A stretch of DNA of 64,000 bases from positions 1 to 64,000 of the forward strand of contig NZ_LMUM01000021.1 in the NCBI RefSeq assembly GCF_009765985.1, in the 5' to 3' direction. The notes beneath the pieces were generated by a model, which was not told where the DNA came from, searched no databases, and saw only the letters and a program-made list of their open reading frames with translations. This DNA comes from Acidobacterium sp. S8 (GTDB lineage Bacteria > Acidobacteriota > Terriglobia > Terriglobales > Acidobacteriaceae). Position numbers and translations under genes: made by a program. Shown here one piece after another: positions 1-64,000 of this stretch (its first letter is position 1; every line of letters begins with the position of its first letter).

Positions 1-298
1 CCACCGAGAACAATTGCGGCGAAATTCTGATTCATCAAGAGGACCTCTGCTTAGGGAAATCTTCTTCGGGTCCGAAGAACGCGATATCGATCAGATGAAG
101 GTTTCGACGATGTTCGAGCTGGCTGCTAAGAGGTGAGAAGTAAAGCGGAAAATCGCAAGGGGAAATATTTCCTCCCCCCACTTCTAAGATATAGCGCACC
201 GGGGGGCTTGCGGCAAGCCCCGGGCCGTGCCGTAGAGTCGTTCGAGCCGGCCAGACTGATGGCCGAAGCGAGAACCTTACGGAAACGGGAGACATTCC
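1..298. other. Leader region without a recognisable gene
   Basis: No convincing coding region is seen before the hydroxylase gene at 299. A minus-strand open frame crosses this stretch but mostly mirrors the hydroxylase and has no recognisable protein features. The last 100 bases are probably the promoter and leader of the hydroxylase: a GGAAACGGGAGAC stretch lies just before its ATG and can act as a Shine-Dalgarno site. Confidence 0.5.
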
Positions 299-1801
299 AT
301 GACTGAGCACGCGGTAGTGATTGCTAGAGGAGGTCCCACGGGGATGATGCTGGCGGGCGAATTGACGCTGGCGGGTGTCGATGCCGCCATTGTCGAGCGG
401 CGAGAGAGCGCGGAGCTGGTCGGCTCGCGCGCTGGCGGCATACACACCCGCACCATCGAGGTTCTCGATCAGCGTGGAATTGCCGATCGCTTCCTCGCAG
501 AGGGACAGAGGATGCAGAACGCGGGGTTCGCTCACGTCCCGCTGGACATCAGCGATTTTCCGGCCCGGCACAACTACGGGCTGGCGCTCTGGCAGAAGCA
601 CTTCGAACGCATCCTGGCTGGGTGGGTCGAAGAGCTGGCGATACCGGTCTATCGCGGGTGCGAGGTGACGGGCTTCACGCAGGACAATACCGGTGTCGGG
701 GTCGCGTTGTCTGACGGCCAGTCGCTGCGGGCTCAGTATCTCGTCGGTTGCGACGGCGGGCGCAGCGTGGTGCGTAAAGCAGCTGGCATCGCATTCCCCG
801 GCTGGGATGCGACGGTCAGCCACATCCTCGCCGAGGTCGAGGTGGCTGAAGAGCCGCAATGGGGAATGCGCAACACTGCTCTTGGTATTCATGGCTTTGG
901 CAAGGTGAACTATGAGATCCGCGACGGCAAGATCGTTTATCTGGATGGAGGGCCGGTGCGGGTCATGGTGACCGAAGAGCATGTCGGGAACACGACTGAG
1001 CCCACTCTGCGCGATTTAAGCGAGGCGCTCATCGCGCTTTATGGAACGGACTACGGGATCCACAGCCCGGTCTGGATCACACGGTTCACGGACGCGGCGC
1101 GTCAGGCGGAAAGCTATCGCAAGGGACGGGTCCTGTTGGCTGGCGACGCCGCACACATACATTACCCGGCGGGTGGGCAAGGTCTCAATCTCGGCGTTCA
1201 GGATGCTGTGAACTTGGGATGGAAGCTGGCCCAGGTGGTGAAGGGGACGTCGCCCGAAAGCCTGTTGGACAGCTATCAGGCCGAGCGCCACCCGGTCGCC
1301 GCGCGGGTGCTCGAGAACACGCTGGCGCAGACCGCCCTTCTCCGCCAGGATGATCGCTCCAAGGCCGCGTGGAAGGTTGTTTCCGAGCTTCTCAAGATGG
1401 ATGAGCCCCGCCAACGATGGGCGGCGGAGATATCCGGTCTTGGCGTTCATTACGACCTTGGCGAGGGACACCCGCTGCTCGGTCGCCGTATGCCCGATCT
1501 TGACCTGATCACTGCGGAGGGGCCGATGCGGGTCTTTACTCTGTTGCATAGGGCCCGGCCGGTGCTGCTCAACTTTGGTGAGCCCGGCGGCTTCGACATT
1601 GCTCCGTGGGCGGATCGGGTTCAACTGGTCGACGCTGCGTATGCTGGCCCGTGGGAGCTTCCGGCGATCGGGGTGATTACTGCTCCGACGGCTGTGCTGG
1701 TTCGGCCTGACGGATATGTGGCCTGGGTGGGAGACCTGACTGGGTCGGGGCTCGCCGATGCACTCACCACCTGGTTCGGACGACCTGGTGCGGCGGCGTA
1801 G
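299..1801 (+). CDS. FAD-dependent aromatic-ring hydroxylase (PheA/TfdB family)
   Basis: This is a 500-residue flavoprotein monooxygenase of the class A type, which uses NAD(P)H and oxygen to hydroxylate an aromatic or polyketide-like substrate. An N-terminal Rossmann beta-alpha-beta unit is visible (VVIARGGPTG, residues 6-15). A DG motif (CDGGRSVVR) lies near residue 150 and a GD motif (LLAGDAAH, then GGQGLN) near 280. The C-terminal 100 residues resemble the thioredoxin-like domain of phenol hydroxylase relatives and of rifampicin monooxygenases. The first glycine of GxGxxG is replaced by Arg10, which is unusual. The gene stands alone, with no dioxygenase or catabolic partners nearby, so the substrate cannot be named. 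Family call is firm; activity is uncertain. Confidence 0.85.
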   Translation: MTEHAVVIARGGPTGMMLAGELTLAGVDAAIVERRESAELVGSRAGGIHTRTIEVLDQRGIADRFLAEGQRMQNAGFAHVPLDISDFPARHNYGLALWQKHFERILAGWVEELAIPVYRGCEVTGFTQDNTGVGVALSDGQSLRAQYLVGCDGGRSVVRKAAGIAFPGWDATVSHILAEVEVAEEPQWGMRNTALGIHGFGKVNYEIRDGKIVYLDGGPVRVMVTEEHVGNTTEPTLRDLSEALIALYGTDYGIHSPVWITRFTDAARQAESYRKGRVLLAGDAAHIHYPAGGQGLNLGVQDAVNLGWKLAQVVKGTSPESLLDSYQAERHPVAARVLENTLAQTALLRQDDRSKAAWKVVSELLKMDEPRQRWAAEISGLGVHYDLGEGHPLLGRRMPDLDLITAEGPMRVFTLLHRARPVLLNFGEPGGFDIAPWADRVQLVDAAYAGPWELPAIGVITAPTAVLVRPDGYVAWVGDLTGSGLADALTTWFGRPGAAA

Positions 1802-1835
1802 CCTACCGGTTTCCAAGATCGTTCTGTCAGGAGTC

Positions 1836-2291
1836 TTAGCTCTCGCGGGCGGCGGCTTCCAGTGCGGGCAGGTCCATCTTGATCATCCCCATCATGGCTT
1901 CCATGGCTTTGGGGTGACTGATCAACTCGCCGATATTGCGTGGCACGATCTGCCAGCATAGGCCGAAGCGGTCGGTCAGCCAGCCGCAGGCCATGGGTTT
2001 GCCGCCCTCTATTAACTTGTCCCAGTAGCTGTCGATTTCTTCCTGGGAGTCGCAGCGGACGAAGAACGAGAAGGCGGGGTTGAGCACCTGCGAGGGGCCG
2101 CCGTTGAGGAAGACCATATCCTGGCCCTCAAGCTCGATCGTGATCGTGGCGATCTTGCCCACGGGCCACGGACCGACGCCTTTGGAACGTACCTCATCGA
2201 GCTTGCGCGCGTGGGGAAAGACGCTCAGGTAAAACTCGGCGGCTTCTTCGGCGTTGTCATTGAACCAGAGGAATGGAGCAACTTTGTTCAT
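1836..2291 (-). CDS. VOC / PhnB-like glyoxalase-superfamily protein
   Basis: A protein of about 151 residues of the PhnB or 3-demethylubiquinone-9-methyltransferase-like branch of the vicinal-oxygen-chelate superfamily. It shows the family's opening (PFLWFNDNAEEAAEFY), a central GQDMVFLNGGP strand and the typical CGWLTDRFGLCWQIVP segment, which holds the usual metal-site region. Such proteins are small cytoplasmic dimers of mostly unknown substrate. The start is placed at the ATG beginning MNKV; another ATG lies three codons upstream at 2300, and no strong Shine-Dalgarno site decides between them. It converges on the hydroxylase gene, with 34 bases between their ends. Confidence 0.8.
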   Translation of the reverse strand: MNKVAPFLWFNDNAEEAAEFYLSVFPHARKLDEVRSKGVGPWPVGKIATITIELEGQDMVFLNGGPSQVLNPAFSFFVRCDSQEEIDSYWDKLIEGGKPMACGWLTDRFGLCWQIVPRNIGELISHPKAMEAMMGMIKMDLPALEAAARES

Positions 2292-2545
2292 GGCTGGCAT
2301 GGTAGCAAATTGGAGGTCACTGACGCTCAGACGACATCTCAGGACCAATCGTAGAAGGCCGGCTTTGAGCGGGGTCACGTCACATTTACCCTACAGCCCG
2401 TCGTCCAGCGATGGTAGCTTCGCTGCGTCCGCCAGCAGCGCCTGTCCTAAATCGGGGATCAGCGTCGAAAATTGATACTACTGGCAACATTGACAGATTT
2501 CAGGCGGCTCCTATTGGGAGTAGGTTCTGTTTCGGGGCAACTTTG

Positions 2546-4054
2546 ATGCCTAACTTCCAGCAAGTCATCTCCGGTACGCTTTCCGTCACTCTTGTAGTCA
2601 GTTCGATGGGGCTCGACGGCTGCAAAAAGAAGGAATCAGCGGGGCAGCAGGCCCAGGCGCCCGCCACCACCTATGCCATGCCTACGCCTGATCAGCTCTA
2701 CCAGCTCGTGGCTCCGATTGCTCTGTTCCCAGACAACCTGGTTGCCATAGTGCTTGCGAGCTCGACTTTCCCGGACCAGATCACCGCGTCCTGGCAGTGG
2801 ATGCAGCAGAACGGGGGGCTCAAAGGCGAGCAGCTGATGCAGGCGGTGGACCAGCAGCCATGGGACGCCAGCGTCAAAGGGCTGACCCAGTTCTCTGACG
2901 TATTGCAACAGATGGCCACGAACCTGTCGTGGACCTCGTCCCTGGGCGATGCGTATTTCAACGCGCCCCAAAACGTGATGAACGCCGTGCAGGTGATGCG
3001 CCAGAAGGCCTACCAGGCTGGCAATCTGAAAACAACTCCACAGCAGAACGTTCAGGTCGAGAATCAGCCTGCGGGAACGGAGCCCGTTGCTGCGTCCTCA
3101 GGCGAGGAGCAGCAGGTGACGGTGGTGCAGTCTCCGCCGCAGACCATCGTGATCGAGCCATCGCAGCCCGACGTTGTCTATGTGCCCAGCTACAATCCCA
3201 CCGCAGTGTACGGCGAGCCGGTGGCGGCTTACCCCGGCTACTCGACCGGAGCCATGGTAACCACCGGCCTGGTCTCCTTCGGAGTCGGCATGCTGGTAGG
3301 CGCGGCAATCAGCAACAACAACAACAATTGCTGCGGATGGGGCTATAACTCCTGGAACACCGGCTGGAATAACTCCAGTGTGAACTACAACAACAATGTG
3401 TACGTCTCCAACTCCAACACCTTCGTCAATCGCAGCAACGCCAATTACAACAACGTGAATCGGAACAATGTCAATCGGAACAATATCAACGCGAACAACG
3501 TCAATCGCAACGACCTGAACCGGGGCAACACTCCGCAGTTCGATCAGAGGCGCAACCAAGGCGTTGGAGACCGTAACCAGGGGGTCGGCGATCGTAATCA
3601 AGGTGTTGGCAATCGTAATCAAGGCGTTGGCAATCGTAATCAGGGTGTCGGCAATCGGAACCAAGGAGTTGGGGACCGTAATCAGGGCGTCGGCAACCGG
3701 AACCAAGGCGTTGGCGATCGTAATCAGGGCGTCGGCAACCGGAACCAAAGCCCCGGTAACCAGCGCCCGGAGCAGCGGGGCTACGGCAATCAGCCAAACC
3801 GCGGAGCCAGTAACAACGCGATGGGAAATTACCAGCAGGGCGGCAACGCCCGCAACGACAGCGCGCGGGGCAAGCAGAGCGTGAACGGAGGCGGCAACCG
3901 CGGTGGCAACACAGCCCAGCCTCAAAATCGAAGCGGTGGTGGCGGCGGCAACCGTAGCGGTGGCAACACAGCCAAGCCCCAAAATCGAAGCGGCGGTGGC
4001 GGCGGCAACCGCAGTGGAGGAGCACCAAAGGGGGGCAGCCGTCCTCCAAGGTGA
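2546..4054 (+). CDS. DUF3300 lipoprotein with Asn/Gly-rich tandem repeats
   Basis: A protein of about 502 residues. It begins with a signal segment ending in an atypical lipobox (GLDGC, then KKK), so it is probably an exported lipoprotein. The DUF3300 domain covers roughly residues 45-250 (LYQLVAPIALFPD, TASWQWMQQN, PQNVMNAVQVMRQKAY, VYVPSYNPT). A hydrophobic glycine-rich stretch follows, then a long low-complexity tail rich in Asn, nine exact NQGVG(D/N)R repeats, and Gly/Arg/Ser segments. The ATG at 2546 is preferred over the frame-opening 2411 because it begins the signal peptide. The next gene encodes a DUF2950 protein, its usual partner in other genomes. Function is unknown; an envelope role is inferred. 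Confidence 0.85.
   Translation: MPNFQQVISGTLSVTLVVSSMGLDGCKKKESAGQQAQAPATTYAMPTPDQLYQLVAPIALFPDNLVAIVLASSTFPDQITASWQWMQQNGGLKGEQLMQAVDQQPWDASVKGLTQFSDVLQQMATNLSWTSSLGDAYFNAPQNVMNAVQVMRQKAYQAGNLKTTPQQNVQVENQPAGTEPVAASSGEEQQVTVVQSPPQTIVIEPSQPDVVYVPSYNPTAVYGEPVAAYPGYSTGAMVTTGLVSFGVGMLVGAAISNNNNNCCGWGYNSWNTGWNNSSVNYNNNVYVSNSNTFVNRSNANYNNVNRNNVNRNNINANNVNRNDLNRGNTPQFDQRRNQGVGDRNQGVGDRNQGVGNRNQGVGNRNQGVGNRNQGVGDRNQGVGNRNQGVGDRNQGVGNRNQSPGNQRPEQRGYGNQPNRGASNNAMGNYQQGGNARNDSARGKQSVNGGGNRGGNTAQPQNRSGGGGGNRSGGNTAKPQNRSGGGGGNRSGGAPKGGSRPPR
3554..3742 (+). repeat. Nine 21-bp tandem repeats inside the DUF3300 gene
   Basis: Nine consecutive 7-codon units encode NQGVGDR or NQGVGNR, followed by a degenerate tenth unit. 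Units differ at synonymous positions and at the Asp/Asn codon, so the array is not freshly amplified, yet it stays in frame and free of stops. Such arrays expand and contract by slippage. It is a coding repeat, not a CRISPR, because there are no unique spacers. Confidence 0.9.
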
Positions 4055-4198
4055 CGCGGAGTCGGGGTTCGGTGAGTTCCTGCGCTCGACGCACCTCGGT
4101 GGCGATCGGCAGGACGCGCCAGCTCTGGCCTCTCTCAAGCCCGCAGTACCGGCTTGAGTCCAGGCCGTATCCACAACCCAAGAGTCAGGAGGATCTCA

Positions 4199-5161
4199 AT
4201 GAAGCGCACGCTGCAACTTCACGAAAGGCCATCGCCCGATCACCCGGGGGCAGTGGTGCCGTATCTGGCAATCCTGGTCCTGCTCTGTCTGCTTGATCCT
4301 ACCGGTTCTCGTGCGCAGTCGACGAGTGAGAAGACTTTCTCTTCTCCCGGAGATGCGGCGCTGGCGCTTTACGTGGCGGCCAAGTCCGATGACTCCGGCA
4401 GCCTGAATGCGATCTTCGGTTCGAATGCGGACAAGGTCTTACACACCGGCGATGAGGTAGCGGACAAGAATCTGTTGTCGAACTTCGTGTCTCACTATGA
4501 CCAGATGCATCGCGTCGTCATCGAGCCAGACCAGACTGCCACCCTTTATATCGGAGCCGACAACTGGCCCATGCCGATCTCGCTGGTGAAGAACGCCTCT
4601 GGGGCGTGGCATTTCGACACGGAAGGCGGAATCCAGGAGATTCTCTACCGGCGCATCGGCAATAACGAGAACGGCGCCATCAAGGTCCTTCAAACGTTGA
4701 TCGATGCTCAGAAAGAGTATGCCTCCACCACGCACGATGACGAAAAGGTGAAGCAGTACGCCAGCAAGGTGTTCAGCACCGAAGGGAAGCACGACGGGCT
4801 CTACTGGAAGACCGCCGACAACGAGCCGCCTAGTCCCATCGGGCCGCTTCTTGCAGAGGCATCGGACGAAGGCTATACCCGGAAGGCGGGCGCGCCGTTC
4901 CATGGCTACATCTTTCGCCCTCTTACCCGCCAGGGACCGGCCGCGAGGGGCGGCGCGCGCGACTACAAGGTGAATGGGGTTATGACCCGCGGGGTCGCGT
5001 TCATGGCCTATCCCGCCGTATACCGGACCTCGGGCGTGATGACCTTCATCATCAACCAGGATGGCAGGGCGTTTCAAAAGGACCTTGGCCAGGACACGGC
5101 CAAAGTGGCGGAGGCCATCTCGGAATACAACCCCGACAAGACCTGGATGCCAGCCGAGTAA
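4199..5161 (+). CDS. DUF2950 family exported protein
   Basis: A 320-residue protein starting at an ATG with an AGGAGG site five bases upstream. An N-terminal signal anchor (YLAILVLLCLLDP, cleavage likely after SRAQS) is followed by the DUF2950 region, with characteristic segments such as TFSSPGDAALALYVAAKS, WHFDTEGG, RRIGNNENGAI and the C-terminal VYRTSGVMTFIINQDG. It lies 144 bases downstream of the DUF3300 gene in the same direction, the common pairing for these families, so the two probably work together in the periplasm or outer envelope. No catalytic residues can be named. Family assignment is confident; the role is unknown. Confidence 0.87.
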   Translation: MKRTLQLHERPSPDHPGAVVPYLAILVLLCLLDPTGSRAQSTSEKTFSSPGDAALALYVAAKSDDSGSLNAIFGSNADKVLHTGDEVADKNLLSNFVSHYDQMHRVVIEPDQTATLYIGADNWPMPISLVKNASGAWHFDTEGGIQEILYRRIGNNENGAIKVLQTLIDAQKEYASTTHDDEKVKQYASKVFSTEGKHDGLYWKTADNEPPSPIGPLLAEASDEGYTRKAGAPFHGYIFRPLTRQGPAARGGARDYKVNGVMTRGVAFMAYPAVYRTSGVMTFIINQDGRAFQKDLGQDTAKVAEAISEYNPDKTWMPAE

Positions 5162-5363
5162 AGTCCAGCAGCGATGTGAGTGCCGTCGCGAAGTCGGCAT
5201 TGCAGGTGGATCACCGGCTATCCGAGAAACGCACTTGTGTAGCAAAGCCTGGCTACGCTCGAACTTCCCGGAAAACGCGATTCTTGTCGGCAACCCCGAT
5301 CGCTTAACACAAGCCGACATTTCCGATCCACATCGCCGTCGACTTCTCAGGCGTTTCTTTGAG

Positions 5364-5765
5364 CTAGCCGTTTTCTACGCGCGCCTTTATATCCGAATAC
5401 GCCATCTCGATGAGTCTGCGAAGAGATGCGGCGTCTGTGGCTGTTCCCGGTCTGAGCTTCACATGGCGCATGAACTTGCCGGTGCCTTGTAACAGGCGGG
5501 CGGGATCGGGCAGCGCTGCGCCTTGAAAGAACCCGACGTTTACGTGCGAAGTGAATACGTTCACGTAGCCGAAGGGCGCATCGCCCAGACATGCGACTGG
5601 ACAGCCGTCATGCAAGGTCTCCCGGACTTCGTCGCCGCATTTTCGCATCACCTCAAACCACTTGTGCGCGATGGCCCCCAATTCACCGCTATGCTCTTTC
5701 ATCCATGCATCGATGGCGGGATCGCGTTCGACGGTACCGTTGAATCGCAGCAATTCCGTTCTCAT
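5364..5765 (-). CDS. DUF1801 (YdhG/YdeI-like) domain protein
   Basis: A 133-residue cytoplasmic protein with the DUF1801 fold signature: a helix with WFEVMRKCGDEVRETLHDGCP, then FGYVNVFTSHVNVGFFQGAALPDP and a conserved GTGKFMRHVKL segment. Members are related to bacterial iron-chaperone-like (frataxin-superfamily) proteins, but their physiological role is poorly settled. The start at 5765 is chosen because GGAGCG lies a few bases upstream; an in-frame ATG at 5816 has no comparable site. It sits alone, just past the end of the small peptide gene that is read in the same direction. Confidence 0.8.
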   Translation of the reverse strand: MRTELLRFNGTVERDPAIDAWMKEHSGELGAIAHKWFEVMRKCGDEVRETLHDGCPVACLGDAPFGYVNVFTSHVNVGFFQGAALPDPARLLQGTGKFMRHVKLRPGTATDAASLRRLIEMAYSDIKARVENG

Positions 5766-5842
5766 CGTCGCTCCATTGTCGCTCTCGGACTTATGTGTAA
5801 ACAGTGGCTGAGCCATGGACAGTCGGGGGACACTGTGAGTCG

Positions 5843-5971
5843 CTATCTCGAAAAATCAGAATGGTGATGATGATCGCGAATCCTCTTATCCCTGGCCACA
5901 ATCACGAATGCGCCAATCATCCCAATGAGCGGAATTGAACAAAAAGCTAGCAAGTACAAGTAGATGTTCAT
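5843..5971 (-). CDS. Small (42-residue) His-rich single-pass membrane peptide
   Basis: A short open frame starting at an ATG with GAGGGG about six bases upstream. The product begins MNIYLYLLAF, has one clear transmembrane helix over residues 2-25 (rich in Leu, Ile and Ala, ending FVIVA), then a short charged tail with RDKRIRD and four consecutive histidines. It is divergent from the marR-like gene, whose start lies 123 bases away, and the gap carries two inverted repeats. I do not recognise a family. The good ribosome site, the clean helix and the divergent placement support a real gene; the His-rich tail could bind metal, but that is speculation. Confidence 0.5.
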   Translation of the reverse strand: MNIYLYLLAFCSIPLIGMIGAFVIVARDKRIRDHHHHSDFSR

Positions 5972-6001
5972 CGAGCCCCTCTTTGACGCAATGGTGGTTG
6001 G

Positions 6002-6041
6002 ATGGAAGGCCCTGGGTCTGCTCACAATGGAGGCCTTCCAT
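6002..6041 (+). promoter_or_regulatory. 10-bp-arm inverted repeat between the small peptide gene and marR
   Basis: ATGGAAGGCC at 6002-6011 is matched exactly by GGCCTTCCAT at 6032-6041, with a 20-base loop. It lies in the divergent promoter region upstream of both genes. No run of T follows on either side, so an operator or a leader hairpin is more likely than a terminator. Confidence 0.5.
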
Positions 6042-6056
6042 TCCACGCAAACATCG

Positions 6057-6071
6057 TATCGTGTTACGATA
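6057..6071 (+). promoter_or_regulatory. Likely MarR operator (TATCGT-N3-ACGATA)
   Basis: A perfect 6-bp inverted repeat with a 3-base centre lies 24 bases upstream of the marR-like ATG at 6095. MarR proteins bind short palindromes of this size in their own promoters, so autorepression is the simplest reading. It is also within 90 bases of the divergent small peptide start. Confidence 0.5.
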
Positions 6072-6094
6072 TACACAGAACAAGCCGCCTGTCT

Positions 6095-6508
6095 ATGACT
6101 ACCGAACACGATGACATTCAACTTCTGGCGAAATTCCGTCATGAGATTCGGCGTTTCCTGCAATTCAGCGAGCGAGCCGCCGCTGCTGCTGGCCTGCAGC
6201 CACAACAGCACCAGCTTCTATTGCAGATTGCAGGCGCTCCAGACGACACCCTGGTTACGATCAGCCACATAGCCGATGTAATGAGTTTGCGGCACCATAC
6301 CGTTGTGGAACTTAGCAAACGGTGTGAGTTGGCGGGACTCGTGCGCAGAACTCATGATCCGAACGATCGCCGGTGCGTAGTGTTAGAGCTAACAGCCCAG
6401 GGCCACCGCGCTCTTCGTCAGCTTTCTGACGTTCATTCTCAGCAGTTGCGCGAGTTGGCACCGAGCCTGATTCAGGCACTCACACGGATAAGCAAATCGA
6501 AACCATAA
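6095..6508 (+). CDS. MarR family transcriptional regulator
   Basis: A 137-residue winged-helix regulator. The DNA-binding region is clear: VTISHIADVMSLRHHTVVELSKRCELAGLVRR (about residues 52-83), then the wing with DPNDRRCVVLELTAQGHRAL. Flanking helices form the dimer interface. The ATG at 6095 is chosen because the upstream in-frame ATG at 6002 lies in the inverted-repeat region and adds residues absent from this family. It precedes a ClC channel gene by 41 bases in the same direction and is divergent from the small membrane peptide gene, so it probably controls one or both. The ligand is unknown. Confidence 0.88.
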   Translation: MTTEHDDIQLLAKFRHEIRRFLQFSERAAAAAGLQPQQHQLLLQIAGAPDDTLVTISHIADVMSLRHHTVVELSKRCELAGLVRRTHDPNDRRCVVLELTAQGHRALRQLSDVHSQQLRELAPSLIQALTRISKSKP

Positions 6509-6549
6509 GCGGAAGCAGCCCATGACCGCGCGGATGAAAGAAGGCACTC

Positions 6550-8166
6550 TTGCAGTCAGAACCATCGATTCTCAGGGATTTTACGGTCGATAGACGGGTC
6601 TGGTTACTTTCCAGCGTCTCCATTGGCATTGGTATATGCGCGGCTATCCTGGCCGTATTACTTCTGCGCTGCATCGCGTTTTCGACAAACTTCTTTTACT
6701 ACCATCGCCTGAGCATGGCTGCTGTTTCTCCGTCGGGAAGCCCTTTAGGGCATTGGATGGTTGTGGTTCCCGTTGTGGGAGGATTGATCGTTGGCCTGAT
6801 GGCGCGGTTTGGTTCAGACAAAATACGCGGTCACGGAATACCGGAAGCAATCGAAGCGATTCTCCTTCACCGAGCCAAGGTCGATCCGAAGATCGCCGTT
6901 CTGAAACCAGTCTCGGCAGCGATTGCAATTGGTTCAGGCGGACCTTTCGGCGCAGAAGGCCCCATCATCATGACAGGGGGAGCCGTCGGATCGCTCATCG
7001 GTCAATGGATGCAGGTGACTGATGCAGAAAGAACCACACTTCTGGTCGCCGGAGCTGCGGCGGGTATGTCGGCAACGTTTGCTACGCCGGTGGCTGCGAT
7101 TTTCCTGGCGGTCGAACTCCTGCTCTTTGAATGGCGGCCCCGGAGCCTTGTTCCCGTAGCGATTGCCAGTGCCACAGCGGCGCTTCTCCGCGTTCATTGG
7201 CTTGGCGCCGGGCCCCTCTTTCAGATGCCACTCCTGGCGGACATTTCGCATGTCTCGTTTGCGATTGGAGCTCTCTTCTTGGGCGCTCTCCTGGGTCTCA
7301 TTTCTGCAGGAATGAGCCGCATGATGTATGCATTTGAAGATCTCTTCGAGCATTTACATCTCCACTGGATGTGGTGGCCCGCGATTGGCGGCATAGGTAT
7401 TGGAGTAGGAGGCCTCTTCTTCCCGCGCGGCCTCGGAGTCGGGTACGACAACATCGCAGAGTTGCTTCGCGGGAGCGCACCCATGGGGCTAATCGTCGGA
7501 ATTCTGATCGCGAAGTCGCTGATGTGGGCTTTTTCTTTGGGATCAGGCACCTCCGGAGGTGTGCTTGCACCGCTGCTCATGATTGGTGGAGCAGTGGGCG
7601 CGCTGGCGGGGCATCTGGCTCACGCACCGTTCGAGACTCAGGCATTCTGGGCTTTGATCGGCATGGGGTCCATGCTCGCGGGTTCGCTTGGCGTGCCGCT
7701 CACTGCCATTCTATTCAGCTTAGAAGTTACGCACTGTCTGCCAGCCTTGCTGCCTTTAGCGGTGGCCTGCGTTGCGTCTTATCTTGTCGCGGCTCTCATT
7801 ATGCCCCGGTCTATTCTGACTGAAAAGCTCAGCCGGCGAGGCTATCATCTGACTCGCGAATATGGTGTCGATCCGCTCGAACTTGTCCTCGTAAGAGAGG
7901 TTATGTCGCCGCTCGCAGCGGGAGCTTCGACGATTCCTCGCCCAAGTGTTTTCGCTTACGCTGATTCAACAACGCGAGGCGCGGCAGAGATCATGGCTAC
8001 AGAGGGCGTAGAAACAATGCCGGTCCTGGACCGAGCGACTGGGCAAGCATGTGGCGAATTGTCGCTGAAGGATTTGCTGCGTGGGAGAGAACGATCGCTG
8101 GACCGTGAAAGCGAGCGACTCAGACTCTTCGGGTATATTCCTCCCGAACTTGGTGGTCACAACTGA
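6550..8166 (+). CDS. ClC-family chloride channel or transporter with C-terminal CBS-like region
   Basis: A 538-residue polytopic membrane protein. The ClC ion-pathway motifs are present: GHGIPEAIEA (position of GSGIP), GPFGAEGP (position of GREGP, keeping the gating glutamate) and GTSGGVLAP (position of GxFxP). About ten hydrophobic helices can be traced. The C-terminal 110 residues hold a CBS-like segment (VREVMSP, then EGVETMPVLD). A TTG start at 6550 is inferred because a TGA stop lies at 6535 in this frame, and AAGAAGG is correctly spaced before the TTG. It follows marR by 41 bases. It moves chloride or another anion such as fluoride; channel versus proton antiporter cannot be decided here. 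Confidence 0.88.
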   Translation: MQSEPSILRDFTVDRRVWLLSSVSIGIGICAAILAVLLLRCIAFSTNFFYYHRLSMAAVSPSGSPLGHWMVVVPVVGGLIVGLMARFGSDKIRGHGIPEAIEAILLHRAKVDPKIAVLKPVSAAIAIGSGGPFGAEGPIIMTGGAVGSLIGQWMQVTDAERTTLLVAGAAAGMSATFATPVAAIFLAVELLLFEWRPRSLVPVAIASATAALLRVHWLGAGPLFQMPLLADISHVSFAIGALFLGALLGLISAGMSRMMYAFEDLFEHLHLHWMWWPAIGGIGIGVGGLFFPRGLGVGYDNIAELLRGSAPMGLIVGILIAKSLMWAFSLGSGTSGGVLAPLLMIGGAVGALAGHLAHAPFETQAFWALIGMGSMLAGSLGVPLTAILFSLEVTHCLPALLPLAVACVASYLVAALIMPRSILTEKLSRRGYHLTREYGVDPLELVLVREVMSPLAAGASTIPRPSVFAYADSTTRGAAEIMATEGVETMPVLDRATGQACGELSLKDLLRGRERSLDRESERLRLFGYIPPELGGHN

Positions 8167-8186
8167 AGAAGAAGTCTTTTCTTCAG
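8163..8186. terminator. Convergent hairpin spanning both stop codons
   Basis: CTGAAGAA (8163-8170) pairs with TTCTTCAG (8179-8186). The hairpin includes the stop codon of the ClC gene (8164-8166) and that of the opposing methyltransferase gene (8183-8185). It is a compact candidate for a shared bidirectional terminator, though T-rich only in the loop. Confidence 0.45.
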
Positions 8187-8998
8187 CTGCGGGCCAGGAC
8201 GGCGGAAAGCACGCCGAGGCGATTCTCGCGGAGATTCCGGGCCAGGGTGCCGATTATGGCCGGGAAATCCGGGCCCATCACTACGCCAAGGTTCGGTCCG
8301 CCTGGCGGCGAGCCGGCCATCATCATCTTGAACCAGTCGATCGCGATCTGGGTGTCGTCGCGCCAGAAGGTCGTATTGAACCCGGCTTGCTCCAGCGCGG
8401 TGCGTGTGGCGCTCTCGCTGCGCAGGAAGCTGGTAGAGACGTCGCGTGCCCAAGGGACGGGGTAAGCGACATCGCCATCGCGAAGCACGACGTCGTGGGT
8501 GACAAATTGGCCACCCGGCGTCAGGATTCGATGCACCTCGACATAGAGGGCGGCGCGGTCCTCGATGTTCATGGCCACGTGCTGCAGGAAGACCGTATCG
8601 AAGGCCGCGTCGTCGAAAGGCAGATGCAGAGCGTCGCCGACCTGGAAGTTGACGCGATCGGACATTTCGCAGCGCGCTGTGAGGTAATTGGCCGCGTTGA
8701 TGAAGCCGGGGCTCAGGTCGACGCCTGTCACTTTACAGCCGAATTTGGCGAGATAACGCGCCGGGCCGCCGATGCCACAGCCCAGGTCGAGCACGCGGGT
8801 CGATGGCTCGAGCCCTGCAGCAACCGCCAGCTCGGCGGTGGCGAGGATGCCTCGCGTATGGAACTGATCAAACGGAGCGAGTTGATCGACGGTCAGCGTC
8901 TGACTTTCAGGCGCGATTGCCGCGAGCGCCGACCTGATGCGGCTGGTGAGATCCGTGGGGCTATAGTGCTCGCGCACCCTGGTGATGGTATCGGTCAT
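8183..8998 (-). CDS. Class I SAM-dependent methyltransferase
   Basis: A 271-residue cytoplasmic methyltransferase. Motif I is clear (VLDLGCGIGGPARYLA, near residues 69-84), followed by the acidic VTGVDLSP strand end, VNFQVGDALHLPFDDAAFD (motifs II and III region) and the post-motif ILTPGGQFVTHDV. It resembles the sarcosine/dimethylglycine and gamma-tocopherol-type branch, with an N-terminal substrate-binding cap (AHY-like start, QLAPFDQFHTRG). The substrate cannot be told. It reads in the same direction as, and 45 bases after, the small membrane protein gene ending at 9044, so the genes may be cotranscribed. Confidence 0.83.
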   Translation of the reverse strand: MTDTITRVREHYSPTDLTSRIRSALAAIAPESQTLTVDQLAPFDQFHTRGILATAELAVAAGLEPSTRVLDLGCGIGGPARYLAKFGCKVTGVDLSPGFINAANYLTARCEMSDRVNFQVGDALHLPFDDAAFDTVFLQHVAMNIEDRAALYVEVHRILTPGGQFVTHDVVLRDGDVAYPVPWARDVSTSFLRSESATRTALEQAGFNTTFWRDDTQIAIDWFKMMMAGSPPGGPNLGVVMGPDFPAIIGTLARNLRENRLGVLSAVLARS

Positions 8999-9043
8999 GA
9001 CGGTTCTCCGGGAACGATTGCGGATGTGTGTGGATGGTTCGAA

Positions 9044-9568
9044 CTATACTGCGGCCGCCTTGCTCGCTAGCGCCGGAACCATCTTAGGCTGAGGACGCAC
9101 AAGCCAGTAAAGGGCGACGAAATGCGTGATCACGAGCAGAGGCACGTAGATGACGGGGATGACATATGCGGCTCCCAACTGGCCGGCCACCGCAGGAAGG
9201 CCTGCCTGAACGGCGTGGTAGTAATCAACGAGGATATCTACCAGTCCCACAAGATTGAAGGCGACGACGAAGAGCCAGAAGAGCGGACGTATCCTTACCG
9301 TGAAAAGCGCCAGCATGGCCAGCAATCCGGTTGCAAGGTCGCCATAAGCAGAGAAGGTGGTGAAGCTGGCGGGAAGATTGGGCCCGACGACGCCGGGCAG
9401 GATAAAGACGAGGCCGAAGAAGCGGAAGCTATGCAGAGTGGCGATGGCGCGGTGCGCTGCGATCCGGTCCATCGATTTGAGCTTCGGCAAGATGTACACG
9501 CTGAAACAAAGCAGCCACGCGACATAGCCTAAAACGAGATGCAGTTGGAAGATGATTTGCGGCGACAC
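9044..9568 (-). CDS. Integral membrane protein of unknown function
   Basis: A 174-residue protein with four to five hydrophobic helices (residues about 7-28, 45-65, 75-95, 97-115 and 135-155). It starts at a GTG at 9568 with AGGAGGG about six bases upstream, a strong site. I do not recognise a named family; it resembles small DoxX-like or unclassified four-helix inner-membrane proteins. It lies 46 bases after the NmrA-like gene in the same direction and probably forms a unit with it. The gap between them carries an imperfect copy of the operator seen upstream of that gene, so both may answer to the TetR regulator. Confidence 0.65.
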   Translation of the reverse strand: MSPQIIFQLHLVLGYVAWLLCFSVYILPKLKSMDRIAAHRAIATLHSFRFFGLVFILPGVVGPNLPASFTTFSAYGDLATGLLAMLALFTVRIRPLFWLFVVAFNLVGLVDILVDYYHAVQAGLPAVAGQLGAAYVIPVIYVPLLVITHFVALYWLVRPQPKMVPALASKAAAV

Positions 9569-9584
9569 TTGGACCCTCCTGCCA

Positions 9585-9607
9585 GGATGAGATTATATAC
9601 ATCATCC
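9585..9607 (-). promoter_or_regulatory. Possible third TetR-type half-site pair
   Basis: GGATGA at 9585-9590 and TCATCC at 9602-9607 form an inverted pair like the two operators at 10.56 and 10.63 kb, but with 11 rather than 6 bases between the arms and a TATATA core. It precedes the membrane protein gene start at 9568. The altered spacing makes binding doubtful. Confidence 0.3.
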
Positions 9608-9614
9608 CATAGGC

Positions 9615-10538
9615 TCAGTTTTTGTTGGCGATAGATTTGGCGTTCGCGAGGAAGAACTCTTCGAGCGTTTGTGGATCTCGCCCAGTCACCGCACGAATCG
9701 TATCGGTAGCGCGATAGTGTTGCATGCCTTTTCGAAAGTGCTGCCAAAGATGGCTTAGATGATCGAGGGCGTGAGGATTGAGCCGCTCCCTGACCGCATC
9801 AGCCCACTGTTCGTCGGTGATGGCAACATATCGAATCTTCTGCCCAATTGCCCGCTCCAGAGATTCGACGATTTCCCGCACGGTTGGAGTTTCGCTTATC
9901 AGAGGGTATACATTTTGCGACGGTGCGGCGGAGTCGGCCAGAAGAGTTGCGGCTACGCGGGATACGTCATCCGCACCGGCAAGCGGAATGACGGTCGTGT
10001 CGTCGCCCCACGGCAGGAAGGCGGCATTTTGCTCGGCTACGCTCTGGCTGACTAGAGCGCGTACGTTTTCGTAATAAGGAGGGGTCTGAAGATGAACGGC
10101 GCCGACCTGCGCCCAGTCGAAGATTCGGTCGACTAGTCGATGCTGCAAGTTTCGGAATGAGGGTGCGCGTTGAAGATCACGGAACGCAGGATCATCGGGC
10201 GTGCCCTGGAACTGCGAATTGTTCACCACCAGTTCCAAGCCTGCATCGCGAGCCGTTGCAGCGAAGATGGTGGCTGCCTCAAGCAGCCCGTCGGCGACCG
10301 GGTAGGTGAAGTAAGCGCGCTTCACATCTTTCATTGCCGCCTGGACCGATGCGGGATTGAGCAGATCGCCCTCGATGATCTCCGCGCCTTGCTGGCGGAG
10401 CTCGTCGGAGCGGGCATCGAGTGTATGGACGAAGGCACGAACGGAAATGCCCTGCTTGAGCAGGAGGCCGGCGACGAGGCGTCCGGTGGATCCCTGCCGA
10501 CCGCCGGCTGCGCCTGTGATCAGAATCGGGTGAGACAT
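9615..10538 (-). CDS. NmrA-like / SDR-a5 NAD(P)-binding protein
   Basis: A 307-residue protein of the atypical short-chain dehydrogenase group that includes NmrA, HSCARG and QOR2-like proteins. The N-terminal nucleotide-binding loop reads ILITGAAGGRQGSTGR (a GxxGxxG variant), followed by IIEGDLLNPAS and the ATIFAATARDAGLELVVNNS strand. The C-terminal part (VREIVESLERAIGQKIRYV) matches the substrate-domain style of this group. The ATG at 10538 is chosen because AAAGGAG lies just upstream. It is divergent from the tetR-like gene, with two shared operators in the gap. It may be a quinone reductase or a redox-sensing regulator; which is not visible. Confidence 0.82.
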   Translation of the reverse strand: MSHPILITGAAGGRQGSTGRLVAGLLLKQGISVRAFVHTLDARSDELRQQGAEIIEGDLLNPASVQAAMKDVKRAYFTYPVADGLLEAATIFAATARDAGLELVVNNSQFQGTPDDPAFRDLQRAPSFRNLQHRLVDRIFDWAQVGAVHLQTPPYYENVRALVSQSVAEQNAAFLPWGDDTTVIPLAGADDVSRVAATLLADSAAPSQNVYPLISETPTVREIVESLERAIGQKIRYVAITDEQWADAVRERLNPHALDHLSHLWQHFRKGMQHYRATDTIRAVTGRDPQTLEEFFLANAKSIANKN

Positions 10539-10557
10539 TGGAATTCTCCTTTCCCCA

Positions 10558-10583
10558 CATAGGATGATGTTAATCATCCTATG
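10558..10583. promoter_or_regulatory. Perfect 26-bp TetR-type operator
   Basis: CATAGGATGAT (10558-10568) and ATCATCCTATG (10573-10583) are exact 11-base inverted arms around GTTA. The site lies 20 bases upstream of the NmrA-like ATG and 71 bases upstream of the tetR-like ATG. A second, related site follows at 10622. Size and symmetry fit a TetR dimer site. Confidence 0.7.
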
Positions 10584-10621
10584 GATTCGAACTTTCTTTC
10601 AGCCGCCAGACTGGTTGCATC

Positions 10622-10645
10622 GTGGGATGATCTCGAGCATCCTAC
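10622..10645. promoter_or_regulatory. Second TetR-type operator, imperfect
   Basis: GTGGGATGAT (10622-10631) and AGCATCCTAC (10636-10645) surround CTCG. Eight of ten arm positions pair, and the core matches the perfect site at 10558 with the same 4-base centre. It ends 8 bases before the tetR-like ATG and overlaps its Shine-Dalgarno region, so binding there would block the regulator's own expression. Confidence 0.6.
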
Positions 10646-10653
10646 AAGGAGTT

Positions 10654-11229
10654 ATGCGTTACCGACCTGAACACAAAGCGGAAGTCCATCAGAAGATTGT
10701 GAAAGACGCCTCGCGGCGCGTACGCACCGAGGGTTTGAACGGCGCAGGGGTGGCAGCGGTTATGCGCGACACCGGCCTGACGCACGGAGGCTTTTACAAG
10801 CATTTCGAAAGCAAGGACGAGCTGCTCCTGGAGTCTTTGCGTGAGGCTTTCCGGGAGATTGCTGACAACCTGGCGCATGCGGCCGAACAGTCGCGATCTG
10901 AAGAGCCGTGGAAGGCGATTGTGAAGACCTATCTAAGCCTGGAATACTGCGATCACGCTGAGCGCGGCTGCCCGCTGACAGCACTTGGTCCCGAGCTGGC
11001 GCGAGTCGACAAGGGGATGAAGGGACAGATCCTTGCCGAGCTTGTGAACTACAAGGATCGAATGCTTCCCTTTATGCCGGGCCGGCGAAGTACGGACAAA
11101 GAGCGCGCTTTCTTTGCGATCTTTTCGACGATGATCGGGGCAGTTGAAATTGCGCGCATACTGCCCGAGCCCGCGATGCGAGAGAAAGTGCTGGCGGGTA
11201 CAAGAGATTTCCTATTGCAGAGCTTCTGA
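10654..11229 (+). CDS. TetR/AcrR family transcriptional regulator
   Basis: A 191-residue regulator. The N-terminal helix-turn-helix is clear: GVAAVMRDTGLTHGGFYKHFESKDEL at about residues 33-58, with the GGFYKHF recognition-helix signature. The C-terminal ligand domain carries a CPLTALGPEL segment with one cysteine, seen in members that control NmrA or reductase genes. An ATG at 10654 with AAGGAG upstream is chosen over the longer frame. It is divergent from the NmrA-like gene and separated from it by two inverted-repeat sites, so it probably represses both itself and that gene. The inducer is unknown; electrophiles or quinones would fit the target. Confidence 0.9.
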   Translation: MRYRPEHKAEVHQKIVKDASRRVRTEGLNGAGVAAVMRDTGLTHGGFYKHFESKDELLLESLREAFREIADNLAHAAEQSRSEEPWKAIVKTYLSLEYCDHAERGCPLTALGPELARVDKGMKGQILAELVNYKDRMLPFMPGRRSTDKERAFFAIFSTMIGAVEIARILPEPAMREKVLAGTRDFLLQSF

Positions 11230-11245
11230 TTTTTTTCGCTGGCTA

Positions 11246-12355
11246 TCAAAACGGTTTGCCGTGAAATAGAAACACCAGTTCGATGATCAGAATAATAACG
11301 ACCGTCATTTCGAGAAAGAATGCCCGGCTCTGGTTGAATTGATCCACCATGAAGCGGTAGAGCTCCTCTGCCGTGCGCACCTTTTGGGATACAAGGTCTT
11401 TGTAGTCAGGTACGCCTACCTTCAGCGCTGCGAGCTTATAGAGGCGGGCCGAAAACATATCGCTGAGAAACTTGATGGCGTTATCGGCATGCTCGGTCAA
11501 CTCGGCTACGTCAAGGAGCACTGTATGGAGGCGGGTCGCAGACCGGGCAAGCCGCCATCGCGCGAAGATGCCGGTCCCTTCATCGAGAAGCGTGTAAACG
11601 CGTTCCAGCTCTTCCGTCAGCAAATCGTCATAGTGTCGAAATTCGAGGAGTTGCGAGTTAGCGTACTCCAGCAACTGGATGGCCGTCTCAGCTCCAGAGC
11701 TGCTGTCATAAATGAATGCGGCATTCCAGCCGATGACCGCCAGATCATTTGCGTAGTAGGAGATTCGAGACTGGAGGACTTCGCTGCACTCGCTCTCAGC
11801 GAGGATGCCCGTATCTCCGCGAACTACCTGCGCAATGCGCGATCCATGTCGCTGAATCAGGTCGGGCACCGAGAGAGCGCCGGTAATTTCTCTGACATGG
11901 AAAATCAGATAGTCCTCGCTCAGCCATTCCTTGTAGGGCTTCAGCAGTGCGGGCGCGGCGCGCTCCAGCCTGCGCCGCACAATCTCGGTGGCACGCGCGG
12001 CGAAGTCAACGTCCCACACCCACCGGCTTGCGAGACTGGTTAGTTTATTCCAGTCACCGGTAAAATTCAGTTCAAAGACTAAGCTCAGTACTCCGTAATC
12101 GTAGTATTTGATTTCGCCCTGAAGCTGTTCGCCACTTTCTAATACCAATGTCTCCACTGATTCGACTACAGGCGGTCTTTGGAAACGGACATAGCCGGGA
12201 GCGGGACGCTTCGGAGTCGGCGACTCGACCATTCGTGCACGAATGAGCTCGCGCAGAAGATCAAGGCGAATGGCCTCGCAGACGTCATATTGCAATAACA
12301 CTAAAACCGAACCACGCAGCGTAACTTCAGCGGTCTGTATTTCAAGAGCCGGCAT
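11246..12355 (-). CDS. RMD1/YagE (DUF155-like) protein with C-terminal membrane helix
   Basis: A 369-residue protein, mostly helical, ending in one strong transmembrane segment (FLEMTVVIILIIELVFLF) and a short tail. The layout and the C-terminal pattern (YYANDLAVIGWNAAFIYD, LLEFRHYDDLLTEELERVY, then TAEELYRFMVDQFNQSRAFFLE and the helix) resemble the DUF155/RMD1 family, known from yeast mitochondrial Rmd1/Rmd8 and bacterial relatives of unknown function. It converges on the tetR-like gene with 16 bases between. The N-terminal third is less alike, so the family call is moderate. No enzymatic motif is seen. Confidence 0.6.
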   Translation of the reverse strand: MPALEIQTAEVTLRGSVLVLLQYDVCEAIRLDLLRELIRARMVESPTPKRPAPGYVRFQRPPVVESVETLVLESGEQLQGEIKYYDYGVLSLVFELNFTGDWNKLTSLASRWVWDVDFAARATEIVRRRLERAAPALLKPYKEWLSEDYLIFHVREITGALSVPDLIQRHGSRIAQVVRGDTGILAESECSEVLQSRISYYANDLAVIGWNAAFIYDSSSGAETAIQLLEYANSQLLEFRHYDDLLTEELERVYTLLDEGTGIFARWRLARSATRLHTVLLDVAELTEHADNAIKFLSDMFSARLYKLAALKVGVPDYKDLVSQKVRTAEELYRFMVDQFNQSRAFFLEMTVVIILIIELVFLFHGKPF

Positions 12356-12538
12356 GGACCAATCTTATCCTGCCGCTGTTAGCGGACCTGCATCAGTCAT
12401 GTGGCTTCGCGTGGGCTCATTCCAGAGCACTGGAATTTTCCAGCAGGCCCGGCGCCGGTTAGAAGGATAGATGCCCCGGCGCCAGCTAGCTTGATGACCA
12501 TCGCCCTGTGTTCAGGTTGCGAGCGATGTGGGCGTGAA

Positions 12539-13279
12539 TCAGGCGTTGGTTCCACCGTCCACGGTAAGGTTCGCGCCGGTGATGTACGCGGACTCGGGGC
12601 CGGCGACGAATGCTACTAGTGCGGCGACCTCATCCACATGGCCATAGCGGTTGAGCGCTGTGGCGGCCTTTTGAGGTGTTGCCCAATCGCCCGCGGCGGG
12701 ATTCAAGTCCGTGTCGATCGGACCTGGCTGAACGTTGTTGACTGTGATGCCACGGCCGCCGACCTCGCGGGAGAGGCCCTGTGTAAACATCTTTACGGCT
12801 CCCTTGGTGGCTGCATACGCTACCAGCCCGGGCGTAAGGAGACGCTCGCCTACGCACGAACCGATATTGATAATTCGGCCGCCGTCGCTCATATGCTTGA
12901 GAGCTGTCTGGGTTGTGACCAGGATGCCGCGGAAGTTGATGTCGATCATGCGATCCATCTCTTCGAAAGAGGTTTCCTCGAAGGGCTTGGGAATAGCGGT
13001 GCCGGCATTGTTTACGAGGACGTCGAGTTTGCCGAGAGCCGCGACAGCTTTTTCGACCGCGCCCTTGACCGCTTCGGTGTCGGCGGCATCAGCCTGGATG
13101 GCGATGGCCTTTCCGCCATCGGCTTCAATCGCTTTAACGACGGCGGAAGCCGCGGTGGCGTCTTTCGCGTAGGTGATGGCCACACTGGCTCCATCCGCAG
13201 CCAGGCGTTTAGCAATGGCTGCGCCAATGCCGCGCGAACCGCCGGTAACAAGTGCCACTTTTTCAGATAAGTTAGACAT
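12539..13279 (-). CDS. SDR family NAD(P)-dependent oxidoreductase
   Basis: A 246-residue classical short-chain dehydrogenase. It shows the cofactor loop TGGSRGIGAAIA (residues 12-23), the NNAG motif near 88, a catalytic Ser in INIGSCVGE, the YAATK active-site motif (Tyr and Lys near 154-158) and the NNVQPGPIDTD loop. Such enzymes interconvert alcohols and ketones; the substrate is unknown, and 3-oxoacyl-ACP reductase-like annotation would be loose. The ATG at 13279 follows GAGGG at usual spacing. It is divergent from the LysR gene at 13538, and the gap carries a striking array of half-sites, so it is likely the target of that regulator. Confidence 0.88.
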   Translation of the reverse strand: MSNLSEKVALVTGGSRGIGAAIAKRLAADGASVAITYAKDATAASAVVKAIEADGGKAIAIQADAADTEAVKGAVEKAVAALGKLDVLVNNAGTAIPKPFEETSFEEMDRMIDINFRGILVTTQTALKHMSDGGRIINIGSCVGERLLTPGLVAYAATKGAVKMFTQGLSREVGGRGITVNNVQPGPIDTDLNPAAGDWATPQKAATALNRYGHVDEVAALVAFVAGPESAYITGANLTVDGGTNA

Positions 13280-13402
13280 ATAAATTTCCCTCAATTTTCT
13301 GTGAAATGAAATCATTCACTGATTCAACCGACTGCCCTGCTGCTCAGACCTGTTGGACTGCTATCTGATGTGTCATTCTTGCAACCAGATTTGGCACTTT
13401 GA

Positions 13403-13430
13403 GGAATACCAGCTATTCCCAATAGGAATA
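13403..13430. promoter_or_regulatory. GGAATA/TATTCC half-site array (LysR-type)
   Basis: Three alternating half-sites, GGAATA (13403-13408), TATTCC (13414-13419) and GGAATA (13425-13430), are each separated by exactly 5 bases. This makes two overlapping inverted repeats of 17 bp. Two more half-sites follow at 13494 and 13522. The array lies between the divergent SDR and LysR genes. Confidence 0.6.
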
Positions 13431-13493
13431 TATAACCTGAATGTGAAAATTCATTCTGGTTTCTGGCTTTACAGCTTTGGGCGGAGATATTTC

Positions 13494-13527
13494 TATTCCC
13501 CGCATAAAATCCATCCATAGAGGAATA
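13494..13527. promoter_or_regulatory. Second GGAATA/TATTCC pair before the LysR start
   Basis: TATTCC at 13494-13499 and GGAATA at 13522-13527 flank 22 bases. The second overlaps the AAGGAG ribosome site of the LysR gene. With the triple array upstream it makes five copies of one 6-mer in 125 bases, as expected for LysR recognition and activation sites with autoregulation. Confidence 0.5.
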
Positions 13528-13537
13528 AGGAGACAGC

Positions 13538-14446
13538 GTGGACAAATTCGATGCGATGCAGATGTTCGTGCGAGTCATTGAAAAAGGGAGTTTCTCTGCA
13601 GTCGCGAAGGAGCGTGGCATTGGGCAACCCGCTGTCAGTAAACAGATTTCCGCCCTTGAAGATGAACTGGGCACCGAGCTTATTCATCGCACTTCGCGTT
13701 CGATTGCAATGACTGAGGCCGGTCGAGACTTTTACGACTCTGCTCTGCGCATTCTCGATGACTTTGAGAATGCGACTTCACGCATCGGTCGCGGGCAGTC
13801 GGCTCCGAAGGGTCTGATTCGTATGACCGTTCCTCCCACGTTTGCCCGCCTCCATATGGTGTCAAAGCTTCCTGCATTCTTTGCGGCTTATCCTGACATG
13901 GCGGTGGAGATGGCTGCTTCGGAAAGTCCGACAACGATCATTGAAGACGGATTCGATCTCGCTATCCATTCGGGGGATCTTCCAGACTCCTCCCTGGTTG
14001 CGCGAAGATTTGCTCAGACGATGATCATTCTCGTCGCCACGCCTCAATACCTCACGCGAAACGGCGCGCCGGAATCGCCGGACGAGCTCAGCCGTTTTCG
14101 GTCGGTCGTTTTTGTCGAGCGGGGTTCGGTAAAGCCGTGGAGCTTCGGCTCCGGACCGGATGCAAAACGCGTTATTCCCACCGGAGTTTTTCGAACCAGC
14201 GATATCGAACAGATGCGGATAGGCGTTCTTGAACATTTGGGAATTGCGCAGGCGCCAGCGTGGCTCTTTGCAGCAGAACTAAGAGAAGGTACTGTTCTTC
14301 GTCTTCTGACTCCGTTTGAGCGGACCGTACCCATCCTTGCGGTTCGGCCTGCCAGCCGACGGCTATCCACGAAGGTTCGCGTCTTCATGGAACACTTAGA
14401 AAAGACTTTTGCGCTCTGCTCCCAATTCAATCCGCGGCCCAGCTAA
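13538..14446 (+). CDS. LysR family transcriptional regulator
   Basis: A 302-residue LysR regulator beginning at a GTG with AAGGAGA seven bases before it. The winged helix-turn-helix covers residues 1-62 (FVRVIEKGSFSAVAKERGIGQPAVSKQISALEDELG). The rest is the periplasmic-binding-like effector domain, with PPTFARLHMV and the AIHSGDLPDSSLVARR region typical of the CrgA/AaeR branch. It is divergent from the SDR gene and separated by repeated GGAATA half-sites. Members of this branch often control a neighbouring oxidoreductase, which fits here. Its last 20 bases overlap the end of the opposing AraC-type gene. Confidence 0.92.
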   Translation: MDKFDAMQMFVRVIEKGSFSAVAKERGIGQPAVSKQISALEDELGTELIHRTSRSIAMTEAGRDFYDSALRILDDFENATSRIGRGQSAPKGLIRMTVPPTFARLHMVSKLPAFFAAYPDMAVEMAASESPTTIIEDGFDLAIHSGDLPDSSLVARRFAQTMIILVATPQYLTRNGAPESPDELSRFRSVVFVERGSVKPWSFGSGPDAKRVIPTGVFRTSDIEQMRIGVLEHLGIAQAPAWLFAAELREGTVLRLLTPFERTVPILAVRPASRRLSTKVRVFMEHLEKTFALCSQFNPRPS

Positions 14447-15506
14447 GGTTCTTTGGCCTGGGTGAAATCTGCTGATTGGCAACTCTGTCGCCGGTGCCGA
14501 AGCGGCGGCGATAATCCAGCGGCGGAAGACCGATAATCTTCTGGAAGGTCTTGCGAAAGAATCCGCTGTCTTCGTATCCAACCTTCCATGAGATTTCTTT
14601 GATAGACAGGGTGGTGAACTCCAGAAGCTCACGTGCTTTCTGCACCTTCAAATGCTGCACATAGTCGGTGGGCGTGAGGCCGGTGGCCTTTTGAAATCGG
14701 CGTAGAAAGGTTCTTTGGCCAAGCTTTGCCTTGGCCGCCATCGTATCGATGGTGATCGATTCAGCAGGAAGCGTCTGCAGCCAGAGCTGAACCTTCAGGA
14801 TGGCTGCATCTCCATGATGCAGCGGCGGAGAAAAGTTCGCATAGAAGCGCTGCTGGCGGCCTGCCGGATCGATGAGAAAAAATTGCGCAGTTCTCATCAT
14901 CACGACGGGACCGAGATAGCGATCTACCAGCTTTAGTCCCAGATCGAGCCACGCCATGACTCCGCCGGCCGTGACAACATCTCCAAGATCGATGATTAAC
15001 TCGTCGGTATCGACGCATATCTCCGGAAAACGGGTCGCCAAAAGTTCTGAATAGCTCCAATGCGTGGTCGCCGATCTGCCGTTTAACAGTCCCATGTGAG
15101 CGAGCAGAAAGGCGCCGCCGCATACAGAGCAGAGGAGAGTTCCGGAAGCATGCTGAACTCTCGCCCACTCCAACAGATTGTTCGTTGCTGTTGTCGGCAA
15201 ATCAATCTCGAGCGTGGGAGGAAAGATCAGACAATCCGGCTGGGATTGCTTTTCAGGATGTGTCTCGAAGACACACTCAAGCTGGGCTGTCTCTTTATTC
15301 GCCCCCCAATGGCTGATCTGCAATTCTCCTGGATATTCGCCGCCTTGTTCCGCGCTGAAGCCATTCGCGACCATGAAGAGATCGGTGAGACCGAGTACGG
15401 CTGCAAGCTTCGCGCCTGAATAGAGAACGATTCCGATCCTGGTTGTTTTCGCAAGCGGAAGAATGGCAGCTTTACCCTTGTCTTTGTCATTTATGACTCT
15501 AGGCAT
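14427..15506 (-). CDS. GlxA-type AraC family regulator with DJ-1/PfpI-like domain
   Basis: A 359-residue regulator. The N-terminal two thirds form a DJ-1/PfpI-like class I glutamine-amidotransferase fold (IGIVLYSGAKLAAVLGLTD, then CSVCGGAFLLAHMGLLNGRSATTHW), with a cysteine at the nucleophile-elbow position in SVCGGA. The C-terminal part is the AraC double helix-turn-helix (RTFLRRFQKATGLTPTDYVQHLKVQKARELLE, then KEISWKVGYEDSGFFRKTFQKIIG). The ATG at 15506 is preferred over 15539 because GAGAGG lies just upstream. It is divergent from the haloperoxidase-like hydrolase gene, its probable target, and overlaps the LysR gene tail to tail by 20 bases. Confidence 0.9.
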   Translation of the reverse strand: MPRVINDKDKGKAAILPLAKTTRIGIVLYSGAKLAAVLGLTDLFMVANGFSAEQGGEYPGELQISHWGANKETAQLECVFETHPEKQSQPDCLIFPPTLEIDLPTTATNNLLEWARVQHASGTLLCSVCGGAFLLAHMGLLNGRSATTHWSYSELLATRFPEICVDTDELIIDLGDVVTAGGVMAWLDLGLKLVDRYLGPVVMMRTAQFFLIDPAGRQQRFYANFSPPLHHGDAAILKVQLWLQTLPAESITIDTMAAKAKLGQRTFLRRFQKATGLTPTDYVQHLKVQKARELLEFTTLSIKEISWKVGYEDSGFFRKTFQKIIGLPPLDYRRRFGTGDRVANQQISPRPKNLSWAAD

Positions 15507-15633
15507 CGTTGGCCTCTCTCGTTCTACTGGTGAAGCCATAGTGTAGCGAACGGGACGGACGCCGACTATTTATATAGGCAGACGACCCGTCGCGTGTCAC
15601 GATACTGAACTCACCGAAAGGAAAAATATTCCA

Positions 15634-16455
15634 ATGCCTAGCTTTACAGTGAAAGACGGCACCGAAATTTTCTACAAAGATTGGGGCACAGGCCAAACGC
15701 TTTTCTTTCATCATGGATGGCCTCTCTCGGCCGATGACTGGGATGCCCAGATGATGTTTTTTCTGGAGCGCGGCTACCGCGTGATCGCCCACGATCGCCG
15801 CGGCCACGGCCGTTCCACGCAGACGGCGACCGGCAACGACATGGATACCTATGCCGCTGACGCGGCGGAGCTTGTCGAATTCCTCGATCTCAAGGATGCC
15901 ATTCACATCGGACACTCGACCGGCGGCGGCGAGGTGACCCGTTATGTCGCAAAATACGGTAAAGGCCGGGTCAAAAAGGCAGTCCTCATCAGCTCGATTC
16001 CGCCGACCTTCATGAAGTCAGAGAAGAACCCCGACGGCGTTCCCAAGGAAATCGTGGACAGCCTCCGCGACGGCACAGCGAATCATCGTTCGCAGTTCTA
16101 TAAAGACATTACGATTCCGTTTTACGGCTTCAATCGTCCGGGGGCGGTTGTCTCTGAGGGAATTCAAGAGAACTGGTGGCGCCAGGGCATGATGGGTGGC
16201 ATCAAGGCCCAGTATGACTGCATTAAGGCTCTCTCGGAATCCGAGTTCTTTGATGATCTCAAGGCGATCGACGTCCCGGTCCTGGTGATGCATGGCGAGG
16301 ACGATCAGATTTGCCCCTTCCCTACTACCGGAGCTAGATCATGGAAGCTTTTGAAGCACGGCACGCTGAAATCCTATCCCGGCTTGCCGCATGGAATGCC
16401 GACCACGCATGCTGACGTGATTAACGCTGATCTGCTCGCATTCATTCAGTCATAA
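15634..16455 (+). CDS. Alpha/beta hydrolase of the cofactor-free haloperoxidase type
   Basis: A 273-residue alpha/beta hydrolase. It matches non-heme chloroperoxidase-like esterases: FFHHGWPLSADDWDAQ, VIAHDRRGHGRS, and the nucleophile elbow GHSTGG with Ser95. The acid is in HGEDDQICPF near residue 222 and the base in GLPHGM near 252, so the triad looks intact. These enzymes are esterases or perhydrolases that can also support halogenation through peracid. The start follows GAAAGGAAA at good spacing. It is divergent from the GlxA-type regulator, which likely controls it. The natural substrate is unknown. Confidence 0.92.
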   Translation: MPSFTVKDGTEIFYKDWGTGQTLFFHHGWPLSADDWDAQMMFFLERGYRVIAHDRRGHGRSTQTATGNDMDTYAADAAELVEFLDLKDAIHIGHSTGGGEVTRYVAKYGKGRVKKAVLISSIPPTFMKSEKNPDGVPKEIVDSLRDGTANHRSQFYKDITIPFYGFNRPGAVVSEGIQENWWRQGMMGGIKAQYDCIKALSESEFFDDLKAIDVPVLVMHGEDDQICPFPTTGARSWKLLKHGTLKSYPGLPHGMPTTHADVINADLLAFIQS

Positions 16456-16509
16456 AGTCTGGGAGCGTCTCGACGAGCTGAGCAGCAGCGCCTCTTGACG
16501 GAGAGCTTC

Positions 16510-16734
16510 TTATTGAGGCTCTTCGTTGCGGCGCTTCACCGTAAGTTCGTCGACGGTGAGCTTGCCGATACTGAGCTCCTCGATGCGCGCAGTTCCCATG
16601 CCGAGATGGTTGATGCCGAGGGCACCGATGGCGAGCGCGCCAATGGCCAGGGCACCGATAGCGGTTGCTGCAATGGCACAGCCGAAGAGAGCCGCGCCGA
16701 TGAGAGCGGTCGATTTTGAAGAATTCCCAAACAT
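16510..16734 (-). CDS. Small membrane protein with AIGALAIG repeats
   Basis: A 74-residue protein. After a short N-terminus, one long hydrophobic stretch is built from repeated AIGALAIG units (residues about 10-45), then a charged tail with short repeats (IEELSIGKLTVDELTVKRR). I recall many bacterial small proteins with this AIGxLAIG pattern followed by a beta-helix-like tail, but no function. It lies 22 bases after the PTLHR-repeat gene in the same direction, so the two are probably cotranscribed. No good Shine-Dalgarno site is seen. Two plus-strand frames over it look like its shadow. Confidence 0.6.
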   Translation of the reverse strand: MFGNSSKSTALIGAALFGCAIAATAIGALAIGALAIGALGINHLGMGTARIEELSIGKLTVDELTVKRRNEEPQ

Positions 16735-16756
16735 GCGATCGATCTTACAACTTGGC

Positions 16757-18247
16757 CTAAGGCAGCGGGCCTGTGTTGAAAGCCTGCTCGACGTGGCTAT
16801 TCACTACTCGATAGATGGCGAATTCCCTGCCCGTTTTGCTGCGTAGCTCGAAGATCAGCTCGGCGCGGCGGTCGGCGTCGGTGTCGGCGGCATCGACCAG
16901 GCGCATGCGCGGGATGATATCGAGGCGCTCGTCGCTGGTGACCTGCTTGAAGATCACCTGCGGCACTCCGTAAAAATCGGGCTGGGCGATAAGCGTCACG
17001 TATTTTGCTGATCCGACGGCGGCATCCGTTCTCGCGGTGAAGACGAGGGTTGCGCCACCGCTGTAAGAGAGCTCGAAGGCGTTGAACTTTTGGTCCTCAA
17101 GCAATGGCAGCTGCGGCTTGGGCTTGGCTGCAGTTTTGCGACGCGTGGTGGTGGTTTTCGCCGGTGGCTTGGCCGCAGTCGTTGAGGCAGGGGGCGGCGT
17201 GCCTGCCAAGGTTTCCTGCGCCAGCTTTTCCATGGCCAATTTCATCTTCGCCTGATCGTCAGGGTCGGACCAGCTGTAGGCGTAGGGATGTGGCTCAGTC
17301 GGCTTTGCGTCGGAGATCGCGACCATCTGGTTCATGTCCGCGGGTACGCCTTCGAGCTTCGAGGGCTCGACGATACCTACCGGAGCTTCCGGCTTGCCGT
17401 GACGAAGCATGGGGCGGTCAGGGTCGACATTGGCGGTCGATGTCACAGGCGCTCCGGTCGGATTGGCGGTGCTGTCCGTACGCTTGTGCAGGGTTGGGCG
17501 GTCGGGATCGACGCTGGTCGTGCTCTGCGCGTTGTCGGAATCCTTTCGATGCAGGGTGGGGCGATCCGGATCGCTGTTCGAGGTGCTTTGATCGGTGCCG
17601 GAACTGTCGCTGGTAGATGAGGTGGAACTGCTGCCGCTCGAGTCGCGGCGGTGCAGGGTTGGGTGATCCGGGTCGGCAGGTGGCGGCGTGCTGGCGCTCG
17701 TAGATGATGTGCCGCTGGAAGTGGAACTGGTGCTGCTGGTTCCCGTGTCCTTACGGTGCAGGGTTGGGCGGTCGGAGTCGGTGCTGGTTCCGGTTCCGGA
17801 CTCTTTGACCACCTGCGGCGGGTGCTTCGACATGGGGGCGCGGGCTTTGGCGATGGGGGCAAGCTCAGGCTTGACGGAGCCGATGCCGATCCAGGAGCCG
17901 CCAAGGTTTTCGGCGCTGCTGACGTTGAACAATCCGCGAGAGAGGCCGTCTTTTTCAAGCTCGTATACGGTTCCGGTGAGAACGGCGAGCGGCGCAGGCT
18001 GGGCAAGGTAGAGGCCGCCGGGCTGGAACTGCTCGCCATCCCAGACGGCAAGAGGAATGAGACGACCAGCCGTTGGTTTGGCGAAATCGCCGGTCCACTC
18101 GAAGACTGCGCTGGCACGCAGGGTGGGACCGGTGTCAGCGTCTTTTCGGATGTGGCCCGGATACTGCGCGTGCGCGCTGAATGCTGTGGCGACGAGCGCT
18201 AGCAGCACGACAACGGACCTGATTATCCGTGATGGCTGTGATGACAT
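16757..18247 (-). CDS. Secreted protein with DPDRPTLHR repeats
   Basis: A 496-residue protein. A signal peptide is plain at the start (IIRSVVVLLALVATAFSAHAQ). Residues about 25-140 form a folded region containing FEWTGDF and RLIPLAVWDGEQFQPGG. A middle section, rich in Ser, Thr and Gly, carries five degenerate copies of DPDRPTLHRKDS. The C-terminal part is beta-rich (FNAFELSYSGGATLVFTART, IIPRMRLVDAADTDADRRAELIFEL). Proteins with PTLRRG-like repeats recur in Acidobacteriota, but I know no function. The ATG at 18247, at the signal peptide, is chosen over 18313, which lies inside the divergent bcp start. It is divergent from bcp. Confidence 0.75.
   Translation of the reverse strand: MSSQPSRIIRSVVVLLALVATAFSAHAQYPGHIRKDADTGPTLRASAVFEWTGDFAKPTAGRLIPLAVWDGEQFQPGGLYLAQPAPLAVLTGTVYELEKDGLSRGLFNVSSAENLGGSWIGIGSVKPELAPIAKARAPMSKHPPQVVKESGTGTSTDSDRPTLHRKDTGTSSTSSTSSGTSSTSASTPPPADPDHPTLHRRDSSGSSSTSSTSDSSGTDQSTSNSDPDRPTLHRKDSDNAQSTTSVDPDRPTLHKRTDSTANPTGAPVTSTANVDPDRPMLRHGKPEAPVGIVEPSKLEGVPADMNQMVAISDAKPTEPHPYAYSWSDPDDQAKMKLAMEKLAQETLAGTPPPASTTAAKPPAKTTTTRRKTAAKPKPQLPLLEDQKFNAFELSYSGGATLVFTARTDAAVGSAKYVTLIAQPDFYGVPQVIFKQVTSDERLDIIPRMRLVDAADTDADRRAELIFELRSKTGREFAIYRVVNSHVEQAFNTGPLP
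17403..17783 (-). repeat. Five degenerate DPDRPTLHR coding repeats
   Basis: The region codes for five spaced copies of a motif best written DPDRPTLHRKDS, joined by Ser/Thr/Gly linkers of uneven length. The last copy is altered to DPDRPMLRHGKP. Copies share the base pattern CTGCACCG inside PTLHR. Linker lengths differ, so this is not a fresh tandem amplification. Confidence 0.7.
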
Positions 18248-18311
18248 ACACTCGCTCTTTAGGGAAGAATCAGGTTGACCCATATCTCTACGTTTGCGGA
18301 AGGACCCATTC

Positions 18312-18773
18312 ATGGAAGTTCACGATAAAGTGGCAGATTTTACGCTCCAGGATGACCAGGAGAATACCGTTCATCTTTCAGATTACGCCGGAACGCCGGT
18401 CGTGCTCTTTTTTTACCCTCGGGCAGATACTCCGGGCTGCACGATCGAGGCCTGCGGCTTCCGCGATGTCTTCAAGAAAATCCAGAAGGCCGGGACAGTG
18501 GTGCTCGGCATCTCGCGTGACACTCCGAAGGCGCAGGCGAAGTTCAAGGCAAAGTTCGACCTCCCGTATCCGCTCCTTGCAGATGTAGACGAAAAAGTGT
18601 GCAAACAGTTTGGCGTGCTGAAGGAAAAGAACATGTACGGCAAGAAAGTGATGGGGATTGAGCGGACAACCTTTTTGATCGGACCGGATCAGACGTTGCT
18701 GAAGATTTTTCCGAAAGTGAAGCCGGAAGGCCACGCGGAAGAGGTTCTGGAGACGATCAAAGGGCTGAAATAG
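18312..18773 (+). CDS. bcp: Thioredoxin-dependent peroxiredoxin (BCP/PrxQ)
   Basis: A 153-residue cytoplasmic peroxiredoxin that reduces hydrogen peroxide and organic hydroperoxides with electrons from thioredoxin. The active-site region reads PRADTPGCTIEACGFRD: Cys43 is the peroxidatic residue and Cys48, five residues on, the resolving one, the atypical 2-Cys pattern of BCP. The length is normal for the family. The start at 18312 is chosen because it begins MEVHDKVADFTL and GGAAGGA lies upstream. It is divergent from the PTLHR-repeat gene, with 64 bases between their starts. Confidence 0.95.
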   Translation: MEVHDKVADFTLQDDQENTVHLSDYAGTPVVLFFYPRADTPGCTIEACGFRDVFKKIQKAGTVVLGISRDTPKAQAKFKAKFDLPYPLLADVDEKVCKQFGVLKEKNMYGKKVMGIERTTFLIGPDQTLLKIFPKVKPEGHAEEVLETIKGLK

Positions 18774-18830
18774 TGAGGACAGTCGTTTAATGGAAACCTG
18801 AAGCACCTGTGTTGCACGATACATCTGCTG

Positions 18831-18869
18831 GATTCTTCCTCTTCGTTCCTCAGGGCCAGAATGACGGCT
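18831..18869 (+). repeat. Dispersed repeat, right-half copy (TCATTCTGA family)
   Basis: The stretch GGATTCTTCC...CAGAATGACGGC matches the right half of the dispersed element whose fullest copy is at 35370-35460. It lies between bcp and the DNA glycosylase gene. Confidence 0.6.
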
Positions 18870-18891
18870 TTTAGAAAAATCTCATGACATT

Positions 18892-19494
18892 ATGAAATCC
18901 ATTGTCCTGCCACAAACCTTCTACGAACACGCGCCCGACATCGTGGGACGTGCGCTGCTGGGCAAGGTGATTGTCCGCGAACGCGACGGCCAGCGGCTGA
19001 CCGGGCGCATTGTGGAAGTGGAAGCATATTTCGGCATCCAAGATCCGGCGGCACACGCCTACGTAGGCCGCACGCAGCGCAATGCGGTGCTGTTTGGACC
19101 GCCGGGCGTGGCGTATGTCTATTTCATTTACGGGATGTATTACTGCCTCAACGTGTCCTGCGAGCCGGATGGACTGGCGGGCTGCATTCTGATCCGTGCG
19201 CTTGAGCCATTGGAGGGTCTGGAGACGATGGCGCAGCTGCGGAAGCTGCCGCCGGGGGCGAAGCCGAAGCTGCTTACTTCCGGCCCGGGGCGGCTTTGCC
19301 AGGCGCTCGATATTACCCGGGCCGCGCATAATGGCCTCGATGTAACGGATGCTTCGTCGTGCCTGCGTATTGAGGATGATGGGTATCGTGTGGGCGGCAT
19401 TCAGGTGACACCGCGCATCGGGATTCGCCATGCGGCAGACTTACAGGCACGTTACATCATCGAAGGCAACAAATTTGTTTCCGGAAATAAGTAA
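18892..19494 (+). CDS. 3-methyladenine DNA glycosylase (AAG/MPG type)
   Basis: A 200-residue base-excision repair enzyme that removes alkylated purines such as 3-methyladenine and hypoxanthine. Recognisable segments are ARALLGKVIVRE near the start, RIVEVEAYFG (the glutamate that activates water), DPAAHAYVGRTQRNAVLFGPPGVAYVYFIYGMYYCLNV, and LTSGPGRLCQALDIT near residue 125. The length and order match bacterial MPG proteins. It starts with ATG at 18892 with weak ribosome-site support. It stands alone between bcp and the cytochrome gene, all in the same direction. Confidence 0.95.
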   Translation: MKSIVLPQTFYEHAPDIVGRALLGKVIVRERDGQRLTGRIVEVEAYFGIQDPAAHAYVGRTQRNAVLFGPPGVAYVYFIYGMYYCLNVSCEPDGLAGCILIRALEPLEGLETMAQLRKLPPGAKPKLLTSGPGRLCQALDITRAAHNGLDVTDASSCLRIEDDGYRVGGIQVTPRIGIRHAADLQARYIIEGNKFVSGNK

Positions 19495-19562
19495 CGATTT
19501 CAACGATTCATTCGTATACTTGGCAGCACCTGCTTTGCATTCCGTCCACGGAGTTTTTTTGA

Positions 19563-20066
19563 ATGAAACAAGCCAAGTTTCTGGCTATCGTTGCAGCTTC
19601 CCTCTTTTACGCCAGCTTTCCCCTCGCAGGACAAGACGCGCCACAGGGAACTGCTGCTCCTGCCGGGGAGCAGCAGCATCATATGCCGTTGCCGAAACCG
19701 ACCAACCTGAAGGTGCTGCCGAAAGATATCTCGCCGGATGATCTGATCAAGACGATGCGCGGCTACTCGCAGGCGCTGGGCGTGCACTGCAACTTCTGCC
19801 ACGAAGTCGATGAGAAGACGCACAAGGCGAACTTCGCTGCCGACACGAAAGAAGACAAAAAGTTCGCCCGCACCATGATCGCCATGACTCGGGAGATCAA
19901 TACAAAATTCATGACGCAGATCAACGATCCGGATGCAAAGCCCGCGGACAAGACGGTGACCTGCGGGACTTGCCATCGCGGCAGCCAGATGCCTGCGCAG
20001 TTTGTGCCGAAGCCGGAGGAACATGGGCCCGCGCCGGGCGCCATGCCGATGCAGAAGCCGCAGTAG
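19563..20066 (+). CDS. Exported diheme c-type cytochrome
   Basis: A 167-residue protein with a signal peptide (AIVAASLFYASFPLAGQ). Two heme-attachment motifs are seen, CNFCH near residue 78 and CGTCH near 138, and several methionines and histidines are available as sixth ligands. The spacing and LPKDISPDDLIKTMRGYSQALGV segment resemble the photosynthetic reaction-centre cytochrome-subunit domain found in many non-photosynthetic Acidobacteriota. It is likely a periplasmic electron carrier. The C-terminal tail is Pro/Met-rich. The partner is unknown; neighbours give no clue. Confidence 0.85.
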   Translation: MKQAKFLAIVAASLFYASFPLAGQDAPQGTAAPAGEQQHHMPLPKPTNLKVLPKDISPDDLIKTMRGYSQALGVHCNFCHEVDEKTHKANFAADTKEDKKFARTMIAMTREINTKFMTQINDPDAKPADKTVTCGTCHRGSQMPAQFVPKPEEHGPAPGAMPMQKPQ

Positions 20067-20087
20067 CTTGATTTCTTACATCCTGAT

Positions 20088-20115
20088 CCCACCCTTTGCT
20101 TCGCAAAGGATGGGG
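20088..20115. terminator. Convergent hairpin between the cytochrome gene and panC
   Basis: ACCCTTTGC and GCAAAGGAT with flanking CCC and GGG form a strong stem with a 3-base loop, followed by GGGGCACCC. It sits between two convergent genes, ending 30 bases before the panC stop. A similar GGGGCACCC hairpin is at 60479. No long T-run is present, so it could be a repeat element as well as a terminator. Confidence 0.5.
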
Positions 20116-20144
20116 CACCCAGGCTTCTCTTTTCCAGTCTGCTG

Positions 20145-20984
20145 TTACAGCAACAGGTTATCGATCAGGCGCGTGTTGCCTACGAATGCGGCGACCGCTG
20201 CCAGCGCGCCGTTGCGCGTGTCAGAGATATCTTCGAGCGTTTCGGGATTGACCAGGGCGACGTAATCGATGCGGACTTCCGGTTCTTCGGCGAAGACGCC
20301 GCGGGCGGTCTCGATCAGCTTTTCCGCCGAACTCTCACCCGCTGATGCGGCATCTTTTACCTTGCCCAGCGCTCGCGATAGCGTCAGCGCCTGTTGGCGT
20401 TCTCTGGCTGACAGATAGCGGTTGCGTGAGCTCATCGCCAACCCATCAGCTTCGCGCACGATGGGGCAGACGACCATCTGCAATGGAAAATTCAGATCGC
20501 GCACCATCTTGCTCAGCACCGCGACCTGGGCCGCGTCTTTTTGCCCGAAATACGCTTTGTGCGGCACGGCGATATGGAAGAGTTTGCTGACGACGGTGGT
20601 GACGCCGCGGAAATGGCCCGGCCGCGAGGCGCCATCGAGCCTTTCGCTCACCCCCTCGACGTTGACAAAGGTTGTGGCACCCGCCGGATACATCTCTTCG
20701 ACCATCGGTGCGAAGATCATGTGCACGCCTTCGCGTTTGAGCAGTGCGCAGTCTTCGTCGAAGGTTCGGGGATATTTACTGAAGTCCTCGTTAGGGCCAA
20801 ATTGCGTTGGGTTTACGAAAATGGAAACAGCCACGACATCGCACTCGGCACGGGCTGCCCGCACCAGCGAAAGATGGCCTTCGTGCAGCGCTCCCATCGT
20901 CGGCACGAGGCCAAGGATGCGGCCTTCGCCGCGCAACTGGGCGCAGGCAGACTGCGCCTCGCGAACGGTTTTGAAGATGAGCAT
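20145..20984 (-). CDS. panC: Pantothenate synthetase (pantoate--beta-alanine ligase)
   Basis: A 279-residue enzyme of the nucleotidyltransferase class that joins pantoate and beta-alanine with ATP, the last step of pantothenate synthesis. The HIGH-type motif is in GLVPTMGALHEGHLSLVRAA (residues 25-44), followed by VSIFVNPTQFGPNEDFSKYPR and FGQKDAAQ. The KMSKS-like site is DGLAMSSRN near residue 185. The length is normal. It starts five bases after the end of panB and is clearly in one operon with it. Confidence 0.97.
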   Translation of the reverse strand: MLIFKTVREAQSACAQLRGEGRILGLVPTMGALHEGHLSLVRAARAECDVVAVSIFVNPTQFGPNEDFSKYPRTFDEDCALLKREGVHMIFAPMVEEMYPAGATTFVNVEGVSERLDGASRPGHFRGVTTVVSKLFHIAVPHKAYFGQKDAAQVAVLSKMVRDLNFPLQMVVCPIVREADGLAMSSRNRYLSARERQQALTLSRALGKVKDAASAGESSAEKLIETARGVFAEEPEVRIDYVALVNPETLEDISDTRNGALAAVAAFVGNTRLIDNLLL

Positions 20985-20989
20985 GGCGG

Positions 20990-21898
20990 TTATGCTTTGC
21001 GGCGCAGCGGCGATGCGGATTCCAGCGCTGCGCGTGTTTCTTTGGTCAGATGGTAGCTTTCGCTTTCGTTAGGAAATTCGCGCTTTTCGACATCCTGCAG
21101 ATAGCCTTCGATGGCTGTGCGGAAGAGCCCTGCAGCGTCGCCGTACTGGCGGACGAATTTGGCGGGCTTCGAAAAGCTGAGATTCACGAGATCGTGGAAG
21201 ACGAGAATCTGGCCATCGCAATCGGGGCCAGCGCCGATGCCGATGGTGGGAACGTTGAGCTTCGCGGTTACGTGATGCGCGACTTCGCGGGGCATGCCTT
21301 CGAGCACAATGGCAACGGCTCCGGCAGATTCGAGGGCAAGCGCGTCGTGGAGGAGCGTGTCGGCTGCGGCCATCGATTTGCCCTGCACCTTGTAGCCGCC
21401 CATGCGGTGTACGGACTGCGGCGTGAGGCCGAGATGGCCGATGACGGGAATTTCGGCGTCCGTCAGGCGCTCGACTAGTTCGGCACGGTTGCGGCCGCCT
21501 TCGATCTTGACTGCCTCCGCGCCAGCTTCTTTCATAAAGCGGGCGGCGTTGGCTACGCCTTCCTGCACGCTGACGTGATACGAGCCGTAAGGCATGTCGG
21601 CTGCAACGATGGCGCGCTTGACGGCGCGGCGCACGGCGCGCGTGTGGTGCAGCATTTCGTCTACGGTGACGGGAAGCGTGGTGTCATAGCCGAGAACGAC
21701 TTGCGCGAGCGAATCGCCGACGAGGATGAGGTCGATTCCGGCTTCATCTACCAGCCGCGCGGTGGAGTAGTCGTAGGCAGTCAGCGCCGTAATCGGCTGG
21801 CCGTGCTGCTTTTTCTCTTGAAGTGTCTGGAAGGTTACTTTGGCGCGAGGCGCCGAGGCATTTTGCGCGTCTGCGCTACAGAAATTTGTCACACTCAT
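20990..21898 (-). CDS. panB: 3-methyl-2-oxobutanoate hydroxymethyltransferase
   Basis: A 302-residue enzyme that makes ketopantoate from 2-oxoisovalerate and 5,10-methylenetetrahydrofolate, the committed step of pantothenate synthesis. Seen are the metal-site LVGDSLAQVVLGYDTT, MPYGSYHVSVQ, AVKIEGG, IPVIGHLGLTPQSVH and IVLEGMP, plus the GIGAGPDCDGQILVFHDL segment. It starts at an ATG at 21898 with GGAGAC upstream; the longer frame from 21934 adds unrelated residues. panC follows at once, so both are made together. Confidence 0.97.
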   Translation of the reverse strand: MSVTNFCSADAQNASAPRAKVTFQTLQEKKQHGQPITALTAYDYSTARLVDEAGIDLILVGDSLAQVVLGYDTTLPVTVDEMLHHTRAVRRAVKRAIVAADMPYGSYHVSVQEGVANAARFMKEAGAEAVKIEGGRNRAELVERLTDAEIPVIGHLGLTPQSVHRMGGYKVQGKSMAAADTLLHDALALESAGAVAIVLEGMPREVAHHVTAKLNVPTIGIGAGPDCDGQILVFHDLVNLSFSKPAKFVRQYGDAAGLFRTAIEGYLQDVEKREFPNESESYHLTKETRAALESASPLRRKA

Positions 21899-22004
21899 GA
21901 TTGTCTCCAGTGCGGCTCCCTTGCGGGATGCCACCCGAACCCAATTACCGACTATACGCTTTTGATGCGGGCCGCGTATAGTCGATGCGCGTCGCGATGA
22001 TCGC

Positions 22005-22400
22005 TCACAGTTCGTACTGTTCGTCGCTGACGTGCTCCATCCAGTCCACGACTTTGCCCTCTAACCGCTCCTGAATTGAGATGTGAGTCATGGCGGTGCT
22101 TGGGGTAGCGCCGTGCCAATGCTTCTCGCCCGGCGCGAACCAGACCACATCTCCGGGGTGAACTTCCTCGATCGGGCCGCCTTCCCGCTGAGCCCATCCG
22201 CAGCCTGCGGTGACTATCAATGTCTGCCCGAGGGGATGCGTATGCCAGGCGGTACGAGCTCCTGGCTCAAATGTAACGCTGGCACCACCTACCAATGCGG
22301 GGTCGGGAGCTTGAAAGAGCGGGTCAATGCGGACGGTGCCGGTAAACCAGTCTGCCGGCCCTATGCTGGATGGCTGCGAGCCGATGCGTTTGATTTCCAT
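22005..22400 (-). CDS. Cupin-domain protein
   Basis: A 131-residue single-domain cupin. The first cupin motif is in [19 protein letters not shown], the second in [18 protein letters not shown], so the metal-binding histidines and glutamine region look intact. This type, with [18 protein letters not shown], is close to the cupins often paired with carboxymuconolactone decarboxylases. The AhpD-like gene indeed lies 56 bases upstream in the same direction. Possible roles are small-molecule isomerase or lyase, but the substrate is unknown. Confidence 0.85.
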
Positions 22401-22455
22401 GGGCCTATTTTATGGGTATTCGCATTGGCTCGCTCATCCGCATGTCAGGCAGATT

Positions 22456-22932
22456 TCAGCCCTTCGCTGCTAATGAAGCCGCCTGCGGCTGGTAGCTGCC
22501 AACCTCCGGGCGGAAGGCGATGGCGATGCGGTTCCAGCTGTTGATCTGCGTAATGGCGTAGGTAAGCTTGACCAGCTCCTCTTCACTGAACTGCAGACGC
22601 GCTTCGGCGTAGGCTTCTTCAGAAGCGTGGCCCTGCTGGATGTTGGTGATGGCTTCAGTCCAGGCCAACGCGGCGCGCTCACGGTCGGTGAAGAACGGAG
22701 CTTCGCGCCAGGCGGAGAGTGCGTAGATGCGCTGCCCGGTTTCGCCGTTGGCGCGGGCGTCTTTGCTATGCATATCGAGGCAGTAGGCGCAGCCATTGAG
22801 CTGCGAGGCGCGGAGCTTTACCAGTTCATAGAGTGACTGCTCAAGGCCACTGCGGCGAATGATGGCCTCAAGATGCAACATGGCTTGGTAGCCTTCGGGA
22901 AATGCTTTCTGATAGTCCAGACGTCTTTCCAT
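22456..22932 (-). CDS. Carboxymuconolactone decarboxylase family protein (AhpD-like)
   Basis: A 158-residue helical protein of the AhpD/CMD superfamily. The redox centre CAYCLDMH near residue 48 (CxxC followed by His) is present, after LVKLRASQLNG. These proteins act as alkylhydroperoxidase partners or stress-linked disulfide reductases. The start codon lies in the left arm of a 14-bp inverted repeat that also contains a smaller palindrome, so expression is probably controlled at that site. It reads in the same direction as the cupin gene after it. Confidence 0.88.
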   Translation of the reverse strand: MERRLDYQKAFPEGYQAMLHLEAIIRRSGLEQSLYELVKLRASQLNGCAYCLDMHSKDARANGETGQRIYALSAWREAPFFTDRERAALAWTEAITNIQQGHASEEAYAEARLQFSEEELVKLTYAITQINSWNRIAIAFRPEVGSYQPQAASLAAKG

Positions 22933-22974
22933 GAATCACCTTTCTGTTACAGAAAAAAGATGATTCATGGAAAG
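22925..22974. promoter_or_regulatory. Nested palindrome over the AhpD-like start
   Basis: CTTTCCATGAATCA (22925-22938) and TGATTCATGGAAAG (22961-22974) are exact 14-base inverted arms. Inside them TTTCTGT (22941-22947) and ACAGAAA (22949-22955) form a second exact palindrome with a one-base centre. The left arm holds the minus-strand ATG of the AhpD-like gene; the right arm mirrors it with a plus-strand ATG. Confidence 0.7.
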
Positions 22975-22978
22975 GAAG

Positions 22979-23004
22979 GTCGCAGCTCTGCGACGAATTT
23001 TTTT
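22979..23004 (+). terminator. Plus-strand terminator-like hairpin
   Basis: GTCGCAG (22979-22985) pairs with CTGCGAC (22988-22994), followed by GAA and seven T bases (22998-23004). This is the form of a plus-strand intrinsic terminator, yet no plus-strand gene precedes it. It may end a short RNA starting in the nested palindrome, or serve weakly as terminator of the minus-strand gene that ends at 23003. Confidence 0.45.
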
Positions 23005-23455
23005 ATGGGCCGACGTAGAGCTCCATCGGGGAGAATCCGATCTGTTTTGTCTTGTGATCCACGCGCAGGAAGAGCGGGGTTTTGCCGCCGTTGATGTTCA
23101 CGCCCATCACGACACCGTTGCCCACGGTTTTGGAGATGGAGATCTGATGGCTGCGGATGACGCCGTAATCGCTGGACGGTCCCCAGTCTTTTTGAAACTG
23201 GTTGAAATCGTAGAGTTTATAGCGGTCAGGATGCTGCTGCCAGTCGGGATCGTTGTTCCAGAGGGCGTAAGCCTTGTTGAAATCCTTTGCCTCGACGGTT
23301 GAAAGGAAGTTGTTGACGCGATGCTCCTCGGGCCAGTTCCAGAACCACCACGTGGAAGCTGCGATGACCACGATGGCAATGACGCCGGCAATGATGGAGT
23401 TGCGAATGACGCGGGCACGGCTGGCGTTATATTTAGGCGCATCGAGCAGGGTCAT
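23003..23455 (-). CDS. Membrane-anchored protein of unknown function
   Basis: A 150-residue protein with one N-terminal transmembrane helix (IIAGVIAIVVIAASTWWFW, residues 20-38) and a soluble domain outside. The domain has WPEEHRVNNFLSTVEAKDFNKAYALWNND, the shape of an NTF2-like or DUF4864-type fold, and a beta-rich end (GKTPLFLRVDHKTKQIGF). I do not assign a family. It is read toward the AhpD-like gene with 70 bases between. Conserved-looking composition and a normal start support a real gene. Confidence 0.7.
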   Translation of the reverse strand: MTLLDAPKYNASRARVIRNSIIAGVIAIVVIAASTWWFWNWPEEHRVNNFLSTVEAKDFNKAYALWNNDPDWQQHPDRYKLYDFNQFQKDWGPSSDYGVIRSHQISISKTVGNGVVMGVNINGGKTPLFLRVDHKTKQIGFSPMELYVGP

Positions 23456-23581
23456 AAGCAGATGCTACTCCTTTCAGATGAGGGAGACGTGAGCCTCCTA
23501 TTTGTAACAGACACCGGAAAGGCCGGCTAAGTTTCCTCAGCGTATAAGAGGAGCATAGCTAAAGCCCGGTGCTTCTACCGC

Positions 23582-23649
23582 GAGCCGAAGACCAAGAATC
23601 CACGCTTAGCATGGCTTGAGATTTTTCGCCTTCGGCTCAGAATGACGGC
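23582..23649. repeat. Dispersed repeat copy (TCATTCTGA family), near ddl end
   Basis: GAGCCGAAG (23582-23590) pairs with CTTCGGCTC (23630-23638), and the right part GAGATTTTTCGCC...CAGAATGACGGC matches the family seen at 35370 and 47719. It lies just after the ddl stop. Confidence 0.6.
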
Positions 23650-23664
23650 CCTTTTTCTCCCGCA

Positions 23665-24843
23665 TCAGCGCGAATAGCTGGTGCGGTCCTTTTCGGTTTG
23701 GCGTTCGAGCGCGAGCTGGATCAGGCGGTCGATCAGATCGGGATAGGCCACGCCGGAGGCGGCCCAGAGCTTGGGATACATGCTGATGGAAGTGAAGCCG
23801 GGCAGGGTGTTGATTTCGTTCAGGTAGATGCGGGCGGATTTGCCGGGGTCTAACAGGAAATCGACCCGCGCGAGGCCGGAGCAGTCGCAGGCTTTGAAGG
23901 CTTCGATGGCCATCTGCTGCACCTGCTTCGTCTGTTGGCGCGTGAGCCTGGCCGGAATAATGAGGTCAGAACCTTCGCTCAGATACTTGGCTTCGTAATC
24001 GTAAAACTCTTTGATGGGCACGACTTCGCCGACGACCGAAGCTGACGGACTATCATTGCCGAGGACGGCGACTTCGAGCTCGCGTGCCTTGCCACGCTTG
24101 CCGCCAACTCCCTGTTCGATGACGATCTTGCGGTCGAAGCTGGCTGCCAGTTCAATGGCGGGTGAAAGCTCTTTGCGGTCATGCGCCTTGCTGATGCCGA
24201 CCGAGGAGCCGAGATTCGCAGGCTTTACGAAGACGGGGTATTTAAGCGCAGCTTCGACGCGGGTGACGATCTTCTTCGGACTTTTGACCCACTCGTTGCG
24301 TAGGAATGTGACGTGCTTCGTGATGGGCAGTTTTGCCGAGGCGAAGAGGCGTTTCATAACGTCCTTGTCCATGCCGGTGGCGGAGCCGAGGACACCTGAG
24401 CCAACATAGGCGATGCCTGCCAGCTCGAAGAGGCCTTGAATCGTGCCGTCTTCACCGAAGGTTCCGTGCAGGACGGGAAATACGACGTCGAGATTGAGGG
24501 CGTGGTGCGCTGGATTCCCTTGCGTCTCGAATGGCACCAGCGACCCGGTCTTATTCTTCGCAGGCACGGGCGGCACGATGACGGATTCACCTCTGGCCAG
24601 CACAGCGGCGGGCGCGGTGGCTGCGGGATCGCCTGCGCGAAGAGTGCTGGGCGCCGCCTCACCAGAGAGCAGGCGTTCGGCATGAGAGGACGTCACCCAG
24701 TGGCCTCCTTTCGTGATGCCGATGGGTATGACTTCGTACTTTTTCCTGTCGATAGCCTTGAGAACCGAAGCGGCTGAAAGCAGCGAGACTTCATGCTCGC
24801 CGCTACGGCCACCAAAGAGAACGCCTACGCGAAGTTTTGGCAT
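23665..24843 (-). CDS. ddl: D-alanine--D-alanine ligase
   Basis: A 392-residue ATP-grasp enzyme that makes the D-Ala-D-Ala dipeptide for peptidoglycan. Diagnostic segments are VGVLFGGRSGEHEVSLLSA at the start, FPVLHGTFGEDGTIQGLFELAGIAYVG, VKPANLGSSVGISKA, and at the end RVDFLLDP and IYLNEINTLPGFTSISMYPKLW. The length fits DdlA-type enzymes; a 30-residue linker after the first strand (about residues 60-90) is longer than usual. It is a single gene, not in a cell-wall cluster here. Confidence 0.96.
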   Translation of the reverse strand: MPKLRVGVLFGGRSGEHEVSLLSAASVLKAIDRKKYEVIPIGITKGGHWVTSSHAERLLSGEAAPSTLRAGDPAATAPAAVLARGESVIVPPVPAKNKTGSLVPFETQGNPAHHALNLDVVFPVLHGTFGEDGTIQGLFELAGIAYVGSGVLGSATGMDKDVMKRLFASAKLPITKHVTFLRNEWVKSPKKIVTRVEAALKYPVFVKPANLGSSVGISKAHDRKELSPAIELAASFDRKIVIEQGVGGKRGKARELEVAVLGNDSPSASVVGEVVPIKEFYDYEAKYLSEGSDLIIPARLTRQQTKQVQQMAIEAFKACDCSGLARVDFLLDPGKSARIYLNEINTLPGFTSISMYPKLWAASGVAYPDLIDRLIQLALERQTEKDRTSYSR

Positions 24844-24892
24844 AAAAGCTTATTGTATGGAGAAAGCCTGTGGAGGCTAGTTACTGTTGTGG

Positions 24893-25753
24893 CTACCGAA
24901 GCCACGCAGTGATAAGCCGCGCCGGGCCACCGTAGAGACGCAAGCCGTCGCTCCGCCCGGCGAAGTAGCGGGCGTTGATATCGGGCGTGGCCAATTCCTC
25001 AATGTCCTGAAAGCCCTGGCTTTGCAGCTCGCTGTCCATTTCCTGCGGCGTAAAGAACAACTGAAAAGGCTCTCCGACCTTCTCTACGCGACTGGCGATG
25101 AAATCGAAGGCTGCCCTTTCACGCTCATTCAGCATTGAGACAGGAACCGTATATTCAAAGGTCACGCCGCTGTCTGCCGGCATGCGGGCGATTGCGTGGA
25201 TGGTGGCGCGAAAGGCTTCGAGCGTAAGGTACGGCGTGACTCCGAGCCAGGAGAAAAACGTCGGCTGCTGAAAGTCGAATGAGGTATCTGCAAGGCCGCT
25301 GGTGAGGGTCTGCTTTTCAAAATCCACCGGAACGAAAGTCAGCGTGGCCGGAATAGGGATGGCGGCATTCGCCAGCAGCTCACGCTTCCACTGTTGTGTT
25401 GCCGGGTGATCGACTTCGAAGACGCGAAGCTCGTTTTCGGGAAATGGATTGCGGTACGCGAAGGTATCGAGACCTGCTCCGAGAACCACATATTGCTTGA
25501 CACCGCTTGGGATGGCTGCGCGCAAATGATCCTCTGCGCAGCGGCTGCGAGCTACCATAAACGCGCGCATGGCGATGGCGAAGGGATGGGCGTGCTTTTC
25601 CCTTTCTGCGAGAATGCCTGCTTCCGTTTGCGGACCAAGAATCGGGACAGCGATGGGATCGTCGAGCACCAACGGCGGCTGATCGAGAAGCTGATGAGTG
25701 GCGCGCCTTTTGGCAACTCCGAACGCGGTGCGGCTGGGGCGTCCTTCCTGCAT
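24893..25753 (-). CDS. LCM-like class I methyltransferase (TIGR00027 type)
   Basis: A 286-residue SAM-dependent methyltransferase. The typical features are ARSRCAEDHLRAAI near residue 68, YVVLGAGLDTFAYR (motif I), RVFEVDHPATQQWKRELL and the FFSWLGVTPYLTLEA segment with its tryptophan. This group is related to leucine carboxyl methyltransferases and to mycobacterial O-methyltransferases; the substrate is not known. It starts with ATG at 25753. It reads in the same direction as ddl, with about 50 bases between. Confidence 0.88.
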   Translation of the reverse strand: MQEGRPSRTAFGVAKRRATHQLLDQPPLVLDDPIAVPILGPQTEAGILAEREKHAHPFAIAMRAFMVARSRCAEDHLRAAIPSGVKQYVVLGAGLDTFAYRNPFPENELRVFEVDHPATQQWKRELLANAAIPIPATLTFVPVDFEKQTLTSGLADTSFDFQQPTFFSWLGVTPYLTLEAFRATIHAIARMPADSGVTFEYTVPVSMLNERERAAFDFIASRVEKVGEPFQLFFTPQEMDSELQSQGFQDIEELATPDINARYFAGRSDGLRLYGGPARLITAWLR

Positions 25754-25825
25754 GAGGCTGAGTTTACGCGACGCCGACGACGGCGGGCGTCAAGCCCGCG
25801 TCAAATCGGCATCGCGAATGTCAGC

Positions 25826-26431
25826 TTAATTTGCTGAGAGCTGCCAGCCTGCCTGCGTCTGTATCAGATTGGCGGTCGCCGTCTTTGGCATAGCCATATC
25901 GGTCTGCACGTTGGGGAATGCCGTCTGCATCTCCTGCGATTTTGCCCAGTCGGGAACACCGGTCAGATCATAGTGATAATTCACCGTGGCGGTATTGGAT
26001 CCGTTCTGGTTTGCGCCCGGCGTGACACTGTCAATCGACGTTACTTCACGATGTCCGTAGCAGAAGTTGCCATAACCGGGTTGTGTCTGATCGGGAGTCC
26101 AGGTGCTGCGACCCGTGTCAGAGATGTCATAGTTATTCACTTGCTTCGAGCCGATGAGGAAACGCTTCTTCTCCTGTGCGGCGCGCGTCAGAAGACCGGC
26201 ATCGGTGAGCGCGTCAAAGCCTTTGGTCTGCTGATCGTTGGAAGTATCGGCCTGCGCCGGAAATTTGACTGGGCTCTGCCACACGCAGCTGGGATGCGCC
26301 GCATAGTAGGTGTTGATTGCTGCTTTGTAATTCGAGGTGTCCGGTGCGGTATTGCTCTTGCAGCCGGATGACGCTGCTACTAATACAAGAACCGCTGCAC
26401 CTGCCGTAAAACGAAACTTGCTTCCAAGCAT
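25826..26431 (-). CDS. Lipoprotein of unknown function
   Basis: A 201-residue protein whose signal ends in a lipobox ASSGC (Cys24), so it is probably lipid-anchored. GGAGGG lies at good spacing before the ATG. The mature part contains two cysteines (SCVWQ and NFCYG) that may pair, and WTPDQTQPGYGNFCYGHREV. It resembles small acidobacterial lipoproteins of unclear role; I can name no family. It follows the OPT transporter gene in the same direction. Confidence 0.75.
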   Translation of the reverse strand: MLGSKFRFTAGAAVLVLVAASSGCKSNTAPDTSNYKAAINTYYAAHPSCVWQSPVKFPAQADTSNDQQTKGFDALTDAGLLTRAAQEKKRFLIGSKQVNNYDISDTGRSTWTPDQTQPGYGNFCYGHREVTSIDSVTPGANQNGSNTATVNYHYDLTGVPDWAKSQEMQTAFPNVQTDMAMPKTATANLIQTQAGWQLSAN

Positions 26432-26478
26432 TTCAAACCCTCCAGCAGCTTGGATGCAGAGTCCTGACTTTGCGCGGT

Positions 26479-28674
26479 TTACTTATTATTCAATGGCTTG
26501 CGGGCGAAGTAATAGAGTGAAAAGGCCAGCAGAGCGAAGGCGACGATGGAGATGGCCTGATGCTGCAGGAGATTGTAGATGGCACTGCCTGCGGGAAACC
26601 AGAGACGCACTTCGTTTCCTGTCGCCGACTCGTACAGTTTGAGTGCGACGCCCATGAGGCCCATTACGCCGCCTGCGGCGATCAATCCGCTGGCGTAGAG
26701 AGAGCCGGGAGAGATTTCGCTGCTGGTATCCTCTTCGCCGCCTCCGGCCTTGGCGACGGCGCGGTCGACCATCCAGCGCACGATGCCTCCGCAGAACATG
26801 GCGAGCGTGGTGCCGATGGAGAGATAAGCGCCAACAGCGAAAGAGAGCGAGCGCACGCCCAGTACTTCTACGGCGATGACGAGAAAAACGCCGAGGAAGA
26901 CCAGTCCCCACGGCAGTTTGCGCGTGAGAATGCCATTGATGACGGTCGCCATTAAGCGGCCCTGCGGCGCAGCGGCCTTTTCGCTGCCGATGCCCTGCAT
27001 CCACTGGATCTCGATTTTGCCGCTTTGTGGATTGAAGAGGTATTTACCGTCGGGGAGTGTAGTTGATCCGAGCGAATTGAGCAGTACATACTGACTCCCT
27101 TCGACGAACGAGGTGGAGTTGTCGGGCGCGGTGAGCAGAAAGCGCTGACGAGAGAAGTGTTGCTGCTGCACCTGTACTCCATCAGGCGGCGCGGCGATGT
27201 TGAAGGCGATGGGCTGCTTCATCGGCGTGAACTGCTCGAGGCCCTTGTTCATGGCGTTGAGCGTGATGCCGATGGAAAAAACCGACACGACAACGCCGAC
27301 CATGACAGCCACCTGCTGCTTCCATGGCGTAGCGCCGATGAGGAAGCCGGTTTTCAGATCCTGGGACGTATCGCCTGCATTCGACGATGCGATGCAGACG
27401 ATACCGCCGATGCTGATGGCGAGCGCGCCGAAGGCAGGGGCCGTCCAGCCGCTGACCAGAAAGATGGCGGCGACGGCCATGAGCGTCGCAATGGTCATGC
27501 CGCTGACCGGATTCGCAGAGCTGCCGATGAGCCCGCAGATGCGGCTGCTAACAGTTACAAATAGAAAGCCGAAGACCATGACCAGCAATGCGGCGGCCAG
27601 GTTCGCGAACCATCCGGTTTGCGCGCCGGGGATGGGCTTGAAAGTGAGGAAGAGAAAGATCATCAGTACGAGCAGACCGCTGCCCAGCAGGACGATATTC
27701 ATCGGAATATCTCGTTCGGTGCGCGATGTGGAGTCACCGGAAACGTTTTTGCCGATGGTCTTTACGCCTGCGCGCAGCGCTCCGATGATGGTGGGCATCG
27801 TGCGCAGCAGCGTGATCAGTCCGGAGGCTGCGACCGCTCCCGCCCCCATGGGACGGATATAGATACGCCAGAGATCGCTGGGAGACATCTGCGCGATCGG
27901 CACTGTTCCGGGATAGATAGGAGCATTGAGATGCGAGCCGAAAAATTGAATGGCGGGCATGATGACGAGCCAGCTGATAATGCCGCCTGCGAAGAGTGTA
28001 CCCGCGATGCGCGGCCCGATGATGTAGCCGACGCCGAGATATTCCGGCGTGGCATCGGCGCGTACGGCGGAGCCGGGCAGCCATTTCGGTTCATAGTTGG
28101 GTGTGCCGGGCCATGCGCCAAGCAGGTTTTCATTCTGGAAGAGCGTATAGAGGGCGCCGAAGCCGAGGCCGAAGAAGACGCGGCTGGCAAAGGACCCGCC
28201 GCGCTCGCCTGCAATGAGCACATCGGCGCAGGCAGTCCCTTCGGGATACGTGAGGTTGCCGTGTTCTTCCACGATGAGCTGGCGGCGAAGTGGGATCATG
28301 AAGAGCACGCCCAGCCATCCGCCTAGAAGCGCCAGCATGAAGATGCGCACGTATTCGAGATCGAAACCCAAGAAGATGAGCGCGGGCAGGGTGAAGATGA
28401 CTCCGGCGGCGATAGATTGGCCGGCGTTCCCGGTCGTCTGCACGATGTTGTTTTCAAGGATGGAGGCTTTCCCAAGCGCGCGCAGCACGCTGATGGAAAG
28501 GACCGAAATCGGTATGGAGGCGGCAACGGTGAGACCGGCGCGCAGACCGACATATACCGTCACGGCTCCAAACAAGACACCGAAGACACATCCGAGCAGA
28601 ATGGCGCGGACGGTGAACTCCGGGCGCGACTCATTCGCCGGGACGAAGGGCTGAAAGCCTTGCGGTGCCGCCAA
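26479..28674 (-). CDS. OPT family oligopeptide transporter
   Basis: A 731-residue inner-membrane protein with about 14-16 hydrophobic helices. It belongs to the OPT family (bacterial type), which takes up peptides, metal-chelates or related compounds by proton symport. Seen near the start are GAVTVYVGLRAGLTVAASIPISVLS and NIVQTTGNAGQSIAAGVIFTLPAL, the most conserved OPT segments, and later MIPLRRQLIVEEHGNLTYPEGTACADVL. The TTG at 28674, with GGAGG eight bases upstream, is a better start than the frame-opening TTG at 28689. The substrate cannot be told. Confidence 0.9.
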   Translation of the reverse strand: MAAPQGFQPFVPANESRPEFTVRAILLGCVFGVLFGAVTVYVGLRAGLTVAASIPISVLSISVLRALGKASILENNIVQTTGNAGQSIAAGVIFTLPALIFLGFDLEYVRIFMLALLGGWLGVLFMIPLRRQLIVEEHGNLTYPEGTACADVLIAGERGGSFASRVFFGLGFGALYTLFQNENLLGAWPGTPNYEPKWLPGSAVRADATPEYLGVGYIIGPRIAGTLFAGGIISWLVIMPAIQFFGSHLNAPIYPGTVPIAQMSPSDLWRIYIRPMGAGAVAASGLITLLRTMPTIIGALRAGVKTIGKNVSGDSTSRTERDIPMNIVLLGSGLLVLMIFLFLTFKPIPGAQTGWFANLAAALLVMVFGFLFVTVSSRICGLIGSSANPVSGMTIATLMAVAAIFLVSGWTAPAFGALAISIGGIVCIASSNAGDTSQDLKTGFLIGATPWKQQVAVMVGVVVSVFSIGITLNAMNKGLEQFTPMKQPIAFNIAAPPDGVQVQQQHFSRQRFLLTAPDNSTSFVEGSQYVLLNSLGSTTLPDGKYLFNPQSGKIEIQWMQGIGSEKAAAPQGRLMATVINGILTRKLPWGLVFLGVFLVIAVEVLGVRSLSFAVGAYLSIGTTLAMFCGGIVRWMVDRAVAKAGGGEEDTSSEISPGSLYASGLIAAGGVMGLMGVALKLYESATGNEVRLWFPAGSAIYNLLQHQAISIVAFALLAFSLYYFARKPLNNK

Positions 28675-28868
28675 AACAAATACCTCCAAAGAGACGGAAG
28701 CGAGAGTGTATCAGGGACGAAGCGGTTTCGGCATATGCGATATTGTGTCCAGTCATTTTCGCCATTCTTCTTGGGCAACCGGGGAAGATCAGGCCTACAC
28801 GCTGGAAAGCAGCGGATCGCCTATCGCCGAGGAACTAAGTAAAGCGGAGTCATCCGGCGAGAAGGCGC

Positions 28869-29702
28869 TCAGCGCGAAGCTGACTTGCTTTGAAACCAGT
28901 TCTCCATTTCATCCAATTGCACCCGCAGTCCGATAAAAAACTGACCAAATGATGCGTAGAGAGCGCTGGTCTCGTCAAAGCGCATCTCGTAGATGAGCTG
29001 CTTGAAAACGACCGGATCATCAGCGAAGAGGTCGACGCCCCACTCCCAGTCATCGAGTCCGATGGAACCGCTGATTACCTGGCGAACTCTATCTCCATAG
29101 CGCCGGCCAATCATGCCGTGGTCGTGCATGAGGCGCTGGCGTTCCTGCATGGGCAGCGTATACCAGTTGGCACCCGGCTCGCGCTTTCTGTCCATAGGGT
29201 AGAAGCAGAGATATTTTGCCGGCGGAATCGATGGATAGAGACGCTGCGACATGGCATCCTTCTGTCGCTTCAATACTTCCTGGATCGCTTCGTTCCATGC
29301 GGGCGTGTGCGGCTCAATCCCCTGTTCGGCCAATGATGCATAGGTTTTCATCGAGGACTCATAGAGGCCGAGCTCGACCACCGACAGGTATGAATATTTT
29401 GCTTCGAGAAAGTCATGTAGCTTTGTTTGCGCCAGCTTCAGCTCGATCTCATTCAGCGACTCCATGGAATCGCGGAAATGGACCGTCATCAGATCGCCCT
29501 TGTGGCCGATGACGGAAAAGAGAGCGGAGCGAGGGGAGGCAGACTCGCCTTCGAGCTCGCGAAAAAGCGAGACAGCTTCTGCAAGAATTTGTGCGCGCTC
29601 GGCAAACGGCGTGCTGCGCCATGTCTTCCAATCGAATGAAAATACCTGATGTAGAACAGCGGAACCTTCAACAGTAAGCGGGACAGCGGGAAATTCAGCC
29701 AA
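28869..29702 (-). CDS. hemQ: Coproheme decarboxylase (HemQ)
   Basis: A 277-residue chlorite-dismutase-superfamily protein that decarboxylates coproheme to heme b, the last step of the coproporphyrin-dependent heme route. The HemQ C-terminal signature is strong: KYLCFYPMDRKREPGANWYTLPMQERQRLM, HGMIGRRYGDRVRQVISGSIGLDDWEWGVDLFADDP and FKQLIYEMRFDE. The start is placed at TTG 29702 because AGAGGAAGG lies six bases upstream; the earlier in-frame ATG overlaps the nuclease gene. No other heme genes lie nearby, so the gene is detached from its pathway. Confidence 0.9.
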   Translation of the reverse strand: MAEFPAVPLTVEGSAVLHQVFSFDWKTWRSTPFAERAQILAEAVSLFRELEGESASPRSALFSVIGHKGDLMTVHFRDSMESLNEIELKLAQTKLHDFLEAKYSYLSVVELGLYESSMKTYASLAEQGIEPHTPAWNEAIQEVLKRQKDAMSQRLYPSIPPAKYLCFYPMDRKREPGANWYTLPMQERQRLMHDHGMIGRRYGDRVRQVISGSIGLDDWEWGVDLFADDPVVFKQLIYEMRFDETSALYASFGQFFIGLRVQLDEMENWFQSKSASR

Positions 29703-29751
29703 TATGCACCTTCCTCTTTCCAGAATACTGCTTTCGTCGTCTTCTCCGCGC

Positions 29752-30504
29752 TCAACAACGTCCGCCACTTGCGCAGTAGTGGTTGGCTTCGTCAAGGTAT
29801 TGCGTCCAATCAGAAGCAATGCCGCGCTGCGCGGCTTCGAGCGGCATCCGTCCGGACCGCGCTTCGTCGGCGAGATAGTTTTCTACGCGATCTTTGACCT
29901 TGAAGTAGCGATTGCCCAAAGTGGTTGTGTCCGGGCCGCACTCCGGCCAAATGTTTCCCAGGCCGTCGGTTCCCCCAATCTCGAGCGGCACCAGATGGTC
30001 CAGTTCACAGACCTGATTCTCTCCAGAATTTTCGCGGGGCTTGTGGATGCCGTACCACTGATAGGTGACATGCTTAGCAGCTTCGCTCTCCATGCAGTTG
30101 CGGATGCATCCCGTCCTCCATCGCGGATCGCGCAGGACATCGGCGGTGATGGTGAGATCGACGCCGCCGGGCGTACATATCGGATCGGGAACTGGGTACC
30201 CATTTCGGATGCGGGTGCGGCAGGAGGCCGGGGCAGGTGTTTGCCAGTTTTCGAAATAGGTTGAGCCACAGCTTACGCCAAGCGCCTGACAGGAGGCTTT
30301 GTTCCACTCGCGTCTTTCGCCGCCGTGGTTCTGTTCGTTTTCAGGGTTGAAAGTGCGTGGCTCTCTGACGGCCGGTGTTCTTCCGGCGCGTCGAACCGGT
30401 TCGCGCCGGGGAGCATGATTCATTTGGATGAGGACATAAGCGGCAGCAATCAATAAAACAATAATGAAAAGGTAAGGGCTTGCAGAAGCGCGACGACGAC
30501 TCAT
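29752..30504 (-). CDS. Membrane-anchored HNH-type nuclease-like protein
   Basis: A 250-residue protein with one N-terminal transmembrane helix (YLFIIVLLIAAAYVLIQM) after a short basic start, so the rest is outside the cytoplasm. A core of HNH-endonuclease character is seen at about residues 165-200: CELDHLVPLEIGGTDGLGNIWPE. Several cysteines precede it (ICTPGG, GCIRNCM). This DHLVPLEIGG type recurs in predicted secreted nucleases. A full metal site is not proven by eye. It is followed by hemQ after 49 bases. A role in extracellular DNA use or defence is speculation. Confidence 0.7.
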   Translation of the reverse strand: MSRRRASASPYLFIIVLLIAAAYVLIQMNHAPRREPVRRAGRTPAVREPRTFNPENEQNHGGERREWNKASCQALGVSCGSTYFENWQTPAPASCRTRIRNGYPVPDPICTPGGVDLTITADVLRDPRWRTGCIRNCMESEAAKHVTYQWYGIHKPRENSGENQVCELDHLVPLEIGGTDGLGNIWPECGPDTTTLGNRYFKVKDRVENYLADEARSGRMPLEAAQRGIASDWTQYLDEANHYCASGGRC

Positions 30505-30591
30505 TCTTCTTCACGCTAAATCATTTCGTCTTTACGCGTCATCGATGACGGAAACTGTTTCGCCCGAGCGCACGCATGCAGTCCTGCATCC

Positions 30592-32640
30592 TCAAAATGT
30601 TTTCATGTATTCGATCAGCGCTTTCTTATCCGCCTCAGGCAGGGAAGCTCCATACGTGTGTCCCCGGTCCTCCACGAAATCGGGAGCATTGTCGGCCAGA
30701 AGCAAAATCTCGTTGAGACTTCCGCCGCCGCCGATGCGACATGAAAACCGGTTCCAGGAATCGTTCTTGCGCAAATTTACCGGCGGCACGACGCTGATGT
30801 TCGCCATCAGATCGACCGGCGTATTAGCGCCGATGCAGACGCTTCCTCCTTCTTCATAGGTGAAGGTGCTGGCCTGGGTAGTCTTGCGTATCGACTTCGC
30901 GCCGGCGCGATGATCGGGCCATAGCAGCTTGTCCATCGCATCCTGATAGGCGCCGAGCCTGCCTGCGAGCGATGGATCGGCATTAAAAAGCCCGATGGAA
31001 TTGTTGTGCAGCAGCGGGGCTGTTGCCCACACGTTTGCCAGCGTCGGCGTGCGGTAATAGCCGCGGCCATCCGTTGCCTCGAACGGCAGGATAGGCAGAC
31101 TCGGATGCATGGGATTGACCAGGCCATCGACGTGGACCGAAGACTGCTTTTTATAGGTGGCAGAAGAAAATTCCTGCCAGGTATGCCCTTCCATAGCGTT
31201 GCTGCCCATGGCGCGCTTACTGTTGGTCTTCAGCTCGGAGACGGGATAGCGTGCATCGTCCGACAAAAAATTGTTCGTCAGGAAATCATCCTGCATCACC
31301 GCAGTTCGGAACCAATCGGCGTGATCACCGCTGTAATTCGCTGGCGGCTGCTTGCTTGAATGGCAGCGGGCGCAGTTCTCAGCGAAAACGATCTTGCCGC
31401 GATTCATCACCTGAGCGTCTTTCGGCATGTATGCTGCTCCGCCGTCGGCGTCAGCAAGATGCAGAGGCGTCAGCGTCCGCAGAAAAGATTCAAGGCCATC
31501 CATCCTGGCTTGTGTGGCAAGCCACGCGGTATTGCAGGCGCCGTTCTGCTGCCGCGCCTTCTTAGGAACAAACGGATCCTGCGATTTCAGCATGCCGAAG
31601 ATTGGGTCCTGCAGCGTCGTCCAGACGTCCGCGCACATGCCGATGTTCACGTAGACGCGCAGCGCCGCGCATGCAGTATCGTTCACTCCCGGCCTTGGTG
31701 TCGGATCATCAAGGCACGCGGAGCCAACGGAGTCCGCTCCATCTTTCAGGATGTGATAGACGTCGCGCTCGACTCCGTCGGCGGTGACTTCATGGTGTTT
31801 CGGGCGATCATTCACATTCGCAATATTGTTAATCACGTTTGGATTGTTCAGGTGATCGGTTGCGACCGCCGAGGTATCCGATGTTCCCGGCGGCTCTGCG
31901 TTCGCCACCTGCCAACGGAAATCGCTGGGCTTGAGTCCACGGCTCGGCGGATATTTTGCCGTGGTGAAAAGCTGCTCGCGAAAGTATTGATTGCCGATGC
32001 CGGGATGGAGATTGTGCCACTCGGGATTTTCCGGATCGGCAGGAGGATGGAGCGGATTGAAGCCCACGTGGCAGAAGGAGCACGCCATCCCAATCAGGTA
32101 AGGCGGCTCAACGCTGGCGGGATCCGCCATATACTTCTTCGCATCCCATTTCGTTTCGTCGAACTTCGGATTGAGAAATTTGCGCAGGCCCATGACGCCT
32201 GTCGGCTCGCCGGGAACGTCTGCGATGCGCGGCACATCGGGACTGGAGCAGTCATCGAGCCACAAGCCATATTTGTCGGGCTGGGTTGCCTTCTTGCAAT
32301 CGGGATCGCTGACGACCCCGAAGCGCTTGAAGCGTTCACCGCGATATCTTGAATCGACAGCCTGCAGCAGATCGAGCGCCCCATGCGTTTTGATTGCGAG
32401 CAGACGCCAGAGTTCCTGGTCGCCGACTATGGTTTTTCCGTCGTGATCGAGATCGCCGCCGGTCCAGAAATACCAGGTGTCGCGGCCGTGTTCCTGCAGT
32501 TCGCTGAGCCCGGTGTAGCCGCTCTGATAACAGCTGCTTTTACCGCTGGGGCATGTGTAGACGGTCTGCGCAGTGGCCTTCGACACCACGAAAAGCGACA
32601 TCGCGGAAATAAGAATCAAGACGAAGTTTCGAGGAGTCAT
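30592..32640 (-). CDS. Secreted diheme c-type cytochrome, large
   Basis: A 682-residue protein with a signal peptide (FVLILISAMSLFVVSKATAQ). Two heme sites are seen, CSFCH near residue 187 and CARCH near 421, and the latter sits in a cytochrome-c-like context (GKIVFAENCARCHSSKQPP). The large intermediate stretches lack known motifs; acidobacterial proteins of this layout are often annotated cytochrome c or di-heme enzyme. The ATG at 32640 follows GGAGCG; the longer frame to 32988 belongs to the decayed gene upstream. A periplasmic redox role is inferred. Confidence 0.8.
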   Translation of the reverse strand: MTPRNFVLILISAMSLFVVSKATAQTVYTCPSGKSSCYQSGYTGLSELQEHGRDTWYFWTGGDLDHDGKTIVGDQELWRLLAIKTHGALDLLQAVDSRYRGERFKRFGVVSDPDCKKATQPDKYGLWLDDCSSPDVPRIADVPGEPTGVMGLRKFLNPKFDETKWDAKKYMADPASVEPPYLIGMACSFCHVGFNPLHPPADPENPEWHNLHPGIGNQYFREQLFTTAKYPPSRGLKPSDFRWQVANAEPPGTSDTSAVATDHLNNPNVINNIANVNDRPKHHEVTADGVERDVYHILKDGADSVGSACLDDPTPRPGVNDTACAALRVYVNIGMCADVWTTLQDPIFGMLKSQDPFVPKKARQQNGACNTAWLATQARMDGLESFLRTLTPLHLADADGGAAYMPKDAQVMNRGKIVFAENCARCHSSKQPPANYSGDHADWFRTAVMQDDFLTNNFLSDDARYPVSELKTNSKRAMGSNAMEGHTWQEFSSATYKKQSSVHVDGLVNPMHPSLPILPFEATDGRGYYRTPTLANVWATAPLLHNNSIGLFNADPSLAGRLGAYQDAMDKLLWPDHRAGAKSIRKTTQASTFTYEEGGSVCIGANTPVDLMANISVVPPVNLRKNDSWNRFSCRIGGGGSLNEILLLADNAPDFVEDRGHTYGASLPEADKKALIEYMKTF

Positions 32641-32666
32641 GCAGCGCTCCGTTTCCGTTGAAATCT

Positions 32667-33146
32667 TCAACACCCTGGAGACTGCCAGAGAGCGGCGGCT
32701 TCTTCCAGAAGAGCCACAATTTCCTGGATCTGATATGTGGACGCCGGGATTCCGGCCTGCAGGGTCGGGTTTGCGGGGGTTGTATCCATCATGACTCTCG
32801 CAGCGGATGAGAACGCTGTTCGAGAGAACCGACTTCCCATCGATGCTTCTGTTCCGGGGAAATCCCCAGAGCGGACTCCACGAATCATGCGGCTGACCGA
32901 GCGCATATTTGCTCTCGACCGGAAAAGAGTAACGCGCGAGCGCTTCCGGAGCGAAGGCGACGCTAAGGCCCTGCGCCTTCTTCATCATCCAGCTCCGACC
33001 GCGCCGACACCGTTGTCGTAAAAAGGAATCTGCTCTGCCGAAACCTGCAGCATACTGAAAATTTTGCTGACGTTCGTATTATTGGATTTGCCGTCCCAAG
33101 TGTCATCGGCGCAAAAAATAATTCGTTCCATCGCTCTGATCCTCAT
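32667..33146 (-). pseudogene. Decayed DUF2235 (Tle1-like hydrolase) gene
   Basis: Three frames carry successive pieces of one protein. The first (33146 to 32985) encodes ERIIFCADDTWDGKSNN and PFYDNGVGAVGAG, the DUF2235 start. It stops at two tandem TGA codons. The second frame goes on at once with KKAQGLSVAFAPEALARYS and SPLWGFPRNRSID, which looks like the far C-terminal part, so the middle is missing. The third frame, after a run of five G (32775-32779), ends with NPTLQAGIPASTYQIQ. A complete DUF2235 protein is about 350-400 residues; this relic has about 165. DUF2235 proteins include T6SS phospholipase effectors, but no T6SS gene is seen here. Confidence 0.72.
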
Positions 33147-33430
33147 AGGCAATGCAGACACACAGCGTCGGGATGAGATCATGTGGGGGTCTGCAGACTG
33201 TGGCAGAAATGCCTGTGAAATTGTGCGGAGGAGAACTGGAGCGTTACAGGAGCTTCTGCGGATTTTGGTGGATAGCCTAGCGAATTCGAAAGTTAAGCGA
33301 TGGCCGATTTCGCTGTCAAGCAAAAATCGTTGCCCGCATTGATATACTGCAGCACAACAGAATCTTATTATTTCGAAGCGCTCCGCCACTGCGCGAAGTT
33401 CTGCGCCTGTGCCGCTCATAAGGAAAATGG
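33147..33430. other. Intergenic region before the CocE-type gene
   Basis: This 284-base stretch lies between the DUF2235 relic and the CocE-type gene. No gene is recognised on either strand. It probably holds the promoter of the CocE-type gene and the former promoter of the relic. Confidence 0.5.
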
Positions 33431-35347
33431 ATGACTCAAACCTGCCGCTCGATTGCTGCCACTCTCTTCCTGGCCCTCTCTTCTCTGCTGTGTCATGCGC
33501 AGACCGATACGCTGACTCCGGATATCCCACCAAAATTTACTGCGCCAAAGACCGGCTACGACTACGTCAAGCGCGTGGAGATGATTCCCATGCGCGACGG
33601 CGTGAAGCTCTACACGGTCATCGTGATTCCGAACGGAGCAACGCATGCTCCGATTCTGCTGACTCGCACGCCATATAACGCAGCGGGCCGCGCGGCGCGC
33701 AGCGAATCGCCGCATATGCTGGACGAGCTGCCGGAAGGCGACGATGTCTTCGTCAAGAGCGGCTACATTCGCGTCTTTCAGGATGTGCGCGGCAAGTATG
33801 GCTCCGAGGGCGATTACCTGATGACCCCGCCGCCGACCGGCCCGCTGAATCCGAAGGGACCCAACGACACGACGGACGCGTATGACACGATCGACTGGCT
33901 GGTAAAGAACGTGCACGAGTCGAACGACAAAGTCGGCATGCTCGGCTCGTCGTATGAAGGCTTCACGGTGGTGATGGCGCTGCTCGATCCGCATCCTGCG
34001 CTGAAGGTTGCAGCGCCAGAGAGCCCCATGGTCGATGGCTGGATGGGCGACGACTGGTTTCACTACGGCGCATTCCGCCAGCCGAACCTCGATTACTTCT
34101 CCGGACAGACGGCTGCACGGGGCCGCGGCGGAAACATTCCGCGCATGAATTACGACGACTACACCAACTTCCTCGAAAAGGGTTCAGCCGGGGACTTCGC
34201 ACGCTACGGCGGCCTCGATCAGCTTCCCTTCTGGAAAAAGGTGGAAGAGCATCCCGCCTATGACGCCTTCTGGCAGGGGCAGGCACTCGACAAGGCAATT
34301 GCTGCGGTGCCGTTGAAGGTCCCGACCATGTGGCTGCAGGGACTGTGGGACCAGGAAGATATGTGGGGTGCGATCCACAGCTACGAGGCAGTTGAGCCGA
34401 AGGACACAAGCAACACCATGAACTACCTGGTGATGGGTCCTTGGCGTCACAGCCAGGTGAATTACACAGGCTTCTCGCTTGGGCCGCTGCTCTGGGACGG
34501 CAATACCACGGTGCAGTTCCGCCGCGATGTATTACTGCCGTTCTTCAATCAATATCTGCTTGACGGCGCGCCTAAAGCGGACACGCCGCCCGTATTCATC
34601 TACAACACGGGCGAGAACCATTGGGATCGCTTCCAGTCATGGCCGCTGAGCTGCGAGGCGAATTGCAAGGACAAATCACAGCCGCTGTATCTCACTGCCG
34701 ATGGCGGTCTCTCTTTTGAAAAGCCAAATGCATCGACTGCGAAATACGACCAATACATTTCCGATCCGTCACAGCCGGTTCCCTATCGCCCGCGGCCTGT
34801 CTTTGCAGGCGATGGAGAAGGCTGGCGAACGTGGTTGGTGAAGGACCAGCGCTTTGTCGATGGGCGTACCGATGTCCTCACATACATGACCGAACCGCTT
34901 ACGAAACCGCTGCGCTTGAGCGGCGCGCCTCAGGTCAATCTCTACGCTTCGACCAGCGGCACGGACAGCGACTGGGTGGTAAAGCTTATCGATGTCTATC
35001 CTGGAACGGTGTCTTCGCAGCCGGAGATGGGCGGCTATGAGCTTCCAATTTCGCTCGATATCTTCCGCGGACGCTATCGCTCAAGCTTTGCTCAACCGGA
35101 GGCGATCACCCCCGATAAGCCGCTGCTTTACCATTTCGGCCTGCCGACGGTGAACCATGTCTTTGAGCCGGGACACCGCATCATGGTGCAGGTGCAGTCG
35201 AGCCTCTTCCCGCTCTATGACCGCAACCCGCAGAAATTTGTGCCGAACATCTTCGATGCCAAGCCGGGAGATTATCAAAAGGCGACGCAGCGCGTGTGGC
35301 ACACGGAGGGCGAGCCGAGTTCGATCAGTCTGCCGGTTGTTCCGTAA
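33431..35347 (+). CDS. CocE/NonD-family hydrolase (alpha-amino-acid ester hydrolase-like)
   Basis: A 638-residue exported enzyme. A signal peptide (SIAATLFLALSSLLCHAQ) is followed by the alpha/beta hydrolase core (residues about 45-380), with the nucleophile elbow GSSYEGF (Ser near 173), the acid in GLWDQEDMWG (near 307) and the base in GPWRHSQVN (near 338). The C-terminal beta-sandwich is the X-Pro dipeptidyl-peptidase C domain. This order and the text PMRDGVKLYTVIVIP match alpha-amino-acid ester hydrolases and glutaryl-7-ACA acylases. It cleaves amide or ester bonds outside the cytoplasm; the natural substrate is unknown. Confidence 0.92.
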   Translation: MTQTCRSIAATLFLALSSLLCHAQTDTLTPDIPPKFTAPKTGYDYVKRVEMIPMRDGVKLYTVIVIPNGATHAPILLTRTPYNAAGRAARSESPHMLDELPEGDDVFVKSGYIRVFQDVRGKYGSEGDYLMTPPPTGPLNPKGPNDTTDAYDTIDWLVKNVHESNDKVGMLGSSYEGFTVVMALLDPHPALKVAAPESPMVDGWMGDDWFHYGAFRQPNLDYFSGQTAARGRGGNIPRMNYDDYTNFLEKGSAGDFARYGGLDQLPFWKKVEEHPAYDAFWQGQALDKAIAAVPLKVPTMWLQGLWDQEDMWGAIHSYEAVEPKDTSNTMNYLVMGPWRHSQVNYTGFSLGPLLWDGNTTVQFRRDVLLPFFNQYLLDGAPKADTPPVFIYNTGENHWDRFQSWPLSCEANCKDKSQPLYLTADGGLSFEKPNASTAKYDQYISDPSQPVPYRPRPVFAGDGEGWRTWLVKDQRFVDGRTDVLTYMTEPLTKPLRLSGAPQVNLYASTSGTDSDWVVKLIDVYPGTVSSQPEMGGYELPISLDIFRGRYRSSFAQPEAITPDKPLLYHFGLPTVNHVFEPGHRIMVQVQSSLFPLYDRNPQKFVPNIFDAKPGDYQKATQRVWHTEGEPSSISLPVVP

Positions 35348-35369
35348 AGATTCGTGCCAACACGAAAAA

Positions 35370-35460
35370 AGCCGTCATTCTGACCCTGAGGAACAAAGGG
35401 GAAGAATCTCAAACCAACTCGGCTTGAGATTCTTCCTCCCTCCGGGTGTCAGAATGACGG
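35370..35460. repeat. Dispersed nested inverted repeat, fullest copy
   Basis: GCCGTCATTCTGA (35370-35382) and TCAGAATGACGGC (35448-35460) are exact 13-base arms. Inside, GAAGAATCTCAA (35400-35411) and TTGAGATTCTTC (35423-35434) are exact 12-base arms. The 91-base unit lies between the convergent ends of the CocE-type and winged-helix ATPase genes. Other copies are noted in this window. Confidence 0.85.
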
Positions 35461-35490
35461 CGGTTTATAGCTATAGGAAAAATGCTCTGA

Positions 35491-35521
35491 AGATTCTTCG
35501 CCTTCGGCTCAGAATGATGGC
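35491..35521. repeat. Dispersed repeat, right-half copy
   Basis: AGATTCTTCGCCTTCGGCTC followed by AGAATGATGGCG is a right-half copy of the TCATTCTGA family, 30 bases after the complete copy. The two together suggest a tandem insertion or a partial duplication. Confidence 0.65.
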
Positions 35522-35545
35522 GTTTGTTTTTTTGGCGAAGTTTAG

Positions 35546-37294
35546 CTAAGCCGTTTGCACCGGGTCCAGCTCCGGGTACTTCCTCAGCCGCCTCATCAGG
35601 CTTCCTTCGACGGATTTGCGTTCCTCGGCTCTCATATTTTCGCTCAGGTTGAGAGCGTGCTGCAGCAGCTCACGGGCAGCGTGATCGGCTTCCCGGCTGG
35701 CGGCTGTGTCGGCAGCCAGCTGCAGAGCTTCGATCGCCTCTTTCCAGGCTCCGGCGGCCTCATAGTGATGAGCGAGCTCAGAGGCCACGTTGGCTTCGTT
35801 GTCGGCGAAGAGAGACTTCAGGCGCTCGGCCACGCGGCGGTGACGATCGGCGCGCCGTGCCGCAGACTGACGGACATAAAGCGCTTCGCGGAAGAGTCCG
35901 TGGGAAAACACGTAAAAAGTAGAGCGGGAGCCATCAGGAAGCTCGTCCTGCCCGGCGGCATTCAGCAGACGCGTGCGACGCGTTAAGAGAGCATACGCAT
36001 CTTCGACGTCGGCAACGTCCTCTTTGAGGACAGCGGCCGCAGCCCAGGCTGGGAAGATGGTGCCGACGATGCTGCCGGCTTCGAGCATGCGCCGTTCCGC
36101 ATCGTTCAGCTTTCCCAGCTGCATCTCGATAATGCCCAGCAGCCCATCGGGAATTCCCAGCTCGATTTCCGCTAACGGCGTGCTGAGTTGCCAGTGGCCG
36201 TTCTTGAGGACCAACAGGTTCTGACCCTGCAGGTGCTCGAGCGTCGCGGCCATGAAGAGGGGATTTCCCTCAGAGTGCTGATGAACGAAGCTCGCCAGTC
36301 CTGCCGGTAAGACATCGGTTTCCAGTTGCTGCAGCAGGTATTCGGAGACGGCCTGGCGAGGAAGCGGTCCGAGCGGAATTTCACAACATAGCCGGCGGGT
36401 GGAGAGGTCTTCCTTCAACCCCTTCAGGGGATGCTGCCCGTCCACTTCGGCGGGACGATAGCTGACCAGCATCATCAGCTTGAAGTTTCCGCGACGGCGT
36501 GCAAGCGCCGAAATCAGGTCGAGCGTCAGGGCGTCGGCCCAGTGCAGGTCTTCAAGGACCAGCAATAGCAGCTCACCTTGAGCCAGAGCCTCGACTGCCT
36601 CGCAGATTTCGCCCAGCGCCGGGATGCGCGCTTCGGTATCAGTTCGCTTGCCGAACCATGCCGGCAGCATCTTTGCCAGCACCTGGCCGGATTTTTCCTC
36701 GGCAATCAACTGCCCTAAAGCTTCGCGGACGGAATAGAAAGACTCCTTGCCGCCGAAACCCTCTACGCTTTGCCCGCGCGCCATGCGCACGCCGTCTTCG
36801 CCGCAGACGCGACGACAGAATGTGTCCACCAGAAAGGTCTTGCCGCAACCAGCATCGCCGGTCAGAAAAATGAGCTGGCGATTGCCTCTGGAGGCGCGAC
36901 TCAGGTCGCCGTCCAGCTTTTCTATCTCCGCCTCACGGCCCACAATGCCGGGCAGGCTGACGCCGTCAGTCTCTTCCGCATCGGCGCGGACGGCAATCAC
37001 TTTGGATAGAAAACGATAGCCGCGCTTGGGAACAGTCTGGATGAATTGCGGCTCGTCAGGGTCGTCGCCCAGCACTTTGCGCAACTCGAGCACATAGGTG
37101 CGTAATACCTGCGGCTGGACATAGGTCTCCGGCCACAGGGCATCCAGCAGCTCGTCATGGGTTACGAGGCGTTGCGGATTTTCCACGAGGTAGCGCAGGA
37201 CAGCGAACGGTTTAGGCGCCAGAGGCACCTGCCTTCCGTCACACCACAGGCATTCGTTTGCTGCATCGAGCTGGAAGCAACCAAACCGCTTCAT
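35546..37294 (-). CDS. Winged-helix (OmpR/PhoB-type) regulator with AAA ATPase domain
   Basis: A 582-residue protein. The N-terminal 100 residues are a winged helix of the OmpR/PhoB type (FAVLRYLVENPQRLVTHDELLDALWPETYVQPQVLRTYVLELRKVLGDDP). An ATPase follows with Walker A GDAGCGKT (near residue 150) and Walker B LLLVLEDLHWAD (near 250), then helical repeats. Related proteins often run to 900 residues with a long TPR part; this one ends soon after LSENMRAEERKSVEGSL, so it may be a short form. It is probably a cytoplasmic transcription regulator responding to an unknown signal. The adjacent convergent gene is unrelated. Confidence 0.83.
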   Translation of the reverse strand: MKRFGCFQLDAANECLWCDGRQVPLAPKPFAVLRYLVENPQRLVTHDELLDALWPETYVQPQVLRTYVLELRKVLGDDPDEPQFIQTVPKRGYRFLSKVIAVRADAEETDGVSLPGIVGREAEIEKLDGDLSRASRGNRQLIFLTGDAGCGKTFLVDTFCRRVCGEDGVRMARGQSVEGFGGKESFYSVREALGQLIAEEKSGQVLAKMLPAWFGKRTDTEARIPALGEICEAVEALAQGELLLLVLEDLHWADALTLDLISALARRRGNFKLMMLVSYRPAEVDGQHPLKGLKEDLSTRRLCCEIPLGPLPRQAVSEYLLQQLETDVLPAGLASFVHQHSEGNPLFMAATLEHLQGQNLLVLKNGHWQLSTPLAEIELGIPDGLLGIIEMQLGKLNDAERRMLEAGSIVGTIFPAWAAAAVLKEDVADVEDAYALLTRRTRLLNAAGQDELPDGSRSTFYVFSHGLFREALYVRQSAARRADRHRRVAERLKSLFADNEANVASELAHHYEAAGAWKEAIEALQLAADTAASREADHAARELLQHALNLSENMRAEERKSVEGSLMRRLRKYPELDPVQTA

Positions 37295-37468
37295 AGGAAA
37301 GTGTGGCCTTTATCAACCCTGTAGACTCGTTCCTAGGGTATCTGTTAGCAAACGGCGGGCCAGCTGAAATCAGAAAAAGTAGCTGATTCTATTCAATTTT
37401 GCACTTACGACCTACCCGCAAATGTCCGGATGCGAACAATTGTGTCCGAATCTGGACTCTTCATGCAA

Positions 37469-38452
<984 letters not shown>

Positions 38453-38620
38453 GCGCTTCTCCTTGGTGTATCAGATTCACAACATAACAAGAGGATGCTG
38501 AGGGATGAACCGCATTTCTGCAGCGGTGAATGCCGGTTTCTTTGGTACGAGCCGAGTCAGAGACAAAGAAATAGGCTGGACGGCAGAGCTGCCATCCAGC
38601 CTGACCTATTTACCAGTTGA

Positions 38621-39340
38621 TTACTTTAAGCCCTTGCCCAAGCGATAGACAAGTCCCACCGAGATGGCGAACTGGTCTTTCAATCCGGCGCTGCCGAAGT
38701 CGGTAAAGGTTGCGTCGGGCGAAATTCTGAAAGCCAGCCGCGGCGAGCGATTCAGGTCAATAGAGCCACCAACTGCCATTCCGAATGCAAGCTGGTTGCT
38801 GAACAGACCGAGCGCTCCGGGAGGAACGTTGCCGATGTCATGCTCAAAGTTGCCATAAGCACCGCCGACCAGCGCGTGCAGGGTGATGGAGCCGTGCTCG
38901 TTGCTGGGGCCGCGGTATTCGGGGCCGACAAGGAACATGTACTCGCTGACAAAGGGGCCTTTGATGTTATAGGGATTGGGGACAACGCCGGAGGTGCCAT
39001 AGTATCCGCGCACATTGGCTGCGGCTGCCCAGCGGGAGGTAAAGAAGCGCGCGCCCTGAATGTCGAATCCGCCGAGGTTTGCGCCCTGCAGAAGATTCGG
39101 ACCGGCATTGAAGTGCGAATAGGCGAAACCGCCGTAAGTCTCCCAGCGGTAATCGTAGCGAACGCCGGCCAAAGCATAATTTGGAGCGACGGGCTGAGGA
39201 GCTGCCGGAGTGCTTTGAGACTGAACCTGGGTTTGCGCTTGGGGCTGGGCTGAAGGCTGCGATTGCGCCCGGCAGCTTCCACTAAAAACAGTAACGACGA
39301 GTGCAACAATAGCAAGAAAGAAAAAACGCGTGCTTCTCAA
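38621..39340 (-). CDS. Outer-membrane beta-barrel protein
   Basis: A 239-residue protein with a signal peptide (FFFLAIVALVVTVFSGSCRAQ), a Gln/Pro-rich linker, and alternating hydrophobic strands suited to a small 8-stranded barrel (YDYRWETYGGFAYSHFNAGPNLLQGA, then GSITLHALVGGAYGNFEHD and FAISVGLVYRLGKGLK ending the protein). The start seems to be a TTG at 39340 with GGAGG upstream. Similar small OmpA-like or outer-membrane porin-like proteins abound in Acidobacteriota. Function is not visible. Confidence 0.8.
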   Translation of the reverse strand: MRSTRFFFLAIVALVVTVFSGSCRAQSQPSAQPQAQTQVQSQSTPAAPQPVAPNYALAGVRYDYRWETYGGFAYSHFNAGPNLLQGANLGGFDIQGARFFTSRWAAAANVRGYYGTSGVVPNPYNIKGPFVSEYMFLVGPEYRGPSNEHGSITLHALVGGAYGNFEHDIGNVPPGALGLFSNQLAFGMAVGGSIDLNRSPRLAFRISPDATFTDFGSAGLKDQFAISVGLVYRLGKGLK

Positions 39341-39480
39341 CAGAAAAAAACCTCCACAAAATCCGGGTGGCGAAAAATTCCTTTGATTTCCCCGTAAATT
39401 TCAAAGATACATGGCAAAGCGCTATTCTGTCAGATTGCCGGGCTGCATTTTGCCCGGAACCCGGACTGATTCTTAGACTG

Positions 39481-39918
39481 ATGACAACCAGAGAAAAGCT
39501 CACCAACGCCACTTACGATTCGCTCGAAGCCATGATGCAGGCTTACGCCGGGGAGGCGGTCCGCATGGCAGCTTCCGAGCATGGCATTAAGCTCGATTAC
39601 TCCACCAGCTCGATTGCAGAGCTCGAAAACATCCTGAACAGCCTGACTCCGGTAGAGAATGCCGACCTGGAATGGGTGACGAAGCTCTGGGGCGGTTATT
39701 TTGGCGAAGTCTTTCGACGCCGCTATGACGCGGAGTGGACCATGAGCGTCTATCCGGGCGGCCAGCTTGCTGTGCCAACGCTGGAGATCGGCGGCTCGCG
39801 CATCTATCCGTTGCTCAAAGTGCAGAGGCGGTTGACGATGGGAGCCGGAGAAAATCTCGCTTCGTTTTTTGACATGGCCATCAAACGACTCGATGCGGTG
39901 CGCCCATTGACAAATTAA
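39481..39918 (+). CDS. Protein of unknown function (DUF3806-like)
   Basis: A 145-residue soluble protein beginning MTTREKL. It contains AYAGEAVRMAASEHGIKLDYS, ELENIL, LWGGYFGEVFRRRYDAEWTM and LEIGGSRIYPLLKVQRRL, an alpha-beta layout seen in DUF3806-type proteins, which often occur near T6SS-immunity or uncharacterised loci. The call is only moderate. The ATG at 39481 is preferred to 39367. It is divergent from the barrel gene and upstream of tatA. Confidence 0.6.
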   Translation: MTTREKLTNATYDSLEAMMQAYAGEAVRMAASEHGIKLDYSTSSIAELENILNSLTPVENADLEWVTKLWGGYFGEVFRRRYDAEWTMSVYPGGQLAVPTLEIGGSRIYPLLKVQRRLTMGAGENLASFFDMAIKRLDAVRPLTN

Positions 39919-39982
39919 CGGTATGCTGTGTGCATCGACTATGTGCGACAATAATTAAACCGGAGGAAGTTCCCGCGCCCGT

Positions 39983-40210
39983 GTGCCCGGGATATATCCA
40001 ATTATGCTGGACAATCTGTTTACACCTACACATCTGATCATCATTCTCGTCATTGCGCTTTTGATCTTCGGGCCCCGTAAGCTGCCTGAGCTCGGCAAAG
40101 GCCTTGGTGAAGGCCTGCGCGGCTTCAAGGACGGCATCAAGGGCGGCAACGCAGAGGCCGTAAAAACTGAGCCTGTTGCCAAGACTGAAGTAACTCCGCA
40201 GACGAAGTAG
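39983..40210 (+). CDS. tatA: Twin-arginine translocase subunit TatA/E
   Basis: A Tat pore-forming subunit with an N-terminal transmembrane helix (LIIILVIALLIFGP), then the FGPRKLPELGKGLGEGLRGFKDGIKGG amphipathic helix, which is the TatA hallmark, and a short charged tail. The length is 75 residues from GTG 39983, or 68 from ATG 40004; GGAGGAAG lies 14 bases before the GTG, so the start is uncertain. TatA with TatC moves folded proteins across the inner membrane. No tatC is present in this window, though Tat-type substrates are (59.5 and 60.5 kb). Confidence 0.93.
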   Translation: MPGIYPIMLDNLFTPTHLIIILVIALLIFGPRKLPELGKGLGEGLRGFKDGIKGGNAEAVKTEPVAKTEVTPQTK

Positions 40211-40265
40211 TTTCAGGACCGCCGTCCGGATCATCGCTTCCTGACGGCGCGTTCCGGGAGAATGC

Positions 40266-41081
40266 ATGGCCGGACGGCTCGCCTCAAGTCCATATCTGGT
40301 TAAACCTCATCAAAAAATAAAACTCTCCCACTTCCCCACCGCAGAAACCGGACGCTACCAGAACAAAGAAGAAGCCGCGGCCGATCTCGAACGGCACCGG
40401 CAGCAGCTCGACGAACTGCAGGAGCTCCTTACTGCGGATTGCCACCGCGCCGTCCTTATCGTGCTTCAAGGCATGGACACGGCGGGCAAGGACGGCGCGA
40501 TTCGCCACATCTTTACCGGGGTAAATCCTCAGGCGTGCAACGTCACCGCTTTCAAGGTTCCTACTCCGCTTGAGATGAAGCACGATTTTCTCTGGCGCGC
40601 GCACCGGGCGGTGCCGCAGTTTGGAACCATCGGCATCTTCAATCGCTCGCATTATGAAGACGTGCTGGTGACGCGCGTACACAAGCTGATACCGGAGAAG
40701 CTGGTGAAGGAACGCTGCCAGCAGATCGTTGACTTTGAGCGGGCATTGTCGGAAAACAATGTCACGATCCTGAAATTTTTCTTGCACATCAGCCGCGACG
40801 AGCAGACGCGCCGTCTTGCCGAGCGCCTGGCAGATAAAGACAAGCAGTGGAAGTTGAGCGAAGCTGATTTTGCCGAGCGCGCCTTCTGGCCGAAATACAC
40901 CAAAGCTTACGAGGACGCGATTGCGCACACCAGCCGCAAGCATGCTCCGTGGTTCATCATTCCGGCCGACCACAAGTGGTACCGCAATGTGGCGATTTCA
41001 GAGATTCTGGTTCAGACCATCGGCAAGCTGAAGATGAGTTATCCCAAGCCGACCTTCGATCCCAGCAAAATCAGGCTGTAA
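40266..41081 (+). CDS. Polyphosphate kinase 2 family protein
   Basis: A 271-residue PPK2-family enzyme that transfers phosphate between polyphosphate and nucleotides. The Walker A is GMDTAGKDG (near residue 70), the lid region has FGTIGIFNRSHYEDVLVTRVHKL, and the HISRDEQTRRLAERL and KYTKAYEDAIAHTSRKHAPWFIIPADHKWYRN segments complete the fold. It matches the short single-domain PPK2 type that phosphorylates nucleoside mono- or diphosphates; which substrate is not visible. It follows tatA by 55 bases in the same direction. Phosphate storage or ATP regeneration is the expected role. Confidence 0.93.
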   Translation: MAGRLASSPYLVKPHQKIKLSHFPTAETGRYQNKEEAAADLERHRQQLDELQELLTADCHRAVLIVLQGMDTAGKDGAIRHIFTGVNPQACNVTAFKVPTPLEMKHDFLWRAHRAVPQFGTIGIFNRSHYEDVLVTRVHKLIPEKLVKERCQQIVDFERALSENNVTILKFFLHISRDEQTRRLAERLADKDKQWKLSEADFAERAFWPKYTKAYEDAIAHTSRKHAPWFIIPADHKWYRNVAISEILVQTIGKLKMSYPKPTFDPSKIRL

Positions 41082-41120
41082 GCGCGACTCATTTCATCCA
41101 AAAAGCGCAGCCGAACAGAC

Positions 41121-41150
41121 GACCCTTCGCCGCGCTCAGGATGACATTCC
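41121..41150. repeat. Weak dispersed repeat copy between ppk2 and pyrC
   Basis: The text CCCTTCGCCGCGCTCAGGATGACATTCC resembles the right half of the dispersed family (cf. CTTCGCCTTCGGCTCAGAATGACGGC) with several changes. It lies in the gap between the two convergent genes, the same setting as other copies. The match is only partial. Confidence 0.3.
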
Positions 41151-41153
41151 GTC

Positions 41154-42458
41154 CTATCCGCGATAAACGATCCGGCCTTCGCTGATGGTCGCTGCCACGC
41201 TTCCCAGCATGGTCCAGCCGTCGAAAGGCGTGTTTTTGGATTTCGATTTCGAAGCGGAAGCCTGGAAGGTCCAGCTCTTTGCCGGATCAAAGAGGACGAC
41301 GTCAGCAGAGCAGCCTGCGGCGAGGCTGCCGCGTCCCTTCAGATTCAGCACGGATGCAGGCTGTGTGCTCAGGAGCGCGATGATGCGGCTCAGCGGCAGC
41401 TTGTGTTTGCCGTGTAGCACCGCCATAGTCAAGCCGAGCGCGGTTTCGAGACCGGTGATGCCGTTGGGTGAGCGCTCGAACTCCTGCTCTTTTTCATGCG
41501 CTGCGTGCGGAGCGTGATCGGTGGCAATCGAATCCACCGAGCCTTCGATAATGCCTTCGAGCATGGCCTGGCGGTCGGCCTCGGCCCGTAACGGTGGATT
41601 CATCTTCGCGTGCGTGTTGTATTCGGAAACCGCTTCCTCGTTCAACACAAAATGGTGCGGCGCGACTTCGCACGTGACATGCAGGCCATTGCGTCGCGCG
41701 CGCTTCACCGCTTCGAGCGCCTTTGCCGTGGAGAGATGCGCTACGTGCAGATGAGCGCGGCTGTTCTTCAACTCTGCAAGGAGACGGATATCGCGCTCCA
41801 CGAGACTCGACTCAGCTTCGACAGGCATTCCGCGCAGGCCGAGGCGAAAAGCCAGCGCACCCGCATTCATCGAGCAACCGCCAGTCATGCGCGTGTCTTC
41901 CGCGTGTTGGATGACGGAGAGCCCGGCGCGCGCGGCTGCGGCCAGAGTCTGCCTCATGATGGACTCGCCGAGGATCGGTTTGCCGTCATCGGTGACTCCC
42001 ACCGCGCCGGCAGCCTTCAACGCGCCGTATTCGGTGAGAGCTTCGCCCATGCTTCCGCGCGTGGCTGCGCCGATGGGGAAGACGCGAATGTGCGCACCGC
42101 GCTCCGGCGACTGCATCCAGCGCGTGATCTCCGGTGAGTCATTGACCGGAATAGTATTCGGCATGGCGCAGACGGAGGTAAAACCGCCGGCAGCGGCAGC
42201 GGCTGTGCCTGAAGCGATCGTCTCCTTGTAGCCCTGACCAGGCTCGCGCAAATGCACGTGGATATCGACGAGGCCTGGCGCGACGACGAGGCCCTTCGCG
42301 TCCAGCACTTCCGCATCTTCCTGCTTCGCGGCGCCGTTGAGCTTACCCGGCGCTTCGACTGCGGAGACGCGGCCGTCTTTGAGCAATATGTCGCGATTGG
42401 CATCGAGGCTGGAGGCGGGATCGACTACGCGGCCTCCGCGAATGAGAATCGACTTCAT
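41154..42458 (-). CDS. pyrC: Dihydroorotase
   Basis: A 434-residue amidohydrolase that closes carbamoyl aspartate to dihydroorotate, third step of pyrimidine synthesis. The HxH metal motif is seen (LVDIHVHLREPGQGYKET), with FTSVCAMPNTIPVND after it, HVAHLSTAKAL, TCEVAPHHFVLNE and ATDHAPHAAHEKE carrying the other metal ligands. The length and order suit the type I bacterial enzyme. Its start overlaps the pyrB stop by four bases (ATGA), so translation is coupled. Confidence 0.96.
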   Translation of the reverse strand: MKSILIRGGRVVDPASSLDANRDILLKDGRVSAVEAPGKLNGAAKQEDAEVLDAKGLVVAPGLVDIHVHLREPGQGYKETIASGTAAAAAGGFTSVCAMPNTIPVNDSPEITRWMQSPERGAHIRVFPIGAATRGSMGEALTEYGALKAAGAVGVTDDGKPILGESIMRQTLAAAARAGLSVIQHAEDTRMTGGCSMNAGALAFRLGLRGMPVEAESSLVERDIRLLAELKNSRAHLHVAHLSTAKALEAVKRARRNGLHVTCEVAPHHFVLNEEAVSEYNTHAKMNPPLRAEADRQAMLEGIIEGSVDSIATDHAPHAAHEKEQEFERSPNGITGLETALGLTMAVLHGKHKLPLSRIIALLSTQPASVLNLKGRGSLAAGCSADVVLFDPAKSWTFQASASKSKSKNTPFDGWTMLGSVAATISEGRIVYRG

Positions 42459-43492
42459 TTGCGCTTTCCTTTCGATGCGGTGGCTCCGAGTGCGCGTGCG
42501 AGCAGCGCCATGCGGATGGCAACGCCGTTCCGCACCTGCTCGGCGATGGCCGATTGCGGCCCGTCAGCGACTTCACTGGTGATTTCAAGTCCGCGAATGA
42601 TTGGTCCCGGATGCAGGATCAGCGCATCAGGCGCGTGAGCGGCGATACGTTCGGCATTGGCCTGATAGCGCTGCTTGTATCCATCGAGATCGAGATTTAG
42701 CCCGGCAAGGCGCTCGGCCTGAATACGCAGCATCATGACGATCTGCGATTGCTCGAGAGCTTTGTCGAAGTCGCGTTCAATAGAGATGCCGGGACCGGCG
42801 GAGGCAGCGGTCTCAGGCAGCAAAGGGTGTGGACCCGAGAGCAGCACGCGCGCGCCAAGCCGCGGCAGCAGCAGCATATTCGAACGGGCCACGCGGCTGT
42901 GGAAGATATCGCCGCAGATGGTGACTGTAACGCCCTTAAGCGCTGTTTCAGAAACAGCAGCTTTGGCTCCGTGCAGATGCGTCAGCATGGTGCGCAGATC
43001 GAGCAATGCCTGCGAAGGATGCTCGTGCATGCCGTCGCCCGCATTGAGGATCGGCAGCCCTGTCTCCCGTGAGAGCAGATACGGCGCGCCTGACGATGGA
43101 TGCCGCAGGATGATGCACTCCGCTCCAAGAGCGCGCAGCGTGATGCCCGTATCCTTGAGCGACTCGCCCTTTTCGATGCTCGATGAAAGCGCGCTGACAA
43201 GCACTGTATCCGCGCCGAGTTGCTTTGCCGCGAGCTCGAAAGAAGTACGCGTGCGGGTGCTCGATTCATAGAACAGCAGCGATACGCGGCGCTTGAAGAG
43301 TCGCTTCATTCGAGTGAGCGGGTCTTCGTCTTCGAGAACCGACGCGGTCTTCAGGATCGAGGCAACATCATCGACGGTGAGATCGCCCACGGAAAGCAGC
43401 GAACCCCGATGATGAGTAAAGGGATGATGTGTAAATGTCTGAGGCGTAGTTGTAGGAGCTGCTGGGCGCGACTTCACTTGCTGTTTGGGCAT
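42455..43492 (-). CDS. pyrB: Aspartate carbamoyltransferase catalytic subunit
   Basis: A 345-residue transferase that joins carbamoyl phosphate and aspartate. Characteristic motifs are FYESSTRTRTSFELAAKQLGAD (carbamoyl-phosphate site), LRHPSSGAPYLL, NAGDGMHEHPSQALLDLRTM and GDIFHSRVARSN. The N-terminus carries about 25 extra residues (PKQQVKSRPAAPTTTPQTF) before the domain. No regulatory pyrI is seen, so it is likely of the unregulated or dihydroorotase-associated type. pyrC overlaps its end; pyrR lies upstream with a 224-base gap. Confidence 0.96.
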   Translation of the reverse strand: MPKQQVKSRPAAPTTTPQTFTHHPFTHHRGSLLSVGDLTVDDVASILKTASVLEDEDPLTRMKRLFKRRVSLLFYESSTRTRTSFELAAKQLGADTVLVSALSSSIEKGESLKDTGITLRALGAECIILRHPSSGAPYLLSRETGLPILNAGDGMHEHPSQALLDLRTMLTHLHGAKAAVSETALKGVTVTICGDIFHSRVARSNMLLLPRLGARVLLSGPHPLLPETAASAGPGISIERDFDKALEQSQIVMMLRIQAERLAGLNLDLDGYKQRYQANAERIAAHAPDALILHPGPIIRGLEITSEVADGPQSAIAEQVRNGVAIRMALLARALGATASKGKRK

Positions 43493-43549
43493 GCGGGTTT
43501 CGTTCGAAGGGAACGGCTGCTTTCCAGTTTATCTGATTTATCCGGGCAT

Positions 43550-43710
43550 GCCGTCATTCTGAGCGCGTCATTTGCGTGGAGACTCCAGAAGATGTGCGAT
43601 AGCCACATATGCCGCACGGTTTCAGAAACAGGTGCGATCAGAGAAATTTGTAAGAGTTCTCACGTCTGCCGGCATTTTCTGGATTCTTCGCTTTGGCTCA
43701 GAATGACGCC
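43550..43710. repeat. Dispersed repeat, long copy in the pyrR-pyrB gap
   Basis: GCCGTCATTCTGA (43550-43562) and TCAGAATGACGCC (43698-43710) are near-exact ends (12 of 13 match), with an enlarged, unrelated middle. GGATTCTTCG lies inside the right end as in other copies. The element fills most of the gap between pyrR and pyrB, which lie on the same strand. Confidence 0.7.
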
Positions 43711-43716
43711 GCGTTT

Positions 43717-44292
43717 TTAATCGACGCGTTCGACGATCAATACCTGTTCGTCGTTGTCGATCTCGCGAAGTTTTACTTCGATGATCTCGCGGCTGCTGGT
43801 CTGCACCGTTCTGCCGACAAAGGTGGCTTCGATAGGCAGCTCGCGGTGTCCACGATCAATCAACGTGAGGAGCTGCACGCGGCGCGGACGGCCATGATCG
43901 AATAGCGCATCGAGCGCGGCGCGGATGGTGCGTCCGGTGTAGAGCACATCATCGACCAGGACGACATCACGCCCGTTGACGTCGAAGCCGAGATTGCCGT
44001 GGTTCACCACTGGGCGAATATCTTTGGTCGAGAGATCGTCGCGGTAAAAGCTGATGTCGAGGACGCCGACATCGACCGGATGCTTCTCGATTCCGGAAAT
44101 CAGGCTCGCCAGTCTCTTCGCCAGCGGAACGCCACGGCGCTGCACACCGACGAGACCGAGGGTCTCAGCTCCATTGTTTTTCTCGATGATCTCGTGAGCC
44201 AGGCGCACCAGGGTGCGCTCGATCTCTGAGGCGGAGAGGATGCGTCCCTTTTCACGGAGCTTTGGAGCGGAACTTGCCTGTGTCTCTGTCAT
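43717..44292 (-). CDS. pyrR: Bifunctional pyr operon regulator / uracil phosphoribosyltransferase
   Basis: A 191-residue PyrR-type protein. In Firmicutes, PyrR binds mRNA to control the pyr operon and also makes UMP from uracil and PRPP. The PRPP-binding loop is clear (VVLVDDVLYTGRTIRAALDAL), along with LGLVGVQRRGVPLAKRL, DIRPVV and RRVQLLTLIDRGHRELPIEATFVGR. The ATG at 44292 is preferred because it begins the family-like N-terminus. It is followed by pyrB and pyrC on the same strand after a repeat-filled gap. I see no obvious attenuator leader. Confidence 0.93.
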   Translation of the reverse strand: MTETQASSAPKLREKGRILSASEIERTLVRLAHEIIEKNNGAETLGLVGVQRRGVPLAKRLASLISGIEKHPVDVGVLDISFYRDDLSTKDIRPVVNHGNLGFDVNGRDVVLVDDVLYTGRTIRAALDALFDHGRPRRVQLLTLIDRGHRELPIEATFVGRTVQTSSREIIEVKLREIDNDEQVLIVERVD

Positions 44293-44347
44293 ATAAGGCT
44301 CTTGCCGGATGATACGAGGTGGGCGCGCTGCGCCGCAAGCCAATCTC

Positions 44348-45016
44348 TCAGGGTTGAATGGAAAGCCGCTTGCGCGCACCCAGCACGCGTGCGCCGATCA
44401 TGCCGCCTAACAGCGAGAAGGCGATCATCATGGCCGCGGCAAATGCTGACATAAACAGCACGACAGCTGCATGGCCATCGGGCGAAAGCCAGAAGTGGAT
44501 GAACCAGGGAATCTGCTGCGCGGCTTCAGGATTCTGATGCACCATCTGGTCGGTCATCTGCTGGGTCAGCGCAATGAGCTTCTGGTCAATCGACGCGCCG
44601 TGGTGCAGACCGTAGCGCTCAAAGACCATGCTGAGGCCATCGACCATGGTGGTGAAGAATGCAGCCATCACACCGACGAGCATGCCGATACGCCATCCGC
44701 TTCGGGGATTCGCAATCAGCAGGCCTTTGCGTTGATAAAGTGCTACGGCGCAGAACCCACCGGCCAGAACCCAGATCACGCCGAAGTCGAGCAGCGAGCT
44801 GAGAATCCCCACCGGCAGAGCTACCATCAGCGCGGCCTGCACGGCCGGCCGCCACGCCACCAGCTGTCCGCTGCGCAGAGACGTACCGTTCCCAACAGGC
44901 TGACCGCTTTCCAGCTGCTCCGCAGATTCCAGACGCAACTGGGGCGATCCGCAGTGGGAACAGAAGAGCTCGGAGTCTTGCAACGTCGCCCCGCAGTGAT
45001 GGCAGACCGGATCCAT
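44348..45016 (-). CDS. Zinc-ribbon membrane protein
   Basis: A 222-residue protein. A zinc ribbon (CHHCG...CSHCG, residues 5-24) is at the cytoplasmic N-terminus, and four hydrophobic helices follow (about 55-85, 95-120, 125-150 and 185-210). Such zinc-ribbon four-helix proteins of the DUF4199 kind recur in Acidobacteriota, but no function is known. The ATG at 45016 (MDPVCHHCG) is chosen over 45052. It ends 55 bases before the pyrR start and reads in the same direction. Confidence 0.78.
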   Translation of the reverse strand: MDPVCHHCGATLQDSELFCSHCGSPQLRLESAEQLESGQPVGNGTSLRSGQLVAWRPAVQAALMVALPVGILSSLLDFGVIWVLAGGFCAVALYQRKGLLIANPRSGWRIGMLVGVMAAFFTTMVDGLSMVFERYGLHHGASIDQKLIALTQQMTDQMVHQNPEAAQQIPWFIHFWLSPDGHAAVVLFMSAFAAAMMIAFSLLGGMIGARVLGARKRLSIQP

Positions 45017-45055
45017 GTCTTTGACCCTATCGCACCGCCAGAGCGAACGCAAACG

Positions 45056-45640
45056 CTATTGGCTGTCCTGCGAACCCTCGTCAATATTCGGCAGCTCTAG
45101 CTCGACCAGAGCAAACTTCGTGCCGCTGCCGGTATTTTTAATACCCACAATGTGCTGATGGTGCTTGGAACCTGCACGAAGGCTCAGCTCATCCTTTTCG
45201 TTCAGGTTCACATGCTCCGACTTCGAGTTGCTGCAGGTGAGTCCTTCAGATGTCGTGGTGGGTGTGCCAACCACGTTGTCGCCCCGGCACTCGATCACGT
45301 CACCGTAGCGGCCCAGGTTCTTGTGGTAGAAGTCCAGCACCTTGTCCTGTGAATCGGAGGTCTGGTAGCTCACCACCTTCACGCGCAGCTGCCACTTGCC
45401 GAAGCCCATGTGAATGTCAGCAGGCTTATCGTCGTGATCGGAAAAAATCTGCGCCCCTGGATAGACAGGCAAGCCCACGTCGGCTGCCGTCATCTGATTC
45501 GTGCGAACATGAAGGCCGCCCATCGGTGTATCGATTTTTACGTTTTTATCGTCGCCATTTTTGGCCTTGTCGACCTGAATGCGACAGCCGGTCGCGATAA
45601 GCATCGCGAACAGCCCCAATGGTAAAAAGCAGCGCTTCAT
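45056..45640 (-). CDS. Lipoprotein of unknown function
   Basis: A 194-residue lipoprotein with the signal LFAMLIATGC (Cys at about residue 19) and AGGGAGA before the ATG at 45640. The mature part begins with a charged stretch, then beta-rich segments (GLPVYPGAQIFSDHDDKPADIHMGFGKWQLRVKVVSYQTSD, VLDFYHKNLGRYGDVIECRGD). The fold resembles small secreted beta-sandwich lipoproteins, with a KVLDFYHKNL-type segment seen in other acidobacterial proteins. I assign no family. It precedes the zinc-ribbon protein gene in the same direction. Confidence 0.75.
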   Translation of the reverse strand: MKRCFLPLGLFAMLIATGCRIQVDKAKNGDDKNVKIDTPMGGLHVRTNQMTAADVGLPVYPGAQIFSDHDDKPADIHMGFGKWQLRVKVVSYQTSDSQDKVLDFYHKNLGRYGDVIECRGDNVVGTPTTTSEGLTCSNSKSEHVNLNEKDELSLRAGSKHHQHIVGIKNTGSGTKFALVELELPNIDEGSQDSQ

Positions 45641-46053
45641 CAACTGATCTCCCTGCTGAACTATACGTTTCTGCTTGAAAGTCCGTTCCCCCGATCGATG
45701 ATACCCAGATCTGCCCAAGAAGCTGTGCATTTTTTCTTGACATATCTTCACGGGAGATACAAGATGTAGATCGGCTGTTCGATTCGCTTCTATTCGTTGC
45801 GTACACCAGCGCATTCCCGAAGGACCTACTTAGGGAGGGGTTCTTTACGGAGGCAAGGATTGCGTCAGCAATGAGCAGCCATGACAAGCTGTGACTCCAG
45901 AGGCTTCTCCACGCGCGAAGCCTCTCTTTGTTTCTGGCCATTCCGCTTCACTTCTCCCGCAAATTCCGCCACTCTGCGTCGATATTTTGTCTGGCGCATC
46001 CTAAGTGCAGTGTCAAAATAAGTAACTGCCAAGCTCCGAAGGTGAGAACAGCC
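45641..46053. other. 413-base gap between the lipoprotein and OYE genes
   Basis: No gene is recognised. A TTGACA (45737-45742) on the plus strand could be a -35 box, but no good -10 box is seen at the usual distance. The gap is divergent between a minus-strand lipoprotein gene and a plus-strand oxidoreductase gene, so it should hold both promoters. Confidence 0.4.
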
Positions 46054-47193
46054 ATGCCCGCCGATAGTGCTAATCTCTTTGCTCCGCTTGAAGTTGGTAA
46101 CATCACTCTGCCTAACCGGATTGTCGTCTCGCCCATGTGCCAGTATTCATCGGAAGACGGTTTCGCCAATGACTGGCATCTGGTGCACCTGGGCAGCCGC
46201 GCAATCGGGGGAGCCGGGCTCGTGATTACGGAAGCGACTGCCGTAACGCCGGAAGGCCGCATCAGCCCGCATGATCTGGGTATCTGGAAAGACGAGCATA
46301 TTGCCCCGCTGAAGAGAATGGTGGACTTTATGCACGGCCAGGGGGCATTTGCCGGTATCCAGCTGGCGCATGCCGGACGAAAAGCGAGTATGCGCGTTCC
46401 ATGGATGGGCGAGGGCATTGCTACGGCGGAAGAGGGCGGATGGGATAACGTGCTGGCGCCGAGCGCCATCGCGTATGCGCCCCATTACAACCAGCCCCGG
46501 GCACTGGACCAGGCCGGGATCAGCAAAATTATTGCCGCCTTCGCGCAGGCAGCCAAGCGAGCCCTGCTTGCGGGGTTCGACGTGATTGAGCTGCACGCGG
46601 CCCATGGCTATCTTCTGCACGAATTTTTCAGTCCGTTAAGCAACCACCGCACTGACCAATATGGCGGCGCGTTTGAAAACCGTGTGCGCCTGCTGATCGA
46701 GGTTGTGGATGCGGTGCGCGAGACGTGGCCGGAGGAACGGCCGCTTTTTGTGCGCATCTCGGCAACGGACTGGGCAGAGGACGGCTGGAATCTGCAGAAC
46801 TCAATGGCGCTGGCTGCACAGTTGCGACTCCGAAAAGTCGATCTTGTGGATGTATCATCCGGAGGCCTTGTGCCAGGCGTGAAAATTCCGGTGGGGCCTG
46901 GATATCAAACTCATTTTTCGGAACAGATTCGCCGCCATACCGGTGTACTGACCGGCACGGTCGGCATGATTACCGAACCGGCACAGGCGGACCACATTCT
47001 TCGCACCGGGCAGGCTGATCTGGTCCTGATCGCGCGCGAACTGCTTCGCGATCCCTATTGGGCGCTCCACGCGGCGGATGATCTGGGGCAGAAGTTCACA
47101 TGGCCGGTGCAGTATCTGCGGGCTACGAGTGCTGAAGCCGGGTCGCGCGAGCCGATTACGGCCGACGATGCCGAAGCGCTGCGAATGGCATAA
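46054..47193 (+). CDS. NADH:flavin oxidoreductase / old yellow enzyme (YqjM-like)
   Basis: A 379-residue FMN-dependent ene-reductase. Typical features are LFAPLEVGNITLPNRIVVSPMCQYSS near the start with the active-site Cys in PMCQYSS (YqjM class), HLVHLGSRAIGGAGLVITEATAVTPEGRIS, ELHAAHGYLLHEFFSPLSNHRTDQYGG and FVRISATDWAEDG. YqjM-type enzymes reduce double bonds of unsaturated carbonyls. The ATG at 46054 with AAGGTGAG upstream is preferred to the long N-terminus from 45928. It is followed by msrA after 27 bases, which suggests an oxidative- or electrophile-stress operon. Confidence 0.92.
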   Translation: MPADSANLFAPLEVGNITLPNRIVVSPMCQYSSEDGFANDWHLVHLGSRAIGGAGLVITEATAVTPEGRISPHDLGIWKDEHIAPLKRMVDFMHGQGAFAGIQLAHAGRKASMRVPWMGEGIATAEEGGWDNVLAPSAIAYAPHYNQPRALDQAGISKIIAAFAQAAKRALLAGFDVIELHAAHGYLLHEFFSPLSNHRTDQYGGAFENRVRLLIEVVDAVRETWPEERPLFVRISATDWAEDGWNLQNSMALAAQLRLRKVDLVDVSSGGLVPGVKIPVGPGYQTHFSEQIRRHTGVLTGTVGMITEPAQADHILRTGQADLVLIARELLRDPYWALHAADDLGQKFTWPVQYLRATSAEAGSREPITADDAEALRMA

Positions 47194-47220
47194 GGAATTG
47201 AAGATTACGAAGGAGAAGTT

Positions 47221-47691
47221 ATGGAAAAAGCGACATTTGGTGCAGGTTGTTTCTGGGGTGTAGAGGTAGAGTTCGGGCGGATTCCGGGAGTGCTCGAAAC
47301 CGCAGTTGGCTACGAAGGCGGCAAGCTCAACAATCCCACTTACAAAGACGTGTGCACGGATGGGACCGGTCACGCAGAGGTTGTTGAATTGACCTTCGAC
47401 CCGGCAAAGGTCAGCTATGAAAAGCTGCTGGAGGCATTCTTTGCTCTCCACGACCCGACCACCCTCAACCGCCAGGGACCTGACTGGGGCACGCAGTATC
47501 GTTCGGTGGTCTTTTACCATTCACCAGAGCAGGAAGCCGACGCCAAGCGCGTCATCGAGAAGCTGACGGCGGAGAAGAAGTTTTCGCGGCCGATTGTGAC
47601 GCAGATAGTTCCGGCAGAGACCTTCTGGAAGGCTGAGGAATATCACCAGAAGTATCTGGAGAAGCGCGGCGTGACCAGCTGCCATATCTAG
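47221..47691 (+). CDS. msrA: Peptide methionine (S)-sulfoxide reductase A
   Basis: A 156-residue enzyme that repairs methionine sulfoxide in proteins. The active-site motif GCFWGVE is near the start with Cys10; YKDVCTDGTGHAEVVELTFDPAKVSYEKLLE and RQGPDWGTQYRSVVFYHSPEQ complete the fold. A later cysteine near the end (GVTSCHI) may be the resolving one. AAGGAGAAG precedes the ATG. It is 27 bases after the old-yellow-enzyme gene and probably cotranscribed with it. Confidence 0.95.
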   Translation: MEKATFGAGCFWGVEVEFGRIPGVLETAVGYEGGKLNNPTYKDVCTDGTGHAEVVELTFDPAKVSYEKLLEAFFALHDPTTLNRQGPDWGTQYRSVVFYHSPEQEADAKRVIEKLTAEKKFSRPIVTQIVPAETFWKAEEYHQKYLEKRGVTSCHI

Positions 47692-47718
47692 AGCATTTTT
47701 CCTGTAGGCGATAGACCA

Positions 47719-47802
47719 CTGTCATTCTGACGAAAAACGGGAGAAGAAAAGAATCTCAAACCAGGCTGGTTGGGGATTCTTCGCCACGGCTCAGAATGAC
47801 GA
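47719..47802. repeat. Dispersed nested inverted repeat copy after msrA
   Basis: GTCATTCTGA (47721-47730) and TCAGAATGAC (47791-47800) are exact ends. Inside, AAGAATCTCAAACCAG is followed by a partial reverse complement TTGGGGATTCTT. The unit lies between msrA and the terminator of the opposing receptor gene. Confidence 0.8.
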
Positions 47803-47876
47803 CTTTTGTTCTTGGTCGCTGTAGGAAATTTTCTATGAGCGCTTTGCAGCAGTGATGGATTGTGACTACATATAAC

Positions 47877-47911
47877 AAAAAGCCGCAGATCAGACTGATC
47901 TGCGGCTTTTT
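47877..47911. terminator. Bidirectional intrinsic terminator
   Basis: AGCCGCAGATCAG (47881-47893) and CTGATCTGCGGCT (47895-47907) are exact 13-base arms around a single A, flanked by five A on the left and TTTTT on the right. It lies between the convergent msrA and receptor genes and is a textbook two-way Rho-independent terminator. Confidence 0.92.
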
Positions 47912-47943
47912 GTATTTCTGCTGGTTAAACCGTTCAGCTCGAA

Positions 47944-50900
47944 CTAGAAGCTGATACGGAAGTAGGCTTGTCCCTGACGTGGGGTGTTGTTCTGGCAGGG
48001 GCCAACGACATAACCGAAGTTGGCGTTGGGATTTCCCGCCGTACGAAGATCACTGACATTCGAGTCCGTGGGTCCGCAAACCTGCATACGGTTCAGGAGG
48101 TTGAAGTATTCCATCCGCAATTCAGCCTGCACCTTTTCGCCGAAATCGAACTTCTTGGCGAGCCCCACATTTTCGACAGACGAAAACGGATTCCGCAGAT
48201 CGCTCTGATTGCGTGCCGCATCACCTACTGCTGTGCGGCCCGGATCAGTGAAAGCCGCGGTGTTATATACCGGCTGGTTTTTGTAATAGTTGTTGTAATT
48301 GAGATGAATGGCCGCCCCCGGTACATCGTTGGCGCGGTTGCCACCGGTCGCCAATGGAGAACCCGAAGCTCCGATACCGAACGGCGTGCCGCTCTGATAC
48401 TGGAATGTGCCGCTGAGCTGCCAGCCGCCAATCACTTCCCGGCTGATGAATCGATTGCCGCCACTGAACAGTGGCTTGCCTGCTCCGAAGGGCAATTCAT
48501 AGACGCCGCTCAGAACAATCAGGTGTGGCTGATCGCCGGATGAAACCGCCCATTCCGCCTTCTGGTTGAATTTGTTCAGCGTGTTCGGCGAGTTGATGCT
48601 GAACCCATTATCGGAGTTCGACATGGTCCGCGAGTACGTATACGAGAGCAGGAAGCTCAGGCCATCCGTGAAACGCTTCTGCAACTGCGCTTGCAGAGCG
48701 TTATAGATGGAAACGCCGTTGGTGTCGAAATTGTTCAGCGTGTTTCCATCCTCTGTTCCGAGGAACTGAGGATATTCAAGCAACGCCTGCTGAACAGTCT
48801 GGCCGGGGAAATCGTTCTGGAAGTTAGCATAGGGCTGGTAGACGCCGCCAATGTTGGGCACGCCTACGCTCTGTAGCGCTGTCTGACCTGCTGCTGAGTT
48901 CCAGGGCTGAAGCAGAGCCTGACCCAGTGACAGGTACTTGGGATCAAGTTGGTTGGTCGGGTTCAGCGCCGATACGAGATGGACGCCATGGTTGCCCACA
49001 TAGCTGATCGACGTGAAAAGATTCCACGGCAGCTCATGCTGGATGCCAAGGTCCCACATCTGCGAGTAGGGCTGACGGATGCCGCTCTTCTGGAGAACGT
49101 GAAGCAAACCGGAACCATTTCCGATGGTCGCAGTCAGAGGGGTATTCTGCGGATTTCCCAAAGTGCGAGCATCCCAGCTTCCGTACGCAGCAACATTCGT
49201 TCCGCTGGAAGGCGTCTGGTTGGTGCCCGCCAGAATATTTCCGTAGTCGTTGGCCACCTTGTTGGTGCCGAATTCGTAGGCGCCGCCATCGAGGAAGATG
49301 ACGGAGTAGCCGCCGGAGACGACCGTTTTAGGATCGAGCACGTAGGCGAAGCCGACGCGCGGTCCGACATTCTTCCACGGAATATCTGCGCGGCTGAAGC
49401 CGGCAGCTTCCGGTCCGTGACCAAGCGCGGTCGCCGCACCCAACAATGGACCATTCGGCCCGATCGCTCCGGGATTCGGCTTGTTTACGTCGAGGAAGGT
49501 TACGTTGCCCGGCTGGTCCGCAGTAAATGGCACCAGGATGTCCCAGCGAATGCCGGCGTTGAGCGTGAGCCGCGGGTTAACCTTGATGTCGTCCATAAAA
49601 TAAGGCGAGATCGAGTAATTGCGCAGCCTGGTTTCCAGAGCCTGTTGCCGCTTGGTGCTATCCACCTGTCCGAGCAGGAAGCTGGCAAAGGCGTTACCGG
49701 TGGTGTTCTCGTTGAGCTGAGAACCCTGGTTTGTAATGCCGTTGCTGGTTGTGAGGCTGGAGAAACCGAATCCACCGGTGCAGTCGTCGCACTCGTGATC
49801 GTTCTGATAGGCGCGGCGCGTTTCAAAGCCGAAGTTAAAGGTGTTGCGTCCGTGTGTGTAGAGATAGTTATTTGCGAACGCGAGGCCCAGCTTGCGATTG
49901 ATGCTGCTGATCTCGCCATTGCTGCCGGCGCCCCAGGTGGTCGGCGCATCCGGCGCAAGGCCGCCAAAGCTGATCGTCGGGAGTGTCGTTCCATCCTCGA
50001 CGCCGCCGAAGTTGACGCCCTGATGAGCATTGAGCTCGTTGTTAATCTCGCCCATCCAGCCGAAACCGGCAGTGACGACCAGGTTGTTCGATATGGTACC
50101 CGTGTAGTTCAGGAAGAAGCCTGAGCCAATACGCGGCTCTGTCTTCAGACCCGACAACTCATTGCTGAAGTATGCATTGTTATCGATCGCCGGCGAGTTA
50201 TGCATATCCCGCCACTGGCTGTAATGAAGCGAATGGCGCTCGTTGAGATTGTGATCGACCGTAAAGCCCCATGAGGTCTGCGTGGTCTGCACGATTCCGA
50301 GCTGCGAGTTGATGTTGTTGGTCAGGCCGGGCAGCGTCGGATCAGGAATCTGGGTGAGCAAGCTCGACGACAACGCGCTCATGCAGCTTTGCGGAATCAC
50401 ATTGCCAGGAAACTGCTGTCCCGGAGTAAGCCCGGCGCAGTGCAGACCGGCCGGCACATAGATGGGCGCATAGCCGGAAAAGTTACCCTGCTTCGCCTGT
50501 GCTGTCGGCACCGTCATGGTTGCGGAAGGCTGCTGGTTCCACTTGAACCACTCGGAACTGGCATGCCAGAAGGTGCGATTGCGACCGTCATACAATTTCG
50601 GGATCCAGACGGGACCGCCGATGGAAAAGCCGTAGTTATTCTGCTTGTCTACAGGAACGGTGGGATTGATTTGGACCAGTCCGCGCGCGTCGAAGAAGTC
50701 GTTGCGGTTGATCTCAAAGGCATCGCCGTGCAACGTGTTCGTACCGGAAACGAAGTTGTAGCTCACCGCGCCCTGACCCAGTCCATATTGGGTGGAAAAT
50801 ACCGAGCTGGCAACGTGAAACTCGTTCACCATTTCAAACGGTGGATTGATGTAGCTCTGGAAGCCTTCCGTCTCCGATTGCACGGCCGGAACGCCCTGAA

Positions 50901-51468
50901 AGAGAACTTCATTCTGGAAATCCTCTCCACCAGAGATGCGGTGGCTGAATTCGCTGCCGGTCACGCCAGGCGCGAGGAAGATGAAGTCGTCGATCTGACG
51001 TCCCTGCCCGTTTACCTGGTCAGGCAATTCCTGCACGACTTTGTTTTCGACGGTGACGCCAACCTGCGGGGTTTGCATCTCCAGAGAGATGGCAGAACTG
51101 GTGACCTGCACCTGCTGGCTCACCTCACCCACCTGGAGCACCAGGTTTACGCCAGCGGTCTGTCCTGTTGAAACGGTGACGCCATTTTCGATCGCAGTCT
51201 GAAAGCCCTCCTTCGTAATGGTGACTTTGTATGCGCCGGGTACGAGGCTGGGGATGTTGTAGGTACCCGCCGAACTGGTGACCGCTTCGGTCACTACGCC
51301 GGTAGCGGTATTGAGAACCTGAACGCGTGCCCCGTCAAGAATAGCGCCGGATGAGTCGGTAACCGTGCCGTTGATACCGCTCTGTGTCTGGGCAAAAGCC
51401 CCACTGATGCAAACCAACGAAAACAGCAGGATCGTTGGAACAAGAAGCCTCCGAAAGTATGAGAACAA
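47944..51468 (-). CDS. Oar-like TonB-dependent receptor with carboxypeptidase-regulatory domain
   Basis: A 1174-residue outer-membrane protein. After the signal peptide (FSLVCISGAFAQ), a carboxypeptidase-regulatory-like domain (residues about 28-115: GTVTDSSGAILDGARVQVLNTATG) precedes a TonB plug and a very large barrel that ends in an aromatic residue (YFRISF). This Oar-like type is the most expanded receptor family in Acidobacteriota and is thought to take up glycans or other polymers, but the ligand here is unknown. The start is a TTG at 51468 with AGGAAGG upstream. A LacI-like palindrome lies about 110 bases before the start. Confidence 0.9.
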   Translation of the reverse strand: MFSYFRRLLVPTILLFSLVCISGAFAQTQSGINGTVTDSSGAILDGARVQVLNTATGVVTEAVTSSAGTYNIPSLVPGAYKVTITKEGFQTAIENGVTVSTGQTAGVNLVLQVGEVSQQVQVTSSAISLEMQTPQVGVTVENKVVQELPDQVNGQGRQIDDFIFLAPGVTGSEFSHRISGGEDFQNEVLFQGVPAVQSETEGFQSYINPPFEMVNEFHVASSVFSTQYGLGQGAVSYNFVSGTNTLHGDAFEINRNDFFDARGLVQINPTVPVDKQNNYGFSIGGPVWIPKLYDGRNRTFWHASSEWFKWNQQPSATMTVPTAQAKQGNFSGYAPIYVPAGLHCAGLTPGQQFPGNVIPQSCMSALSSSLLTQIPDPTLPGLTNNINSQLGIVQTTQTSWGFTVDHNLNERHSLHYSQWRDMHNSPAIDNNAYFSNELSGLKTEPRIGSGFFLNYTGTISNNLVVTAGFGWMGEINNELNAHQGVNFGGVEDGTTLPTISFGGLAPDAPTTWGAGSNGEISSINRKLGLAFANNYLYTHGRNTFNFGFETRRAYQNDHECDDCTGGFGFSSLTTSNGITNQGSQLNENTTGNAFASFLLGQVDSTKRQQALETRLRNYSISPYFMDDIKVNPRLTLNAGIRWDILVPFTADQPGNVTFLDVNKPNPGAIGPNGPLLGAATALGHGPEAAGFSRADIPWKNVGPRVGFAYVLDPKTVVSGGYSVIFLDGGAYEFGTNKVANDYGNILAGTNQTPSSGTNVAAYGSWDARTLGNPQNTPLTATIGNGSGLLHVLQKSGIRQPYSQMWDLGIQHELPWNLFTSISYVGNHGVHLVSALNPTNQLDPKYLSLGQALLQPWNSAAGQTALQSVGVPNIGGVYQPYANFQNDFPGQTVQQALLEYPQFLGTEDGNTLNNFDTNGVSIYNALQAQLQKRFTDGLSFLLSYTYSRTMSNSDNGFSINSPNTLNKFNQKAEWAVSSGDQPHLIVLSGVYELPFGAGKPLFSGGNRFISREVIGGWQLSGTFQYQSGTPFGIGASGSPLATGGNRANDVPGAAIHLNYNNYYKNQPVYNTAAFTDPGRTAVGDAARNQSDLRNPFSSVENVGLAKKFDFGEKVQAELRMEYFNLLNRMQVCGPTDSNVSDLRTAGNPNANFGYVVGPCQNNTPRQGQAYFRISF

Positions 51469-51802
51469 GCTGAATGACCTTCCTAAGCATTAGTAATGCG
51501 AAAAGTACTGGCACCACGGCTTTCCAGGGCTCATTTCAAGGGGAGCGGATAAGCGTGGTATGGTTTCCATTCCATTATGGTATCGATTCCACTGGAAACT
51601 TAGATTGTTGCTTGATTAGATAATAGCTGTCAAGAACGGGAGGCGACGTTGGCGGAAAAACTGCGTTCCGCAATCAGCCGGATTGATTCGAGAAAGGGAT
51701 TTTTGGAAGGAGATATCGAATGAGGAATCTGTATGTCCGCTATACAAAGCTCATCATGATTTTGGATTGTTGAGCATTGGCCGATCGGCCTGCATGAAGG
51801 AA
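51469..51802. other. Upstream region of the receptor gene
   Basis: This 334-base stretch between the receptor start and the tRNA has no recognisable gene. It contains the receptor's likely promoter and the palindrome at 51578-51591. A 61-residue plus-strand frame at 51683 crosses the tRNA and is not a protein. Confidence 0.5.
51578..51591. promoter_or_regulatory. LacI-type palindrome upstream of the receptor
   Basis: TGGTATCGATTCCA is an imperfect 14-base palindrome (12 of 14 positions agree) centred on CG, the layout of LacI-family operators. It lies 110 bases upstream of the receptor TTG. No LacI gene is in the window, so the regulator would lie elsewhere. Confidence 0.4.
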
Positions 51803-51879
51803 TGGTGCGCCCGGAGAGATTCGAACTCCCGACCTAATGCTCCGGAGGCATTCGCTCTATCCAGCTGAGCTACGGGCGC
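51803..51879 (-). tRNA. tRNA-Arg (anticodon CCG)
   Basis: On the minus strand the acceptor GCGCCCG pairs with CGGGCGC; GCTC...GAGC forms the D stem; AATGC and GCATT form the anticodon stem around CTCCGGA, giving the anticodon CCG that reads CGG; GGGAG and CTCTC flank TTCGAAT. The 3' end reads A followed by CCA, so CCA is encoded. Length is 77 bases and all stems pair. Confidence 0.97.
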
Positions 51880-51991
51880 GCATCTTTAGAATACTATACT
51901 CGGCTTGCGCGAAAGCTTTACTTTGACACGCGGGTCGCTTCGCGCTCTGATGGAGGGGCCGCTTCCCGGCAGGAAAAAGGAGAGTTCTCAG

Positions 51992-52543
51992 ATGCAGCGC
52001 AGGTTTTTCACGAAGATACTTTGTTGCGCCTTGTTCGCAACCATGATTGGTTCTGTCGCCCTCAGGGCGCAGGACGACAAGAAATCGCGGCCCAGCCCGC
52101 CAGAGCAGGCGGCCGTCAGCTTCGGCAGCAAGACCGTCACCATCGACTATGGCGCGCCTTCGATGAAAGGACGGAAGATATTCGGGGGCCTCGTACCCTA
52201 TGACCACTGGTGGCGGACGGGCGCGAACGAGGCGACGACGCTGAAAACCGATATCAACCTGAGGATTGGCAATCTTGGCGTGCCCGCCGGGACCTATACG
52301 CTCTACACGCTCCCATCAGAAAATGGCTGGACGCTGATCGTGAATAAGCAGACAGGCCAGTGGGGCACCAAGTATGACGAGACCCAGGACCTGGGACGCG
52401 TGAAGATGTCAGAAGGCGTAATGCCGAGCAGCCCGGTCGAGACCTTCCAGATGAAGTTTGAGAACACCAAGGATCTGACAACGGAACTGCACCTGGCATG
52501 GGAGACGACCAACGTCTTTGTCCAGGTAACGGCGATCCCCTAG
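51992..52543 (+). CDS. DUF2911 family exported protein
   Basis: A 183-residue protein with a signal peptide (ILCCALFATMIGSVALRAQ) and a DUF2911 domain. Hallmarks are VTIDYGAPSMKGRKIFGGLVPYDHWWRTGANEATTL, IGNLGVPAGTYTLYTLPSENGWTLIVNKQTGQWG and the beta-rich C-terminal half. DUF2911 proteins are exported and of unknown function. The ATG at 51992 is preceded by AAAAGGAGAG. Its last four bases overlap the end of the opposing small gene. Confidence 0.88.
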   Translation: MQRRFFTKILCCALFATMIGSVALRAQDDKKSRPSPPEQAAVSFGSKTVTIDYGAPSMKGRKIFGGLVPYDHWWRTGANEATTLKTDINLRIGNLGVPAGTYTLYTLPSENGWTLIVNKQTGQWGTKYDETQDLGRVKMSEGVMPSSPVETFQMKFENTKDLTTELHLAWETTNVFVQVTAIP

Positions 52544-52809
52544 CTCTGGCTCGCTTCGCGGGCCTTCTCCAGCTCCTGCATGACGGACTGGATCAGCGCC
52601 TTCGCGCCGTTGATCTCGTTCATCACGGTTTCAAGATCAAGCGCGGGCTTGGAAGGGTTGCGGTTTGAAGTGCAATAGACTCCGTGCTGACCGATTAGGA
52701 TGAGAGCATCGGTCAGCGCGTCGAGCGATACGGCAAGCCGCCCGCGCGCCGGACCCATCATGAATTCAAACTTCTCCAGCTCATCGCGGCGGTCATGAAA
52801 AATGGACAT
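52540..52809 (-). CDS. Small helical protein after gcvPB
   Basis: An 89-residue protein (starting MSIFHDRRDEL) that looks all-helical, with FEFMMGPARGRLAVSLDALTDALILIGQHGVYC and ETVMNEINGAKALIQSVMQELEKAREA suggesting a helical bundle. I do not recognise a family. Its start lies nine bases after the gcvPB stop, so it is the last cistron of the glycine-cleavage operon. It could be an operon-linked accessory factor. Its tail overlaps the DUF2911 gene by four bases. Confidence 0.6.
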   Translation of the reverse strand: MSIFHDRRDELEKFEFMMGPARGRLAVSLDALTDALILIGQHGVYCTSNRNPSKPALDLETVMNEINGAKALIQSVMQELEKAREASQS

Positions 52810-52817
52810 GCGCTCGC

Positions 52818-54374
52818 CTACCACTCCTTCGCTGGAGAGTTATCCGGCGTGAGCGGCGTGCTTGCAGGATGCCCCTTCCAGCGCAGCACCGGTTTGCGGG
52901 CGGCGGTGGTTTCGTCGAGGCGCGAGACGCGGGTCGAGTGCGGTGCGTTGAGAATCAACTCCGGGTTTTCTTCCGCTTCCCGGGCGATCTGACGCATGGC
53001 GTCAACGAACAAGTCGAGTTCCTCGCGCGATTCGCTTTCGGTCGGCTCGATCATCAGCGCGCCGGGCACGATAAGCGGGAAGGACGTCGTATATGGGTGG
53101 AAGCCATAGTCGATGAGACGCTTGGCCAGATCGCCCGTCTTGATGCCGTTCTTTACCTGTCGGCGGTCGCTGAAGACGACTTCGTGCATCGACGGCGTGT
53201 TGTAGGGCAGATCGTATACATCTTCGAGCTTCTTGCGAAGGTAATTCGCGTTCAGAACGGCGTCTTCCGTTGTCTGGCGGAGGCCATCTGGACCGTTGGC
53301 CAGCGTGTACGCCAATGCGCGCACAAACATGCCGAAGTTGCCATAGAAGGCGCGCACGCGGCCTACCGATTCGGGACGATCGTAGTTCCAGTGGAGCTGG
53401 CCGTCGCTTCCCTCTTCGACAACCGGAATGGGAAGGAATGGCTCGAGAATCTTCTTGCAGGCCACTGGACCGGAGCCGGGGCCACCACCGCCATGCGGAG
53501 TTGAGAAGGTCTTGTGCAGGTTCAGGTGCATCACATCGACGCCGAAGTCTCCGGGGCGCGTCTTGCCGCAGAGCGCGTTCATGTTGGCGCCGTCCATGTA
53601 GAGCAAAGCGCCTTTTGCGTGGAGAATGTCCGCAATCTTGTGAATCTGGTTTTCGAAGACACCGATGGTCGATGGATTCGTGAGCATCAGAGCGGCAGTG
53701 TCTTCATTGACGAGCTGTTCGAGCGCCGCGACATCGATGCCGCCCTGCGCATTCGACTTCAGATTGATGACCTGATAGCCGCAAACTGCTGCTGTCGCTG
53801 GATTGGTGCCGTGCGCCGAATCAGGGATGATGATGTTCTTGCGCGGATTACCCTTCGAGTTGTGATAGGCGCGGGCAAGCAGGATGCCGGTGAACTCGCC
53901 GTGCGCCCCGGCCGCGGGCTGCAGCGTGATCGTGTCCATGCCGGTGATTTCGATGAGGCAGTCCTGCAGCAGCTTGACGATCTGCAACGATCCCTGCGAA
54001 AGCGATTCCGGCTGATAGGGATGAGCCTCCGCAATGCCTTCGAGGCGCGAGACCAGCTCGTTGACGCGCGGGTTGTACTTCATGGTGCAGCTGCCCAGCG
54101 GATACATGCCGAGGTCGATGGCGTAATTCCACGTCGAAAGGCGCGTGAAGTGGCGGATAATTTCGATCTCGCTTAGCTCAGGCAACGTGCCCGTGTTTTC
54201 GCGCGCGGCTTCGCCAAGCAGCTCAGAGGGATCAACTTCGGGCACATCGAGCGGCGGCAGCTTGTAGGCCTTTTTGCCGGGCGAGGATATCTCGAAGGAG
54301 AGCTTCTCATTCTGCGTGAGGTGCTCGGTGACTTTACGCGGCGTGCCTACGAACGGCTTTTCTGTTGTTGCCAT
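52818..54374 (-). CDS. gcvPB: Glycine dehydrogenase (decarboxylating) subunit 2
   Basis: A 518-residue PLP-binding half of the P-protein of the glycine-cleavage system. The PLP lysine lies in LNLHKTFSTPHGGGGPGSG, after QPAAGAHGEF and DSAHGTNPATAAVCGYQV. The C-terminal part has ESRE and AREAEENPELI as in split P-proteins. The ATG at 54374 (MATTEKPF) follows AAGGAAC; the longer frame to 54512 overlaps gcvPA. It is cotranscribed with gcvPA and gcvH. Confidence 0.96.
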   Translation of the reverse strand: MATTEKPFVGTPRKVTEHLTQNEKLSFEISSPGKKAYKLPPLDVPEVDPSELLGEAARENTGTLPELSEIEIIRHFTRLSTWNYAIDLGMYPLGSCTMKYNPRVNELVSRLEGIAEAHPYQPESLSQGSLQIVKLLQDCLIEITGMDTITLQPAAGAHGEFTGILLARAYHNSKGNPRKNIIIPDSAHGTNPATAAVCGYQVINLKSNAQGGIDVAALEQLVNEDTAALMLTNPSTIGVFENQIHKIADILHAKGALLYMDGANMNALCGKTRPGDFGVDVMHLNLHKTFSTPHGGGGPGSGPVACKKILEPFLPIPVVEEGSDGQLHWNYDRPESVGRVRAFYGNFGMFVRALAYTLANGPDGLRQTTEDAVLNANYLRKKLEDVYDLPYNTPSMHEVVFSDRRQVKNGIKTGDLAKRLIDYGFHPYTTSFPLIVPGALMIEPTESESREELDLFVDAMRQIAREAEENPELILNAPHSTRVSRLDETTAARKPVLRWKGHPASTPLTPDNSPAKEW

Positions 54375-54391
54375 TTTCAAGTTCCTTGTTG

Positions 54392-55741
<1,350 letters not shown>

Positions 55742-55847
55742 GTTTGATCCTTGCTACAGCAAAACCGCAGATTCCTTCGGCTACGCTTAGGGAGGATCCT
55801 CAACTCGGCGTTATGGAGACGCTTCGCTCAGGATGAAAAACTTCGTT

Positions 55848-56237
55848 CTAGTGGCCCGTTTCTTCCGCGACAAACTTATCGTAATCAGCCGCGCTCAGCA
55901 GCGAATCGGCTTCCGCAGGATCGCTCAGCTCAACCTTCATGATCCACGCCTTGTGCGCGTCGGTGTTGATCTTTTCCGGAGAGGAGGCCAGCTCTTCGTT
56001 CACTTCGATTACAGTTCCCGAGACAGGGGCGTACAGATCAGAGACAGCCTTGACCGACTCAACGCTGCCGAAGACTTCGCCCTTCTTTACGGTCGCGCCC
56101 ACTTTGGGAGCGTCTACAAAAACAATATCGCCTAGCGAATTCTGGGCGTAGTCGGTAATGCCGACCGTGCCAGTTTTGCCGTCAACCTCAATCCACTCGT
56201 GCTCACGGGTATAGCGGTAGTTTGCAGGGTATGCCAT
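55848..56237 (-). CDS. gcvH: Glycine cleavage system H protein
   Basis: A 129-residue carrier protein. The lipoylated lysine is Lys63 in GEVFGSVESVKAVSDLYAP. Other conserved features are YTREHEWIEVDGKTGTVGITDYAQNSLGDIVFVDAPKVG and VNEELASSPEKINTDAHKAWIMKVELS. It shuttles the aminomethyl group between P- and T-proteins. The gcvPA gene follows after a 106-base gap that holds a partial repeat-like stretch. Confidence 0.97.
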   Translation of the reverse strand: MAYPANYRYTREHEWIEVDGKTGTVGITDYAQNSLGDIVFVDAPKVGATVKKGEVFGSVESVKAVSDLYAPVSGTVIEVNEELASSPEKINTDAHKAWIMKVELSDPAEADSLLSAADYDKFVAEETGH

Positions 56238-56292
56238 TGGTAATGTTCTCTTTCTATTGTAAGGTCTGTTGGGACTTAAGGCCTTTTTGCGG

Positions 56293-57432
56293 CTACGACT
56301 GCTTTTTCGGACGACGGTAAAACGGAATCGGCACCATCTTCGCCTTCACCATGGTATTGCGGACCTGCACAAAAAGCTGGCGATCGACCGCCGAATAATC
56401 CTTGGGGATAAAAGCAAGGGCGATGTTCTTCTTCAAAAACGGTGCCGGTGAGCCACTGACGACCGTACCAATGGGTCGTGCGTTTTCATCGAATACCCCG
56501 TAGCCATCCCGGGCGATGCCGCGATCCACCATTTCGAGGCCCACCAGTTTGCGCTCCGGGCCGCCGGACGCGATGACCTGCTGCAGGGCTTCCGAACCGA
56601 TGAACGGGCCTTTTTCCGGCTTGCAGAAGCGGTCAAGTCCGGCTTCATAGACGTTGATGGTTTCGGAGATTTCGTGGCCGTAGAGCGAAAGCGCCGCTTC
56701 GAGTCGCAGGGTGTTGCGTGCGCCTAATCCGCAGGGAACGATGCCGAATTCCTTGCCCGCTTCAAGCACTTCTTCCCAGACGCGCTTGCTGGTGGCCTCG
56801 TCCGAAGGGACATAGATTTCGAAGCCATCTTCACCGGTATATCCGGTGCGGGCGATGAGCGTGTTGGGCAGGCCGCAAACCGTTCCCCACTTGAACCAGT
56901 ACGATTTGATCGTCGAGAGATCGACGTTGGTCAGCTTTTGCAACGTCTCTTCGGCCCTGGGGCCCTGAATCGCGAGTTGCGTGTAGTAGTCGCTGTAGTC
57001 GCTGACATGGCAGTGGAATTTCTGAGCGTTTGTTTTGACCCAGCTGAAGTCTTTTTCCCGCGTGCCTGCGTTGATGACGATGAGGTAGTCGTTGTCGGAG
57101 AGCTTGTGCACGATCACATCGTCCACGAACGTACCCTGCGGGTAGAGCATCGCGGAATACTGCGCCTGGCCAACCTGCAGCTTCGAGGCGTCGTTCATGC
57201 AGATGTGCTGGATAGCGTTGAGCGACTCTGGGCCGCGCAGCTGGATATCGCCCATGTGGCTGACATCAAAGAGCCCTACGCCCGTGCGGACGGCCATATG
57301 TTCGGCGATGAGACCGGAGTATTCGACAGGCATATCCCAGCCGCCGAAATCGACCATCTTCGCGCCAAGCTGGCGGTGAACGGCATTGAGAGGAGTCTTG
57401 CGTAAAGCAGGCGCAGTTGCCGATGTAGACAC
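56293..57432 (-). CDS. gcvT: Glycine cleavage system aminomethyltransferase T
   Basis: A 379-residue folate enzyme that moves the methylene group from the H-protein to tetrahydrofolate. Family segments are GAKMVDFGGWDMPVEYSGLIAEHMAVRTGVGLFDVSHMGDI, LYPQGTFVDDVIVHKL, TGYTGEDGFEIYVP and CGLGARNTLRLEAALSLYGHEI. The start is set at a GTG at 57432, with AAGGA seven bases upstream, rather than the ATG-like 57498 inside vapC. A candidate promoter lies at 57470-57498, so gcvT is the first gene of the operon. Confidence 0.94.
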   Translation of the reverse strand: MSTSATAPALRKTPLNAVHRQLGAKMVDFGGWDMPVEYSGLIAEHMAVRTGVGLFDVSHMGDIQLRGPESLNAIQHICMNDASKLQVGQAQYSAMLYPQGTFVDDVIVHKLSDNDYLIVINAGTREKDFSWVKTNAQKFHCHVSDYSDYYTQLAIQGPRAEETLQKLTNVDLSTIKSYWFKWGTVCGLPNTLIARTGYTGEDGFEIYVPSDEATSKRVWEEVLEAGKEFGIVPCGLGARNTLRLEAALSLYGHEISETINVYEAGLDRFCKPEKGPFIGSEALQQVIASGGPERKLVGLEMVDRGIARDGYGVFDENARPIGTVVSGSPAPFLKKNIALAFIPKDYSAVDRQLFVQVRNTMVKAKMVPIPFYRRPKKQS

Positions 57433-57469
57433 GGAATATCCTTCGGACTTAAAAGATGCGGAACTTTTT

Positions 57470-57498
57470 ACGCTAGCACCGTGGTTTCTGAGGGTCAA
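57470..57498 (-). promoter_or_regulatory. Candidate promoter of the gcv operon
   Basis: On the minus strand TTGACC (57498-57493) and TAGCGT (57475-57470) are separated by 17 bases, close to the sigma-70 pattern. The site is 40 bases before the gcvT GTG. The -35 box overlaps the end of vapC. The leader would be about 30 bases, too short for a glycine riboswitch. Confidence 0.5.
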
Positions 57499-57890
57499 TC
57501 TATCGCAGCCGACTGCACATCAGTCAGTGCAAAATCATTTCCCTTATAAAGCAGTGGTTGTTCTTCGCTTTTCGCCAGCGCATAGGAGAAGCAATCTCCC
57601 AGGTTAAGACCTGCCGGATGTTTGCCTTTCCCAAATTCCTGATATGCCTGACATGCGATTTCCGCGTGACGAACATCGACCGAAGCAACATCCACCTGGG
57701 CGCGCTTCAAAAACTGATCCAACTTCTGCCTGCCGCGCTCCCCTTTCCGAGTGCGCAGAACGATCGAAGCTTCCACGAAATTCACAGCAGAACAAAGTCG
57801 AATGCGGTCCTGGCTGATCTTGTGGACGAATAAGCCGGCTTCTTGTTCCTCCAGAAGAATGGCAAGAATGGCTGACGTATCGATCACCAT
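57495..57890 (-). CDS. vapC: VapC-type PIN-domain toxin
   Basis: A 131-residue PIN ribonuclease. The acidic sites are seen in VIDTSAILAILL (Asp4), EASIVL (Glu), and LGDCFSYALAKSE (Asp near 99), with the final YKGNDFALTDV. VapC toxins cut RNA, often tRNA. The ATG at 57890 overlaps the vapB stop by one base (TGATG), the usual translationally coupled toxin-antitoxin arrangement. A frame-opening TTG one codon earlier is not needed. Confidence 0.9.
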   Translation of the reverse strand: MVIDTSAILAILLEEQEAGLFVHKISQDRIRLCSAVNFVEASIVLRTRKGERGRQKLDQFLKRAQVDVASVDVRHAEIACQAYQEFGKGKHPAGLNLGDCFSYALAKSEEQPLLYKGNDFALTDVQSAAID

Positions 57891-58156
57891 CAAGCGGGAA
57901 GCCCTTCGGCATCATACCCAAGAATCTCATCGGCAGATCGCACATCCAGATCCGGCAAAGCGGAGCACTGTTTTGCGATGCGCAATAAATCTTTTTCTAA
58001 TTGCGTGGCGCCTTGTCCCGAGCGATGATCCGGGCGCAGCCGCGCCAGTCTTTCCTCAATGGCGCGCTCGGCGGCTTCGGTCAGGGATTCTCCGGTAAGT
58101 CGCGCAAGCCTGCGAGCCAACTTTTCGACATTCGGATTTTTAATGTAAAGCGCCAT
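57890..58156 (-). CDS. vapB: VapB-type antitoxin
   Basis: An 88-residue antitoxin of the Rv0623 type. It begins ALYIKNPNVEKLARRLARLTGESLTEAAERAIEERLARL, the ribbon-helix-helix DNA-binding N-terminus plus helix, and the C-terminal part wraps the toxin. The ATG at 58156 lies inside the left arm of a 45-base inverted repeat, so the complex can repress its own translation or transcription. It is immediately upstream of vapC and its start overlaps the operator. Confidence 0.9.
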   Translation of the reverse strand: MALYIKNPNVEKLARRLARLTGESLTEAAERAIEERLARLRPDHRSGQGATQLEKDLLRIAKQCSALPDLDVRSADEILGYDAEGLPA

Positions 58157-58192
58157 GGATATCCCTTGCATTTCAGTATATCCAAGGCGCTT
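58148..58192. promoter_or_regulatory. VapBC operator overlapping the vapB start
   Basis: AAGCGCCATGGATAT (58148-58162) and ATATCCAAGGCGCTT (58178-58192) match as inverted arms at 14 of 15 positions, around 15 bases. The left arm holds the vapB ATG. GGATAT and ATATCC make the core. This fits a VapBC autorepression site. Confidence 0.72.
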
Positions 58193-58205
58193 ACGACTGA
58201 AATAG

Positions 58206-59351
58206 TTATTTATCCGCGTAATATCCCTCGCGCGTCTGCACGAAAAGGTCTTTCTTCTTCGCCGTCAGCGTGATCTTGTGATAGCTTTCGTCGCTGCTGG
58301 ACTTATCCGGTGTGTAGCCAAGCATGTACTGCGAGCGCAGCTCTTCGGCAATGCTTGTGTACACCTGGTCGAAGTTCTCCTTCTTCTTCGCTTCGTACAT
58401 GCGGCCGCCGGTCTGCTCGGCGATCTGGATCATGATTTTTTTGCCGTCCACATGCGATTCTTCGGATGGGCGCTGTCCGCCGCGGCCGCCTGGGTATCCA
58501 CCACCCCCACCGCCAGGATAACCCCCGCCACCCGGATAACCGCCGCCCATGCCGCCGTGGGGACGGCCCATGCCGCCACCGTGATTGCCATAGTCGCTGT
58601 GTTGCTCTTCGCCTTTGAAATAGATCGTATAAACCACCGTATTAGCGCGCTGGGCGGCTTCAATGGCCGAGTTCAGCGTCTCGCGGCTGCCTCGGTCTTC
58701 ACCGTCGCTCAACAAAACCAGAGCTTTGCGCCCCTGCTGCTTCTTCATCAGCTCGTCGGCAGCAAGAAATATGGCGTCATAGAGCTGCGTTCCGCCGCCG
58801 CGGTGGGCACGCTGGCCGGAACCGGAATCGCCCGAGTCAGGGGATGAAACTTCCTGCGTCGGACCTAATTCCTCAAGCGCCGAGGAGAGCTTGTCTTTCG
58901 ACGCAGTCAGGTCCTGCAACAGCTCTACTTCGCGGTCGAAATGGATGAGAAACGCCTTATCCTCAGGCTTGGTCAGCATCTGGTTCAGGAAGGTTTTGCT
59001 CGCTGACTTTTCCTGGTCGAAGGCATTGCGCATGCTCGTGCTGGTATCCACCAGCAGGCCGAGCGTGAGCGGCAGGTTGGTATCAAGATTGAAATACTTG
59101 ATCGTTTGCGGACGATTGTCTTCGAGTAACGTGAAGTCGTCCTTGGTGAGGTTGGTGACGATCTGGCCTTTCTTGTCGCGAACCGTGACCGGCAGCGTAA
59201 CTACCTTCACATCCACTGACAGGGTCGTGGTTGGTTTGGCGGGCTGCTGGCCTTCGGATGGGGCAGCCGTTTGTGCCTGGGCCAAAAATAGCCCGCTAAA
59301 AAAACAGACAAAAAATGCGAAGAGACGAAATTCAGACTTCTGGCGTGACAT
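58206..59351 (-). CDS. VWFA-related secreted protein (TIGR03436 type)
   Basis: A 381-residue protein. The signal peptide (LFAFFVCFFSGLFLAQAQ) is followed by a beta-domain (VVTLPVTVRDKKGQIVTNLTKDDFTLLEDNRPQ) and a von Willebrand factor type A domain with the MIDAS motif DTSTS near residue 102, and ALVLLSDGEDRGSRETL. A Gly/Tyr/Pro-rich insert (GGYPGGGG) lies at about residues 275-300. This family is characteristic of Acidobacteriota; its function is unknown. It starts at the ATG at 59351. It reads toward the VapBC module, ending 14 bases before its operator. Confidence 0.87.
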   Translation of the reverse strand: MSRQKSEFRLFAFFVCFFSGLFLAQAQTAAPSEGQQPAKPTTTLSVDVKVVTLPVTVRDKKGQIVTNLTKDDFTLLEDNRPQTIKYFNLDTNLPLTLGLLVDTSTSMRNAFDQEKSASKTFLNQMLTKPEDKAFLIHFDREVELLQDLTASKDKLSSALEELGPTQEVSSPDSGDSGSGQRAHRGGGTQLYDAIFLAADELMKKQQGRKALVLLSDGEDRGSRETLNSAIEAAQRANTVVYTIYFKGEEQHSDYGNHGGGMGRPHGGMGGGYPGGGGYPGGGGGGYPGGRGGQRPSEESHVDGKKIMIQIAEQTGGRMYEAKKKENFDQVYTSIAEELRSQYMLGYTPDKSSSDESYHKITLTAKKKDLFVQTREGYYADK

Positions 59352-59512
59352 GGTATCGCCTGTTAGACGGAACAGATTGTCGAACAGTTGACACATTCTT
59401 ACCGCTCCCGTTGGCGGAATATTTCCCGGCTGAAATGCTTTCCATACCGGATATCTGGGAAAATGGCTTTAGCAAGCCGGCTCCGCCTGTATCTCCCTAA
59501 ACGAGGTTTTCC

Positions 59513-60466
59513 ATGGAACGCCGTGACTTTCTCAAGCAGAGCGCCCTTGCCGCCGCCGCTGCCGCCACCACCAAACTCTCCGCTGCCACGCCAGCGAATC
59601 CGATTGCACGCCGGCCATTGGGCAAAACCGGCGAGCATCTGTCGATGATCGGGTTCGGCGGCATCGTCGTCATGAACGAAGAGACCGGTGCGGCGAGCAA
59701 CATTGTTGCCGAAGCCGTGGATCGCGGCGTGAACTATTTTGACGTGGCTCCCAGCTATGGCAACGCGCAGGAACGTCTCGGTCCCGCGCTCGCGCCCTAT
59801 CGCAAGAACTGCTTCCTGGCCTGCAAAACCGAGGGTCGAAAGAAAGACGACTCGCGCAAGCAGCTGGAAGAATCGCTGCGCCTGCTGAAGACCGACCACG
59901 TCGATCTATACCAATTTCATGCGCTGACCAAGATGACCGATCTTGATACCGTCCTTGGGCCAGGCGGCGCCATGGAGACCATGGAAGCGGCGAAGAAGGA
60001 AGGCAAGATTCGCTACATCGGCTTTTCGGTGCACTCCGCGGAAACGGCTGTAGCTGCGATGAATCGCTATAACTTCGATACGGTGCTCTTTCCGGTAAAT
60101 TTTGTGCTCTTCTCGCAGGCTAACTTCGGCCCGCAGATTCTAAAGCGCGCGCAGGAAAAAGGCATGGGCATCCTTGCGCTGAAGGCGATGGCGAAGACGG
60201 TATGGTCGGCAGATCAGAAACAGAATCATCCGGAGCCGAAGTGCTGGTATCAGCCAGCAGCTTTTCCAGACGAGGCAACACTCGGGCTGCGCTGGACGCT
60301 CGGCCATCCCATTACGGCAGCGCTGCCGCCGGGCGATGAAAAGTATTTTAGGCTGGCGATGGACGTGGCCCAGAATTACAAGCCGCTTGAGCCGCACGAG
60401 CAACAGGCGTTAATTGCCAGTGCTACAGGGGTAGAACCGATCTTTCATTTAGGAAATGACGTTTAA
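59513..60466 (+). CDS. Aldo/keto reductase with a Tat-type signal
   Basis: A 317-residue protein. The start MERRDFLKQSALAAAAAATTKL is a twin-arginine signal, so it is probably exported folded. The AKR core follows (LGKTGEHLSMIGFGGIVV, FDVAPSYGNAQERLGPAL, YRKNCFLACKTEGRKK, VDLYQFHAL), with a catalytic Tyr and Lys in place. Secreted Tat-type AKRs occur in Acidobacteriota and Planctomycetes, and their substrates are unknown. The C-terminal cofactor segment seems altered or short. Confidence 0.85.
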   Translation: MERRDFLKQSALAAAAAATTKLSAATPANPIARRPLGKTGEHLSMIGFGGIVVMNEETGAASNIVAEAVDRGVNYFDVAPSYGNAQERLGPALAPYRKNCFLACKTEGRKKDDSRKQLEESLRLLKTDHVDLYQFHALTKMTDLDTVLGPGGAMETMEAAKKEGKIRYIGFSVHSAETAVAAMNRYNFDTVLFPVNFVLFSQANFGPQILKRAQEKGMGILALKAMAKTVWSADQKQNHPEPKCWYQPAAFPDEATLGLRWTLGHPITAALPPGDEKYFRLAMDVAQNYKPLEPHEQQALIASATGVEPIFHLGNDV

Positions 60467-60478
60467 GTTCGCAAAATA

Positions 60479-60505
60479 CCCCGGGTTAGCTACGCGAACC
60501 CGGGG
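60479..60505. terminator. Convergent hairpin after the Tat-type reductase
   Basis: CCCCGGGTT (60479-60487) and AACCCGGGG (60497-60505) are exact 9-base arms, followed by CACCC. It lies between two convergent genes, 12 bases after the reductase stop. The same GGGGCACCC tail occurs with the hairpin at 20088. No T-run is present. Confidence 0.5.
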
Positions 60506-60519
60506 CACCCGAAAATTGC

Positions 60520-61314
60520 TTAGATCTGCGAATACGTCGTCGGAGTAAGAATCAGGTTTGAGATGTTGCTCACGATCTGCTCGAAGGCGTACTCCTGCGA
60601 CCCAGAGAGCTTCTTCCAATCCGGATCGCTGCCGAATGCCTTCCACTTATCGTCGAGTTCAGCGAGCTCACTGAAGCTGAGCATGTAGGTCAGATTCGGG
60701 AGGCGCGGCCCAATGAGTGAGTCACCGTAGAAAATCTGGTTGAATCCCGCCTTCTGAAAAATGGCAAACTCGCCGTGATGGAACATCTGCACCTTGCGGA
60801 CGTGATCCTGATCCGTCGCGCTCTCATAGGTTCGCAGCTGGAAGACGCGCTTCGCACGCTGTGCTGCTGCAGGTAGCGGCGTGAGCTTCGGCCAGCCTTC
60901 AAAAGCAATCAGCAGCGAGCTTTCAACACGCCCGTAAGCCGGTGCGGTTGCCGGAGTATTCCAGAAAGGCGCAGCAGCGTCCATGAACGCCTTGTCCTGG
61001 GCCAGCTTTAGCTCCAACCCCACCAGCGTTTCCAGAGATGTGCTCGGGATCAGAACGTAGAGAATCGGCGTCTCAGAACCGATGGTGAGATTGAAAACTC
61101 CAATCGGCGACATGCCGAGACGGTTGAGCGCGGGAATAAAGGCACCAGAAAGATAACTGTCCGTCAGTTTCGTCTGCGGGCCGCTCTGCAGGTGATATTT
61201 GCGCAACTGATAATATTCGCGCGCGGAACCCGCTGATGTCTGCGCATAAGACGAACCCGCGAATGCAAGCGCTGATGCGGCCAGCGACGAAGTGAGAAAC
61301 CGGCGTCTTTCCAA
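60520..61314 (-). CDS. NIPSNAP family exported protein
   Basis: A 264-residue protein of the NIPSNAP type, with two alpha-beta barrel-like repeats (YYQLRKYHLQSGPQTKLTDSYLSGAFIPALNRLG, then FQLRTYESATDQDHVRKVQMFHHGEFAIFQKAGF). The N-terminus ERRRFLTSSLAASALAFAGSSYAQ is a twin-arginine-like signal. The start is set at TTG 61314 because AGGAGG lies six bases before it; the ATG at 61389 adds unrelated residues. Function is unknown. It is convergent with the Tat-type reductase. Confidence 0.85.
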   Translation of the reverse strand: MERRRFLTSSLAASALAFAGSSYAQTSAGSAREYYQLRKYHLQSGPQTKLTDSYLSGAFIPALNRLGMSPIGVFNLTIGSETPILYVLIPSTSLETLVGLELKLAQDKAFMDAAAPFWNTPATAPAYGRVESSLLIAFEGWPKLTPLPAAAQRAKRVFQLRTYESATDQDHVRKVQMFHHGEFAIFQKAGFNQIFYGDSLIGPRLPNLTYMLSFSELAELDDKWKAFGSDPDWKKLSGSQEYAFEQIVSNISNLILTPTTYSQI

Positions 61315-61387
61315 GTGAATCCTCCTGTGAGTTTGGATTGTATCGAAGAGGAGGAGCTTGCAACGCGACGGCGCTGGGTGTTCGCCC

Positions 61388-61431
61388 AAAAATCGCCGGA
61401 TGCCCGCAGGAGGAACCTGCAGGCATCCGGC
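61388..61431 (-). terminator. Intrinsic terminator after the TIGR03118 gene
   Basis: GCCGGATGCC (61395-61404) and GGCATCCGGC (61422-61431) pair exactly, with an inner GCAGG/CCTGC stem. On the minus strand the hairpin is followed by GATTTTTGGG, a short T-run. It lies right after the stop of the TIGR03118-type gene and 80 bases before the NIPSNAP start. Confidence 0.85.
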
Positions 61432-61440
61432 AAACTGTGG

Positions 61441-62664
61441 TTATTGGTCGTTGCCTTTCACTAGTTCCGTCGAGACCGGTTTGAGATAGCCGAACAGTCC
61501 ACCTGACCCGTGGTTCGGTCCGGCGGCAAAGTACAGTTCGGTTGCAGGCGCGGCTGCCGGATCATTATTGGCCGGACTCACGTTTCCGGGGCTGATGCCC
61601 CAGATTCCATTGATGGCGACTGGCTTTCCTGTAGCGTCCTCTAACAATCCGTCGAACGCGCCCGTCGCCAGGTCATAAGCGGCAATGTAGCCGCTCGATT
61701 CGGTCGTGCCGCCGCCGGCAAACTGCCCGATCAGCAAGTCGTGACTGAAGCGGCCGAAATCGAGCGGCGCCAGCGCGACTCCCCAGGGAGCATTGAGCCA
61801 CGATCCGTGCTCGAGACGACGCAGTAGCTGACCCGTCGAGCTGTAAATATCGACATAGCCGAGACCGGGACCGTCGGTTTCAAATGGCGATCCTTCCTGG
61901 TGGAGCGCATAGGTTACGACAATATCGTTGCCGATGGACTGCACATTGAAAGGAACATAGTTGCGCGGCAGACGCTCGTCCTCGAAAGGCTCGTTGTCAT
62001 GGTGATGCCGGTCATCGTCGAATCCGAAATCGTCATAACCGCCCTTGTCATGGTCATTCCGACCAAGCTTTACACGGTGAAATGCGTTGTCATAGACATC
62101 CACGCGTCCCTTGGTAAAGTTGGCCGTGTAAAGATATCGCTTGCCCTGAATGAAGCCGCTCGTCAGACCGGTATAACTGGAGCCGTCTTTGGTTTTTACA
62201 ACGGTAATGCCGTGCGTGGATGGCGGAGCCGCACCCTGCGCTATTCCCACGGTTGGGTTCCAGCCGACGATCGTTCCGTCAATCGTAGAAAAAAGAAAAG
62301 TCGCCGGCGCCCCGGCTGCGAGCAGAAAGTCTGTAGTGCTGCCGTTGAAGATCGTTCCCGTCGGGCTGCCTGTAGGCGTCTTAGGGTTGGTTGGGTCAGC
62401 AGGAGGAATGGTGACGACGAGTCCTTGTTTCGCGCCGGGACCGTTGTAAAGCGTGCTCAGGCCCGTGACATTGTCCGAGACCCACCACGGACTGCCTGAT
62501 CCACGCGAAAGCCCCCACGGATTGATGAGACTTGGATCGGTAACGGGAGCGATTCCAGCAGTGTTGGCGACGAGATTGATCTGCGTATAGTGCTGCGCGT
62601 AGGCGGCAAATCCTGTGCCCGATGCGATAACCGCAATAGCAGCAGAGCGGAATAGCTTTTTCAT
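61441..62664 (-). CDS. TIGR03118 family secreted protein
   Basis: A 407-residue exported protein with a signal peptide (FRSAAIAVIASGTGFAAYA) and a beta-propeller-like body. TIGR03118-type text is seen: INLVANTAGIAPVTDPSLINPWGLS, WWVSDNVTGLSTLYNG, TGLTSGFIQGKRYLYTANFTKGRVDVYDNAF and GIWGISPGN. A His/Asp-rich insert (DDDRHHHDNEPFEDER) lies near residue 225. The ATG at 62664 follows AGGAG. Function is unknown. Confidence 0.86.
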   Translation of the reverse strand: MKKLFRSAAIAVIASGTGFAAYAQHYTQINLVANTAGIAPVTDPSLINPWGLSRGSGSPWWVSDNVTGLSTLYNGPGAKQGLVVTIPPADPTNPKTPTGSPTGTIFNGSTTDFLLAAGAPATFLFSTIDGTIVGWNPTVGIAQGAAPPSTHGITVVKTKDGSSYTGLTSGFIQGKRYLYTANFTKGRVDVYDNAFHRVKLGRNDHDKGGYDDFGFDDDRHHHDNEPFEDERLPRNYVPFNVQSIGNDIVVTYALHQEGSPFETDGPGLGYVDIYSSTGQLLRRLEHGSWLNAPWGVALAPLDFGRFSHDLLIGQFAGGGTTESSGYIAAYDLATGAFDGLLEDATGKPVAINGIWGISPGNVSPANNDPAAAPATELYFAAGPNHGSGGLFGYLKPVSTELVKGNDQ

Positions 62665-62864
62665 GGAAGAGACTCCTGACGGTTCTCTAGCCCCGCTTGC
62701 CGGATTGCCTCGCTTTAACGCATCGTCAATCGAAGGCTCATGCGAGAGCGGGCGGGGAGAGCCGCGCCTCACATTCCTAGAGCAGACTAAGAGGCGGCAT
62801 CCCTGAAGTTGTCATGGGTTTGTCATTGGTGTGTTGAATCTTTGTCACCAATGCATGAAGCTTT

Positions 62865-64000
62865 TCAGATCACGACCGATTCCTGATATTCACCGAAGAC
62901 ATCGCGCATGGCTCCAGCGATTTCGCCTACCGTGGCATAGCTTTCTACTGCTTCAAAAATTGCAGGCATCAGATTCTCGCCCGAACGCGCATGATCTTTC
63001 ACGCGATCGATTGCGGTTTGCCAGCGAATTTTGTCGCGCCGTAAACGCAGTGCCTGTACCCGCTCCACCTGCCTGCGCTCCAGCGCTTCATCGATATGCT
63101 GAATGGGAATCCCAGGCTCGTCTTCGCGGGTGAAGCGGTTCACGCCAACAACGGTGGCTTCACCGGAATCAACCGCACGCTGATACTCATAGGCGGCAGT
63201 CTGAATCTCCTGCTGCACCCAGCCCTGCTCGATAGCCCGCAACATGCCGCCGAGCGCCTCGATGCGATCCATATAAGTTTTCACCTGCTGCTCAATCTCA
63301 TGCGTCAGCGATTCGACATAGTAAGACCCGGCAAAGGGATCGATGGTCTGGGCGACTCCCGACTCGGAAGCAATAATTTGTTGCGTACGCAATGCGATGC
63401 GGGCGGCTTCTTCCGTCGGAAGCGCCAGGGCCTCATCGTAGCCGTTGGTATGCAGCGACTGCGTACCTCCCAGCACCGCCGAGAGCGCCTGGATCGCCGT
63501 GCGAACGATGTTGTTCTCCGGCTGCTGCGCGGTCAGCGTCGAGCCCGCCGTCTGCGTGTGGAAGCGCAGCATCCACGAGCGCGGATTCCTGGCGCCGAAG
63601 TGATCGCGCATGACGTGCGCCCACACACGGCGCGCGCAGCGGAACTTCGCCACCTCTTCGAGAAAATTGTTGTGTGCGTTAAAAAAGAAGGAAAGGCGCG
63701 GCGCAAATGTATCGATATCGAGTCCGGCATCGATGGCCGCCTGTACATACGTCATGCCATTGGCCAGCGTGAAGGCGACCTCCTGCGCAACGGTCGAGCC
63801 CGCTTCGCGCATGTGGTAGCCGGAGATGGAGATCGTATTCCACTCCGGCACTTCATCGTTCGCCCACGCAAACATGTCCGTGATAATGCGCATGGCGCGG
63901 CGGATGGGATAAATATATGTGCCGCGCGCGATGTACTCCTTGAGAATGTCATTCTGCACGGTGCCGGAAAGCTTCTTCACCTCAGCCCCGGTTCGCTTGG
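62865..64000 (-). CDS. Methylmalonyl-CoA mutase family protein, C-terminal part
   Basis: The frame continues past the window end, so only the last 378 or so codons are seen. They carry the acyl-CoA mutase signature: [112 protein letters not shown] and [17 protein letters not shown]. The mutase large-subunit type is likely, without the B12 domain here. It converts methylmalonyl-CoA or a related acyl-CoA using coenzyme B12. The C-terminus ends in GEYQESVVI. Confidence 0.93.

Follow-up and report, generated by a model that had tools for sequence, protein, structure and literature searches.

The locus lies in a 64,000-nt stretch of Acidobacterium sp. S8 (contig NZ_LMUM01000021.1, positions 1 to 64,000; hereafter the window), where a minus-strand gene of the CMD/AhpD family starts inside an inverted repeat (Table 1). 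The gene product matched the Pfam family PF02627 with 82.7 bits (cut-off 23) and the AhpD core domain model TIGR00778 with 64.5 bits (cut-off 27.8). Since the full-length AhpD model TIGR00777 gave only 27.4 against a cut-off of 191.95, we refer to the product as AhpD-like rather than AhpD. Four genomes of the genus were compared, and one of these, G001, carries the only close syntenic orthologue (87%). Between the two orthologues dN was 0.072 and dS ∼2.3 (saturated), giving a dN/dS of ∼0.03; this low dN with saturated dS indicates that the protein is under strong purifying selection.

Upstream on the same strand are a gene for a 150-aa protein and then the D-Ala-D-Ala ligase gene (ddl), and downstream are a cupin gene, panB and panC. 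The 150-aa gene is present in 364 of the 398 genomes of the family that were searched and, among the matches listed, adjoins the AhpD-like gene only in Acidobacterium sp. S8 and G001. In G001, the position of the cupin gene is taken by a different frame in the opposite orientation. A terminator-like hairpin lies between the end of the upstream gene and the inverted repeat. It reads on the plus strand, right after the repeat, in contrast to the minus-strand genes assigned on either side; given a plus-strand promoter inside ahpD, this terminator would stop a short antisense transcript that covers the start. No such terminator was seen in the G001 leader.

Table 1. Features at and around the start of the AhpD-like gene (window coordinates)
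Feature	Position	Strand	Description
Cupin gene	22005..22400	-	Downstream gene; NCBIfam (R)-mandelonitrile lyase match
CMD/AhpD-family gene	22456..22932	-	PF02627; TIGR00778 AhpD core domain; product 158 aa
Inverted repeat	22925..22974		Realigned as one repeat
Exact outer arms	22925..22938 and 22961..22974		14 nt each; spacer 22 nt
Gene-side arm	22925..22946	-	Carries the Shine-Dalgarno sequence (AAAGGTG) and, after a spacer, the ATG with 5 further bases of the AhpD-like coding sequence; 3′ arm of the RNA hairpin
Inner palindrome	22941..22955		TTTCTGTTACAGAAA; tip of the same hairpin
Loop of the realigned repeat	22947..22949		3 nt; TTA on plus, TAA in sense
Upstream mirror arm	22950..22974	-	5′ arm of the sense RNA hairpin; differs by a 3-nt T-run insertion (A-run on plus) and one substitution
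Terminator-like hairpin	22979..23004	+	GTCGCAGCTCTGCGAC then T7; weak tail on minus
Upstream gene	23003..23455	-	150 aa; no Pfam or NCBIfam match

The plus strand of the repeat reads CTTTCCATGAATCACCTTTCTG TTA CAGAAAAAAGATGATTCATGGAAAG. The initial annotation had described exact 14-base arms enclosing an exact palindrome with 7-base arms, and had placed the true start of the AhpD-like gene in the left arm and its mirror image in the right. Both sequences are present and the gene does start in the left arm. The two palindromes are not, however, separate elements. When the left 22 nt were reverse-complemented and aligned with the right 25 nt, 21 of 22 positions matched, with one mismatch and one 3-nt gap in an A-run. 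The whole thus realigns as a single inverted repeat with 22-nt arms and a 3-nt loop, interrupted by a 3-nt insertion and one substitution, and the start signals are indeed duplicated in inverted form within it. The apparent nesting arises from the insertion, since the outer and inner dyads (centred at 22949.5 and 22948) are offset by 1.5 bp, which is half of 3 nt. In the sense RNA, the arm mismatch becomes a U-G pair.

The mirror arm necessarily contains an ATG, as the reverse complement of CATG is again CATG. The plus-strand frame that uses this mirrored ATG (22967-23302) was rejected as a gene: it has no Pfam match, is antisense to the upstream gene and is followed by the plus-strand terminator. 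On the sense strand, a short frame of 10 codons runs from the mirror-arm ATG to a TGA 3 nt before the true ATG. By eye, no Shine-Dalgarno sequence precedes this frame, and a short frame in the G001 leader has no peptide similarity to it; translational coupling was dismissed.

Allowing gaps, the local hairpin score of the start region (-60 to +25) was 16. Dinucleotide shuffles of this region had a mean score of 6.0 and a maximum of 12, and none of the 1500 reached 16, which excludes a chance repeat. The score also ranked first among 549 gene starts, drawn from 864 kb of the S8 genome and 400 kb of G001 by a simple rule (an ORF of at least 120 aa, an ATG and a Shine-Dalgarno-like motif) that lets in some wrong starts. 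Long exact inverted repeats as such are not rare in the S8 genome. Exact arms of at least 14 nt with a spacer of at most 40 nt occurred 20 times in the 864 kb, and not at all in any of five 400-kb first-order Markov simulations. Spacers were 0-9 nt in 17 of these 20 cases and at least 20 nt in three, the AhpD-like repeat included. By eye, several of the 20 resemble terminators, with A/T-rich ends, or regulator palindromes. Such repeats could suggest an intrinsic terminator here as well, but no T-run follows the stem on either strand and the repeat is absent from the terminator-scan list; we regard a terminator or chance repeat as hardly credible. Elsewhere in the window (47875-47913), a perfect inverted repeat with 19-nt arms, a 1-nt spacer and A/T ends is probably a two-way terminator.

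We examined the predicted folding of the sense RNA of the repeat, which has a z-score of -6.3. The predicted hairpin buries both the AAAGGTG Shine-Dalgarno sequence and the AUG, and opening the region from -14 to +3 was calculated to cost 26.0 kcal/mol, the highest value of the 549 starts. A heat-sensor reading was dropped, because folding predictions keep the stem intact at 55-60°C. A search of 22300-23700 with Rfam 15 gave nothing above gathering score; its five matches at E ≤ 1 were all to microRNA families, the best with 26.1 bits against a gathering score of 86. If the upstream arm is transcribed, it would pair with the start region, hide the Shine-Dalgarno sequence and AUG and lower translation. 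The hairpin may therefore throttle translation as a damper acting in cis.

The proposed damping depends on where transcription starts, since an mRNA that begins inside the repeat lacks the upstream arm and forms no hairpin. Only read-through transcripts would then be affected by the hairpin. In the fold-back of IS10, read-through transcripts fold and escape translation. A guard of this kind at the AhpD-like gene would leave long upstream transcripts folded and untranslated, while transcripts starting inside the repeat would be translated. The terminator-like stem just upstream and the same-direction upstream gene are in keeping with such a guard, but no sigma-70-like promoter was found on the minus strand in 22440-23650, a result that does not settle whether the upstream arm is transcribed. 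In addition, the terms 'inverted repeat', 'read-through' and 'fold-back' do not occur in the available part of an IS10 paper (PMC5006887). We consider a read-through guard very unlikely. GCATCC and CGCATC were ∼threefold enriched upstream of the 549 starts over simple base shuffles (22 genes each compared with ∼6.6). As a leader motif marking transcription starts, GCATCC failed to locate one; it is spread over -60 to -20 with no fixed distance to the ATG.

The initial annotation had proposed that the start region was duplicated around an operator, as a regulator site blocking both polymerase and ribosome, and had suggested conservation in relatives as a check. Of the two blocks, that of the ribosome is plausible through RNA folding and needs no protein, while no evidence was found for that of polymerase. 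Neither the inner motif nor the outer arm, used to search for a regulon, gave a recurrent site. Within one mismatch, TTTCTGTTACAGAAA is single in the 5.4-Mb genome, and at up to two mismatches it has 15 places, its own included, compared with 21 for a reversed control. The outer arm has no other exact copy and five other places at one mismatch. At up to two mismatches there are 49 arm matches (its own two and these five included), which we take as background since ∼35 are expected for uniform bases, although the reversed control was lower (6). Further, the inner and outer half-sites have no common dyad, and the six neighbouring genes tested (20145-24843) gave no match to a DNA-binding regulator family; the cupin encoded downstream additionally scores above the cut-off of the Pfam AraC ligand-binding domain (23.1 vs 21.1 bits). 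Conservation in relatives, the lack of which the initial annotation had named as refuting its proposal, was likewise not seen at the sequence level: of 115 homologous start regions, only that of the S8 locus contains the arms or the inner motif as exact matches. Because motif recurrence and a common dyad both failed, we do not class the feature as an operator.

Palindromes do occur at other gene starts of the S8 genome. By eye, GTTATCATGGTACA/TGTACCATGATAAC (contig C27, 220306-220335) lies at a likely gene start and also has a mirrored ATG, and TATACACTGTATA/TATACAGTGTATA (contig C29, 190718-190752) precedes a TetR-like frame. Such sites lend some plausibility to a dimeric DNA-binding regulator overlapping the AhpD-like start, but given the recurrence, dyad, neighbourhood and homologue results, and the realignment as a single hairpin, we judge an operator to be highly improbable.

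The homologue set comprised 119 loci, of which 115 had a usable start and 100 nt upstream; 110 of these were distinct, and 107 had at least 50% identity. The G001 leader has neither the arms nor the inner motif, and its upstream region is 36% identical to that of S8. In nearly the same place, however, G001 has a different helix, ATTCCCTCC/GGAGGGAAT, that is predicted to hide the Shine-Dalgarno sequence and ends before the AUG. Opening this start costs 16.9 kcal/mol, and the G001 hairpin is only moderately unusual: it ranks ninth of 549 with itself and S8 counted, its hairpin score was reached by 13 of 1500 shuffles, and with G001 considered alone, two of 29 paired starts are as closed. The other 105 of the 107 distinct homologues are less closed, and none reaches 16.8 kcal/mol. 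One of them, G090, encodes a protein with 86% identity and has an ordinary start (opening 6.7, hairpin score 4, matched by all 1500 shuffles). In a distant homologue, a hairpin with a score of 9 lies at -50 to -29, clear of the start.

When each pair is scored by its lower opening cost, the AhpD-like gene ranks first among 29 orthologous start pairs of S8 and G001, some of which are doubtful frames. Opening costs correlate between orthologues of these two genomes in general (rho 0.59, n = 29; in an earlier set of 12 pairs, rho 0.66, or 0.55 without the AhpD-like gene). Since the gene was chosen because of S8, only G001 is independent, and the shared start-hiding structure is suggestive rather than proof.

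What, then, produced the repeat? The repeat has the look of a recent copying accident confined to this lineage rather than that of a conserved regulator site. While the DNA was being replicated, the nascent strand could have paired with itself at a small palindrome (for instance TTTCTG-TAA-CAGAAA) and been copied through the start region, in a quasipalindrome template switch. The product would have been a perfect 22-bp hairpin; a single base change (C to T, provided that the upstream arm was hit) and the expansion of a run by three T would have followed. The arms that match at 21 of 22 positions, the 3-nt loop and the one 3-nt insertion are in keeping with this type of event. With a single substitution in 22 pairs, saturated synonymous sites and occurrence in one genome, the repeat should be either young or maintained. 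As TTCATGGAAA on the coding side is shared with G001 and its mirror copy is not, the upstream arm is probably the copy. The intergenic stretch is 70 nt, compared with 62 nt in G001. This difference of 8 nt does not fit a plain insertion of an arm, and we therefore assume replacement. With one syntenic relative, whose leader aligns only weakly to that of S8 (4 of 500 shuffles scored as high), there is no direct view of the event or of its direction.

We give about even chances to the combined reading, in which the start region was copied in inverted form in this lineage, the mRNA folds into a long hairpin over the Shine-Dalgarno sequence and AUG, and full-length transcripts are poorly translated. 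Most likely, then, the repeat is an ordinary mutational product, and its effect on expression is possibly interesting. A template switch could instead have left a scar that does not alter expression, either because the transcription start lies within the repeat or because the gene sees little use; such a scar will decay. Consistent with a neutral scar, the repeat is found in one genome only among the homologues examined, both arm differences can be assigned to the non-coding arm and G090 lacks such a hairpin. Against it stand the purifying selection on the coding gene and the strongest predicted start-hiding hairpin of 549, from which some effect is expected if the arm is transcribed. We hold a neutral scar to be possible but doubtful.

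The different Shine-Dalgarno-hiding hairpin of G001 is not predicted by a pure accident and counts against the combined reading. It would instead suit a selected translational switch at genus level, in which a hairpin is kept in the ddl/150-aa gene/ahpD setting while its sequence turns over, and is opened by a small RNA, protein or ligand signal. The first rank among the ortholog pairs, reached despite the low upstream identity, also points this way. Yet only two genomes are involved, G001 on its own is not exceptional among the paired starts, and the two helices differ in register, that of G001 stopping short of the AUG. The less closed starts of G090 and 104 other distinct homologues, the lack of an Rfam family at gathering score and the predicted folding up to 55-60°C also argue against a switch, which we regard as unlikely. 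Another proposal, also unlikely in our view, is that members of the genus retain a start-hiding hairpin upstream of this gene but replace the hairpin's sequence entirely, perhaps through repeated template switches by which the constrained start is copied anew. The gate would then be renewed by mutation and not by pairwise compensatory changes.

The combined reading, of an accidental copy that damps translation, joins two kinds of event that are already known: template-switch repeats and start-sequestering leaders. In E. coli, work with thyA and lacZ reporters has established that template switching can turn quasipalindromes into perfect ones, according to the accessible part of that study (PMC7202029). 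As in those mutations, the S8 repeat has a small loop and near-perfect arms that nascent-strand self-copying can explain. In the E. coli cases described there, the states before and after are known, unlike here, where the ancestor is not at hand. Reconstructed histories indicate that template switches can also create RNA hairpins in one event, as set out in the portion of PMC8794818 that we could consult, and a perfect stem made in this way can then function in RNA. Those hairpins belong to RNA genes, whereas the segment copied in S8 is the ribosome-binding site of a protein gene.

mRNA leaders that sequester the start codon or Shine-Dalgarno sequence form a general class. In agreement, the ribosome-binding site and AUG of the AhpD-like gene are paired in the predicted sense RNA. 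One member of the class is tisB, with a sequestered ribosome-binding site (PMC7708055, in the part available). The predicted S8 stem resembles such leaders in holding the ribosome-binding site in a stable structure and differs in that neither a trigger nor a standby site nor a partner RNA is known for it.

Genes of the CMD family, to which the AhpD-like gene belongs, are also targets of ECF41-type promoters, as stated in the accessible text of PMC3426412. No exact match to the ECF41 promoter TGTCACA-N14-18-CGTC was found in the window, the search covering the CGTC form, and unlike in ECF41 systems, no sigma gene is among the six neighbouring genes tested.

If the combined reading is true, the S8 locus would be a clean natural case in which a single replication error puts a strong brake on the translation of a gene, and would explain how a 'mirrored start codon' can arise without any regulator. 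If turnover also preserves a hairpin in congeners, the locus would bear on the origin and persistence of RNA stems in the leaders of protein genes.

A second start-enclosing hairpin was found in the window. The repeat AAGCGCCTTGGATAT/ATATCCATGGCGCTT (58148-58192, minus strand) includes position 58156, the likely ATG of a gene for a VapB-like antitoxin (57890-58171); a PIN-like toxin gene (57495-57893) follows, and both names are from protein appearance. Opening this start is predicted to cost 17.2 kcal/mol, and its hairpin score of 12 is the second of the 549 starts. Of 20 loci compared, the start could be placed in six, its own included, with an 83% relative in G001 among those not placed, and the other five had values of 2.3-12.1.
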